Positions 1 to 64,000 of a stretch of DNA of 64,000 bases are shown here, piece by piece. Numbering within the stretch: position 1 is the stretch's first letter; every line of letters starts with the position of its first letter. The stretch is from Galerina marginata (taxonomy: Eukaryota; Basidiomycota; Agaricomycetes; Agaricales; Galerinaceae), in contig JAECYW010000023.1 of the NCBI GenBank assembly GCA_023014335.1, positions 558,001 through 622,000 on the forward strand, in the 5' to 3' direction. The notes beneath the pieces are model-generated. The model worked only from the letters and a program-made list of their open reading frames with translations, did not search any database and was not told the origin of the DNA. A program made the translations under genes and the position numbers.

Positions 1-1837
1 TGACCGACCTGGGATTTGTACGAGATTCTTTGCGATTTATCCACCGTAGTTTTCACGATTGGACCGTTTCAGATGAGATAAGAAAAGGGAATAATTCTGC
101 CATTCGTGTCAGAGGTTTTGCATAAACGGTACTTAGACTTCGCCTTTATGAATGTTAAATTTACCCGAGTAACCAAGCTAATCACAATCGCTATTGATGA
201 CGATCTCATAGAGTCCCTCTGCACTGATAAAGGTGCTTCCTTTTATTTTGCTATATTTTTTGCTCAACTCAGAGGACAGTTCTCGACAGTTTGTTTCGCC
301 ACTCGTAGGTTGCGAAATGGTTTCTGCATAACACAGCCCACAATTAACAGATGTGTTGCTCCAGAATTCCTCCACAGAAAGCAGACAGTACGATTGTGTC
401 TCATGCAGGCAAGCTAATTATCGAGGCATATGCAAACTGCGTGAAGGGTAAATGTTGCTTTACACCTGCGACAAGGTCGGAATACTACGTGGAATATTTC
501 ATGGAAGCCCCAGGACTGTATTTAAAGTCATATAAGCGCCGATCAATCCAGGGTCTGCGGTTGGGGGAAAAGGCGATAGACGCCCAATTGATCGCTCGGT
601 AGGTAGTACGCTCCGATCCTCATGTTCGAATTCCTGAAAATCACTACTCATAAAATGATCGCATATCGTCCTCATCAGAAAGCGATCAACTTGCTTCGAA
701 ACCAACCGGATTGGATCAATCCTCCAAAGCAAGCAGGTCAGCAGACCGGTCCAAGTGGCGATCTGCGGTAGGGAACCGGTCCGCCAAGAAGGACACGCTT
801 AGTACCACGAGTGAGTGTGCACATGAACTGGGTTTCACAAATCATAAACCTTACGGATTACCCTACGTGAATAGCAATGTGAAAGCCCGTTTTGAGCAAG
901 TTGAAGCCCAGGGAGAAGATAAACAGGTAAAGCAAGTGCAGAAAACGGCACAGATGTGCACATCCCGAAATCTGTCGAAGGAAGACGTCGTGGTGATAGC
1001 ATTGTAGCCACTTGTTGTGCATTATCAAAAGCTTTAATTAATGACCACAGGTTGTTACTAATCCTGGAGATGAACGCGATGAACCACGACGTTTTTATGC
1101 AGGTATCATGTATAAGAGTTACTATTAGCCTTAGCAGGACAAACCGCATCAGTTAACTTTATTGGCTGTGTCGATTAATGTAAGAGTTACGACTCGGATG
1201 CAACCAGACATACTTGAACCTACAGTACTTTTCGGGAGGAACGGGAAAGCATTATATTATGTCTGGGAAAGACTTGGCTACAATTCCAAAGTGGCCGGCG
1301 CTAATCGTTGAGCTGCTTAAGCGCTCGTAGCCTCAATTCGTACTTCGATAAGAAGCAATTACGTCTGGTCTGTATTCTTGTTGTATTTCTCTTCCACTAC
1401 ACCGATATTTGTACGGAACACAAGGAAAGTAGAGCCAGAGCATAATTTATGCCCTGGATCATCACGCCGCGTTCGTGGTGCACGCTTGTGTTTTCCGTTG
1501 ATGCGGTTGATTAATGTGCAGCACAGGATATAGCTTCAACCGCATCCCGGTAGAGATCCAGTATATCACAAAAATATACTTCAACCACGTTTGCCATGAT
1601 TCCGCGATTCCATTAAATTGCTCTTCCGTGTCCTAACGGCCGTAGGCCTCACGTTGAAATTCGGGCTTCCGCAGCCTAACGGATCTGCGATTAAATAACG
1701 GGCTATGGATGGAACACTTACTCGTACGGAGAGAATAACTCGAGGCGGTTGCTATTTGGATTGCACCTCAGGCATCAGGGGCACAAATCCCACTGCGCAG
1801 TCCTTTGGAATTTCCATGTATGACGTTCTGGGCAGAA
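1..1837. other. gene-free flank of the helicase element
   Basis: No open frame here has a recognisable domain, a plausible exon chain or biased codon use. The longest frames are about 100 codons and overlap on both strands, as expected by chance. The sequence is mixed AT-rich DNA with no clear tandem repeat. It ends in the left copy of the target duplication of the transposable element that follows. Confidence 0.6.
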
Positions 1838-1846
1838 CATCCCAGC
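1838..1846. repeat. left 9-bp target site duplication (CATCCCAGC)
   Basis: CATCCCAGC directly precedes the left inverted repeat and recurs exactly at 7476-7484, directly after the right inverted repeat. A perfect direct repeat abutting both ends of a perfect inverted repeat defines the insertion boundaries to the base. Confidence 0.93.
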
Positions 1847-2085
1847 TAGTCTCGGATACCCAGCCTCTTTGGGCGCCTTCCCAATTTGGGTCCCTTCCCT
1901 TCAGAGTCTGGGAACTGATCAACGGTCTCAAGGGCCTTATGCGTTCGGGCTGTTCGGGGTTTTTTTCGACTCTTGTTCAACATTTTCGGGACATTTAGTA
2001 GACACGTGATCACGCGGGAAACGCGGTGCGCGTCGCGCTGATTATTTCCCCTTCAACCATTCACGTCGTTCTCGTCGTATCCCTT
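1847..2085 (+). repeat. left terminal inverted repeat (239 bp)
   Basis: Read base by base against the reverse complement of 7237-7475, including a run of seven T, with no mismatch found. Identity stops abruptly after ATCCCTT at 2085. The repeat ends 60 bp before the helicase start codon, so it probably carries promoter sequence for that gene. Confidence 0.95.
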
Positions 2086-2145
2086 CATTTTTTCAATGCT
2101 ATATTTCTTATAATTATCTACAACCCATTCTATCGATGTTAATCT
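2086..2145 (+). promoter_or_regulatory. short leader between left inverted repeat and helicase ATG
   Basis: This 60-bp AT-rich tract contains TATATTTCTTATAATTA just inside the inverted repeat. It is the only unique sequence upstream of the helicase, so the core promoter must lie here, in the repeat, or in both. No transcription start was mapped; this is inference from layout. Confidence 0.4.
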
Positions 2146-4358
2146 ATGTCTCAGTCAACTCCCACACCTTTTTCACCTCATAAGCGACGAAGGCTCAATG
2201 ATGAAAATCGGACTTCATCCCCAGTGACACCCGCACCCACAAGGCCTACAATTCCTTCAGCAACCTCCAACTCTACAGCATATCAATTAATTTCTACCCC
2301 TGGAACCGCTCTCTCTACGCCGAGACTACCTTTTGCTGACAAGAAGAACCGCACCCGCTTCCAGAACGGATATGCCGTAAAACCGAAGACACCTTCCTTT
2401 AAGCCTTATTCTCTCAACAACCCCGGCCATCCTAGGCAAAAAGCCTATGCATTCGAAAGGTTCAAGCGACTCAATTCAATGGAACCTCTTTCCGCAGAGG
2501 AATGGAATCAACGGGCTCTCAAACATGGCATTTTGAAGGAAGGACAGCAATTGAGGGATTATCAGATCGAGGCTGCAAACTTCACCATTTCTCGGGCAGG
2601 AGATTTGTGTGTGATAGCTCCGACTGGTGCTGGGAAGTCTCTCTTATGGGTTCTGCCTTTGCTTGCTCAGAAGACGGGCATATCTTTGGTCATCATCCCC
2701 TTCACGTCGTTGGGATACCAAGGAGAAGAACGGTGCGAATTTACAAAATAATTGCTTGCTTTCTTACTGAATATTCTCTGATCAGCCACCGTAACTCTGT
2801 GATAGAATGCTCGTTTATTCATTCAGGTGCCTCGGATCCTGCAGACCTCGAAAAGATCGCAAAAGGCGGCTCGATGCACGTGGTTTACACCTGTGTTGAA
2901 ATGCTCGAGACCCCGTCATTCGCTTGTGTTCTGCACTCGGAATCGTTTCGCGCGCAACTTTCGGCAATTTATATCGACGAAGCACATACTATTCATGAAA
3001 GTGTCTCGTGGCGTCCTGGATACACCCGTCTTCATGTACTGCGAAAAATTATAGGCAATGATATTCCATTAATTCCGCTTTCTGCCACCCTTCCAGCTTC
3101 ATATCGAAAATCCATTGAAATCCACGCAAGCTTGAAGGCAGACTACCGACTCATTAATCTTGGCAACTTTCGCCCAGAACTTTCGACAATCATTACTCAG
3201 ATGCAACACGACGCAAATTCTTTTCAGGATTTAACCTTCACCCTTCCGTGGAACGCGTCCGAGGATTCAATCAAACAAACTTTGATCTACTCGGACAACC
3301 TAGATATGTTGACTGACATGTTTTGGTGGTTTCACGCTCGTTTAGGTTCGTTGAAGCTTCCTCCGCACCTCATCGACATTCTCCATGCCGGACTATCAGA
3401 ACCACACCAAAAGCTAAGCACCAATGATTTCATCTCCGGAAAGACCAAAATTCTGCTTGGCTCAGACAAAATAGGAGCAGGCATGGACTTCCCAAACGTA
3501 CAGTTGGTTGTGCAGTACCGCTGTCGAGATCTTACGCTCGTGAAATGGGAACAACGTCGTGGGAGAGGAGCTCGTCGAAAAGGCAGCAAGGCAGTGGGGG
3601 TTATTCTCGTTGAAAAGTCTATGACAGGTGATGATGGTCAGCTTTCCGTCACATCGCCCAACTTCGAGGATCCCGGACTTCTGGACCTCATTCACACGTC
3701 AGAATGTCTGGAGTACACGGTTGACACTCACCTTGAAAACCCACCACATTTTGATGACGCGGGCAATCTTATAACCTGCTGTCATACCCGCTGTTCAAAC
3801 TGCAACCCCAGCCTTTGCCTTGATCAGGACCTCGAGTGGATTATGGAAAACCCCGGAATTGAGGACCCGCAAGAAAAGCCGCAGTCTCGTCCAGTAACCA
3901 CCGACAAAGAGAAGGAAAAAATCTTGAAGGCCCTGACAGATTGGCGTTTCAAGATATGGAAAGACGAGTGGATGCAAACTTGGCCCAGCTACGGACCAGA
4001 TTCACTTGTTAGCGACTCCGATTTACGTGAAATAACCAAGCGTGCTCACCAAATCTCCAACCTCGAAACTCTCCTTTCCTTCACTCACATTCCTCATGAA
4101 CGAGAACTTGCATCACCCCTCTTCAATGCGCTCCAACAAATTCTATCAGACTTATTTGGTCCGCTCCCCCCTCAGGAAACCATTCAACCCAATACTACCA
4201 GCACTCCTTCTATCTCACCTGATCAACCCGACATGTACCAAGAAGTTCGGTGGATGGAACCTGAGCATGCCGGAGATATGGAACCACAGGCGGTTTCAAG
4301 GCCAAAAAAGCGTAAACGGACAATCCTTTATAATGGCGAGGCAATACTAATCTTTTAA
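2146..4358 (+). CDS. RecQ-like DEAH superfamily-2 DNA helicase of the transposon
   Basis: Two exons, 2146-2732 and 2786-4358, joined across a 53-bp intron (donor GTGCGA, acceptor ATCAG), give 719 aa. Residues 1-110 are Ser/Thr/Pro-rich with a basic KRRR patch, a possible nuclear signal. Walker A is APTGAGKS at about 158-165, Walker B is DEAH at 260-263, followed by SATLP. The second helicase lobe has GAGMDFP and the arginine-finger box QRRGRGARR starting at about 452. A short Cys motif (CHTRCSNC) lies in the C-terminal third. I see no HRDC domain. The expected role is ATP-driven strand separation at element ends or repair intermediates during transposition. The intron is supported by an exact frame match and by helicase homology on both sides. 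It is convergent with the DUF6589 gene. Confidence 0.9.
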
Positions 4359-4396
4359 TTTACGGTTATGGTTCAGTCCTTTAAACTCTTGATACC

Positions 4397-7163
4397 TTAT
4401 TCGCTTTCATCGTCGGTGTCTTCTCCTGTAGAATGACGAATAATATCGCCAAATTCATCAATCTCCTCGTTGATTGTAAATTGTGTTCGCCGTGAATCTC
4501 TGCCTGACGAAAGTTCGCGATCCAGCTCATATTCATTTGATTGCTCTGTTGTATGTCGGGTTCGAAGGCGGAGAATATGGCGCTTCAAGTGATTGTAATG
4601 ACCACCGCTGCTCGTTCCTGCTAATCGGATGCACCCTGTGCGATACAAATCAACCCATAGATGCTGGGAGAGTTTGTCAAACCTAAAGTCAAATATTTTT
4701 TCTTTGAGAAGGTGCTTGACAACAATTTCAATGTCCTTGTGTTGTGAGACGTGGCTATGTTGCTGATTCTGCCTTTCAATATCTAGGTCTGCAAAAAATT
4801 GGTCAGTGAACTGCGAAACATGTCCCATTGCTGGAGTAATTTTAGATAGGTGGTCAGGTGTTGCATTTGAACCATGAGCACGTTCTTTAATCCTGTCGTT
4901 GAGGTGTTCCACCCGGATATCAGTAGGTTTGAATCCTCCAGGCTTTCCACTTGGATTAACGAGCATTCCGTTGAACGCAACCTGAGCATAGTCCTTGGGC
5001 CAATCATGAATGACATTGTGGAGAAGTTCCATGCACTCGTTTGCATAATTGTAGCTCCCCGCAGCATAAAACATTGGCATCCAGAATTTGATCATGCGCT
5101 GAATACGCTGAGGATGGCCATGCTTAATCGCGTCCTGCATTTCTCGAAGGGTCATAAGATCATGCATAAGAAGAACAGCATGTCCGCATTTTGTGTTTCC
5201 TGGGAGTATTTTCTGGTTCAAAGCTTCGAGGCGCGTTGGTGAGGGTAAAAGGTAGTTATCAACGACTTTTGTTGCCAGTTCTTGTAGATCCGTGAGTGTC
5301 TTGACTTTGTTCGATAAATCGTCAGGAGAAAGGGCCTTGAGAGCAGTTACCGCAGCCGTAATTGTTAGACTTCGGAGGATAACATCAAAGAATCGAAGCC
5401 ATGCATAATAATCAACCTTTTGAAGGTTAATATTTGATTTCCGGTTTGGCAAAATGTCGCGAAGAGTCAAAAGACTAATGGGATCAGCTGTCGCAGAAGT
5501 TCCCCATGCATTTTTCCCTTCAGCTTCAATGAAGTTCAAACAAAAATGCATTAAACCGCTAACCATTGAAAAACTTGATAAGTGGTCAAAGCGATGCTCG
5601 GAGCGATCAACAGCCCGCTGGTCTTGCGCGGCACGATCGCGAACAGTAGTCAAACGATCACCAAGCACAGTAAACATTGTGTGCTCGAATGTTTCCTTTG
5701 GAATGTCGAGGATTTTTCCGAAGTAATGCTCGAGAACGACCATATTTCCTCGGGTTGATCCCTGTTCTTGGTCAAATGTAGGCAGGTAATACTCTTCTGT
5801 TTTCTGCGGTTTAATTGCCATTTGGTCGTCCAGGACTGGGATAAATGGGCCATGCTCTGAAAATGCCTTGATATCTTGGGCTAAGATATTCTGAACATGA
5901 ATAATGGCATTGGCACGGAAGGCCTGCTGGTCTACAGAACTTGGAAGAATGTCCGACAGGGATTCAGCGGGTGGGAGGTCATGGCGAGTCCTTTCAGTCT
6001 TGGAAAAGCGACCAACTGATGTTATTTGCATGGCATCAGGACCACCAGCAGGTATTGGCAGTATAATGAGGAGGGCAGACACTTCATCGTGGGTGATGGA
6101 ACCATGGAGTGCACTTGATTCCCATGCCCGAGCCGTCCAGTTAAAATTGTCATACGGAAGCATTTTGATCTTGGTTGGGTCATTCGCAGCTTGTTTTGCG
6201 AGAAGTGCTGAACTCTTGCTAATTGCAGTTATTGCGCGGGTTTGAAACGGATAGGATGTTGTGAGAGCCAGGTGATTGCAAAATTGAACAAGTCGCTTAG
6301 GTACACGGTTGTCCCAGAACAACAAGGAGTTCATTGCTGCATGATAGTTGAGGCGTTGGCTTCGCAGATTTAGAACCATTGAAGTGATTAAGGTTCGTCC
6401 CTAACATGCAACAATCAATATATAGTCCAAAGTTTTAGATAAAGATAAAGATTTTGCGTACTGCGTCAGGATTTCGACTGCCCTGATTCAATGGCCTTTC
6501 ATCCTTGTTGATTATAGCCTTCAAAATGCGTTGGAGGTGTGGGGTAACTCGCTCGTATCGCTCAAGTAGCTCATGAATGCGAAATGTATTTAGCATCGTA
6601 ACATCCACATTTTGCGAAGACACACGAAGGAATTTTGCATCATCCTCATGTGGACCCTCAGAGGCACGATTGGAGAGCCAACTAGCCTCTCTTGCACATG
6701 CAGAAGCTGCCTTCCTGACTACCCACGCCGTCATTTCACGATCCCTCAATCCACCGCAGAGATCCCACCACAAATCCATTATCTCCAGATGTCCGCCGTC
6801 AGCTAGAAAGATGTTTGCAAAATTCTTGATCCCGCCATCGTCCGAGGTGAAGACAGCCTGAGAAAATTGCCGAAGAGAAAACCTTGAGAGGGTATCGCGC
6901 ATGAATTGCAAGACCAATCGGGCTTTCTGTGTAGCAGATAGCGGAGACCGTCGTTTTAAGGGAGCCTGGACATAAAAAAAATCATCATCTTCAGAGTCAT
7001 CAGAAAGTTCAGTTGAAGAAAGGAGGATGGAGGGCTCCTCAAAGTCATCAGATGCTGGGATAGGAGATGGTGAACGAGGAGGAGAGCTTTCGGCAATGGG
7101 TTCTTCATGATCTTCATCCTCGGGTATCCCATGTGCAAAGAGGCGAAATGTGTAACGATCCAT
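4397..7163 (-). CDS. DUF6589-type protein, candidate DDE transposase
   Basis: Two exons, 7163-6462 and 6400-4397, join in frame across a 61-bp intron (donor GTACGC, acceptor GTTAG) to give 901 aa. The N-terminal 240 residues are acidic and Ser-rich, then helical. From about residue 248 (LRSQRLNYH) the protein follows the basidiomycete DUF6589 pattern: an FWDNRVPKRLV-like block, YDNFNW, GDRLT, HDLMTLREMQDAI, GSYNYANECMELL and VNPSGKPGGF...VEHLN. The acidic residues in YDNF (D318), GDRLT (D482) and NECME or VEHLN (E689/E692 or E732) have the order expected of an RNase-H-fold DDE triad; that reading is mine. An unspliced start at 6379 would lose the N-terminal quarter. Its place inside intact inverted repeats makes transposase the best guess. 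Confidence 0.85.
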
Positions 7164-7236
7164 GAGTCAAAGAGAGTTTAGACAAAGCAAACAGCTTTAT
7201 TAAGGAATTAAAGGAGGCCTACAAAGTTATCAAGGC
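7164..7236 (-). promoter_or_regulatory. short leader between right inverted repeat and DUF6589 ATG
   Basis: Only 73 bp separate the DUF6589 start codon from the inner edge of the right inverted repeat. It is AT-rich with a TTAATAAAG stretch. Because both genes start right after identical repeats, each repeat probably supplies the same promoter, giving matched expression. Inferred from layout. Confidence 0.35.
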
Positions 7237-7475
7237 AAGGGATACGACGAGAACGACGTGAATGGTTGAAGGGGAAATAATCAGCGCGACGCGCACCGCG
7301 TTTCCCGCGTGATCACGTGTCTACTAAATGTCCCGAAAATGTTGAACAAGAGTCGAAAAAAACCCCGAACAGCCCGAACGCATAAGGCCCTTGAGACCGT
7401 TGATCAGTTCCCAGACTCTGAAGGGAAGGGACCCAAATTGGGAAGGCGCCCAAAGAGGCTGGGTATCCGAGACTA
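7237..7475 (-). repeat. right terminal inverted repeat (239 bp)
   Basis: Reverse complement of 1847-2085 with no mismatch found by eye. It ends CCGAGACTA at 7475, immediately before the right target duplication. Confidence 0.95.
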
Positions 7476-7484
7476 CATCCCAGC
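7476..7484. repeat. right 9-bp target site duplication (CATCCCAGC)
   Basis: Exact copy of 1838-1846, immediately outside the right inverted repeat. The empty site would read ...GGCAGAACATCCCAGCCTGCTAG... Confidence 0.93.
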
Positions 7485-10400
7485 CTGCTAGACAATCACT
7501 CTGAGTCTTAAAATATGCACCGCTCTTGCCTCAGAGGCAAGCACTCCAGCGCAGTTGCCTGTGAACTGACCTACACGGGCGAATTAGGGTCCGGCAACTA
7601 TTCGCACAGGATCATCGCATAAATACAAATAGATCAGACCGAACGCGTCTGACTGAACTCAAGGCTGACCCGAGTCTTCTCGACGTTCGGTGTGGAGTTC
7701 AGTTCGGCTCAATCTCGCCCTGAAAGGTTGAAAGATAAGATTATCAGCATCTATGGATTCATGATTGATAACTTGATGGATAGATAACTCGGTGGATAGT
7801 GGTATCAGGAATCTTGCAAAGGGGTGTACTGCACTAGTTCGGTATTAATGACATGCAAGAATTCTCTCCGAGACGGCGTCGTTAATTGAGGGTACTTTTT
7901 AAATTAAATTTACAAGGTCGCAGAGATCCTTCATGTTCAATATCTAGAGCGCGGTAATTAAGTTACTCTCCTCCCTCGAAATACGCCCTCCAACAGCTTG
8001 AACGACGGAAATAATTCTAACCGAATATGGACAGCATGCTGCGGCAACAACCACCAAAAGGCGTGAAACATGCTTCAAGTCGAGCGCGTAATCCAAAAAT
8101 GAATTTTACCTCTCAATTTTGAGCAGCTTTTACGTATCAAATTTTTTAGATTCAATGCGTATATGAGGAGTCAATCGAAAGTTAATTTCCGCACTTCTCC
8201 GTAAAGTTCTTTGTATGAAGAGTACATAGGTACGAAGCTTCAAGTTATCGTGACTTGATTGCGGCGTTTTTTGAACTTTTTCCTCCACGACAGGGTAGGT
8301 TTAGAATTGGCCAGACCGGCTCATTATCGAAACGAGAAGAAATTAGCATAACAGAGTCCACTCCCAAATTATTCGTATTATAGACGGGGTAAAAAGTCTC
8401 CCATGAAATCCTTGGGAACCCCTCCCCATGAAAAGAGCCATCCCATCCCTCCCAAAATCACAGTGCGAACGAGGAATACTTACTTGCAAGTCCCTTCACA
8501 CTTTCCAGACTAATCTCGAACTCCGACAATACAGCGAGGATCTGACACCGGGTGCCAAGCAGGCAACTCTTCACCTGGTTCATTTGCCGGCGATAGTGCG
8601 ACGGCAAGACGGGTGACAAGATTGCTGGCAATGGGGTTTGCACTCTACTGATAGTGACCATTACCCATGATCCATCTTACAGGTGCTCCTCGAAGTCACA
8701 TTGCTCCGGGTCTTGTCGTGCTCGCAGGCGGGTGACAGGACTGGTAGACCGGGTACCCGGAATATCTGGCCCCGCCGAGGGTCGACTCTCAGCTTGTCTC
8801 TGATATATCCTCTCAACTACTAGCGAGGTTGAGGATTTTTCTGCGTCGAAAAAGCTTATTTACAATACCCCGAAATTTATGAGTAATGATGATTCGTAAC
8901 TTCGCCTCGAAGGGAGTACTGTGTTAAATCCTCGCTGGAATGTCGAAGGTAAATGCTGGAATTTTTTGACCGTCACCTGCCGCACTCGCGCTGGAGAAAA
9001 CGGACAATATTCGATTTATTCAAGGCGTCGCAACGGTGTTAGGGAAATCCTTGCTTTGACTGTTCGGTAATCCGAAATCCCTCTATTCCACCTGATAGAT
9101 CAGATGTAAGTTCGGTTCGCTCGCAATAAGCTCTGGAGAGTGAAGCTGGTGAAGGAGGAATAGGTCCCACATCTTAGAAGTTTTACGCCACTGGGTGTAG
9201 TCGGCTTGAAGAAAATATTTCAACTCTAACGCAACTGTTGCGATCTGCATGTACCCGCCGCAATAGAAGGCGATTTCTAAACCGGCAATTGAAGATACAA
9301 AGCCTATGAGCTTCCTCATCGATCTGCAGTCCAGCTTGCAATTAATTTGGGTTTCGTGCAAGAGCTTGGCAGGCAGCACGTACTAGAATTCGCATTGGTG
9401 AAGTAATCATCTCGATACTAGGCTTCCATTTTGTTGGACTTGATTTCGGTTTGCATAATGGCTCAAGCCTCATTTCATAGGTTCTCGATATGTCGCCTCG
9501 AGGAATGCCTATTCTTGGCTGACGAGCTATTTTTACAGCTGTTTGAAGTGTTGATGGCACTCGAAGATAATTTTTGATGTATTCCAAATAAATAACTTAG
9601 CCAAATTTTGCGTCACGTCTGCCCGGAAACTTGTGTTCCAGCACCTCTCCCCTTTCCCCCATTCCCAGACACATTAGACGAGGTATTGGGTGTATTTATA
9701 AGTATATTTTACTGTTTACTGATCCTCAAAATCTCGTCTTTCTTTCACTGCGGCGTCACTACAGCACTTTTTGTGCTTGACGCCGTACTGAATGCCTTAT
9801 TCCACTTCTGTGAGCTTGTAGGCCTTATTTTACTGATACACTGCTGATACAATGACCAGAGATAACACAGGATAACTCTGAAGATCTTTTTATGTGGTTA
9901 GATTCATCAGGAATTGAGAATAGAGCCATTTGGCGGAGACGGACGTCAAATTTTCGCTAAGTCATTAATTTGGAATACAACGAAAAAGATGATCGAGTGC
10001 CATCACTTCTGCAAACAGCTGTAATATTTGGTTATTTTTAGGTCATGTACGGTTAGTTTCCCCGCAATCGATCTCACCTTCAACCCGATAAAGAGCACTA
10101 GCTCTGGCCACATCGAACGAAGGCTTGGCCTTCGAACTGTCTTGCAATTATCGTTCCCGATTCTCCGATCATGACGCGTGGATCGATGGCGAACGCACAT
10201 CGAATCGACTCGCAGCCTCTCGCAGCCCCTATGATAGCGATGGACGATAATAAGTCGTTAGTGAAAATACTGCCATGGAAAGACATGGCTTGTACCACCT
10301 GATTTCATAACTCCTAAGTAACTTGTGCATTGCCAGCCTGGCGTGAACTGCTGGGCAATCAAGTGAGAGGAAGTCATTTCAAGTTCCTTCCTATCGTTCC

Positions 10401-13059
10401 AGAAACACACAATCTCCGTGAGCCTGGCAAGCTACTATGGAATGCTCGTGATATCGAGATGAAGTGCTCACCTGTATATCACTCTACCCTGTGAATGCGC
10501 TCACCATAGCCGCGGTGCCAGGACCGATATTGCCCGTCATAGCGTCATGAAGGCGGACGCTCAAGGTAGTGGCGAACGATGATTGGCGTGCCAGACACAT
10601 TCGGACCGGCGTCCATCTGCTTTGTATAGCCGGAGGCTTTCGGGAGCTCTTCTCATCCCGTCCCGACTCGATAACGTCCCAGGATCCGTGTTTCGCTCAG
10701 CGGTTTGCTTCCAAGGCAAGCCGGTGTGAATCGATGAACCGTGACATCACGAACAAGTCCATAAAGGCGCTCAGAAGGGATTGGCCTCTATTGGCGGACC
10801 GATTCAGCTGACCGTCCCGAAGATTTCAACGCGCTGTGCGGGGTATGTAGCGGGGTAGCGGGACGTTTAATTGCCAAGAATTTCGAACAGGCACAGCTCT
10901 CGATAAGTAATAAACGGATTCTAAAAGTCAGTCCAAGACTTGACGGGAAATGGTCGACGTCTGAACTCTCCGAGACTACTGGGATTGCGATTGTGGTACC
11001 TCTCCTTGGACTTTCATTTGATAGTTGATCTCTTGGGATTCAGCAAAAAACCGAGGTCGGTTGGAGGTCGGAGTACTCAGCTTGCGCCATCGGACCCTTG
11101 TCGGGACTCCACTCACGGAGCACGCGCGGAGAGCGCAATTCGATTATCTTGGCTTATTCAGCAGCTCTCCCTTTTGTGGCTTGTGCTCATGCTCGTGCTC
11201 TTGTGAACAGTCAACTAGTGTCAGTTGTGTGCTATCTTCGCAATCACCACCTGCGACGACGACGGACGTACCAAGGACTTCTTTCTTCTTCGACACTTCT
11301 GCCTGAGATACTTCTGCCTTCGCCTAGTCTTGGAAGGGATATCAATGATATGTCAGCAGCGTCTCACCCCGCTGCTTGACGGCGACAAGCTCGGATCGGA
11401 GGGAAATCAACGCCGCGTCCACGCACTCAGTCCAAACCACCCCACTCAATTCCCGCTCAAGTTCTCAGGACAACCGCGGTGAACATATTCCATTCTGGAG
11501 AAGTTTCAAGGCTGCGTTTTGTGCTTTGAGGACTATTCTAGACTTCGAAATCACGTTCATTCCCGTTAGTTTTTTTTCGTACTTCAAGTACTGGCAGGAC
11601 GAATGGAATCTGGCGTGGAATGTCAATGACCTATGACTTATTTTCTAGAATATGAGCAGGTAAAGCGGAGCGCAGCTCTGGGTCCTCCGCGTTTTCGCCC
11701 GCTTCCTTCAGCCTTCCCGCCTTGGAGTGGCGAGGTGAGCGGATTGCAGAAGCCTCAAGTGGCTAACAGCTAAAACTCTCCGACTGTTGAGCGCGTGGAT
11801 GGCCACAGTGAGTCATTTACTCCGTCCACCGAGTTTTGTTCAAATCAAACCAAGCTCGCTCTGAATTTGAATCCCAGGGGTTTCCATCTGCTTCCTCATC
11901 CATCCACAGGATTTTCAGTGATCCATCATTCCATGAGAACAAGGACCCACAAAATTCCGACACCTGCGCACTGCGCACCTCCTCGGCCGTCGAACGGGAA
12001 CGCGCGGCAGGCTCCAGCGTTCCAGCGCTTAGCGCAAGGCCGCTTTACTAAGCAAGGATGAGTAAGTCGCGGCAAACATATGTGCGTCCTTACGCTTGAT
12101 TTCATCTGTCATCTTATCTTGATCAGTCATGCTTTTGAAATTCCACGGAAAAGATTCCTTACACGATATCAATAATAATCTATGTAAGTTAAGGGTTAGC
12201 TTGAACTTTGAAGCTCACCCAACTCGCCATCTTTACAAAGCTAGGGTGGGCCGCGTTCTTAGACTTCGAATCCCCGTGCAGCCCGTTTACTGATTTTACA
12301 CATGGCCTCAGTCTTTAATAATGGTTATACGAATCGAGCTCATTCGTATGAGACGAGCCAACGCAAACCGCAGCTCGAAATTCCTTCCAACTTGCATAAC
12401 GACCAGACCACCTTTGTCCGACACCACCGTGTAGTTCGACGCTCAGCCAGTGAACCCCAATATACGGTGAGAGAAAGCTGCAGTTAATGTGATATGTCCA
12501 GGAATCCACGATACTGAGCGGGCATGCCGGAGGACCAGGTGATATACACAGCGTCATCGCCCTGCATAGCTCTGGATCAGCGTGTCTGCACAGCATGGTC
12601 ACCTTTAAATAAACCTTACTTCCCGCAGGCAACGTACCGCAGACAGGCCTTCGCGCATCAAAGACCAAGGGAACGTTATCCGAATCGCGATATCGTTCCA
12701 CGTCGAGATGTAAGAAGGGGGCTCGACTGGAACGTGAACGTGAACTTGAGGGCCTCCTAGTCCTTGGGAAAAAATTAATCTTATTAGTCTCAGTCCAACA
12801 ACGCGTGTTTAGTGCGCGTTGCAATACTACTATGGCCATGGCTGTAGGACGAGAAATCGCGTCTTCGGGACGAGTGATAAGGGAATACGGACCGAAGTCC
12901 ATATCTAGAGCTCTGGAGGTTTATTGCCACAAACCCATGGTAGACTCGAGCTCTTGTTCGATTTCAGGACTCGAATTTGATTTCTTAACCCATTCGATTG
13001 CCTCTACCTTCGCCTGTACCTTCATCTGTCTTTAAATCCCGAAGGCTAACATTTCGCTC
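7485..13059. other. gene-poor tract
   Basis: No exon chain with matching frames and homology could be assembled. Open frames are short and overlap on both strands. A 195-codon minus-strand frame at 12315-12902 has a faint arrestin-like flavour, but it lacks recognisable flanking exons, so it is not called. The tract probably consists of old, decayed insertions. Confidence 0.5.
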
Positions 13060-13800
13060 GGTTAACTCGGACGTCTAATCAGCCCTCGAGAAAAGTTTAA
13101 CCTGCGAAGTGGTCAAATGTTAAGTTAGTACTTGAGTAGCCTTTTGGTAACCTCGAGATCTGCTTCTCCGTGCCGGCCACTATCTAGGGGGGTGATAATC
13201 ACCTAAGTAATGCGAATCACGGTCGGTTCCAGGTTTGAAAGACTCATTTTCCATTTCCAGTGTGCTTAGTGTGCGTATTGGATTTTCCCTGTTCTTTCCC
13301 CTGCTCCCTGTTGCCCATTCCGTAACGCCTGACCGAATGGTGCGATTGTCCAATGTGATTCCGATAAAAGTGGTCACTGCAACTTTAAATCCCTGTAAAT
13401 CCCTGGACTCTCCGACATTAAACTCAGGGTTCACAGGCAATTGCCGTAGGCATGCAGGTTGGGAATTGCAATTCTGTTAATTATTAGCTTGGGGAGCCGT
13501 ATGCATTCGGACCGGACTGACGAATATTATTATGCGTCCATGCAGGATTCACGTTTAAGGAATTAAAGCGCCGTGTATGATATAGATAATGACAATCCCC
13601 CAAATTTTTAGAACATATGATACATTTTTGCCCTTGGAGAATGCAGTTTCCGCGAGGCGAGATGAAAGCAATCATGGAATCATGGGAGATGAAACGACGA
13701 CATGATTGGAAGTCGGCACGGTCGACGATAGCATATGTGCAGTAGTGATAGTTAGTCTGTTGCAGCTAGTACCACTGTGGTCTGGCACCTATTCTCCCTC
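13060..13800 (+). repeat. diverged duplicated segment, copy A
   Basis: A series of short matches occurs in the same order as in 14670-15510. They include a GGTTAACTC...GACGTC...CGAGAAAAG block, AACCTGCGAAGTGGTCA, TTCCGATAAAA, CTGTAAATCCC, TCACAGGCAATTGCCG, GGATTCACGTTTA, TTAAAGCGCCGTG and GATAGCATAT. Spacing is similar and both copies lie on +. The divergence is substantial, so this is an old repeat family or local duplication. Unequal indels make exact edges uncertain. Confidence 0.65.
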
Positions 13801-13850
13801 AGGCGAATGCGACACGCCTGAGGGTCGTGGCCTTTGGATGACAGATAGAA

Positions 13851-13912
13851 GATACGATACGATGATAATTATATGTAGTGTCAACGTCGTCGTATCGTAT
13901 CGTCGTATCGTA
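13851..13912. repeat. ATACGAT/ATCGTAT inverted repeat
   Basis: GATACGATACGAT at 13851-13863 faces CGTATCGTATCGTCGTATCGTAT at 13891-13912 in inverted orientation, with a loop of about 27 bp. The arms are a simple self-complementary ATCGT unit, so this may be a microsatellite and not a functional hairpin. Confidence 0.55.
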
Positions 13913-14669
13913 TAAATAAATTAGGGCTTTGGGCATTCAACGACTCGACTTGGAGGACTTAGAACTGCCTCCAAACTTCCCTTTGACTTAGACTGGTATA
14001 GACACATATTCTCAGGGGCTGAGCCCGAGACGACCAACATAGGTAGATATGATGATGACGCGTCCAAGCGTGTATCTTGGACATTTGTGCTGCCGCGAAG
14101 TTGAGCAGGGTTGTGCAATAACCCATATTAAACGAACGTTCGACCTTGGCAGATGAGGTCCGGGAAGCCGAAGTGGGAGGCACTCATCTTATCTTATCTT
14201 TCCCATTTAGTATGCTACTTTCTCACGGCAGGGACCCACCTTTCGGACCTCCAAGGCATATATTGTCTGCGCAAAAATCGGATGAACCTCAACTCTCTGA
14301 TGATGATTAAATGTGCCCGGTCATTAAATCTGCGAGAAACAATTTACCACCGTAATTTACTTTCCCCCAGAGAGTCAATCCCTCCAGAGTCGCAACTCGA
14401 GTTTCAGTCTGAGTGGTTTGGCGCCGGGGTTGGTTCAGTTCCTATCAATCAGTAGGAGCGCTATGGCACGGGGCCAACTTCAATTTATCAGCGGATGGGG
14501 AAATTTCTTTCTACTCATTCAAGCGCCGGTAACGGTCATTCATATTCATGCTCAGGCCGCCATTTTTTTTTGACATATTCTTTCCAACTCGACAATCTCT
14601 GAGTACCGAGCGCCAGGGACCGCCTACAAATCATTACCTTAATTTAAAATCCCCCAACCGGACAATTCA

Positions 14670-15510
14670 CCAGGCTAACCCAGACGTCAAATCGAGAAAG
14701 TATAACCTGCAAGGTGACCACATGTTAAGATTCCACTCGAGGGACCAGGTCTCCCGAGCCGACTTCCAGATTCCAACAAGGGTCCTTGGTCTGTCAATAG
14801 GCGACTCATCTTCCGGGGTTCTTTTCTCCCCTGGGAAGTGCCCAGCATGGATGTCACCGTCCTACCTACGGCCTACATACAGACCCGTTCTCTCTTTTCT
14901 CTCCTTCCAAAGACCGGCGAACATCGAATATGATTCCGGAATTTCCGATAAAAATGACGACAATCCCCAGTCCCTGCAAATCCCTGAGTTCAAGACCTCT
15001 GTGGATCACAGGCAATTGCCGCGGGCACCCGGCACTGGCAGGCGTACATATGTTGACCCCCATGATAATAATAATTCCTCAACGACCTGAAGGCTGACTC
15101 CTGTGGATGCTCGGACCGGAATTTACGAAATGCACTTGATTCGTGTATATCAACGCTTGATTCACGTTTAGAGGTGCAGATCTCAGAATTGAAGCGCCGT
15201 GATCACAACTTGACTTGCGGCCGGATGACCGTGACGACGTTCCTTTCGACGCTCAGAATCAACGCCTACAGAAGACATCATGTATATGTGGTTGTCCACC
15301 TGACCTTTGAAATGCCTTTCTTCTTCAAGTTCGTTTTGTAGAGCCGAGGCGAGCGTGGATGTTCTCGCGCATTATTCGAAATCATGGATCGTGAAACGAA
15401 TCCAACTTAAAGTGTGCAGCACTAGTCTAAGCGTTCACGTAGAAGATAGCATATAATTATCCGAGCCCACCCCCGTCTCCTGCTCATGCTGGCCTGGCAT
15501 GAGAACGATC
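14670..15510 (+). repeat. diverged duplicated segment, copy B
   Basis: Colinear partner of 13060-13800. It includes AACCTGCAAGGTGACCA, TTTCCGATAAAAATG, CTGCAAATCCC, TCACAGGCAATTGCCG, TGATTCACGTTTAG, TTGAAGCGCCGTGA and GATAGCATAT. About 870 bp separate the copies. Decayed long terminal repeats of a short element or two copies of an old repeat would both fit. Confidence 0.65.
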
Positions 15511-16350
15511 CCCTTGATGCTCTTCTACACGACGTTGCGACGTGATTGTTCATTGATGGTGATATTAACTTAAGTCAACCTTAACTAGCGCACCACCACT
15601 AGGTAGTAGGGCTTCAACTCCGAGGTCCAAGCCCACCGTACCTCCAGAAAGACGTCCGATTTCCCAGTGGCTGATTCAGATGGAGCTGCTGACTGAGGCT
15701 GGCTGCCAGTGCTGGGACTCAAGCTGCCGCGATGCACGATAGCGCAGTGAAGCTGCGTTATCAGCATCAGCAGGGTCGGCGCATCGTCGAAAAACAAAGT
15801 AAATTACATTCGACCGAGATAATCCGAGTCCGAGTCCGATGGCGTCTCTTCGTCGAAGCTTGATCATGAGCTTCGTTTTCCTCGAGTTACTTCGCGGCGA
15901 GTGCGAGTCCTGGAGTTGCCCTCCCCAGAGTTCATTGGCCCATTGGGATCTTATCTTATCTCCCGATGTGATCTCAGATCTGGCCCGCCTTCTGTTTCTG
16001 TTTCTGGGTCGTAGTTCGTGTTCAAGTCATCCAAACTACTCTGAAAAAATATACATGACTATGTATCTGGAGGTCGGCTACTGGTACAGGTTCGTCGTGT
16101 AATTCAAGTCCAGCCCCCAGTGTAGCTTCCGGTCTTATTTTTTTTCTGAAAGGGTAAGCCCATTCATCGTCAAACTCAAGTTTACTCAAATGTTCTCAAA
16201 CTCAAGCCACACGAAGAAATTCAAATAAACGTTTTTTATATTCCACCCAACTCCTACTCCTACTCATCAAACCAGCCTAACGCCAGTCTAAGTATGCTAC
16301 AAAACAAAAGAAGTGTCCATATCGCGTGATTGATAATGAGGACTTATCAC
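15511..16350. other. gene-free stretch before the composite repeat
   Basis: Nothing recognisable on either strand. The frames present are short and uncorroborated. Some direct TCAAACTCAAG-like short repeats occur near 16170-16210. Confidence 0.5.
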
Positions 16351-16660
16351 TCCCCCACCTTTTCCATAAGGATTCCACGGATTTATACATATCCATATGG
16401 AATCCATGTAATCCATGGTAGTCCATAGACATTTTATTTTGGCAGAGAACACAGCCAATTTGACATTTTTGTCCATGGATTTTCCATGGATAAATCCATG
16501 GAATTGTTGAATTTTGTGGTTTCCATGGACTTTTTCGAAGGATTCCACAGACAATCCACGGACAATCCACAGAATAAATATAAATTTAATTTCCATGAAT
16601 ATTCCACATGAATTCCACGGATTACTAATAGTTTATCCATGGAATCCATGTGGAAATGTC
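16351..16660. repeat. left TCCATGGA-rich arm
   Basis: About twenty imperfect copies of TCCATGG, TCCACGGA and TCCATAGA words at 10-20-bp spacing. Many are palindromic (CCATGG), so the arm can pair with itself and with the right arm. Confidence 0.75.
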
Positions 16661-16679
16661 CCCAATTAATTATTTAGTG

Positions 16680-16770
16680 GTCTTAAAAAAAAGTGCACAC
16701 AAGGAGAATTGAACCCAGAGCCTCACAGCACAGCAGTAGCTGATATAACCGTTGAGCCACGAAGCCAACA
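16680..16770 (-). ncRNA. tRNA-like sequence with Pol III A/B boxes and T-run
   Basis: On the minus strand, TGGCTCAACGG (16759-16749) fits a Pol III A box and GGTTCAATTCT (16715-16705) fits a B box. Their starts are 44 nt apart, as in a real tRNA gene, and a run of eight T follows (16692-16685), a Pol III terminator. The acceptor stem does not close, and the anticodon and T arms pair poorly. It is therefore a tRNA-derived (SINE-like) or decayed tRNA sequence and not a working tRNA. No amino-acid identity can be given. Confidence 0.5.
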
Positions 16771-16813
16771 AATACATAGGAAATAATAACTTACATATAC
16801 AGATCCGGGTCAC

Positions 16814-17395
16814 ATGACCTTTCCCGCGCTCCGTGCCAGTAAACGTTGGCACGTTTGGTTCATTTCTTCCTTCCCACATCCACCACCACCCACCCCATCC
16901 ACCCCATCCACCCCATCCACATCCGTTCCCGCCACGCCCAGGCCCATTCCGCACCCCGCTCACCGCCTCGCGCCCACACGATACGAAGACAAACGACGCC
17001 GCGGGACCGAACGACAACGGCGACACGAAAGCGACACGGCACGACGGCGTCGAGGGAGCGAGGTGACGAGGGACACGAGGGACGCCAGAGAACGCAAGGC
17101 ACCGCCAGTGCCACGTCACATCGGCAGGACGGTGAGTACGACCCCACCGCCCCCTCACCTCGCTACTAACCACTCTCCGCCTCCCCAGATACCCTCGGAC
17201 AACGAAGACGACCGCAGGAACGACCCCGGAGGAGCGAACGCCGCCGACGACCGTGACGCCTCCCTCGTATGGCCACCCCCAAGCCCACCCCTCGCTCCGC
17301 AAGCCTCGGAGCCCCCACGGTGCGAACAAAAACGACGCCGCGGGACTGAACGACAACAGCGACACGGCACGAATACCGCCGCGGGAGCGCGCTAA
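16814..17395 (+). other. Arg/Pro-rich open frame in the repeat core, coding status unclear
   Basis: This frame of 193 codons is open through a 57-bp segment that itself looks like an intron (17132-17188: GTGAGTACG donor, GCTACTAACC branch, CCCCAG acceptor). It is open whether or not that segment is removed. The product would be Pro/Thr-rich, then very basic, with the block RRRGTERQ occurring twice, reflecting the DNA-level repeat. No domain is recognisable. It could be an exon of a repeat-borne gene or an accident of GC-rich sequence. I favour the second, weakly. Confidence 0.2.
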
Positions 17396-18125
17396 CAAGG
17401 AACGCGGGCCATAAGGTGAGTACAGCCCACTCTTCCCCGCCTCCGCTAACCCGTTTCGGCAGGAAACGCGCCGCACCGCCAGTGCCATGTCACGGCGGCA
17501 AGACGGTGAGTAAGGCCCCAGCCCAACCACACCTCCTGCTTACCGCACCCAGACAGCCCCAGACACGGACGCAAACAAGCCCACGAAGGGCGATTGACGA
17601 TGACGGCAGCAGGTACCCCAGAAGAGCAAAGCACCAAGCCAGCGCGAACAACGCCGCGGGATCGAGCGACGCGGACGGTTAACAAAGGCGGGGGAACGAC
17701 GGCACCGGGCAAGGGAGAGAGAACGAAGACCGGCGGGGGCGGCAGGTGCGCCCCACCACTTTCCCCCTCCCCCCCACTAACCATTTCGTACAGATAACAC
17801 GCCGCCGAACCACGAGGGAGGCGCGGGGCCCACGCGCCTCCCTCGTGAGTAGCCAACAGGCATCGCAAGCCGCACAGCCCACCCACCACGTCCTGCACGA
17901 CGCGGAGTCACGACCACCCCGCCGTCGTCGTCCCGCCTCCGTAATTCTGCGGAGTACACGGCACGGGGTGGACGCGCCGCTCCCTGGTGCCACGTCCGCC
18001 CCACCCTCCCTGCGTTGCTGCCTACCCAGCCCCAGCCGCCACGCGCTCGCCCTCGCTCGACACAACCCCGGTGAGTAGGGCCTAACCCCCACCCTTCACC
18101 CTGCTGACCCCGCCAACAGCTTCCC
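16980..18125 (+). repeat. GC-rich repeated modules with intron-like spacers
   Basis: A unit with ACGACGCCGCGGGAC then GAACGACAAC recurs at about 16989, 17331 and (diverged) 17649. A second unit with CCGCCAGTGCCA...TCAC...GGC recurs at about 17103 and 17475. Five short segments between modules look like spliceosomal introns: 17132-17188, about 17414-17460, about 17503-17555, about 17746-17794 and about 18071-18120. Most start GTGAGTA, several hold CTAAC or CTGAC, and all end CAG. Modules are near 340 bp apart. Confidence 0.6.
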
Positions 18126-18439
18126 CACCCCTGTCGCGCCGCCAGTGATGCGAACGACAGCAACGCGAGGGACGGCGACGCGAACGACGGCGATACGGGG
18201 TACGGCAAACAACGAGGACGAACCACACCACCGCCGACGGCGAAACGAGCGCACGCGACGGGGTCGCGTGGGGGTAGCTACAGCGCCGGCGCTCCTGCCG
18301 TCGGTCACGCGCTAGCTGCGGGACTTGGTTGGTACTCCCAGCCTCCCCCGTAGCTGTGTAGTACTAATAATATCATGTATATAGTTGTTTTTTAATAAAT
18401 TGAATTTTTTATCTATGTCATCCTCCACATTAAAGTGAG

Positions 18440-18671
18440 TAGTCCATGTGGAATCCATGGAATCTATGGACTCTATGGACTCCACATGGATTCCATGGAT
18501 TCCATAGTGCTTACCTTGGACTTGATGGCTTATTTGTCAAGTTCATGGAGAGTCCATGGAATCCGTATGGAAATTCATGGAATTACTGTGGATCCATGGT
18601 ATCCATATGGAATCCATGGAATTATTGCAGATCCATGGAATCCATGGAGTCCATATGGATAAGGTGGGGGA
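18440..18671. repeat. right TCCATGGA-rich arm
   Basis: The same word family as the left arm (GGAATCCATGGA and similar), ending in CCATATGGATAAGGTGGGGGA, the inverted partner of the left terminus. Confidence 0.75.
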
Positions 18672-19648
18672 CTGAAAAGTACACTTGATAATGGTAAATG
18701 GTGGTGGAAGTGGATTGGTGGTGAATGCAGAATCATGAAAGGTCGTAAGTAGAAGCAAAAATCCCCGTGATTGTGGGTGCGTAGAGAGGTAGTAATGGAT
18801 GGCGGAGAGCATAGAGATGCATGGACGTCCATAGTGGAGTGTCTTTTATAGGCGGGAAGGGAGGGGAGGGGAGGGGAGGCATCAAGCCCCGGCTCTACGA
18901 GATGGGTTGGGAAGAAGAGAAGAACGAATAGGAACGAATAGAAATACACGATAAAAAAGCATGCGTATGAAAGCAAAAGGAAGACAGCAATCAGATGAAA
19001 AATGCAACGAGGAGATGTGAAGAAAAAGGTCCATGCGAATAAACAAAAACAAAAGTGTGGATGCGATTGCGTTGAAGCAACCCGAATGCGAGTGTCCGGG
19101 CGAGGCGATGATGGGGGTATGACGATGGACTGGAAGCGAGGTCTATCTAGACGGAGGCGGAGGTCCGATCGCGAGGAAGAAAAAGGGCGGGGTTCGAGCA
19201 TGGATAAGGATAAAATGTGCCGAGTCAAAAAAGGAAATGGAAGCGAAGATGAAGATGAAGATGGGAAATGGAAAAACAAATTGATACAGATTGCAGACTG
19301 GTTCGTAGTTCGTACACTTGGAGTCGAGAAATGCATGGAGGGAGGTCCGGGTTGCTTGAATAAAAGTACACATGTGTCGATGAGAGGATCCGAAAATAGA
19401 TGGAGGAGAAATGAGATGGAAATGAGCAGAAAATGAGATGGTGGTGAGGATGATATCATCATGATGGTATACAGAGACGAATGCGAGACGGGTCTTGGAT
19501 GACGTTGGGATGACGGAGGTGGAAGTGAGGACGTGGAAGACCCAAAGCAGGTTTGGTGAGAGCGGGTGACGATTGGAATGACGTCTAAACCGGCCCGTGA
19601 TATGCGAAAGGCAGTCCCGTGATCAGAACGCGTCGCGTCCAGGGTGAT
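18672..19648. other. downstream region of the 20.7-kb gene, non-coding
   Basis: On the minus strand this lies just after the stop codon of the 358-aa gene and is pyrimidine-rich. It contains GAGGGGAGGGGAGGGG near 18862. Long open minus-strand frames reflect skewed base composition (Ser/Pro/Phe/Leu-rich, no domain). It probably includes the 3' untranslated region. Confidence 0.5.
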
Positions 19649-20725
19649 TCATCGCAAAGACGCGACCCGGCGCATGACGCGCCTCTGTGCGCGGAAGACA
19701 CCGAAGCGGAAACTCAAGGCGAGTGACTGCCACTGCCGCCTGAGACTCTGCGTGCAGGTGGGGACGTACTCGGTCTCGGCGCGCGATGATGGGCCTTGTA
19801 GGTGTGCAGAGTCGTCTTCGTCCTCGTCCTCAGGCTGGTCCTCGTCGTCGTACATGTCCGCGCGGCGCCGTGAGCGACCGAGGGAGAGGGACCGCCGTGG
19901 GGAGCGCTCGGTGTGCTCGAATGTGAATGATGAACGACGCGTCTCCTCCTTCTCCTTCATCTCTACTGCGGTCTCGGCCTCCTTCTCGCGCTCCTGCCTC
20001 TCCTTCTCCTGCACCTTCATCCGCTCTTTCTCCTTGTCCCCCTTCGACAGCCTCCTCCCCTTCTTCTTCTCCTTCTCTTTCTCTTCGAAGGGTGACTCCA
20101 CGTATGAGACATGTGAGTCATCCTCGTATGATGTGGGCAGAGTCGATGCGGTGCCGGTGGGCGAGTAGTACGTGGGGCTGTACATCGACATCGACATAGT
20201 GGAGAAGGAAGACTCCCTAGGTCGCGTCGACTGGCTGGACCACGAGCGGCTCGTCGACGTGGCAGCGTACCTCGTCATGTTGTTGTTGTTGTTCTTGGTG
20301 TGGATATCCTCGTCCTCGTACTCGTCATCCAGCGCGTGCTCGTCGAGGTCCATTTCCCAGTCAAAGTGCGGCCGGGGGGATGCCCCGCGGCGCGCGTTCG
20401 CGTGTTTGTGGTGTGAGTGGGAGTAGGCGGGCGCGGAGACGGGGAAGTGGCGGTAGTCCGGATCGTGCAGGTCCCCGTGGGGATCAACGTACGCGGTGAC
20501 GGCGGTGGGGGAGACGTGTGCGGCGCGCGATGATGTGCTGGGGAGGTATGAGGGGTCGAGGAGGCGCGAGATGTCCGCAGCGGCGGCGGCAGAGGCGGCT
20601 GCGCGGTGAGACTGGCAGTGCGAGTGGGGGTGTGTGAGGTGGGCCATTGCTGCGGGGTTGAGAAAGTGCAGCGGCGATGTGGACCGTGTTGAGTAGTCCC
20701 CTAGGGGTGACGATGAGCGGAGCAT
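19649..20725 (-). CDS. low-complexity basidiomycete protein, function unknown
   Basis: An uninterrupted 358-aa frame with an ATG at 20725. The N-terminal third is Ser/His/Ala-rich and contains YVDPHGDLHDPDYRHFPV (about residues 80-97), a phrase I recall from hypothetical proteins of many Agaricomycetes. An acidic segment with a run of Asn follows, then a charged Lys/Glu segment (about 215-270) likely to form a coiled coil. The C-terminus ends in a basic block (LSFRFGVFRAQRRVMRR) that also seems conserved. There is no signal peptide, membrane segment or enzyme motif. Codon use is strongly GC-biased, unlike the surrounding spacer. Existence as a gene is likely; function is unknown. Confidence 0.75.
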   Translation of the reverse strand: MLRSSSPLGDYSTRSTSPLHFLNPAAMAHLTHPHSHCQSHRAAASAAAAADISRLLDPSYLPSTSSRAAHVSPTAVTAYVDPHGDLHDPDYRHFPVSAPAYSHSHHKHANARRGASPRPHFDWEMDLDEHALDDEYEDEDIHTKNNNNNMTRYAATSTSRSWSSQSTRPRESSFSTMSMSMYSPTYYSPTGTASTLPTSYEDDSHVSYVESPFEEKEKEKKKGRRLSKGDKEKERMKVQEKERQEREKEAETAVEMKEKEETRRSSFTFEHTERSPRRSLSLGRSRRRADMYDDEDQPEDEDEDDSAHLQGPSSRAETEYVPTCTQSLRRQWQSLALSFRFGVFRAQRRVMRRVASLR

Positions 20726-23700
20726 CGTAGAGTTGTGACGAGTGGGGGAACAATGGGGAAGAAAGCCGGATTGGAGGGGTTCTTATCAACGGTCGAAATG
20801 ACTCACACTGAGAAGGGGAAAGCGACAACTTCGGGTTTACAAACCACCGCGTTACTTATACAACCCCTCAAAACAGAAAACACGCGACTCTCGGAAGTTG
20901 GTTGAATCGAAGACGGTGTGCTGTGGTGGGTGGGGAACGCTCGCCTTATCAAGATCTCACTTGGGATTCCAATCCAAGATTATCGTCATCCCCCATATGG
21001 AACTCAGATCCTGGCTTGCCGATTCGGATCGCACCAAGCGGCTCGTCTGCCTCTTGCGGAGCTGAACCACCCCGGCTGGCTCGTTCCCTCTCCTTATCAT
21101 CCAACCTCGCGCTGCTCTGCGCTGCGGCGAGGCGCCAGGCGAGCCCCAAGAACCACGGAATGCTCCCCAGAGAACATCAGACATGCCAAATCGCGACATT
21201 TTTCGCTTGCTTTTCGCAGCGAATTTGCCGTTGGGTCCCCCACGACTCACCGCTGCACACTCGAGGGCAGATTGCCGACACCCAGGCCCTGTTCTGAGCT
21301 TTCGATTGGAACGAAACCGAGGACAATAATTACTTGTACATGACAATCGATTAGATTAGATTTCTAGAAGAAGCTTTTGATATTGGTATAATTGTCATTT
21401 CAACGGCGAATAACAATAACAATACCCCAGAACAATTGTCCAGACCCACCGATGGCGTAAAAAAGATGGCTGCTTCCAACCCCTCCGCATCGTCGTACAC
21501 GATGACAACCCTCAGAGTAATTTCGAAAAACGTCTCACCTGGAACCCATCGTCTGGTGATTGACTGAGCAGGTCACGACCACTTAGTCTGCAGGAACAAC
21601 GATCTACCCAGCGCTACTCTTCTCTGTAATCACAATTCAAAGGATGATTGCAATCTCCTGATCGTTGATGATTCATTCAATCACCGTTTTATTAATTGCA
21701 ATTGTAATAATCGATAATGCAACAACAACAACCATAGAGCAAAGCCTAAGCGCTTCAGCCCGAGTTTCGCTTCGCTCCATTTAAACACATTCCCTCCGGT
21801 ATCGACGCAGTCGCAGAAAACCATTATATTCCCTGACAAATCAGTCGCCGTGTGTGTCCAGACTCCATTGGCAACAACAACGGCCTCTCCGAGTCTGTGT
21901 CTATTATTCGTGATCATGATCAGCTGTCGTCCAAAAACTCCCCCCCTCACCTGTATTTTGTAAAACTACACGACTCCTACACACTACACTCACCGTACCG
22001 GTAGAAGCTCGATTGGCCTGCCAGGGCAAAGGGATCGGTGTCCTTTCCTAGCCTTTCAGCATCGGTACATTCGGGGCTGAAAGCCCGGCAACCTATACCC
22101 TTACTCACCTTAGACTATTATACTAATAATAATAATTAATCACTCCTGCGCACCCCGACTCGTGTCCAAGGAAGGTCGCCGGGTACGTACGCAATCACCA
22201 TACGCGAGTGCGAGTGCGAGTGCGAGTGCGCGCAGCTTACTTCGGGGCCTGCGAGCCGAGGGAGGACGTGGGCAGAACGGTTGAAAGGCAACTTGAATCA
22301 AGCCGGCGATTTCTAAACACTCTGATCACCTGATCAGCTAACCCAACTCGTGTCGAGCCACGCGCCGCAAGCAAACCTCCAACCCGCGAACCAGCACCAC
22401 TACACAGGCAGAATATCGACAAAAGGAGCATATTCGGGTGACATACTGTACCACCTTCAAAGAGGCCTCTTCCATTGAATTATTTTATCATATCTCGCGC
22501 CATGGCACGACACCCTCCCCAAAAAAAAATCGCTGCCTGCCCTCTGTTGCCGTTGCCTGTTGCCGCCTCGTGCACGCCGCGATGCACCTTTCTGGTCTCG
22601 TCTTTGTTTCTTGTGGTTCTTCGACTGGGCTCTGCTCCTTTGAGGGATATTGGGCTCTGGGTTCTTGGATTCGTTTTTACTTTTACTTATCTGCATTCCG
22701 GAGTCGGTGCTATCGGCACTCCCACTCCCACTGCGCTGCGAATGCCTGTGTAAACCCGACTTGCACTGCCAGTCAGACAGAGCCTGAGAGCTCGAGCCCA
22801 CAAGTACCAAATAAACTAGCCTTGCTTGCCTGTCTGATCCCGTCCAAGGTTCAGTCGAAGTATCGAACGAAGAACCCGATTACGACAATTCCAGACAGCA
22901 ATGACGGACAACGAGCCAACACGCGTCCGGGACTCCGAATGGAGCGCCTCCACGCCTCAGGCTTTTCATGCCTTCATGCGTCAGGCCCTGGACCCGCCTC
23001 GCCTCGTGTCTGAATCGTCAGTACATGTCAGTCAGTGTCTTATTTAAATTATATTACTGTGGTTTTATTTATTGCTGACGAGCCTTCACTTCAGAGTGTT
23101 CTGAAGCAGAATTCTCTGCTCCAAGCGGTAAGACATGGACGTATAACAAACATGATGCATCATCCTATCACCTCGTACCACCTCCTCCCCAAATATTACG
23201 GACGGAGGACACGATGTGTGTCAGACGACCCCCTTCGCGCCTCGCGCTCTCCCAAGGTACTCACTCACTCACCCACTCACTCGTTGATGTTGATGCTGAT
23301 GCTGATGCTTTTCTTCAGCCGTGCTGTAAGTATCTGGAACCGGAACTGGAACTGGAAGCGTAACACTTTGACGTCGGTCGGGACATGGGACATGTATCCC
23401 TCACAAGACCAGTCCGAACCAGGCACCCCTCACACGGTAGCTCCAACGCATGTAACGCGCCTCTAGTCTCAGACCTGCCGTCGGTGCGAGCACGACCTGA
23501 CTTGCATGAGCATGAGCAGCCCAAGTGCTTATCGGTTCGTCTGCTCTGCCCATCTGGGCTCAGGCTCATTTCATATCATCTCGGCGACGCCGATCCCTCA
23601 TGACGCGTCGCTTATCGATATCGATGTCGATCGCCTTTTTGTCTTCCGGGCTCAGACCTGGAGGTTGGCTCTGAACTAGCGCCCGTGGGTGTTATTGTCG

Positions 23701-24179
23701 TCGTCATATTCGTTGTTATTGTTGTTGCTATTGTTATTCCTCTCGATCTTCTGTGATGTCGACCTTTCGAGCTGGTTCGAACGCACTCATATGTTTATTT
23801 CCGCTTCCGTCCGTCCTGTCTCTCTCTCTCCCATCTGCGTCTGCCCGCTTCTGGTTCTGGCCTGCTTCTTCCGTCTCCGTCCTCTAGCGGAGCGCTAGAA
23901 TCCATCTTCCGTCTTCAGGCTTCCGCAACCAAATACCCTTCTACGTTCGAGACCCAACGCCAAATGTTCTATGTCTATGCATATGCGTATGTTCTCTGCT
24001 TCGCACACACGCAAAAGCGATGCCGATGCTATGCACTGCTCTGCCCGATTAATATAATCGTTCATATATTCATACCCCATACCGCACCTCATTTCCATAT
24101 CCAGGCCGAAATCCAAACCCCGACCCCCACACACCAGCCCACCAGCCCACAAGGTACACCCCAAGTCCCGCACCGCCTT
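20726..24179. other. gene-poor tract
   Basis: The first few hundred bases are presumably the promoter of the 358-aa gene. After that I see no gene. Simple repeats occur: (GCGAGT)4 at 22204-22231 and ACTCACTC/GATGCT runs at about 23262-23310. Several plus-strand frames of 100-190 codons have no domain and no flanking splice logic. Confidence 0.5.
22204..22231. repeat. (GCGAGT)n microsatellite
   Basis: Four consecutive GCGAGT units followed by GCGCGC. Confidence 0.9.
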
Positions 24180-25400
24180 GGCTCGCCTCGTGTTCTGCAC
24201 GTCCACGTCCTCGACATCCTTTGTTCTTTTTATGTTTATTCCGTATTTTGTATTCCTCATGCGTCGCGGAGATCGTCGACGACCTCGACCGGCGTACTTG
24301 ACCGTGGATCATCCGTTCCAACCTCCTCATTTGTGGTGCTCATACCTCGCGGAGAATGGGAATGGGAGTGAGAATGACGGTGACCAAGAATGGCCAGTCA
24401 TTCACCTACATTTGTAGTGCCACTCTGTGGCTCAGCTACATGGAGTGTAGACCTCGACACCGCCTCGCCTCGTGTCGAGCCGCCACCAAATAGATGTCCA
24501 GCACTATCCATCGATGGTTATTCGTCGAACAGAATGTCGATGGCCGAGAATAGCTCGTCGTGCGCACCTATGGACCCGCCTCGTGTTGGACCGCCACCAC
24601 CTGCAGTGCCAATTCTCGCCTGTTGTATGAAGTTCACTCAGGTGAATGCCAATTTCCTAGAATATCTCGCTGCCTGCATCTATTGCTACACTGACAGTGT
24701 CAATGGTTCATCTTCGGTTCTACAATTCGACCTCGTGTCTCGCCAGGCCCACCACCACCAACCACCACTCCTCCGAGTTATCTTCATGTGTCGCAGAAAA
24801 TTTGTCGGACAGTGGCTTAAAATAGCAGGTCGCCGCACATTTACTGCCTACCGTGATACAAATGGGTTGTCTATAGGTCATAGCCTAGCCCCGCCCCGCC
24901 TCGTGTTTTTCCGCCAACATCAACATCACCAACGGTCATTCGTCGTCTTCATTACCGAGGTGAATGCTAAAGACCTAGAGCACAATATGGGTTGTCGCCA
25001 GCGCCTATTTCTACAACATATGACACCGCCTTGCCTCGTGGTCTGCAACCAGCAGCATGGTTAGAAGTTGCACGGACACCAGACCATTCATCTAAGTGGT
25101 CTTCATCTGTCGCAGGGGATTTGACTGTCGATGGCTTAGAATAGGTCGTCGTCCGCGGCTACAGAACTCAAGTGCCACAGTGCCAATAGTTCAATTCCCA
25201 CCTCAGCCGTCAACACCGCCCCGCCTTGTGCACCGACAACGCCAATTTCATCGTCGACATCAAAAAATGCCATTTTCGCAGTGTCCTCGGCTGCCAGTGG
25301 AAAACAAATTGTATTGCCCTGTACCCGCCGACGGCGAAATGGATTTCACTGCCAGTTGGAATCCAAGTTTTCTGCATGAGATTCTATGACTTGATTTTCT
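24180..25400 (+). repeat. degenerate tandem repeat, unit about 110-280 bp
   Basis: The phrase CCGCCTCGTGT or a close variant recurs near 24186, 24467, 24581, 24729, 24896, 25028 and 25222. Between these, in consistent order, come a GTCGCAG-AATTGTCG-TGGCTTAGAATAG block, a GTCGTCGTGCGC block and a GTGCCAAT block. Copies are heavily diverged. A further stray phrase lies at 22992. No long frame spans the array, so it looks like an old minisatellite and not a repeat protein. Confidence 0.6.
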
Positions 25401-28400
25401 CTACAATGACTGGCTAGGAGTCACTCCGAGGCGCTAAAACTCAGCGGAGGCGCACCTACTGCACCCACAACTCAACACGTGTGTTCTACTCGAACCTGTT
25501 TCTTTTCTCGGTTGAACCAGGTCGTGGACTGTCTCCGTATTCCATGTTCCAGCAAAGCGGGATTCATGCTCCGTTGCTCAAGGTTCATCAGCCATAATGA
25601 ACCCCAGCCTCATGTCCAGTCGGTGTCTGCGTCAGTCCTACTGTCCTGGCGATCTCAATTTCCGCTTCCCCAGATTTGCGGCCTCTCCCGGCAAGCTCTA
25701 TCACATCGTACTGTTTTGTTTCGATATCTCGCATTCCGTTCGTGCGATGCCGTATACTATCACACTGATACACCTATCTCTAAAAAACTGAATCACGATC
25801 TGAAGGCCAGTCCGCTATGACCGCGTCTAACTAGCCCTCTTGCTGTCGATCGCCCTCTATTCGGAATCACCCGAGTTTATTAACCTACGACCATTATGAA
25901 ATTGCGGTGCTGAAGGTTGGAAGTTGCTACTTGCGACTTGTGGTATCTCGGCATTCCGATTCCCGGGCTGTTGGCTATTGCGAATGACAGTGATTTGGGT
26001 TGACTTGACTATTTCCATGTCTTTTCTGTCCGGCTGGATTTCATGAAATTTCATGAAGTTTGACTTGGGTTTTGAGTCCTTACTGAGCTCGCTTCGTGCC
26101 GTGCCGTACGGTTCTCCCATTGAGTCTAGTTGCCTTGGCTCAGGTGATAGGATAATATTATACTCTAACGAGCGTGGCGTTTAATCCAATATATGGAGTA
26201 TTTGTGTTGAGCTGTGGTCTCGATTATTAGTATTTGGGGGATTGGGACCGCATAGTCGGTAAGCGCAAGTAAGAGTGCATGTGTCAACTGCAATAACGCG
26301 CCGCCCATTTGATAGTTTCAACATTCACGGGCATAACCTCCCAAACTTGAGTTTAACTGAATTCCCATATTCCGGGCTCATAATCACGTTCGTGTAAGCA
26401 CTCACCCAGCCTATCCCGATTGTACCCGAGAATGGAGACAACACGGGAGAGTGAGTGAGAATCTTAAGGACTCAGATTCTTCGGCGCAGCAAATGTGACT
26501 CGGATAGAAAATACCAGACAATTCGGCGCGCAGCATACTCCGCAGATCGTCCTTACGCGTCGTCGACGGCGAAACCTGGAGAGCGACGCGCATGCGCAAG
26601 CACTTCGGCATCCTGGGAGGGGTTATAGTTTAGGATTTCACTGAATATAATTCTGGTTCGTAACCAGATTTCGAGTGATCAAGACTCACCAACTAACCAT
26701 GGTACGATGGCACTGAACGTCGTAGTGAATTGAATATAATATATGATTATCAATGCGCAGTCCGTTTCACTATGAGTGCCAGTGAGTAGCGTCAGACGCT
26801 CGTGCCGGCTCGCCGCTCATGTTACGTAATAGCGTAACCGAGCTGAAAGTTCGGGACAGTTGGAACCCACGGTTGGCGCGGCCTGCCCTCGGGCCTCCAG
26901 TGGTTCGATTTGAACGCTTGGATTGAGCGGTTGCGATTCACTTGCTTCGACTTCCGTGTCTGGCGAATTCAGTCCGTCAATGTTCGTGCAATAGTAGGTG
27001 AGTAGGTGATTGGCACAATCTATCTATCTTCTAATTCGCAGTTCTATAGCCAATCCTATCGTAGCATCGATGCCCCACTCATCGAAGTGCGCCTTTAAAT
27101 TGAATTGCGATGAACACGATATAAACTTGGGATTACTATCCTAATCCCAATCGCGTTCCGAGTCTTGACGTCGTTATCTATTATCTTCATTTTTATCTTG
27201 CCTGCAGGCAGCCTCTTGCAGCTTGTCATTGGCTGACATATGTGCAGCCCGCCCTCAGCCCTCAGCCCTAGCCCATAGTGCTCATGCGTCGGTGATTCAT
27301 CCTCATGGCGTACTAATTTTAAAATCTAATCTAATCACAGCCTACATCCATCCATCTCATTCTCCTTCAGCTTCCACCAGGCAGGCTCAGGCTTGATGTC
27401 CGAAGTCAAATTCACCATGGATTAGTGATCCATGCGAAACACGTTGGCTCAAGTGCCAATGCTTGGCCCCTAGGCCGTCGATAAACATAGACTGTATGGT
27501 TTCTGTTTTCTTCGAAGCCCACACTCCAGAGTCCAGAGCAGGCAACGTAATTCCAACTCGAGGTTCGGGTATTAACCGATGTCCATTGTCCATTGACCGT
27601 CGTCACACAAGGCGAAGTGGAAGGCGTTGACCCACATGTATCGTAGGAAGACGCATGGCTACCGACATAGCCGACACACCTTGGACATGATTTACTTCTT
27701 CGTTTCGCTTTGTGCTCTTGTTCTGCTTGTGGGTTTAAACTTTTTATGCGTGGCGAACAGCTCTTATTCGTTCAAATCCTCATCGACCGGTGCTTCGAAG
27801 TCGTCCGATACTGACCGGTTAACGTATTGGCGTCGCTTTCACTTCTTGAACATGCATCCACTCCCTTCCTTCTCTCGATATGGGCCGGTCTTTTCGCCTC
27901 TTGCTTTGTACGCATTTCCTTCTTTCTCTCTAGACCATATTAAATCGAAACTCGGTCCGAGTCCCTAGCCATCTCAAAGCAATCCATTGGACACATCCAT
28001 TGCTTCTCGTCTTCCCTTCTGGCTATCTTTGCCAGCCAAGTCTCAAGCACGACTATAAATACCATACAGCGTACTCATCGTATCATCTTGCCGTAGGACA
28101 TCGGAATCATACTTCGCCTTCGTCCAATTCCCGCAGCTTTCTCTCATCACTGGGTGACATCGCGCCACCTCGGAGGGCACTGTCGGGTCCCCTCTGACGA
28201 AACCAAGCTTGGCTTGGTTTCGACGTGCCATAGACACAACTTTCCCAGAGATTACAGTGGCAGCTGGGTTCCAGAGCTCGGCTATAAACCGATCTGCCCG
28301 TCAATAGTGAACTTTGCCAACAATCAATGGTGGGAACAAAGACCTTCTAAGCATAACGACTAATGGTGGTTCGCTTACTCAGGGGGATTCATAATGGCTC

Positions 28401-31400
28401 AACTGTCGACTTTTTTTGTAAGACCCCAGCTAAGCGGCTATCCGGAAACGTTTGTCCATTGATCAGCGATTTTACAGCCAATAATTGTGGATTATAGCCT
28501 TTCCCGCCAGACGCAGTCATCGGTACTGATAAGTTGGCAGTTGTTTCCCCCACTCGAGTAGATGGAAAAGTCATTCTTTTTTTCCTTTCTGACAAAACGA
28601 ATATTCGGAATTTCAAGTCTCGATGGCACCTACGCAAGTGTGAGTGCGATTCACTTCAATCTTCCTTTTAACGGTCAAGATGAATTCGGAATTTTGAACT
28701 TACAGCTTTAATGGGAGAAAGAGAACACCGATGAAGGCTGCCTGTCATCAAGACTTGAGTCTTGAATTGAACCGCTAATGTTCTAATTCAGTCTCGACGA
28801 ATTTGAAAGGTGGAGATTTGATGGCACCGGCGAACATGGCGTACAGCCACGGAATGTGGGGTCTTACTCCAGTTGAAGTCAAGATAGATAGTGACGGTGA
28901 TAAAATCCCTCCGATCCGCGATTCTCGTCATTGTTTTATCATCGGTGTATTTCTATTCTGGTAGACTGTCGGTCTATAGTCGTTGTTGGAGACAGCTTTG
29001 GAGAGGGCAAGGATGCTCGCTGGCGCCGCCGCGCCAGGAGCTACGCACCCAATATAGGTGGGATAATTACCGCAGCTTTATGTCATTTTGCGTAGCTTTC
29101 CATATGTTCATGACAGGAATAGTCATTCAAGTTGAACCGTGGTAAAACGTTACCGAACTCACTATACATTGGACTCTCTTAAGCTTGGACTGCAGCGTTT
29201 CTCCCTTGATCCACGGGAATCAGAATTCTTCAATGCCTGGGCTCTCGGAAACCCAGCTTGAGTACTGAAGGGATATTGGGGAGGTCGGCACGTTCAGATG
29301 CTGGCATCGCACATCGAACATCTTCGGGCTACATACCTGTACCTCGTAGACGGATATCACCAAATAACTCAAGGGGCTTTTCGCATTAACTAAACGGAAA
29401 TCTAAGGAGCGCAAAGCTCCTCCAATGATAAGGAAACCGCGGACCGCATGCACCCTGACCGTGAGATAATCTCATCATCGCTGAAATCGAAATCAGCTTG
29501 CAACTTGACATGCACTTGTCGTCTTGCTTCGTTTCACAGTTCTGGATGATATTCGACCTCTGTGGAGTTGCCTTTTTCTAGTGACACTCTTTTGCCTGCA
29601 ACCTTAAGGGAAGCAGAAGTTGCAGAACTCGTAGTCCCGTCTATCTTACCAGCTGAAATTGATAATCCTGATTATCTCATCGCAAGCGAACCTCCAGCCG
29701 CTCTGATTCTTCCTGGTTCTGTTCACTCTTCTGCACGATGCCTCTCTGCTTCAAGTTGAGCTGGAAGAATATTCCTTAGTTCAGACGTTTGTCGAATATC
29801 ATATGTACGTCTATCGCATGCCCAACGTGGAAACTTTGGTGTAGCGTGAACTACAGAGGTCGGTTGGTGTCAAGCAAATCCCGTTCAACCAGCCGGGATC
29901 GCGGATTGAGTTTTTTCTTCAGATTTATTCTTGGTAAGGTTCCAGTGAAGCCGAGGCGTCAGTGGAGAAATGAATTTGACTTTGGTAATGGGCGCCTAAT
30001 CAGTCATTTGAATTGGGGGTCGATAGGCGCTCAGAAGTCGGGCAGTCATGGTATTGCCGAAGTGTTATTCCAGATTTGAAAATTATAACCGCAGTACCCT
30101 GAGTGAACCCCAGAAGCTACCACGTCCTGTCGTTCTCCAGGCTGCGATTCGATCTATATTATCCCCAACTCCGACGAATCAATATTGGGCATTAGTGATT
30201 TGGAATTTCTCCTTCAGTATAAAGTTCACGGTAAGAGGATCCTATCAACCTTAACTACGCTTCTGCCTGTGAGCCTGAGCACGGAAAACACGCAAAATCT
30301 TGTTCATTTGTATTATTTCATTCTCCGTGGCTCTTCTAAATTAAAAGGCTCTTTCAACTTGGCCTAAGGGGTAATGGGCTTTCAAACCTCGAGACGCTGT
30401 ATACATTGTGTAGAACTGACCTGGTACGCGAGCCTTTTTGCACCACAAACTTGTTACACTCAAAAGTACATTCAACCCATCGAGGTTGGTTCCACTGCAC
30501 AACCTCAGGCTTGACCGTTCTTGAAATACCGATCGAAATTAAATATAATCAAGAAGTGTCTCCAACAGGATCTAGCTAAATCCTCGGTCAGAATCTGGAG
30601 ATGAATGGTGCACCAGAAAGGCAGGGCTCAGCAATTGAATAAGGATTTCAGGTAGACTGCTGGTTCAAGGCGAATCCTATCTGCTAAAAAGCTGCCCGAC
30701 CTTGCTCTCATCAGATACGGCTAATAACGATTAAACATTATACTCAAATAAATTGCTAGACTATCGTATATTTCTCGGAGATTTTTTGTCGCACATCCTT
30801 CTATGTCCACGAACAAGATAAGACCATGATCAGGAAAACCAGAAATTTGGTGTCCCGTGTGCTTCAACGAACCTGATCGGCTGAAAGGCGATCCTCTGCG
30901 CACTAAGTCCGTGAGACAACTTTATTTCTTGACCCTACGAAACCTTACACGGTATCGGAACATGGGCAGCTAAGAACAAAGGGTAGCAACATCTGGCACA
31001 ATGAGCTGTCCCGAGCTAACTTGAACCTAGTTGTTAAGGTGGTTCGGATGAAACGTCCACAAGTTCGTAACTCATCCTCATTCTGGTTCAAATGAGAGTG
31101 GATGAAACACTGAATAAGTACAGTAGTACTCCCGACCAGGATGTAACCTGCGCAACCGGAAGTGGCATGATCGTTCGTTAAATTTCATCTTTCATTGTAT
31201 GTAAGAAAGGTTCTGTCAATGGATCGAAAGGCTTCGAATTCCCAGCCTTGCGACTTCCAACGAGTAAAACCTAGGGCTTTTGTTGCCATTGGACTCCTAT
31301 GGAAACTGCGATCCGCTCCAGGAAGCCTGACTAAACACAGGGTGCACAGAGCCAATTGCAGATAAACGAAACTTCATATCAAAAGCACGGAAAAAGTGCA

Positions 31401-34400
31401 CAACGATGCATTTCAGATCCAAAGCAGAGATAGGGGTCATTACAGTATTGGTCGACCACCTGTCGAAACAATTCGAAGCTCAGCGCACAGACGGAAAACA
31501 TGCAGGAAAGGTATTATGAATTGCCTTACCTTGTCGCCCAAAGGTAGCACCACAGCTGGTAAATCTGACGTCTTAACTGGCCGTTCTATGTCCGGGATTA
31601 AATTCTCACCTGGAAAAGTTTGACTCTCCAATTCCGAGATCCAAGAAATAGGACGCTTGCATTAGCCACCTTGACAAACATGCCACAGCACGCATTTGCA
31701 GCAGTCAGAGGTAGGAATTAGGCGAGGGCGGTCAACTACGCCTGAATACCTGGAGAATTTCTTCATGACCCAGTCAGTCCGCAGAGGATATGGCACTCCG
31801 TAGTGGCCTTAAAGCCCAGCAATCTAGTAGTTGGCAACGCGTGTATTGGGATGGTTGGGCAATCGAAGGGTAGCTAAGCCACGAAATGTAGATGAAAGGC
31901 GGATATTGCCATTCGATGACTGGAAACGTATCGATTACAAAAGATAAATCCAACAACCAGCAAGATCATATCTCATACGCCCAGTCGGAAAGGCATCCGG
32001 AAATTTGCAGAATTGCCCTTCCTACAAGCGAGCTTTTGGGTGAAACGAGAAATAATCGAGAAAAAAAGCTAAATGATATCGAGAGCCCGTCAGCCAGCTC
32101 CAGGAGACCGCAGAGTACCATGAGAGGGCCCCAAAACGCGCTGGCCTGCAAGTGTACAGATGTTCCTGAGCGGAAGGCAGTAATACTAGGAGCCAGCGGA
32201 GCGAGCTCCATGATCACTTGAGACGACGTCGGTAAGAATGTACCCCAAGCGTGAGGCCTCTTGCAATTCTTTCCTTTAAAATGGAGCCGATTTTTTCGAA
32301 CAGCATACGTATCTGTCCTAACGACCGCAAAGCCTGGCCGATCAGTCGCCAAGAAAGAACATCTGGATTCCCTGAGGCTGAAGGGGGAGAAGTTGTTGCT
32401 CTATCTTGGAAACTAGATTTGCGACGTACATTCGGAGTCATGGCAGTGGACAGTGGTATAAGAGTAATGAATAGCCGAATATGTCATCGAAAGTGCAGAA
32501 CCTTGATCAGGGGACCAGCCCCTGAAGGAAGTCAGGAATGCCTGAAAGGCGCGACGAAGAAGCTGCCGCAAAGGGACCCTGCCGCAATTTTTATCGATAG
32601 CGGATGTTAGCATCAGTTCGCCGTTAATCTTCAACTTGCCGGAAAGGATACAGCTCGCTTGGACGAAGGCAAGGCATGTTTTCCCTGTTGAAGGAGTGGC
32701 AAAGAAGCGGGCCACCGACAGTCATTGAGGGTGTTGGCGGGATTAGTAGCCTTGCTCAAGCCTTGCTGGATAAAAATGGAGAGATGTGTTTCAGATGAAA
32801 ACACGGGAATCATTAAGACGACCAGTCGGTTACCTTTGTCTAGGTTTGTCCAAAGAAAAAGCAATCGCCGAAAACTTCGATGATACATCGCGGTGAACTA
32901 GATGGGAGCAGATGGTCAGCTTTCAATTAAAACAGTATTTGGACAAGCACGTTTACTTCCATACAAGTACTGCGAAAAATCCTATGAAATCCGGGGTAAA
33001 TGGATTGAAGGGCGCTACGCACCACTGTCGAAGGATCGCCGGCCGCGACGGCATCGAACCTACAAAATCATTTATTCCACTGCTCCCCAATGATTTTATC
33101 TCATCGTGCCCGCCTCCCCAAAATATTGACGGGAAAAAGGCGATGAGATGTAAATGTCAAAATTTGAAAGCCGGACGGAAACGAGGAACAAAGCGTGCCC
33201 TGCACCCTCAACTAGATTATCAGTTAGAAAGTCCACATAAATGCACTGCGAGAAAAACCCACTGAAAAAAAGGCGCATCGAATGGGGCGGCGCTGTAAGT
33301 GGTGCAGTCTTCAGTCCAACATTGAACGTTAACATGGAAACGAGTGCGTACTTCTGAGTATTGATAAAGATGCAAAGGACAAGGGTACATTTGGCTGTAA
33401 TCGCGTCATGTTCGAAGCGTGCCAAGATTCTCAGGAGGGTCCAGATAGTTCTGCAAGAAGGTCAGGCAGGTAATTTTGGTTAAAAATCGGTTTTTCGGCT
33501 AACTAGGCAGTGATGAACCAAATCGGACTCAAGCCGCACCTTACTGTGGGTAATTTCAATCCAGCTCGTGCCCAGGGAAGGCTGACTACCAAACGGCACC
33601 AAACCAGAGAATATATATACGGGGTATGCCAGATAATCGGAATTGCGAGGCAGTGAGTGCTGAGTAGAACTCACCGGCTGCGCTGCATCCGCGTACGGTA
33701 GGAGATACAGATGTTCAGAGAAGGCATCTCGAAGCTACATGTGTCCGGCCATGAGTCCAGAGGGATGCAAAGAGACTCGAGAAAAATAGCAAGCATAAAA
33801 TTAGATTTGATGACCAACAACAATCGTTCAACGTTGGAGAATCTCGTTGAGATTGTGGCTTTGCAAGCGATAGAAGACAGTAAGCCAGCGGAAGGAAAAA
33901 CTCGAAGACGTTGGGGCGGCCAATCAGCCAGGCTCGAAAATGTGAATGGGCTGGGAGACGGAAAATCGTATGCAGTAATGTAAAGATTATCGGAAAATGT
34001 TCAACCCATCAGTGATTTTGCGATAGCACAATTTCGCGCTCTCTGAATCCAAGTTATCGTTCATCCGTCGTCTCCACGAGGTGCCTTAGCTAACACTTGG
34101 TAAGAAGGCAGGCGCTATGACCGGCGAAAATAAATGGACAGAGGCTAATAAGTGGCATCATTTGGGGAGTGCAGACGATGGGCGCCTTGGGTCAAGGGTA
34201 AATTGTACATCGTGAGGCCTCCACGAGGCATGTTTAGCCAAATCCGGGTTCGTGAGGCACTGGAGCGGTCACGTATCGCTTACAGCTCGGGCTACTTTGG
34301 AGGACGTCAAACATACAGATCTGCAGAAAAGGCAGTCTGTAAAAAGCCAGAAGTTGAACTATTCGCCGCAAAAAGTACGTACAGGGACGAGTAGCCAGTT

Positions 34401-35893
34401 TATAGTCTGAAACGATGGTTTGATGCCGCCGAAGGGAATTGGAAGCGGAAAATAATCCATACCCATAAGAATGTTGAAGAGAAGATTGAACGTGAAAGCA
34501 AGGCGTTTCTCGTCATCGATTATGTTGAAGGGAGACAGACGAAAAGCAAAGCTTTCTAAAATGGTCCTTTCCATCACACGCTTGAAATGAGATCTCAGTG
34601 ACATTGCTTGGAAGAGGACGAGGATTCGAGAACGGGACTGAATCAAGGATATCACATTAGAAAGATAGGGTCATAGATGATCTGCATGTCAAAATTAAAG
34701 GTGGATTACACTCACAGAGCCGATGGATTGACCAATCTGCGCTGAGAAGATTGAAGTGACGTGAATGGGATGTCGGAACGGTCCTGCATGACATGGGAGA
34801 TTGAGTCCAAGATAATACATGAAACTCGTCTCATTCTTCAGTGCGTGAGCAATGCTGGTCCCATTAGTGGGCAAAAGAGATCGTCAATAAGATTCCCTGA
34901 GAGAGTAAAGGGTCTAGGCTATCAGTTCGAAGCTTGTGGCGCACAGTTACGGAATGTACAAGCCTTCCAGTCATCCCGAAGGTCTCCGATGGACGTTGAT
35001 TGAAGGAAACCATGTTGCCGGTCCTTCCAGAGCAAAAATAAGACCGGAAGAAAATTGAAAGATGGACGTAAGTTGGCGTGTTAACACGATGCACGAATAA
35101 CGTACCCACAGGAATCGCTGTTATCAAATATGAAGGACATTCGCAGTCGTCGATAAGGAAGAAGTTGCTGCTTCCTGCAAGAGAAATGTACCCTGTTCTT
35201 CGGCAGGGACAACCCACCCACGGAGGAATAATGAACCTCGGAAGGGCATTGATAGATTCTCTTGGAAAACCAAGATTACGCGGGCGTAGTCGATAGAGAA
35301 TCCCGGTTAGTCTTTGAATGAATGTAATGCTCGCAGCCCGTCGTTCTTGAACCTGGTTCCATGGTGAGTAACATTCGGACCCACGGTACGTGTTCTGAAC
35401 AAACAGGCAGACGTTTGGGTTCTGCGTGTGCAACAAACCGCTCCAGAACACGAAAGGCCTTCCGAACCAGGTCAAACAGATTCCCAAGCTGTATACAATG
35501 ATGATAGCAGACAGCTATTAGGAGCCAAGTTAGACTGCGGCAAGATGAAGGGAAGCCCGAACGATTTCAGAGAAAGGTGCCAGTGAGCGCTAATGTTGAG
35601 TAAGAAGCGGCGAATTTCAGAGCGTCGCGGGACTTGCTCGGCAAATTTCCCGGCGAATTATTACAAATTTACTCGCCGGACAAGAAATGAGAAATGTTGG
35701 CTCTGCGTATGGGGCAATGGCCCAGGGTCGGGAAGCGCTTAAGCGGGAGCTGGTGTTTGACTAAACAGTCGACAGTTCGAAGTGCAACGTCATCGTCGGT
35801 AGATATGTGGCAGGTTTTCGCTCAAGTGAAATTTCATTACATTGTCAACTGTCGGTAGAGATTTTACGTACAGGATGAGCGGCAGCTACAAGA
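25401..35893. other. 10.5-kb tract without a gene I can defend
   Basis: Many short overlapping frames, none with a recognised domain. The only hint of coding is on the minus strand between about 35.5 and 31.4 kb. There, frames of 60-200 codons line up with possible GT-AG junctions (for example one ending at about 34729 and resuming at about 34650), and a P-loop-like ATPSTGKT lies at 32700-32677. Stops and frame changes prevent a gene model, so a decayed gene or element is more likely than a working one. Confidence 0.4.
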
Positions 35894-38023
35894 TTAAATA
35901 TAGCATTTAAATTGAGGACTACTTGGACCCTTCCAACCCACTAAGTATAGAGATGATGTAATGTCAATTAGCCGTGCAATATCATCAAAGGGTCCATGAC
36001 GCACCACAATGCCAGCAATCAAGAATGCGATGAGGATCACTGTTAAGACATTAAGCATCGAGGGATGGCCTTTACGGTTGTATACACAGACTATTTGTTT
36101 TTGATTTGCAAGAGCCTGGGGAAATTGTCGCCCCAGAAAGAAACTGATGAACACTCAGTCAGAAACCGCGTTGATCCTTTCTGAGTGGTGGCTTACCTTC
36201 GTGATTGGGCTCATGAATATCAGCTTCATTCTGAATTAGAGGCAAAGTCAGTCAATGGCAGGAAGGAAGCCGATGCTTAGAACTCACAACATATGCACCA
36301 GATCCAGGGGTGATATCACGCAAGAAATTTATCGCCTTTGTACCAAGGGCGTATGTCGCTTGGATTTCGGCCAGAGTAGAATTATACGCGAAGGGTTGAA
36401 CCAAAATAACCTGCTCGGTTAGAGAATTTTAAAATTCAATAGAAAGTGGTAGGTTGGAGAGGGTAGCTACGTGGTGAAGCGAGGTCCGCCATATCGGGGT
36501 TATGCTGGTATCCTTTCCATCAGTTCCTTTGAATCCGATTGGGGTAGTTAAAGTGACTTGTGAGAAGCCAGTAATTTCGAGAGCATTCGCGAGGGCATTC
36601 AGAGTCTGAACGCGACCTGCTGGTGTCTGATAGTTCTTTTGAGGAATCAGACGTGTAGTCATTGCGTGCGGAACCGCCACGAAGAGCGAAGAATAAGTCT
36701 GAATTTTGGCACGAATTCACTGTTCGGAAGACGCCATCTGGTGTAACAACTTTATATTGAAGCTGTCGTAAGATGGGAGTGAGAAAGAAAGGATGGATAG
36801 GTACATGAAAAGAAATACATACTGCACGATCAACCCCCATTCCTAGTGAAGGAGTCAGCGTCGAGTGTCCGCCGCCCTTTGTGGGATGATGAGCCAAAGC
36901 AACGGAATGTCAATTTGGCTGCGAACTCACTTGTGCCCAGCCGCCCGCCCCTCCGACCGTTTGGTCTGCACCGCCAACAACTTCCAACCCGTGCGCATTT
37001 GCAAATTCATATATCTCTTGGAACTGCGCGCCGGCTCCGTAGGTTAGAGCTTGCTGAGCTGCCATGCCATGGCACCCTTCAGGAACGAATTTGGCATTGT
37101 GGCTGATCTGAAGAATGAGGTTGACATGAGGGGAGTTACGACTGTGAAGACATGGTGTGGAAACTTGCATGTTTCAGATTGTGCGTCTGCAGGGTATATA
37201 ATGTTAGCCTCGTATTAAAAGAGAAATCTTGTACACACCCATAAGGACAAGGAACCAGGAGCGCTGCTTCGCCCTTTAAAATCGTGCTAAAATTTCAGAT
37301 GAACATAAATTCAGCAGAAGAATTGAATTAAAAAACTTACTCCAGTGTTTTTGATAACAAGAGGCACACCTGTTTTCTTAACGAAGTTCAACGCGGCTAT
37401 CACATCCTCCTTGCCCTTGACGTCGATCTAATGAAATGGACAAGATCAGGAAATGGCGGCAAGGAAATTCTGTTGAAAACACTGACAAAGAAATCGGGAA
37501 TACTTCCTTGCCTACACTCCCTCGGAGGAGTAAAAGCGAATGGATCCGGAAGGTCAAACGAGTTTATCTGGCATTGGTCGCCTGTCCGCATGCACATTTC
37601 GAAGTTTTGCTACAAAAATTCAACCAGTTAAGTCAAGCTCAGTGTTTTTCGGAGGATAAATACTTACCGTGCCATATGCCCCGGATACTCCAGTTCGCAC
37701 GACTGTTCAAACCAAACTGATTAGCCATTCAATTTCTCAGCAGGATCAGGAACCAAAGACATACTGTGGTTGAAAAAATTCTGTTGCACGAAAGAGCACT
37801 GCCCCACGTTTGGCTTGACTTTCTTGCCATTGTATATCGAAAAGCAGGGCTCAGTCCACGGGACGCCGGGGAATAGGCGTCCGCCGACGGTCGCGTTGAG
37901 ATGGGCCCAGTCTTTTGAGGTGGGTCCTGATCGCGCTGTGATGTCGACAGGCGAAGACGCGTCTGCGGATGGGAGGAAGCTGAGGAGGCCCGGCACGAGA
38001 ATGCTTGCGAGGAATTGCAACAT
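35894..38023 (-). pseudogene. secreted FAD-linked oxidase (BBE/VAO type), 14 exons, frameshifted
   Basis: Exons: 38023-37765, 37702-37668, 37609-37487, 37427-37341, 37286-37239, 37186-37169, 37107-36931, 36876-36823, 36762-36471, 36410-36288, 36230-36197, 36143-36092, 36039-36005, 35940-35894. The first 24 residues are a signal peptide. Family landmarks follow in order: a Cys-containing N-terminal segment, VVKNTG-like/GHDFKGRS FAD loop, FVPEGC, GGGHS, DLFFALRGG, DIHEPNH, FWGDNFPRLLQIKNKYDP and a Cys-rich end. The enzyme would be an extracellular flavin-dependent oxidase of alcohols, sugars or secondary metabolites. Exon 9 is broken after ALRGG: the usual GGTFGVV stretch is missing and the frame shifts (292 nt where a multiple of three is needed). 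All other junctions are in frame, so loss is recent or the assembly has an error. Intron 6 uses a GC-AG pair. Confidence 0.85.
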
Positions 38024-40161
38024 CGTCGCCAGATAGTGTCTGAGGAAGTCGCGATGGGGCAGCCGTAAACGCGTGCAGTTCTTGGTCTTTATATACCCGT
38101 ATGCTAGAAAAGATGTCTGCTCCGGGTAAGTAGACTTAATTGAACAAGGCCTCGAAGGATCTACTTTGACCATTTTCGGGTCGCAGGATGTCACCAGGGG
38201 CCATTTTGGCTCTCGTTGATTTTCTTGGGATTCGAAGAACGTGCTGGACAGGACAGTGGGGTGTGAAGTTTAGTTGATGAAGGCACGGAGCGTGAGTAGA
38301 TTTAGCGAGCGGTTGCTAAAGAATCATGTCGATGATAGATTTTAGGCCAGGGCGTTGCTTTGTGGAACTGAGTTTGTACGGCGGTAGACGGTATGTAGTG
38401 TCCTGGTCTAGTCTGTGGGTAGTAGTAGTTGGTTAGACGGTTTACTTCTTTCGTTGTTTGGATTCCGAGGCCTATGGGTGCAGAGATAGCAACATCTGGG
38501 TGTGAAGGTCGACTTAGTGGAGTCTGGTTTTGAGAGCGGTGCATCATGGTTCACTGGCCCAGAGTAGGATGGCGTGTGCTTGAAGCAATGGCCGACGGCC
38601 CATGGGACTCCGTCGATTGAAAAATAGTTGGCGCCCGGTTGTTAAACGAGATGACTCTCGTTCTGGAGAATTTACACCTCTGCGTCTGTCCATGTTGGTT
38701 TTTTGGGGTAAGTGGGCAAGCAAGAATGAACGAGGAGACAAAGCAACGCGGATGTAGGTTGTGTGCAAAGTCCGATACGCAGTTTCCGCGGGGTGAAGCA
38801 AATGGGCCAGAGATGGTTGAAGAAACGCCAATCAGATTAGGAAGGCAAAGATCAAAAGTCGAAATCTACGGTATGTCTTTATCTGACGATTTCGTTGGAC
38901 TATCTGGCATTGCGAGTGCCTGATGGGAGGCTAAATGATTCTTGGCGCCTTTTTCTGCAGGACTGCAGGGCCACTGGCACTCTTATTGTCAGGCGGCTTG
39001 ATAGAGTATGACATTGACAAGCCTCACCTGATAGTTTTAGCCACAGTCAAAATTTTATTGAAGTTACGTCATCGTCGCGCCTCCGAACTTTTTTTTTAGA
39101 ATCAGCACAAGTCGGTTCATTATATGAACCAGCCCGTCTGGTAGCACTTCAAGCTACTATGCCATGGCCTGCAGAAGGAGAAGATGCGGTATTAGGCCAT
39201 CCGGCTACATCGAGCGCAGTATTAGGCCTCTCATGGATATGGGAAGAATGGACGGTGATCGTTTACTTACAGTTAACCTATTGGCAGAGCTTGGCGAGGG
39301 TGCTGCATAAAGGCCATGGGATCGTCACATGAGACCTGGCAATTGAAGAAAACTGCCTGAGCTCCATCTTGACTCTTGATACAGTTGTGGAATCACACGA
39401 CCAAGTTTGAAAAAATGAGAACTCGACGCCTCCGAGTCTGGTCCATGGCCAGCCTCGCACATATATAAATCGAAGTGCAAGAATGGAATAGCAACGAAAG
39501 GTCGCATCTTCTAGAAGGACCGGTATACGCCCTGAATATAGGTTTTCTAAACATTGAAGACGATCAGAGATGTGTTCTTTGAGCGGAAGGAACTTGGGAA
39601 CAGATCATAGTAGCGTACATGCCTTAGACGACTGGCCGTCACGCGATCCGCCTTTCTCCTGGGTAAACTGCTGACTGATAATTAGCGTTGTGCATCTTTT
39701 GGTTCTTTTCCTCACAGAACATAAATACCTCTCCCAAAAAAAAGTGGCCGAAGTGGTGGGTGGAGGAAAAACATAGAATTCGTGTATGTTTCACGACAGA
39801 AAGTTGAACCTGTGCTATTTGTATTTGTTGGGCGGCGTCTAAAATTCTTGCCTTCATCCCTCTTCTCCTGATCACCACCACCATCTCTATCCACAAGGTC
39901 ACAATTCCCTCTTCTTTGGCCGTTTATGGGGCCAGAAAACAATAATTAACGCCGTTTTAGACAGATACATCCACTCACCGTGACTTGGTGACTCGAAGAA
40001 CGATCTTACGCGGCTTATCACGACGAAAACGACAGCAAAGATTCCGGTAGTTTCTCCAGGCCGTGGTGGGTTTCTCCAGTTCCATGGGCTGTCGTTGTGA
40101 AATGCTGACCAGGTGACAGAAATTGTAAATTGAAGGATTCTGCCGAGTCCTTCTTGCTCCC
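38024..40161. other. 2.1-kb divergent intergenic region
   Basis: Separates the minus-strand oxidase from the plus-strand deubiquitinase, so it should hold both promoters. Frames inside are short and without homology. A CAACATCGTCG context surrounds the oxidase start. No further feature seen. Confidence 0.5.
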
Positions 40162-43100
40162 ATGTCCGGCCATCCAGCTTATCCTCACCCAGGCCCCGGA
40201 CCTTCTTCTTATTACCAACCGTCTCCTCCTCCTCACCATGCCTATGGGAATCACAGCCCCGGACCGCGTCAAAATTACTATCCCTATGCGCCACCTCCAC
40301 CCCCACACATGAATTCCCACCAGCCTGCGCAATACCATCACCAACCTCCACCGCAGTCTAGGGGAAACCATCGCGGCGGCGGCTCCTACAACTCGCGCGG
40401 AAACCACCACTATCACCACTACCACCAGCAACAGGCCCCATACGCCCACTCACACGTCAACCCTCCTCTCGGGGTCCACCCAGCCCAACATTTGCCATAC
40501 TCACCCCAGTCGCCTGCTAAATATAACCAACCGTTTTCGCCTTCTTATCCATATCCTTCGCCTTCTGCGCCTGTTTTCACGCCATCCTGGCAGGCGCAGC
40601 AACAGCCTATATCGCCCCTGCCGAAACAGCTGTCAATGCCACCTCAAAATATTCACTCAGGAATTTACGAACCTCAAGCAGCCTCACCACCTTCATCACA
40701 GACAATCGAAACGCCACAGAGCCCCGCCGTAGAACCTGCTGTAGCTGAAGGTTCGTCCGAGGACGCCAAAAGTGAATCGTTGTCTCCATCTTTAACATCA
40801 CCGTCATCATCTCTCCCGCCTGCCCCGTCCTCGGAACCAGCCCCTCAGCCTCAGGCCACTTCATACTCACAGATGGGAACGATATCAACGACATCGGATT
40901 CAAATCCTCCTCCATCGCCTCCAAACACTTCTACTCCTCCACGCAAAACGGTCGTCAATCCCACCGCAAAATGGGCCATTTGGTCTCGTCGACCACAAGA
41001 CCCGTCCCACGCACCGAGTATCATCATTTCTCCTCGTGCCCGCCCACCACCGGATGTCATCCAGCAAGCCATTGATCTCAAAACCCCGCCACGGTCCCTT
41101 ACTTCGTCGCCTGTTGCCACGAAAGCCGTTCCTCCGCTCACCAACGGAGATGGGGCACCTTCAGAGCCTGAGGAAACAGAGACATCAACAAAAGACGCCC
41201 CAACATCTCCTCTACCCTCCAATTCTTCTGATGAAATAGCAGGGGTTGCTTGGTCCTCCCAAACCAACTCTACCGTGCCTTCATCTTCAGTTACAGAGTC
41301 CACTGATACCCCTACTATTCCTGGATCGCCAGCGTCGTCACATACCTCGTTATCTGTGGCGGGGACTCCTTCTAAAGAAGGGAAAGATACCGTCGTCGCT
41401 CAGACTGAGAAGGAGACCAAGGACGTCGCTGACTCAGTAGCTGCCTCAACTAAAGTTGTGGAAAAACCAGCGGCCGCCGCTGAAGAAAAAACTGCTGAAG
41501 CTGCCCTTCCAGACGCAGCAATTGTAGCCGTCGAGGCTACCACTACACCAGGAGCAGGGGTACTAACCCCAACTCCTGATACGGACACCGCCACATCCCC
41601 CGTCGTCGCTGCTCCTCAACCAACCGCCGCCACCCCAGCCGTCGCTGTTCCTACAGCATCTTCTCCATCCGTACCACCCATCAAAAAATCTTGGGCATCG
41701 CTCCTCCGCCCAGCCTCCTCTCCAGCGACTTCCGCCACCGGCGTTCCAGTGCGCAACGCCCTGCCCACATCCTCCGTCGTCGGCTTCTCTATTCCAGCCG
41801 CTTCTGCGACGCCAGCCGTCCCGGTGTCGCCAAGCAAAAAGAGCGACCTTATCAACCTCCTGACTGCCGGCCCAGTGCCAGCCCTCACCTTTGGCAGTGG
41901 GTTCGCCGCAGCTGCTGCTGCAGGAACAGGAGCAGCAGGAACGTCGACGATGATGAAGATCCGCCCACGGGGTCTGATTAACAGCGGCAACATGTGCTTC
42001 GCCAACTCGGTCCTACAGATCCTTGTATACTGCCCGCCGTTCCATAGGCTCTTTGTTGAGCTGGGCAAGGTCCTTGTAGGCCCTGTCGTCGGTACTGGCA
42101 TTAGTGGTAATGGCAGCGGACCCGTCAACGGGAGTGCCAACGTCAATGGGGTTGTCAATGGCACCGCCAAACCAGAATCAGCGACTCCGCTGGTAGAGGC
42201 CACCATTGAGTTCCTGAAAGAGTTCTTGGAGGAGAAGAACAAGAAGGGCAAGTCGAAGGAGCGCCCGAGACTGGAGGTCGTTGGCCGTGGTGGGAGTGGG
42301 GGTGCTAATGGGAGTAATGGGTCTGCGCGGGCGAAGGGCAAAGAACGGGAAAGGGAGGCGGAAGCGGAGGAGGATGACTGGGACGGGGAGTCATTCTTGC
42401 CTACCTATGTGTATGATGCGATGAAGGCGAAGAAGCGGTTTGATAACATGCGGGTGTGTTCTTTTTTATTTTGTCTTCTGTGATTCATTTTTGACATGTC
42501 CTTTTTTTTATTCGTCTTTCCTTAGGGCGGCCACCAGGAAGACGCTGAAGAATTCTTCGGGTTCTACCTCGACACACTCGAAGAGGAGTTGTTGTCCATC
42601 CTTCACTCTGTCAACCCGACACGGCCGACCAAGGGCTCGTCGGGTCCTGCACCTGTTGAAGAGAAAGAGGAGGCTGCACCACCGGAAGACGATGGGTGGT
42701 TGGAAGTGGGCAAGAGGAATCGGATGGTCATCACTCGCACAGTACGTCTTGTCTTGTCTTTGTCTGCCTCAGTCTTTTTGTATTTTTTTTTGTCTTTGAC
42801 ATTTATCGATCTTTGACTTACCTGTTACTTTTATTGTCCGTCTGTAGATAAAAGCCACCGAGTCTCCTATAACGAGAATCTTCGGTGGTAAATTCAGATC
42901 CACCCTCCGTGCGCCAGGACAGAAAGATTCTGTCGTCGTTGAGGACTGGAGGTCCTTGAGATTAGATATCCAGGTTCGTATCCTAGCCTTTCATCATACC
43001 CCCCAGTCTTCTTACCGACCTATTTACACAGCGAGAGCAAATCCACACCATCCAAGATGCATTATCATACATCTCACACCCGCAACCCGTGCAAGTAACG

Positions 43101-43670
43101 CAGGCCGCCAAGCCTGGTATCACCATCGAGGCACAGCAACAAGTGCTAATTGAGGCGCTTCCACCGATATTGGTGCTGCACATCAAACGTTTCTGCTACG
43201 ATACATCTGTTGGCGGCGTCGTGAAGGTGGGCAAACAGGTTAGGTTTGGGCCAGAGTTGGAAATTGGATCTGGTACGTTCATCTTCTTTTCTTCTTGTTT
43301 CTGGGATGGGAGTTTGATTGTTTTTCTAGATATTATGGTTCCTGCTGCTAAGAAAGCCCATCCTGCGAAATATAAACTCTTCGGTGGTACGTATTAACTT
43401 TCCGTCATCCTTATTTACTGCCACTGACCTGTCTCGGCCGCCCCTCCAGCTGTCTATCACCATGGCCTCTCTGCCTCAGGCGGACACTATACCCTGGACG
43501 TCCTCCATCCGAGCCGATACCCACCCGCCAGTCCGACCGCCAAGCCCCGCGAAGGCTGGGTCCGCATTGACGATAACCTGGTGTCGGATGTGAGGCCTGA
43601 TGACGTGTTCGAGGCTTATGAGCGGGACGAGGCACGCTGTGCTTACTTATTGTTTTATCGTCGGATATAA
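40162..43670 (+). CDS. UBP3: ubiquitin carboxyl-terminal hydrolase, Ubp3/USP10-like
   Basis: Six exons: 40162-42453, 42526-42741, 42848-42973, 43032-43272, 43330-43386, 43450-43670, giving 1,050 aa with every junction in frame. Residues 1-590 are low complexity: His/Tyr/Pro-rich at the start, then Ser/Pro/Thr/Ala-rich. The catalytic domain starts at about 605 with GLINSGNMCFANSVLQ (nucleophile C612). GGHQEDAEEFFGFYLDTLEEE follows directly after intron 1, then LPPILVLHIKRF, and the His box SASGGHYTLDVLH (H990), with D1018/D1019/N1020 in VRIDDN. This is a cysteine protease that removes ubiquitin from proteins. Yeast Ubp3 acts with Bre5 on ribosomes (ribophagy), COPII components and stalled-ribosome marks. 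The long disordered N-terminus resembles that of USP10. The assignment to the Ubp3/USP10 branch rests on the catalytic-box wording and layout. Confidence 0.9.
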
Positions 43671-44060
43671 GCGTGGACGGATGTGTTGTATGTGGGCGTG
43701 TGTGTGTTGGGGGTGGAGGGTCGATTGTTCAGTTATTGTTGGGATGCGGGTGGGTCGTTGTCACTCGGTGGCAGTGGCTTGCGCAGGAGAGGAGAATAAG
43801 ATTTTACATTTTACGTGTATTGTGTATTTTCCTTCCTACTTGCCTGCCCACACGCACAGTTGTTCTAGTTTTAACGAGTAGTGTAGTACCTTTAGTTTAA
43901 ATTATTCTGTCTAATCAAAAACGTCGGATATGTTGACGTCGTCAAGCTTCAAGGCTTCACTGAGCTCGCGTTCCTGCCAAAATCACTTGCATTATCCACT
44001 ACTTACTACAGAGCCTAATCGTAGTAATATCTATCTCTCAAGACCGAAGCTACAATACTA
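43671..44060. other. convergent 3' intergenic region
   Basis: Sits between the stop codons of the deubiquitinase (+) and the F-box-like gene (-). T/G-rich, with ATAAGATTTTACATTTTACG near 43797 as a possible poly(A) context. No gene seen. Confidence 0.5.
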
Positions 44061-45443
44061 CTACCACGTAGAGTGGATGCCTTTGAGTTTAACCCCAAGC
44101 CCGAGCCTGATGTTTGGGAACTGCTCAACGTTGTCAATGACAACGTCGACGAAAAATGTAGTCGGACGCAAGGACACAAGACCAGGAAGGCTATTATGCA
44201 CAATCCTTCTAGTTTCATTGATGACCTCAAAATCAGTTACAGCGAGTCCATCTTCGCGCCAATAAAGACTAGGCGCTAGATGGATTTCCAGATGTAGATC
44301 CTGGATTCCCTGAAATCGGTCCTCTGCAAGATGTGATTCGAGAATACGCCACGCGGTGTTGTCGCTGGTCATGGACAGCTCTGTGCGGAAGTAAGACGCA
44401 TGCATCTTGAGTTCTATTGTTAAGTGAGATAGAGAAGGTAGAATGACGTTTTCTTTGTTAGAAAAAAATTGGTTGACGGTATCGATGACCTCTTCTTCTG
44501 GGTAGTTGTGTCCGAGCTGGGGAATGAGACGGAGACTGTGCAATTGGAGCATATGGCGAAGCCCTGCGGGTTGTTCGCCGGCCGTGGTTGTGAGGTGTGT
44601 TAAATGAAAGAATGCTCGCCGAAAAAATTGGTTCCTGTCCTCAGTGGTTTCGATGCCGCCGTGAAGGGTTATGATGGTGTCAAGGAGCGAATCGAGCTGG
44701 AACTCCTCAGCAGCAATAAACCTCATCGACTTAAGTTGGACAACATCTACGCATTCAGAAAACACCTTTCCAGACTGTCGAATTTGGGATGTAATGTGAA
44801 CATCGTCAAGGGTCAAGTGTTCGATATTTGTCCCCTTGAGTACGCTGTCCGGAACCTCCGTCAAACCTATGAGATGCAAGGACTTCAGGTTTCGAGAGCA
44901 ACAAAGACCTTGGAAGGCGTTATTAAATTCGGCGCCGTTTATGGACCAGCCACCCGTTCGCACCCTAGGATCTCGTCCGTTCGGCCCCCATATTTCCAAC
45001 GAGAGACCTGAAATGCCATGATTGGGGCCATGGAGAATTTCCAATATCTCAGGCAAGGCAGTGATATGGGAAAGTCTGATCAGGGGGATGTAATGTTCCA
45101 GTATCATGACCAAAGAGACCGATTGAATGTGGTATATCATTCCAATATCAGGAAACTTCAAACTCGTGGTTAGGATGTCGAGCAACCTTGTAAGTCGGTG
45201 AGTGGTGCTTGAAGATGGGATGATGAAGAGTCTGATTTCTGAGATGAGGTAGCGATAGGCGCGCATGCAAACCACTCTCGAGACGAAAGTGCATGTGCGG
45301 AGAGCGTTAATGGATCCAGGGCGATCAGCATGGTGCCCAAGGTCGTCAATAATGCTGTCGATAATCTCTGCGGGCAAGGCTGGCGGCGTAGCCAGCGGCT
45401 TGCCCTCCGTTACAACGGTTGGATGTTCGCCGACTGCATCCAT
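44061..45443 (-). CDS. F-box-like / leucine-rich protein
   Basis: Single-exon frame of 460 aa from the ATG at 45443. An extension to 45479 would need a non-ATG start. Near the N-terminus LPAEIIDSIIDDL (about residues 25-37), followed by LRTCTFVSRVVCMRAYRYL, is the F-box-like helix pattern of basidiomycete singletons. The rest is a loose series of leucine-rich stretches (LKSLHLIGL, IEHLTLDDV, LHSLRLIPQL, LSHLTIEL) without a strict repeat length. Likely a substrate adaptor of an SCF (Skp1-cullin-F-box) ubiquitin ligase; the target is unknown. A possible acceptor (TTTTCAG) 42 bp upstream suggests a 5'-UTR intron. Divergent from a second gene of the same type. Confidence 0.8.
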   Translation of the reverse strand: MDAVGEHPTVVTEGKPLATPPALPAEIIDSIIDDLGHHADRPGSINALRTCTFVSRVVCMRAYRYLISEIRLFIIPSSSTTHRLTRLLDILTTSLKFPDIGMIYHIQSVSLVMILEHYIPLIRLSHITALPEILEILHGPNHGISGLSLEIWGPNGRDPRVRTGGWSINGAEFNNAFQGLCCSRNLKSLHLIGLTEVPDSVLKGTNIEHLTLDDVHITSQIRQSGKVFSECVDVVQLKSMRFIAAEEFQLDSLLDTIITLHGGIETTEDRNQFFRRAFFHLTHLTTTAGEQPAGLRHMLQLHSLRLIPQLGHNYPEEEVIDTVNQFFSNKENVILPSLSHLTIELKMHASYFRTELSMTSDNTAWRILESHLAEDRFQGIQDLHLEIHLAPSLYWREDGLAVTDFEVINETRRIVHNSLPGLVSLRPTTFFVDVVIDNVEQFPNIRLGLGVKLKGIHSTW

Positions 45444-45772
45444 AAGGCGGTTTCTCTGTTCTTGCGACCTGAAAAGCAATTAAAATCAAAGTGTACGGTG
45501 TCAAGGTGTAATTGAACCTGAATGAAGCAGCTCCAGGAAGGGTATATACCAAAGCAATGAGGCAGAGAACGAGGCGCAATGAAGAATGCAATTGCAAGTT
45601 CAAGAAACTAAGCCGCAGAGTGTCGCCGGGCCGAGCATCCGACCCTGCACACCGTGATTCCGGAGATCTGGAGAGTTTCTAAAGGGATCATTTCGCACTT
45701 TCTGCCTTTCCGTCATATTGCATCCGATGGATAGTCTTCATTTCACCTCTCTCTCTTGACTTCGATAGAGAT
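45444..45772. promoter_or_regulatory. shared promoter region of two divergent F-box-like genes
   Basis: The 329 bp between two outward-facing start codons must serve both genes. CTTTTCAG followed by GTCGCAAG on the minus strand (about 45486-45472) looks like the 3' end of a leader intron of the left gene. A pyrimidine stretch (TTTCACCTCTCTCTCTTG) precedes the right gene. Confidence 0.5.
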
Positions 45773-47538
45773 ATGATAGATCCAAGGTCTCCATTCACCA
45801 AGCTCCTTCCCGAACTCTTTCCCGTTGTGGCGGCTCATCTGCCACTGTACTCAACATCGGTAACGGTACTTTCCCTGGCGCTCACGAATCATGGCCTGTA
45901 CGAAATTGTTTACCCCCTATTATACTCGTGCATGGTTATCAGAAACGAGACCGACGCGTTGAATGTTTTAGAAAAGATGTTGGTCGACAGAAAACTCGGC
46001 CATCTCGTCAGAGAGTTGTATATCATGTCGGAACTGTCTCTGCCGACGCCCGAGGGTGAACCTCCATCTGATGTGGTAACAAGGCTACAGAGGGTCATAC
46101 AGGAAGGCCTTCTGCCTTATATTCACACATTAGGCATCCATCTGCTTCGTGGTTGGCACCGAAGACGTCTCAACGAGGAGGATGTTGTATTTTGGAAGGA
46201 ACTGCGAAACAATTGCCCGCGTCTTCGAGGATTTGTCATCTCTGGCTTGGACTATTGGCAGATTGGAGGTTGGGATCAGCTTTTTCAAGTTTCCGAACCA
46301 AAAGGATTGAAGGTTTGTTTGATTTCAAACCAACTCTCAAAATTGGCTAATTATTGTTTTATATTTACAGCATGGATTGACCCACCTTGTCCTCACGTTC
46401 AAGGGCCAATTTAGCGACGAAGATGGAGCAAAGAGGCTGTACAAGAGTATACACAGTCTCTCTCCTTCATTGCAAACTCTTGTCCTTCGATCTACAGACA
46501 GGTACCACTCACCGTCGTGTATTCTAACTCTCGAATTTCCTCGTTTAAAATCCCTCACACTTGACGGTTTCTGGGTCCGCGATACATTGGAAGCTATGGC
46601 CTTTTGGCATCGCCATCCTTCCCTAGAGCGTTTGAGACTCCCAAACAGTCATCGCAGTGATCTTTGGTTCGACAAGCACATCGAGCTAGGATTACTACCA
46701 AACCTCAGGCACTTCCAAGTACGTGATTTTCCAATATTGATTTAATCCGTGCTAGCAGTGCTGAAATGTGGCCCTTCTAGGCAAACTTTATTAATGTCCT
46801 CCCACTGGCACCGATCTTGCAGCAACTTGTGAGTCTCTCCATCGATCAGAGCATCAACGCACAAGTACCGTACCTCCTGCGATCGGTCATTCCATCGGGA
46901 CTACCCCATCTTAAGAGTCTAGAAATCGACCAAGATCTCTCCTCCCATCCACATGTCCTTAGGCTCGAAGGGACAACCTGGTACGAATCAGCAGACAGAA
47001 CCTTTCATGAGGCGAAGGACCTTAAACAAGCAGTGAGAACTTTCGCCAATGATTATATACAGTCAATTGCGCGAGGCGCTCCAAACCTTGAGGAATTGGC
47101 GCTGCACGGCTATGAGGGCTACACCTCGACGAAAGTCTGGGTAAGTTTCATCTCTGAAAATTTTTACCTTATTGGTCCAATCTGAATTCCTAGCAGACAA
47201 AATTTATCCAACATTTCGCTGAATTTACGCATCTCGAACGCTTGTACTACCGGTGTTTGAACAGCAGAATTGATCCCAATTCTGCGTCCTTCAGTACCAA
47301 CGCGGACCACGCAACTTTTATAGATTCTAGCCGTTCGCTCGCAATGGCGTGTAAATCACTCAAAACTATAACAGACCTCAGCACGAAAACTGTGCCTTAT
47401 TTGACGTCCACCATCCATAGAAACCAAAGTGGGGACGTCGATGAAGTGATAGTTGGGAAGGGATATGGGACGCAGATTGGTTCCGAGGACGACCCTTTCC
47501 CTCGTAATCCGCGACCCCTCGTCGGCCCACCTTCGTGA
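45773..47538 (+). CDS. F-box-like / leucine-rich protein
   Basis: Four exons, 45773-46312, 46371-46718, 46781-47140, 47197-47538, all phase 0, give 529 aa. The last acceptor could instead be three bases earlier (TAG at 47193), adding one Gln. The N-terminus (FTKLLPELFPVVAAHLPL...VLSLALTNHGLYEIVYPLLY) fits the F-box-like fold common in mushrooms. Leucine-rich stretches follow: LTHLVLTFKG, LQTLVLRS, LKSLTLDGF, LERLRLP, LKSLEID, LEELALHG, LERLYYR. Introns fall between such stretches. Presumed SCF adaptor; the substrate is unknown. It shares a promoter region with, but is not closely similar to, the 460-aa neighbour. Confidence 0.85.
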
Positions 47539-48382
47539 ATAAATTCTAGTTTGTATACGCCTCGCTTACAATGAATAGGAATGTGAAGCTGGGTCTTCCC
47601 AGCTTCGGAAAACCTGAACAAATTGTGCGTTGAAACTTACTGAAGAATGCCAGCAGGTGTTGAAATTGACCGACGACAATAATCTAATCGACTCGACCGG
47701 ATAGGCAAAGCGCCATGCTTTACGTGTTAACTCATACAGCACCTGCTTGAAGGTTGACAACTTTGACGTGTGGATTTATGGCCGTCGAAGAAGTGACTCG
47801 GAACATGGAAAAGTTTGTGAGATGGAGGTTTCTCGTGTCCTGTGTTATAACGTTAACGGGCTGCTAATCGAGCGCTCATTCCTTCCTCCAGTTAACTCGT
47901 TTTTATGGTCTACTGTCCGATCAACCGTCGTCGAACCGATGACAAAGCTTCCTCACCGCCAACGTCGGAATTTTTCATGTGGTGCAACAGTAAAAGTTTA
48001 CAGAGAAAGTTTCTTCGGCATGAGGTCTGACCACAACTCAGGAACGACTGGCCAACTTTCTGGTATCAGAAGGAATACACCGGTTCTTCGACGCGTGGCC
48101 TTGGGCATTCAGAAAGTTTCTCGCCGCAGTGCACTGTACCCTGCAAAATGACACCGCTCCAGGCGGGGGATCGAATGTTCATTACGACAGTTGCATTATC
48201 CTCCGATAATACATTGAAGCCAATTGTTTACCCAGTTCGAGGTGTGTTCGCCGTGCTCACTTGTGTTGAAATTGGGAATTAATCGGTGCTAACCTGTTTA
48301 ATAGGAATCCTACTTAAAGCTCGGACTGGTGCGCATTCAGAGTAGAATTCAGAACCAGAAAAGCCGTCCCTTTATTTTTCTA
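47539..48382. other. intergenic region
   Basis: A 134-codon frame (47747-48151) is present but has no domain and no upstream or downstream exon that fits. The last 150 bp should contain the promoter of the coiled-coil gene. Confidence 0.5.
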
Positions 48383-49791
48383 ATGTCCTACCCACCTCTT
48401 GTTAAGATCGCCATGCCTAAGCCGTCCTCGAACCAGACTTTCTACTATAAGACGCCGTATCCGCATTTTCCCCCGGAGCACCACAGCTCCTCAATGATCC
48501 AGAGCACGACGCCGCCCAACAACTTATCAACGACCTTCGACGCCTCCCCGGATAACCTGCAGCTAGATTGTAACACTCTATCCATACGCTACCACCCGTA
48601 TCAAGTCGCCGCCACTACCACCTTACTTACTACTACCACTACCCCGATATCCCAATCTACCTCGCCACCCTACCCTTGTTACTCGTTATCATCGAACGAG
48701 CAAGAACTCAATTATTTCAACCCGCCGCTTTATTACCCTACAGATGGAATCCCTTTTGACAGTGGAATATTCATGACCACCGATCCTGACCCGGAGCTCT
48801 GGAGTGCTATTACCTCGACGGACCAGACCACCGTCGTTCCGTCTTCCGCTGGTCCTTATTTTCCCTACTCGTCAGCGACTCCTTCTGCCCCGACTAGAGA
48901 CATGCAAATCCAATGCGGAGAGTCGCCGCACCCATCTCACCGCCCAGGTCGAGTTACCTCTGGCAGTGGCATTCCGTCGGGCTCTCGTCTCGCGGAGGAG
49001 CGAAATGGTACATTACGGCCACGCTTACCGGTTAAACCTGTTTCATCGTCTGGGAACGATCCTTACTATAAAACACTGTCCAGGACCATGTCTTTTGTTG
49101 ACAGCACTGTTGCTGGAGGGAACACGACACATTCGGGCACAACCTCCACCCATAGTAAAGGGAAAGCCAAACCTCGTCAACGTCGACCTTGGCCGAATGC
49201 ATTTGAAAATGTAATTTCGCAACGTGAAGTGTATGTCCGATGTACCTTGTGCACAGCTAGCTTTCAACGACCTTTCACAGGTCAACACTCCCTCCGAAAC
49301 ACCGACGCGCAGCATACGTCGCCAGTCTCGAAGCTCAAATCGAACGCCTCCATGGCCAATTTTCTGAGTAGACATTCAGTTCTGTTTGGCGCACTGAAGG
49401 TTTATTTCCCCCTTCATTAGCTTAGGTTTGTGGCCCGTTCCTGTGGAGAAATTAAAACTTTATGACGGTTTATCTTCTGCTCAACTAAAGGTGCAGTTCC
49501 CTTTTTTACTTGATTCTGCGGATCGCTTTAAAACAAATTTCAGTCAATGGTTGCCTGTAGGTTTCACGACTTGTCTTCTTTGGAAGAGAAAGTCTGTGTG
49601 AAGGTGCTTTTCCCCAAACAATTACAATAGACAAATTATCTCATCTCATTGCATAGGAAAGCGAAGTTAGGCAACTCTTCCGAGAGATACATGATGCCCT
49701 ACCTGATGTTCCTACCTGGATGCTACCAGATTCGCTCAGGAACTTTTACACTGAGCCTCCTTCCTCTTCCTCTTTATCATATATTCCATAA
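48383..49791 (+). CDS. coiled-coil (bZIP-like) protein
   Basis: Five exons: 48383-49230, 49281-49367, 49421-49490, 49544-49597, 49657-49791, giving 397 aa. Donors are GTATGT, GTAGAC, GTGCAG and GTGAAG; every junction keeps frame. The first exon is Ser/Thr/Pro/Tyr-rich and disordered, ending in a basic patch (KGKAKPRQRRPWPNAFENV, about residues 257-275). Exon 2 encodes KHRRAAYVASLEAQIERLHGQF, a basic-plus-heptad pattern like a short leucine zipper. Exons 3-5 give GLWPVPVEKLKLYDGLSSAQLK and a helical Glu-rich tail. I recall similar small basidiomycete proteins with this coiled coil but no assigned role. A DNA-binding or dimerising regulator is a guess. An unspliced reading of exon 1 runs on into nonsense. 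Confidence 0.75.
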
Positions 49792-50235
49792 TATCTCTCG
49801 GAACCCGATTCCAGTTTCCCTGCCCTGCTCCGCCCTGCCGACCTCGTCAGATTTACCCTTGCACCCGAGCTGCCAGTGCTCTGAGTGTGGTCCAAGTCAA
49901 CAGCCATCTGAATTAAAATGGTTTCTACTTTCTCGTTGTGGTACCGATATTAGTTACCGATAGTCACATTTACAGTTTCAAGAGTTTCGAGCTTATTAAG
50001 TTACATGTGCATCATGACTGCGTCTGAACATTTCCTATCGAAGAGTGAATCAGGAGTCAGGACTGGATACCGCGTCCAGCAAGGCAGTTGCGGGACCGAG
50101 GTCAGCTGACTCTTTCCTGATCTCCGAAATACAATCTCTGACAAACTCGCTTGAAAGTTACTTGCTCGGATTGTTTATAACCTCTTACCCTTCAAACGTT
50201 GACGTCGTCTATACCGCTCTATACTTTCAGAGAAA
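49792..50235. other. intergenic region, promoter of the Hel2-like gene
   Basis: 444 bp with no gene seen. It must hold the terminator of the coiled-coil gene and the promoter of the E3 ligase gene. Confidence 0.5.
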
Positions 50236-52966
50236 ATGTCTTCCGAAGTTGTTACCCAATCCCGCGCATCAACCACCGAACCAACTCGTGGTTCAGGAAA
50301 GAGGACGAACAAGCCTCGTGGAGGAAATCCCAACAATCGAGGGTCTAATCGCAATGCGCGTCATGCTGGCAATAAGCAAGGGAAAGACGCGCAGAATGTC
50401 GGAAAATCTGCTGAAGAAGCTGTTATTATCGATAAACTGCACGAGACCCAAGGAGTAGTGGAGCAGCTAGACGCAGTGGCTCTCTCTGAATCTGGAGAAA
50501 TGGAAGTTTGTTGGATCTGTGCGGAACCTGTGAAGTACTACTCTCTATCTGAGTGTAACCATAGGACCTGCCACGTCTGCGCCATCCGCCTGAGGGCACT
50601 GTACAAGAAAACAGATTGTACTTTCTGCAAGGTGAGAAATTCGTTCAGGTTTAATGCTAGCGTTATTGACATGGGCTCTAGGAACCCCAACCACATGTTA
50701 TATTCACGGTCTCACCAGACGCCCCGTATTCTTCGTTTGTTCCAGAATCTATTCCATTCAAGGACGCAAAGCTTTCGGTATCCTTCGAGACGCAAGAGAT
50801 GATGGAAGATACCCTTATCTTGCTTCGATTCAACTGTGCAGACCCAGAATGTGATTACATCGGCAATGGGTGGGGTGACCTTCGGCTGCATGCCCGTGCT
50901 ACGCACGGAAAACTTATGTGGTTCGCGATATTTAACTTTTGTGTATTGTTCTACGATTACTAACGAATTACATCTCCGAACAGTGACTTGTGTATCAGAC
51001 ACAAGAAAGTATTCTCTCATGAACATACACTTTACGCTCCAGCTGCCTTGGCTACTCACCTTCCGTCAATGAGCCACCGCCAGGGTAGAGGCGCTCTAAA
51101 GGAACCTCCAGAAGGCGGTATACATCCTCTCTGTGCCTTCTGTCGGGAATGTTTGTTCGGCGATGATGAATTATACACGCACATGCGTGAAAAGCACGAA
51201 GAGTGCTTCGTCTGCAAGAGGAACGAAGTAAGGGACCAATAGTAAGTGCCACGGTGCCAGATCGTCTCGTTTCTATCTGATCATACGTGTCATGGTTTCT
51301 AGCTTCCAAAACTACGAAAGCTTAGTGAGTTCCTTCTGTTTTGCTGATTTTGACTTTCGTCATACTTATAAATTTTAATCAGGAACGGCACTTCAACAAT
51401 GCGCACCACCCGTGTAACCAACCCGACTGCCTGGCACGCAAGTTCGTCGTATTTAACACCCCCCTCGACCTGAAAGCCCACATGGTGGAAGAGCACGGCG
51501 GCGACATGACTTCCAGAGACAAAAAAGATGCTCGGCGAATTCAGGCTGACTTTATGTTCGAGGAGGTTGGACACAATGGAAGACACGGACGCAGAGACAG
51601 AGAACGTGATAGGGACAGGGATAGAGACCGCGAGCCACCGCCTCACCAGCAGCAGCAGCCACAAGCGACCACTTCGGCTGCAGCACGTCAACCTCCACCC
51701 GGTGGGGGTGGTAGGAGAAGAGAAGGATTTGGAGGAGCCTTGACCGAAACTGGACCTACGCCAGCTCAGCAGCCAACCAACGCTGACCGTCTTACCCGAC
51801 CATCAACCCGACCATCATCAACCCGACCACCATCCCGACCATCGACTCCTCAACCTAACCCTGAAGTAGATCCAGCAGTCGCCGAGTTCGTCCTTTTTTG
51901 CTATCTTCCTGCTTTGCACGGTATCTGATGAAATATGTAGGAGGCATGCAGATTTCCTTGCTCGTCTACAATCTCTAGCACCCAACCCGTCGACAGCGGT
52001 GCCAGCCGTCAAAGCTGCGACGCGGAGCTACCGATCAACTGAATCAAGTGCTCGGGATTTAATCCTCACGGTCTGGAATGTCATGGACCGGAACTTGGAG
52101 CAGACAGCAAGCATCGTTAATGCTTTTATTGATTTGGTCGACGAGGAAGAAAAGAAGCAGGATTTGTTATCTTCTTGGAAAGGTTTTGCAATCGAGGTAA
52201 ATCTCACTGTTTATTTTTTCGATTATTTGTGATATTCAACTTCCCTTTCCATTAGCAACGAAGACAATTTCCTGATCTCACACCAACTGCCCTTGGAGCT
52301 GGATACGCTGGCATCACCTCTGGGCGCGTCCTCAACGCCAAACATGCGACAGCGGCCCGCTCATCACAGTCGCAGCAAGTTTGGAACAGAGTCGCATTAG
52401 CAGCCAGCAACTCTTCGATCAACCCATCCAGTTTACTCGGCAAGCCTAGCAGCACAGCCAATCGACCTCAGGATCGATTCCCTGCTCTAGCAGGTTCATC
52501 ATCTGGGCCTACAATACCTGCCGCTGCACCAGCACCAGCAGCACCGTTATACCGCCAGCCACAACGCACGACGCCATGGTCGACAAGCTCTGCCCAGCCC
52601 TCTGTTTTAAGAGCTCAGACCACTTACCAAGCACCACCGCGATTGGCTACACCTAAGCAGGTTCCACCGAAGCTTTCCAACGCGCTGTTCCCTGAGCTGC
52701 CGACGTCGTCGACGGCGAGGTCCAAGCCACAGGTCAGCGGGAACGTGTCGCTGAAGAACATCCTTGGGACATCGAGTGCACCTGTGGTTGCTGCTTGGGG
52801 TGCTGGGGGCAATGCACCACCAGGAGACGCTGTTCAGGAGAACGAGAATGAGGCTGCTGAAGAGGCTTCTGGTGCTGCTGCGGCCACGGCTGGTGCTGGG
52901 AAGGGGAAGAAGTCGAAGGGAAAGCAGAAGCAGACCCTGTTTACCCTGGGATCTTTTCCGACTTAA
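50236..52966 (+). CDS. HEL2: RING E3 ubiquitin ligase, Hel2/ZNF598-like
   Basis: Seven exons: 50236-50631, 50682-50920, 50984-51241, 51303-51324, 51383-51885, 51941-52196, 52256-52966, giving 794 aa. An Arg/Gly/Asn-rich N-terminus precedes a RING-HC domain: C92-x2-C95, C107-x-H109-x2-C112-x2-C115, C128-x2-C131. Then come the Hel2/ZNF598 zinc-finger series (CADPECDYIGNGWGDLRLHARATHG, CDLCIRHKKVFSHEH, HPLCAFCRECLFGDDELYTHMREKHEECFVC, HFNNAHHPC) and a DKKDARRIQADF helix. A region of Arg-Asp repeats and Pro/Gln-rich linker follows, and the C-terminus is Lys/Ala-rich. The protein recognises collided ribosomes and ubiquitinates small-subunit proteins, triggering ribosome quality control. Exon 4 is a 22-nt microexon, needed to keep the finger region in frame. 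Family identity is secure. Confidence 0.93.
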
Positions 52967-54083
52967 ACATCTGCTTGCTTGAAGACCTAGGAGTTCGTCT
53001 TCTGCGATGTCTACTTGTAGATAGATGTAAGTAGGAGAGCTGGGAGCTGATCTCGCGAAGTAAACATTTAGTAAATATCTCTAGAGAAACCGACCTGTAA
53101 ACTGATTCTGTCCAATGATAAACGCACGACGATGCAGAGAGAATAGATTATGGTGAATAGTTACTCAACCACTGTGGCCGAACGCGGAATCACAGCTAAT
53201 AAGCAAACTTCTTTTACCACATCTCTAAGATAGCCTTTCTAGATCTTGTACCCACGTCCACCAACCGAGACACTGAGAAATAGACGCCCGACAGCAACGG
53301 CCAGTTATAATCAAAAGCTGTTGCCAAACAGCCCATTCGGTTCACAGCAAAACCGCCACTCAACTTCTTTCTACCTTTATGCCACCACGTTCTCTGGACC
53401 TTCTTGATCTTTCACCCTTGGTTTCATTGTGAAAAAGGCTGAAAGGATCCTCGATAAGTTCCCAAGGAGACGAGACGCTTCAATGTCCTTTCTGTCTTCA
53501 TTCCCATCACCTGGAGAGAATGAGCGTTATTGCTAGATGAGATATATTTATATTTTCTACTTGGGCTCTTGAGATAGGTAAGAAGGTCGTTAGAGTTCTT
53601 CGCGCAGCTGGAGTATTAATATCACTTTGTACCAATTCTAGAAAGGTTGGTTGTCGAACAATAAAACGCCCTGCATTTCGCGACAACCCAGATCGGGCGA
53701 ACACCTGTATACTGCCCATCCGCGTTAAATATGCGCCAGGCCAAGCCCGCTCTCTGCGTGGCCAGGCGGGTCGTTCAACTGATTGTCCTTAAAAAGGGAT
53801 GGGGCGATGTTGAACCCGAATCGGACTTTGTCAATGCCCGCGTCATGTCTCACTTCCAATTCACTTTCGCCCTCTCATGCGATGCAACCTCTTTATCAGA
53901 AAAGCTCTCCAGATTTAACCGTTATCGCCTTCATTCAACCCCGCCACGGGTTCCCAACCACGACGCTTCCTCTCATGCGAGGTGCGTCCAGTTTGTTTCT
54001 CCAACTTGCCAGGCTCGTTTATCCGATAAACTCTGGGTAGAAATCGCATCCCAAATTCCTATTTCTCTTACCTGGACGTGTCC
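52967..54083. other. intergenic region
   Basis: About 1.1 kb without a defensible gene. A 122-codon plus frame at 53731-54099 runs into the start of the next gene in another frame and has no homology I recognise. Confidence 0.5.
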
Positions 54084-54670
54084 ATGCCATTTAATATAGG
54101 CATGTCGCCACCGTCGAAGAAAACGTTGCGCCATGTTTTGAGCAAGTCCTTTGGATTGAACGGGGAGCAAAATAATGGTTCGGCAGGTAAAAAGTGTGAG
54201 AGTGATAACTACGGTTTAGATGAGGAGGAATGCCTCCTCATTTCGGCTGCAGGTATTCCCTGTGAAGATGCAGAAGAGAAGAACAGGGCCAACGAGTCGC
54301 AATGTGTATGTTCCGTTCCAGATATCAGTATTATTTATTCCTAATCCAATGTGGATCCCAGCGACCTGGTACGAGGCCAAATAAGATTCTGCACTACATA
54401 CCAGGGTTCACCGACACCGAATCTGATGACGCCGACGAGAGGACGACCCCAACTCCAAGTAGTTCACCTGATTCACGGAGACGCCGCTCAAAACGGAGAG
54501 CGGCCAACCGTCGCAACACCGAGACGAAAAGAACCGTGTATTGGGGTCTACGGAGCTCCTACTATCAGCCCGACTTTGAGATAGAGAAGGAGGACAGGAC
54601 AATTGCACCATTTACCCCACTCAGCCCGCCACCCTATCATCGGCCCCGAGAGTCCTTTCTGCTCCTCTGA
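54084..54670 (+). CDS. small unknown protein
   Basis: Two exons, 54084-54305 and 54362-54670, join in phase 0 across a 56-bp intron (donor GTATGT, branch CCTAATCC, acceptor CCCAG), giving 176 aa. The mature pieces read sensibly: a Ser/Lys-rich start, an acidic DEEE segment, then HYIPGFTDTESDDADE, a run of basic residues (RRRRSKRRAANRR, a likely nuclear signal) and a Pro-rich tail. No domain is recognised. A start at 54102 is also possible. The clean intron argues for a real gene; the small size and composition leave doubt. Confidence 0.55.
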
Positions 54671-54992
54671 GCTACCCATTCCGACCATACCATTCGAGAC
54701 GATTTGTGATGAACTTTATTTATCTACCCTCTAATAGACTAGCAACATTTGGCGCATCGTCTAGTTACCTTATTATAAACGCAATGCGGTACTACTGTCA
54801 AGAATACAATCCCATTCCAACTTCGAAGCCGACAACAAGAGTGATATTGAATTCTCATGCAACAGCCACCGTAGACGTACACAAAGCCGAAAATTAATAG
54901 CAGTCCCCTTCTGTGAGGGATATCGGGACTACTCCTCCAATGAACAAGTCCGACAGGTCATTTTATGGGATGTGGGTCAAGCCAGACCTCAT
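54671..54992. other. convergent 3' intergenic region
   Basis: 322 bp between the stop codons of the small unknown gene (+) and the Scd6/Lsm14 gene (-). No gene seen. Confidence 0.5.
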
Positions 54993-56541
54993 TCATCCAC
55001 GGGCGGCTTGGACTTGAGGCGGTCCGTTATTCGCACCACCGCGACCGCCTCCACCTCCTCCACGACGAGGCCGGCCTCCTCGTCGGCCATATCCACCCCA
55101 CCCACCAACATAACTGCCAGGTCCTAACAGCCCGACACCACCAGGCTCGCCAAACGTCGCGACGTTCTTCTCTCGCTCCTCCTCGCGTCTGTTCCTCCCT
55201 GCACCGCCTGCACCACCACGTCCCCTTCGGCCCCCGTTTCCTTGTGGTGCACCACCACCACCACCGCCGCCGCCACCTCCGCCAGACCCCGACGCGGGCG
55301 TCGCAGACGACGACGACAGCGAATCAAAGAACGACTTTTGCGGGTTATACGCCGTCTCCGCTGCCGGTTTTTCAGCCTCGGCCTCGCCGTCGTTGGTCCC
55401 GTCCTCCGTGTTCGCTTTCGTACCGCCTGGCGAGACGGCGGTCTTGTCGAATTTGGCATTACTGCTCTGGAAGTCGAAGTCTGCTGTAGGGATCTTCATC
55501 CCTTCCGCTTCGCCACGACCACCACGGTGGCCGCCTTGCCCACGCCGCCCCCCGCGGGGGTTGTGAGTCGTGGTATTGGCGTTGCTCACGCGGAGGTCAC
55601 CGAGAGCGCGTTCGACGGTCTCTAGGGAGGCGGCGGCGGTGTGAACGGGGTTCGGACGGCGGTTGACAGCGTTTGGGGGTGGTCCGCCGCGATTGATGGC
55701 AGCTGGCGGTGGTTGGGCTACGACAGGCTGCACTTGCTGAGGCATCTGGGCTGCGACGGCGGTTTGAGGCTGGACGCCTTGAGCGGTAGCCGCGTATGTT
55801 GGGACCGGGGGTTGGGGCGGAGGAGGGCCATTGGCTTGGTGTTGAGGGGGGTAAGGAGCGTAAGGTTTGGGTGCGGGTCCTCCTGCCTGTCAAGGAGAAA
55901 AAATATGAGTACTAGGCCAGTCGGGTTAGGAGGGAAAAACACGAAAAAGGGGGTCAGAAGGAAGGCAACGGAAAATTCCACATGGGTTTTGCGCTCTCGG
56001 ACAAATGTTATGTATTTTTACATCCGTAAATGGGTTCATCGTGATGTTTTTTTTTGGGAGGGTAGAAACAAAGAGCCAAGAACGGATACGTACCCCAAGA
56101 ACTGCTGGATCATCATGGACGTTGTGTTGCACCGGAGGCGTTTCGTCCACTGAGAGATCTTTGACCTCTGAGGCACGGAAGATGATGTAGGCGTATGGAT
56201 CTTGGACTGGGGCAATAAACTGGTTTGGAGGCCTATGTTGGGTTCAAGGTGTCGTCAATGACTCGGTCCGTGTTGGTAGCATCAAAGGCTTACCGCCGTT
56301 GTTCGGTGCCCATAGAATATACTGTAAAATGTTCAGAAAACACCCTGACAAGGGTTGTGAAAGACTCTCACCATTAGAAAGTTGAATAGTCGAGGCCTGC
56401 GGGTCAATGCCCGCTAAGATGCCTCTGTAACGAACATCTGAATGAGAAATGAGAGATATCGGTTTCCTGGGGCAAGGTGGTTAGTTTGAAGGTAAATGTG
56501 GCTATGATGAGCAGAGCATACCCGATGAAACTGAGAGCCAT
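54993..56541 (-). CDS. SCD6: Scd6/Lsm14 family mRNA-binding translation repressor
   Basis: Five exons: 56541-56522, 56466-56372, 56321-56294, 56232-56094, 55886-54993, giving 391 aa; introns 1-3 are 50-61 bp and intron 4 is 207 bp. The N-terminal Lsm14 domain (residues 1-80) has the family's GKPISLISHSDVRYRGIL, ID...STIQLSNVYSMGTE and PYAYIIFRASEVKDL. A Pro/Gln-rich linker follows, then the FDF box around residue 231 (DFDFQSSNAKFDK), a Gly run, the TFG box (about 339) and a C-terminal RGG/Gly-rich tail. Scd6/Lsm14 binds mRNA and eIF4G or Dhh1-type partners, represses translation and assembles P-bodies. The gene starts with a 20-nt first coding exon, easily missed by gene finders. Confidence 0.93.
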
Positions 56542-57528
56542 TGGTGGATAACAAGAAAATGAGGGAAAGGAACGGAAGAAAGAAGGTAGGCGCGTGTTGA
56601 CGTGTTTGGACCAAAGAAGAAATAATTTTCAATCTCCGATCCTCGCATCAAGAAACGGCAAAAATGGTTTGCGTTTCGAAACCAACAAACAATCCTATTG
56701 AACTTGCTGGAGAAATCTGGAAGAACTTGGGGCTTGATGTTGAAAACGGTCTTTCTGGAGGGTCATTTATCACTTTCGCTATTTCGGGCAGCATCTCCTG
56801 TTGGAAAAGCTGAGGCCCATCGACCATATACTAATGTTCCTGGAGAGATAGTCGTTCTTTGTCGCTCTGGAAATTCGGCCTGTGTTTTGCCAACCTATCT
56901 GGAAATGTTGAATGATTTGATGTTTCCCTAGCGGCGTCTACAGACCTTTCCAGTGGAGCAACACCTAGGCTGTCACTAGTACATTGACTGACCGAATTAA
57001 TCAAGAGCGCACCAGCATCAAGACGCGAAGGAGCTCTGATGTCGGTCATAGCGGACTGGAATTTCCTCATGCTTGTGTTCCGGGGATTTCGTGATTCAAG
57101 TTCTTATCAACACAACCTGATATTTTTTATCCATGACAATCGGGACGGAAGAGGCAACTCTAGGACGCCACGAGGGTGATCTCGAGGGAGAGCTGTCGTT
57201 ATCTGTCTGTGTTTCGTCGACAGCCAATGTGCTTTCCAAGCAGCGTGTCTGGGCTCTCCATCCCCCTTTTCTCCGCATCCCTAGGAGATGGAGTGGGACC
57301 GGAGACTCGTGGGCTGAACTTGGGGAAGAGGAAATTGCACGATTTTTCCACCCCATGAACATCTCCCATGAACATCTCCCTTGAGGCAACGCCTCGAGTT
57401 CAGTGATATCACCTAACGCAACAATTCGAGGTAGCATCTCTGTTCTGCTCTCGTTATAAACTGTCCGTCGAAATCGCAGTCTTGAAACTTCATTCTCGTC
57501 TTCAGCATCATTTTGGTCCTGCTATCTC
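56542..57528. other. intergenic region between Scd6 and the 7-TM gene
   Basis: Should contain the Scd6 promoter at its left end and the original promoter of the 7-TM gene at its right end. Frames of up to 113 codons occur on both strands but none has homology or splice support. Confidence 0.45.
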
Positions 57529-57536
57529 CTCAATGT
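57529..57536. repeat. left 8-bp target duplication (CCTCAATG)
   Basis: Exact copy of 58201-58208, immediately outside the element. The final ATG plus the first three bases of the element read ATGTAG, a start followed at once by a stop. Confidence 0.88.
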
Positions 57537-58200
57537 AGGGACTGTCATGGATCGGCATTAACCGGATAATAACCGTGAACCGCGTATCCGTTGATCCGTG
57601 GTTCACGATCCGTGGTTTGACAAGCTATCCGTGGGTATCCGTGGGTAACCGTGGACACCAGCCGTGTCAATAGTGTCACAAAGGTATTACAAACTTTCTA
57701 ATTGAGTAATTACGTGACTACGTTACAAATGTAATCAAATTAGCCGAGTTGCCGTCAATCAACGCCAAACGCCCATTTTTGTTTCGAATATTGCTTGAAT
57801 CGCATAATATCATCGATAGGAGTTACTGAAGTTTATTCAATAATTAAAATAAGTACTTGAAGCAGTTTACGACATGTAACTGATCAGTCCGGCGGTCTTG
57901 GACTGCAAACAGTGCAAAAATCTGGTGTCACTTCGAAATAATATATCAGAATTGCGTTGGAGCTTTCAAACCTATGGTTCTGTGCTGAGAAATGATTGAA
58001 ATACATCTTCTTTAATGTTAGTAAAATCTTACAGCCTCAAACTACCTTGAATTTTGAAAGGGGATTTTACAGAAACATCCGACTACCCAATTTGGCAGAA
58101 AATGGTGGTTATCCGTGGGACCGTGGTACGGTTATCCACGGATAACGTGACCCACGGTTCGGTTACGGATAGTAACCGGATAGATCCATGACAGTCCCTA
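57537..58200. mobile_element. 664-bp hAT-like non-autonomous element (MITE)
   Basis: Ends TAGGGACTGTCATGGATC and its reverse complement, an 18-bp perfect inverted repeat, with a perfect 8-bp duplication. TAGGG ends plus an 8-bp duplication fit the hAT superfamily. Near both ends, ATCCGTGG/CCACGGAT words recur many times in both orientations, as in subterminal transposase-binding repeats. There is no coding capacity, so it relies on a transposase elsewhere. The interior is AT-rich. Confidence 0.85.
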
Positions 58201-58208
58201 CCTCAATG
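58201..58208. repeat. right 8-bp target duplication containing the ATG of the 7-TM gene
   Basis: CCTCAATG; the ATG at 58206-58208 is the inferred start codon. The insertion therefore duplicated the initiator region and left the coding sequence whole. Confidence 0.85.
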
Positions 58209-59520
58209 CTGTCCAATCTCACATCCGAAGATGTTCGAGGTAAGTACAACAGTCTTTCCCTTCCGCACCGCGTCGTGCTGACCAGCTGAGAAGTCGTAAA
58301 TTATGTCCTCACCGCGATTGCAGTTACGCTGACTTGCTTTCGATTATGGGATCGTACTCGAACAGGCCGACTTTGGTGGGATGATTACTCGGCGGCGGCG
58401 ACTATGATACTTCTTATCACCTTCATGGCGGCCGTTGAAGTCCACCTTCAAGATCCAAGTAAGCTCGTTCATAATTCACCCTTTCCTGTTGTGCAAATTG
58501 ACAGTAATCCTCACCAGCTGAGCATTCCACGCGGCTAAAGATAATCGTCGCTTACATGTGCGTTATCTTCAATCTCAATCGCGAATTTCGTTACTCATGT
58601 CATCCAACCAGGTGCCCCCACTTCTTCTACGCGGTGACCTGGTCCGCACACTATCGTGATATATTGCGTGATCAACCACGTTGACAACTTGGCAGGTTAG
58701 CGCGTGTCTCAATCCTGCTAACCGTTATCCGTCTTTCCCTCGGAAAGCTGAAGACAATACTAATATGGACCGGGGTCGGTTTTTTGCTCACATGGGTTTT
58801 CCTCTTCGCCCAGATCTGGTGGGTATGCGAGGGTAATCCAAAGTGGAAGCAGAGCTCGACTCCGCAATGTCCTCTGGGGACTGGAGTTGCCGTAGCGCAG
58901 GTCATAAGTACGCGCGATGGCATCCATCTACTCTGTTAATTTACTGACGCGTTTTATCCCTTCTGGTATGTTTTGATTTTTATCTCGCAGCTGATGTTCT
59001 TAGCGACGCCATTCTTGTCTTCGCTCCATTACGCCTAGTTTGGCATGCGAAGCTCTCCAAACCTCAGAAAATTCGGGTGACCGCTATTTTCTCCACGACC
59101 CTCATTAGTACGGCAGTCAGCTTAAATCACGCTTATTTCGTCTTGAGGCGAGGTGGACTGGAGGAAGCTTTGGCAGCCGTTCTGCAGGTACGTTGATTTT
59201 TTGTGACTACGTTGGGGTCCGTCGGAGTACTATTTATTGGTCCCCTTCTTTCTCCATTCTTTTTTTTTGACTGACTGCATTTCATATCTTAGTGCTGCGT
59301 CTCGCTAGTGGTTGCGAACTTGAGCGTCATTATCGCATTTTTCTTTCGTATCAACACAGAGGAGGATGTTCAAGTTGCCTTGCCTATTTCAACCAACAGC
59401 CCGGGCACAACCACGAAATACTCCTTTTCAGGACAAACTCAGCCGACAACCCCTCTTACATCACTGTTTATTTCCACAGGTGGAAGTGTACACGACCGTC
59501 CACGAGTTTATGAACGTTGA
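58206..59520 (+). CDS. fungal 7-TM rhodopsin-domain integral membrane protein
   Basis: Seven exons: 58206-58239, 58324-58458, 58518-58557, 58612-58641, 58696-58907, 58991-59187, 59293-59520, giving 291 aa with all junctions in frame. The landmarks are those of the fungal rhodopsin-domain family (Pth11-type without CFEM): an aromatic LWWDDY after the first loop, hydrophobic helices, WLARVSILLTVIRL in the middle, a Cys-containing outer loop (VCEGNPKW...TPQCPLG), ISDAILV-like and LRLVW. A Ser/Thr-rich cytoplasmic tail follows. The likely role is plasma-membrane sensing; the ligand is unknown. The first helix seems short compared with relatives, so an upstream exon may have been cut off by the element inserted at the start codon. 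Confidence 0.82.
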
Positions 59521-62500
59521 TAATGTTCCAGTTAACCTAAACACAGCTGTATACATCGCAGTTTGTACTCTTACAATTTGATTCGTTATCTTTTGATTCT
59601 GATTCCCAGTAAACTAAGATATAGCAAAGGAGAAAGCATAGATCTGGGCTTCTGAGGTGCTGAGGCAGCACAGAAGCGCGCAAAGGCTATCGGTCATCCT
59701 ACTTTAAATTTCCTTAAACGGAATGTGGCGCAACAAACGTGTCACATAACAGCATTTTTCTCTCTACTGTAAGTTCATCGATTAAGAGATGCCAAATCGT
59801 AGTTCCCTGAGATAGGCTACACCTAAATAACCCTCTCATCAGCCAATTCCACAAACCCCCCCCCCCCTTAGATAAAATGTAACGAGTCTATCTCATCACC
59901 ACCATGAGCGCTCTCACAATACACCACGCAATTTGGCATCAGCAACGCTAAAATATCGCCACGTATACAATATTTTTTGAACCTCGAAGGATGAAACTAA
60001 TCGATCCTTCTTAGGGGGTTTTCTTCCATTCATTCAAACCGCATTGGCATTGGTTGTGGTCAACCTTGGGTCAACCTGCCAGGAATTTCGGACGGCCGTT
60101 CGCGGTATATTCCTTCTCAATTCCTTCTCCCCATAGGGTATAGCTTTAGAATATGGGTACGCCAGGGTTGGTCATACGGCCGCAAATTGAGCATTAGATA
60201 CGGACAAACGTCAATTTACTTGCCTTCCACGACAATTTTTATCCTGGTTTCAAATGCAGTGAAGGCATACATGCGCCTACCGAGAAGCCCGCTTCTAATC
60301 CGGTTATTTTTATGTAGGTTGGCCCACAGGCGAGCCAACTCAGCCCAAAGAATCATCGTAATGATCGGGGCACGCTGTCAGCAATATACATCTTGTGCTT
60401 CTTCAAGTCGTGATGAGATCCCTGAAGAAAGGGGGCGCAGATTCGTCAAGATTCAAGCGTAAAATTGCACAACGGAGCAGTAATTTAACTAGTAATGACA
60501 TTGCAAAAGCAGGAGTTGTGGATCTCGAGAAGAAGCAGAAGCAAGTTGACGGCGCAGCAGATTCCTCTAGATTCATCATAATTCATTCGGAAGAGTTGAG
60601 CCCGAAGCATTGTTTACTTTCCAGTTTACTTACTAGAATAGGGGGAAGATTGGTAATTTGGACAGATTAATCAGGTAGATTCGAGGAATTTTGGGCGACC
60701 AGTTGGGAATTCAAGTCTGTTGGCCGAGAGTAGGGATTCTAAGGAATTTAAGGACTGGGAGAGTGACAAGGCTAAATTTGCCGGCTGAGTAATACTGGAA
60801 TAACAAGACGAATTTGAGTAAATCTTCAAGCGTTCAAAACCTCGACCATACAGCAATAAGTCCAGATTGACTATGACTCCTAACGTTGAGCGCTGAGCAA
60901 GCAAGGATTTTTACCAAAGAGTGGTTCGAACTTCAAACCAGGTTTCGTTGAATGATGTTTGTTCCACAGGCCTGAACTAAATACACAGCATTACGCAATC
61001 ACTTCACTTGATCTGTTCATTTTTGTGTTTGCTTTGTCCAATGTCGCGGCTGTCGCGTCGACGGCATGCTACTCTGAATCAAACCCTGTTTACAAGAACA
61101 TTCGTGTCTCAGCCCTCTTCCATGGAAAGCTTCACGCATTGAATGGTTGAACCATTGCTCCAAGGCGATGGTTAATAGAAGGGCCTGTTTTCCCTTGGTT
61201 TTTCAAGGCCTTTACGCCTTATTTCTATTACGGTGAGTAATAATGCTCTGAGTGGTAGTCATTCACGCCTGACGATTCTTCATATTCGTGGAAATCAGTG
61301 TTTATCAACAGCCGAATACTATTCGCTCTTTGCATCCCCATTTCCGTTCCAACTCCCTGCTTCCAGTAGCTGCTGACACCCCGAGACATGGGCTCGTGGC
61401 ACGCATGGGATTGTGGCTACATGACCGCGAATACTGAGGAATTAGGAAGGCGTATGCATCATACCCACACAAGTACCGTTCATGTCCGAGAAAAATCTTG
61501 TAGAAGCTTTCGACTCCGAGGGAAGGTCGATATTCTGTTCGGCTCAATTATGGGGAATGTCTCAACGAATCGCTGAGTCCAGAGTAGATTCTGGCCTTCA
61601 GACGCATACGACTGGGATTAACGGTAATCATATAAATTTTCTTCTTATAAATAGACATGGTTGAATTCTTTCAGCTTTGCTTCGAAGGCAAAAAGTATCA
61701 AACTAGGCCGGATGTCGCGTCGCCCAAGCGAACGAGTTCGGTTTCAAAATTTCGGACCCTCGACGAACCTCCGAGACAGACTTCCATCCAGAGCAAGCTC
61801 AACAACAATAGTCAGTTGTTCAGGGACTAGCAAGGAGTCAAAATTCAGGAACTAGGAACATGAACCACCAACGCCAATCCACCCGTTAAGTGCGTATGTA
61901 TGCTGCCAATGCCCACCTGCTCGTTCATCGGTATTTCAGCGTCGGAAGCCTAGGGAAGCCTTCAAGGCACAACTGGCCACTGGCAGAGTCTGGAGCAAGC
62001 CCAATGGCAGTTACCGGGATCCTTCTTCCTAAAAAGGTTCTGTCATGTTTTTCCCGCTTAGGCTCCGAACGCGCTCCGCCAGAATATGCCATGCTTAAAT
62101 CATTGCAATCGTTCAGGCCCATATTAAGGCACCTCCCCACTCACCTTTACATCGTCAATCAGGATGCCATGGCTTGGCTATAATTTATTCAGAATCGTAG
62201 CGGTGAGCACTGATCACGGGCATTCACCTGGTTTTGATTTCTTTTGCCAGTTGGTCAGTCATTATGCCTTTATTTATTGTGTACTTGGCCCTACGATCGT
62301 GCGGAGTGGCGGTAAACTTCAATTAAGTTGAGGCCCAGCGTATCGCCTTCGATGGTCCGTATCTGAATTCTTTCCTTTGGAAGTGACGTGAATCTTGTTC
62401 CTCCAGAAAAGACGAGTCTCTAATCTTCCGGCAATCGTGATAACGGCATAGGTACATTTACTGGCCCTTGATTTTGTAAAGTCTGACGACAGCGACAGTA

Positions 62501-62772
62501 ACTCTCTAGCCCATTTTTGCTTCATCTCAACATCGCTTGAGCATGGGGTGGTCTGGTACAAAACTGTTGACCCAATGGCTTTGAGGTCATAGGCGATTGA
62601 TATTCGAGTTCGTCACCGACGATTGACAAGTCTAACTACAATAGGGTTCTTGGTTTTCCTTTGTATGGAAAGTGGGCTGAAACCTGCGGAGTATGTTAAT
62701 AGCAAGGGGACAAAGAAGCCTAGAACCTCGCCACCGAGTTTGCGCGCACCTGAATGCCTTCAAACCACTTAT
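59521..62772. other. gene-poor tract
   Basis: No gene model supported. A run of twelve C lies at 59856-59867. Frames of 60-97 codons are scattered on both strands with no domain. Confidence 0.5.
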
Positions 62773-63036
62773 GGTTTGCCTCTACGTATACCTGGACATC
62801 CTATCAGCGTTCTTCGTGCACTGTCTCTAACCAGAGGCTCGAACTGAATCAACCAGTTTCAGCAGGTACCATTCGCATATTAAAGATTAGCGCGTCCTAC
62901 TTACGGTTTGCCTCTACGTATACCTGGACATCCTATCAGCGTTCTTCGTGCACTGTCTCTAACCAGAGGCTCGAACTGAATCAACCAGTTTCAGCAGGTA
63001 CCATTCGCATATTAAAGATTAGCGCGTCCTACTTAC
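62773..63036 (+). repeat. perfect 132-bp tandem duplication
   Basis: 62773-62904 and 62905-63036 read identically (start GGTTTGCCTCTACG, end CCTACTTAC). The period is a multiple of three, so a plus-strand frame stays open through both copies, but it shows no domain. Confidence 0.92.
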
Positions 63037-64000
63037 CTGCGATCACTACCATCATCAGTCGCTTAAACTCGCGGATATTTCAACGCAAAGCACTACTTAT
63101 CGGAACGTAAATTTCCTTCCGCTATGCCTGTCTTGGTCCTCAGGAACCTCTCGATATCGGCATACCGATATCCCCGTCACATTCGACGGCTCCGATCCCC
63201 ACGCCGGAATCGCTTGCTTCCCCACTCTGCTGAGGTAACTAGGCGTCAGAATAATGTGTCAGTCGGTCGCATCATCTTATTACATCCGTTTCATTATTAA
63301 CAAGTTTACCACTAGCTTGAAAGCATATCGAACATGATCGCCGCAGACGAACCGCAAATCACAAATCACAAATCAAGCCAGCGCTCTTGCATTTCAAGCT
63401 TGAGTATCTCACGTCCTTGGTCTCATCTGTTGAGCTCGATATCTATTTCGCTTGCGCCACTTTTAACCTTTAATTTAACGCTTCCTCCGCACATTTCGAA
63501 AATAACTGGCGTTTCAGACATTCATCAGCGTTTGGATCAATAGACTTAAGGTTATCATGAGCTGTTGGCCAAGAATTCTAGTTGAACCGTTCGTTTGGGC
63601 CCTTCCTCTACCATGCAGTACAGGACCACAGATCTTCCTCGCAGAACTTCTTGTTTGCGTTTACAGAATTTTTCATAAACATGAAGTCCTTCGGTTGGAA
63701 GAAGTATCCGCGCGACGCATGCTCGGTGCTGGAAATAGAATAGCAGTGAGTCTTTGTTTGGCTCCGGCATTTTCATAACCTCGTTAAACGAGAATCCGCT
63801 CCTTATCATTGCAGCTCTCATATCGCGACTGCTTCTAGGTCATGTAATTATAACCGACTACCTATCGCATGGGTTTGGCTCAAGAATGTATTCCTTGCAA
63901 TGCCCGTCTTGTAACCATTTGATGGCTCAGCTTTACCAGTTTCTAGATCGAAGAGCAAACATACGTCGCCACACCGGTTTATCGTTTAGAAGATTCGTCG
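63037..64000. other. gene-free window end
   Basis: A plus-strand frame at 63557-63778 ends near a GTGAGT donor (63746), so a gene running out of the window cannot be excluded. I recognise no domain in it. Confidence 0.4.

Follow-up and report, generated by a model that had tools for sequence, protein, structure and literature searches.

The 5,629-bp element at positions 1847-7475 of the window (the whole 64,000-nucleotide stretch of DNA analysed here) is a complete, young DNA transposon that has recently moved. Given its structure, its recent mobility, the pairing of its two genes and the predicted fold and conserved residues of one of their products, we are highly confident that it represents a complete and probably still competent cut-and-paste transposon, with the DUF6589 protein as its DDE transposase and a RecQ-like helicase as a fixed partner. 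The element is bounded by terminal inverted repeats of 239 nt each that are 100% complementary. The left repeat (1847-2085, plus strand), which starts with TAGTCTCGGATACCC, was delineated by repeat comparison and BLAST against its own genome, and the identical right repeat (7237-7475, minus strand) by repeat comparison. The 9-bp target duplication CATCCCAGC abuts them on both sides (1838-1846 and 7476-7484).

Inside lie two convergent genes with open reading frames; one intron is predicted in each, and the genes end tail to tail 38 bp apart. The 719-aa RecQ-like helicase gene, recognized from domain matches, occupies 2146-4358 on the plus strand (exons 2146-2732 and 2786-4358), and its predicted GT-AG intron (2733-2785) is the sole frame-keeping solution found there. 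The 901-aa DUF6589 gene, for which a domain match and a fold model are available, occupies 4397-7163 on the minus strand (exons 7163-6462 and 6400-4397); besides its predicted GT-AG intron (6401-6461, minus strand), a GC-AG alternative also keeps the frame and makes the protein one residue shorter. An open-frame scan of the element outside the exons of both genes detected no frame longer than 123 aa. The start codons of the helicase and DUF6589 genes lie 60 and 73 bases inward of the left and right repeats, respectively (coordinate differences of 61 and 74), so that the repeats probably carry both promoters. A preliminary description had reported the mismatch-free 239-bp repeats, the perfect 9-bp duplication and the two intact convergent genes with a 901-aa DUF6589 product, and all of these features were reproduced. 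Elsewhere in the window, ordinary host genes were observed at 40129-42483 and 54993-55889, where one open frame contains the first part of a ubiquitin carboxyl-terminal hydrolase domain and the other an FDF domain.

A BLAST search of the 69.3-Mb host assembly with the repeat recovered two additional full-length copies (contigs C43 and C2). Both match the window copy at all 5,629 positions, with 0 mismatches, and are flanked by duplications of their own, one of 9 bp (CAAACATGG) and one of 8 bp (ACAGGCAC). Because two further copies are identical over 5,629 bases and have other flanking duplications, the element structure is not a product of chance. The preliminary description had called the transposon recent and expected other copies to share its ends, and the further copies bear it out on both counts. 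The genome thus contains at least three full copies and a contig-end fragment, the search giving lower bounds. Contig C1 begins (L012 1-185) within one end of a copy identical in sequence, so that a further copy probably caused the break in the assembly there. The sequence to the left of the element (window 1300-1846) occurs only once in the assembly, and no unoccupied allele of the window insertion was found there.

Shortened relatives are also present, namely a 1,017-bp internal-deletion derivative with a 9-bp duplication and three micro-insertions (56, 63 and 74 bp) built from the two element ends, each with a 9-bp duplication. The smallest (L015 501-556, C12:3946009-3946064) is a perfect palindrome of both ends, which overlap by 6 bp at the junction, and looks either like an insertion that microhomology repair has collapsed or like a mobile unit of minimal size. 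The 63-bp insertion (C34:3318988-3319050) and the 74-bp insertion (C23:3619710-3619783) likewise consist of ends only, the latter with TACA between its duplication CTCCTCGAG and the left end.

Altogether, 14 insertions, including relatives ending in TAGTCTCG, could be read at both sides. Nine have exact 9-bp and three exact 8-bp duplications, one has an 8-bp duplication with one mismatch, and one a 9-bp duplication set off by four bases; 10-bp duplications were found at none of the 14. Two 834-bp non-autonomous TAGTCTCG-ended elements with their flanks (L068, C12:4160683-4161576, and L069, C14:623258-624151) are identical at 893 of 894 positions, reflecting either a segmental duplication of recent date or two haplotypes left unmerged in this stretch, and L069 was left out of the count as a duplicate. 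Matches to the short pattern TAGTCTCGNNNNCC are no commoner in the genome than matches to the reversed control (113 vs 117); only inverted pairs of such ends were used, and the partnerless single ends L075, L076 and L077 were dropped.

The helicase is a fixed partner of the DUF6589 gene, as the counts in this genome indicate. The 45 matches to PF20231 (DUF6589) form 30 loci, and four helicase queries yielded 24 helicase loci, 15 of which have a DUF6589 locus within 6 kb, all 15 in convergent orientation, against a chance expectation of 0.13 (the 15 include the three identical copies). A sixteenth helicase locus adjoins a DUF6589 match below the cutoff (21.2 bits, cutoff 27); by the 6-kb rule it counts among the nine unpaired helicase loci, and 15 of the 30 DUF6589 loci are likewise unpaired. 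Three further complete elements with TAGTCTCG ends were delineated: C23 2375286-2380748 (repeats of 132 bp at 98% identity, duplication GGTCCACTC, helicase 58% identical), C23 772507-778562 (repeats of ~145 bp at 79%, duplication GAAAGGACC) and C5 2054537-2060794 (8-bp duplication CGAGTGAG). For two more DUF6589/helicase pairs, at C23 2922730-2928979 and C43 2280784-2286456, inverted repeats were found (244 bp at 85% in one pair, 236 bp at 100% in the other) but no readable duplication, and no convincing inverted repeat was detected within the stretches examined at the C24 and C39 loci. These results agree with the two-gene module proposed in the preliminary description, which depended on the two genes co-occurring within inverted repeats elsewhere. 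In the region C43:2280714-2297407, two DUF6589/helicase loci that share identical helicase fragments are separated by 11.6 kb, and in the first of these loci the left inverted repeat is doubled and ends in CAGGCTCC rather than TAGTCTCG.

Comparable evidence comes from other genomes. Among the best 120 of 317 helicase matches, a sharp score gap separates the best 73 helicase relatives (at least 301 bits), of which all named ones are from mushroom-forming fungi, from bacterial-type RecQ proteins (at most 73 bits). Using equal contig size as a proxy for linkage, we found 37 of the 73 on contigs equal in size to that of a DUF6589 relative (best 120 of 155), compared with 0 of the 47 listed bacterial-type RecQ proteins that served as the control, and in each of the 27 pairs (of the 37) that carry a name, both proteins come from the same species. 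Inclusion of 17 further DUF6589 relatives (best 120 of 132) raises the number to 40 of 73, the control having been compared with the first 120 relatives and not with the 17 later ones; the contigs of the size-matched helicases P0167 and P0174 are equal in size and may represent a single contig taken from two sources. Consecutive gene numbers link the two genes in Arthromyces matolae (H0H93_015956/015957) and Candolleomyces aberdarensis (EST38_g13408/13409). The distance matrices of both proteins are correlated (r 0.864 over 41 pairs, the window included; 0 of 2,000 shuffles), although the same nearest neighbour is found in only 18 of the 41 pairs; part of the correlation could stem from host phylogeny. 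The nearest named DUF6589 relatives among the matches listed (best 120 of 155) are Agaricomycetes, among them Pholiota molesta. No relative turned up in a scan of viral contigs.

Several lines of evidence support the assignment of the DUF6589 protein as a transposase with a DDE/RNase H-like fold, the catalytic role being suggested by the predicted fold and by conserved acidic residues. The protein matches PF20231 with an E-value of 2.9e-96, and the main exon matched DUF6589 alone in Pfam-A at E <= 1. The predicted models contain an RNase H-like core, and comparison with PDB structures identified Hermes (hAT) and the P element as the closest solved folds. Alignments of DUF6589 relatives (sets of 69 and 64 sequences, A1 and A4, the window's included, out of those found) revealed three conserved acidic positions, D, D and E. 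In the window protein the candidate catalytic residues, chosen by conservation and position in the model, are D318 (motif YDNFN; codon 6149-6151, minus strand), located in a strand of the model, D482 (GDRLT; 5657-5659, minus strand), just past a model strand, and E732 (DIRVEHLN; 4907-4909, minus strand), in the helix after the helical insertion. E689 and E692 (NYANECMELL) were considered for the third position and rejected as not conserved across families: Tyr takes the place of E689 in the C18, C10, C3 and C43 families, and E692 is replaced by Lys in C43 and by His in C23 2924881, whereas the Glu of the motif D-x3-E is kept where these positions vary. The earlier proposal that DUF6589 cuts DNA thus gains support from the predicted fold and the acidic residues. 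The PF20231 match on P0005 (residues 382-785) begins within the predicted RNase H-like fold, past the two initial strands and the first conserved Asp, and redrawing its start could expose the DUF6589 family as a transposase. In the open-access library searched, subscription journals being outside the scope, no use of 'DUF6589' was found and 'PF20231' occurred only in an unrelated optics paper.

The helicase contains DEAD and Helicase_C domains (Pfam), and its best sequence relatives in the PDB are structures of the ATP-dependent DNA helicase Q5 (E-value 9e-9). Classical RecQ helicases possess RQC and HRDC domains; in contrast, Pfam scans of the window helicase exons (scanned apart) and of the full-length relative P0121 detected DEAD, Helicase_C and ResIII but neither RQC nor HRDC. 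Most of the listed bacterial-type RecQ proteins carry PF09382 and/or PF00570 (best 120 of 317). In comparison with the C23 2375286 relative, pS and pN are 0.83 (saturated) and 0.27 for the helicase and 0.81 and 0.20 for the DUF6589 gene (445 and 396 codons, respectively, in blocks of at least 35% local identity). Because synonymous sites are saturated and pN is low, both genes are maintained, and by this codon comparison the helicase is under purifying selection; that it opens DNA is plausible.

Other known systems have to be weighed against this assignment. Kolobok insertions target TTAA and produce 4-bp duplications, whereas the duplications here are 8-9 bp long and of varied sequence, a length that excludes KolobokH, the Kolobok-superfamily element with a RecQ helicase described from fungi, given the TTAA target of Kolobok; we regard this identity as extremely improbable. 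KolobokH does resemble the window element in combining a DDD/E transposase with a RecQ-type helicase in fungi, and one rhodophyte Kolobok has its RecQ helicase on the complementary strand, but the KolobokH helicase as published lies downstream of the transposase domain, whereas here it is a separate opposite-strand gene (PMC9587614, in excerpt). A hAT- or KDZ-type element, with 8-bp duplications and a helicase present by chance, would account for the 8-bp duplications and for the structural matches, yet it is very improbable: exact 9-bp duplications make up nine of the 14, DUF6589 families repeatedly show the pairing with a helicase, and DUF6589 was the only Pfam-A match of the main exon, although a profile miss does not exclude hAT. 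Pfam holds a KDZ transposase profile, and no helicase partner is known for the hAT and P element families. In Hermes and the P element, the RNase H-like core is split by a large helical insertion; the predicted DUF6589 models share this arrangement, but Pfam and PDB searches gave no sequence match to either. KDZ (Kyakuja-Dileera-Zisupton) elements are basidiomycete DNA transposons with accessory enzymes, as is the window element, and Zisupton duplications are 8 bp; their accessory gene, however, is a TET/JBP dioxygenase, and the Kyakuja families described, unlike the window element, are without inverted repeats (PMC12730594, in excerpt).

That the DUF6589 protein is an accessory, end-binding factor only, with the helicase or a host enzyme doing the moving, would accord with the Pfam name, which assigns no function, and with helicases being part of Helitrons (PMC12730594, in excerpt). 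Given the predicted DDE-like fold, the three conserved acidic positions and the lack of longer open frames beyond the exons of the two genes, we see very little chance of this. Long inverted repeats and duplications are also at odds with Helitrons. Somewhat less remote, but still unlikely, is a helicase captured once by a DUF6589 element and hitch-hiking without a role, for which the 15 DUF6589 loci without a helicase and the TET/JBP dioxygenases known as accessory genes of fungal DNA transposons speak (PMC12730594, in excerpt). Against it, the pairing and tail-to-tail order are kept where helicases are only 26-33% identical to that of the window, helicase and DUF6589 distances run parallel, and purifying selection acts on the helicase.

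Under the favoured assignment of DUF6589 as transposase and the helicase as its partner, the DUF6589 protein would bind the 239-bp inverted repeats and, through D318, D482 and E732, cut at the TAGTCTCG ends, which would be joined to target strands staggered by 8-9 bp to give the 8-9-bp duplications. The RecQ-like helicase would most likely unwind or remodel DNA at the ends, the target or repair junctions. A broader reading, which we consider less likely than not, is that the whole DUF6589 (PF20231) family comprises DDE transposases of helicase-linked transposons, masked from annotation by a Pfam model whose start lies beyond the first catalytic Asp, and that transposition is a helicase-dependent cut-and-paste in which the RecQ-like helicase sets the 8-9-bp stagger.

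The element is most likely a member of a known transposon lineage. AcademH is a lineage of Academ DNA transposons, reportedly described by Kojima in 2020. Terminal inverted repeats are a feature of AcademH and are present in the window element (239 bp, 100%) and in two relatives (132 bp at 98% and 146 alignment columns at 79%). The window element further resembles AcademH in carrying a helicase (DEAD and Helicase_C, Q5-like) beside the transposase and in its long duplications, which are 8 or 9 bp (14 insertions) as against the 9 or 10 bp of AcademH, the helicase-encoding Academ lineage, and the 3 or 4 bp of AcademX (PMC10045372, in excerpt). Low copy number in Basidiomycota is another common feature (PMC10799480, in excerpt). 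A profile search with diverged sequences returned only PF20231 proteins and no animal or XPG-bearing Academ among the matches listed (best 120 of 132), the named proteins being from mushroom-forming fungi. Judged by anatomy and published descriptions, the element is probably an AcademH, the nearest type named in the preliminary description, in agreement with the published helicase and roughly with the duplication length.

These results add an assignment for DUF6589, as a DDE transposase whose candidate catalytic residues can be mutated, together with a quantified, fixed helicase partnership. A family common in mushroom genomes and named as of 'unknown function' in Pfam is thereby given a specific, testable function, and the identical full copies are well suited to studies of how a helicase acts in cut-and-paste transposition. 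For the annotation of mushroom genomes, the findings suggest that DUF6589 and these RecQ-like genes are better treated as transposon genes than as host genes.
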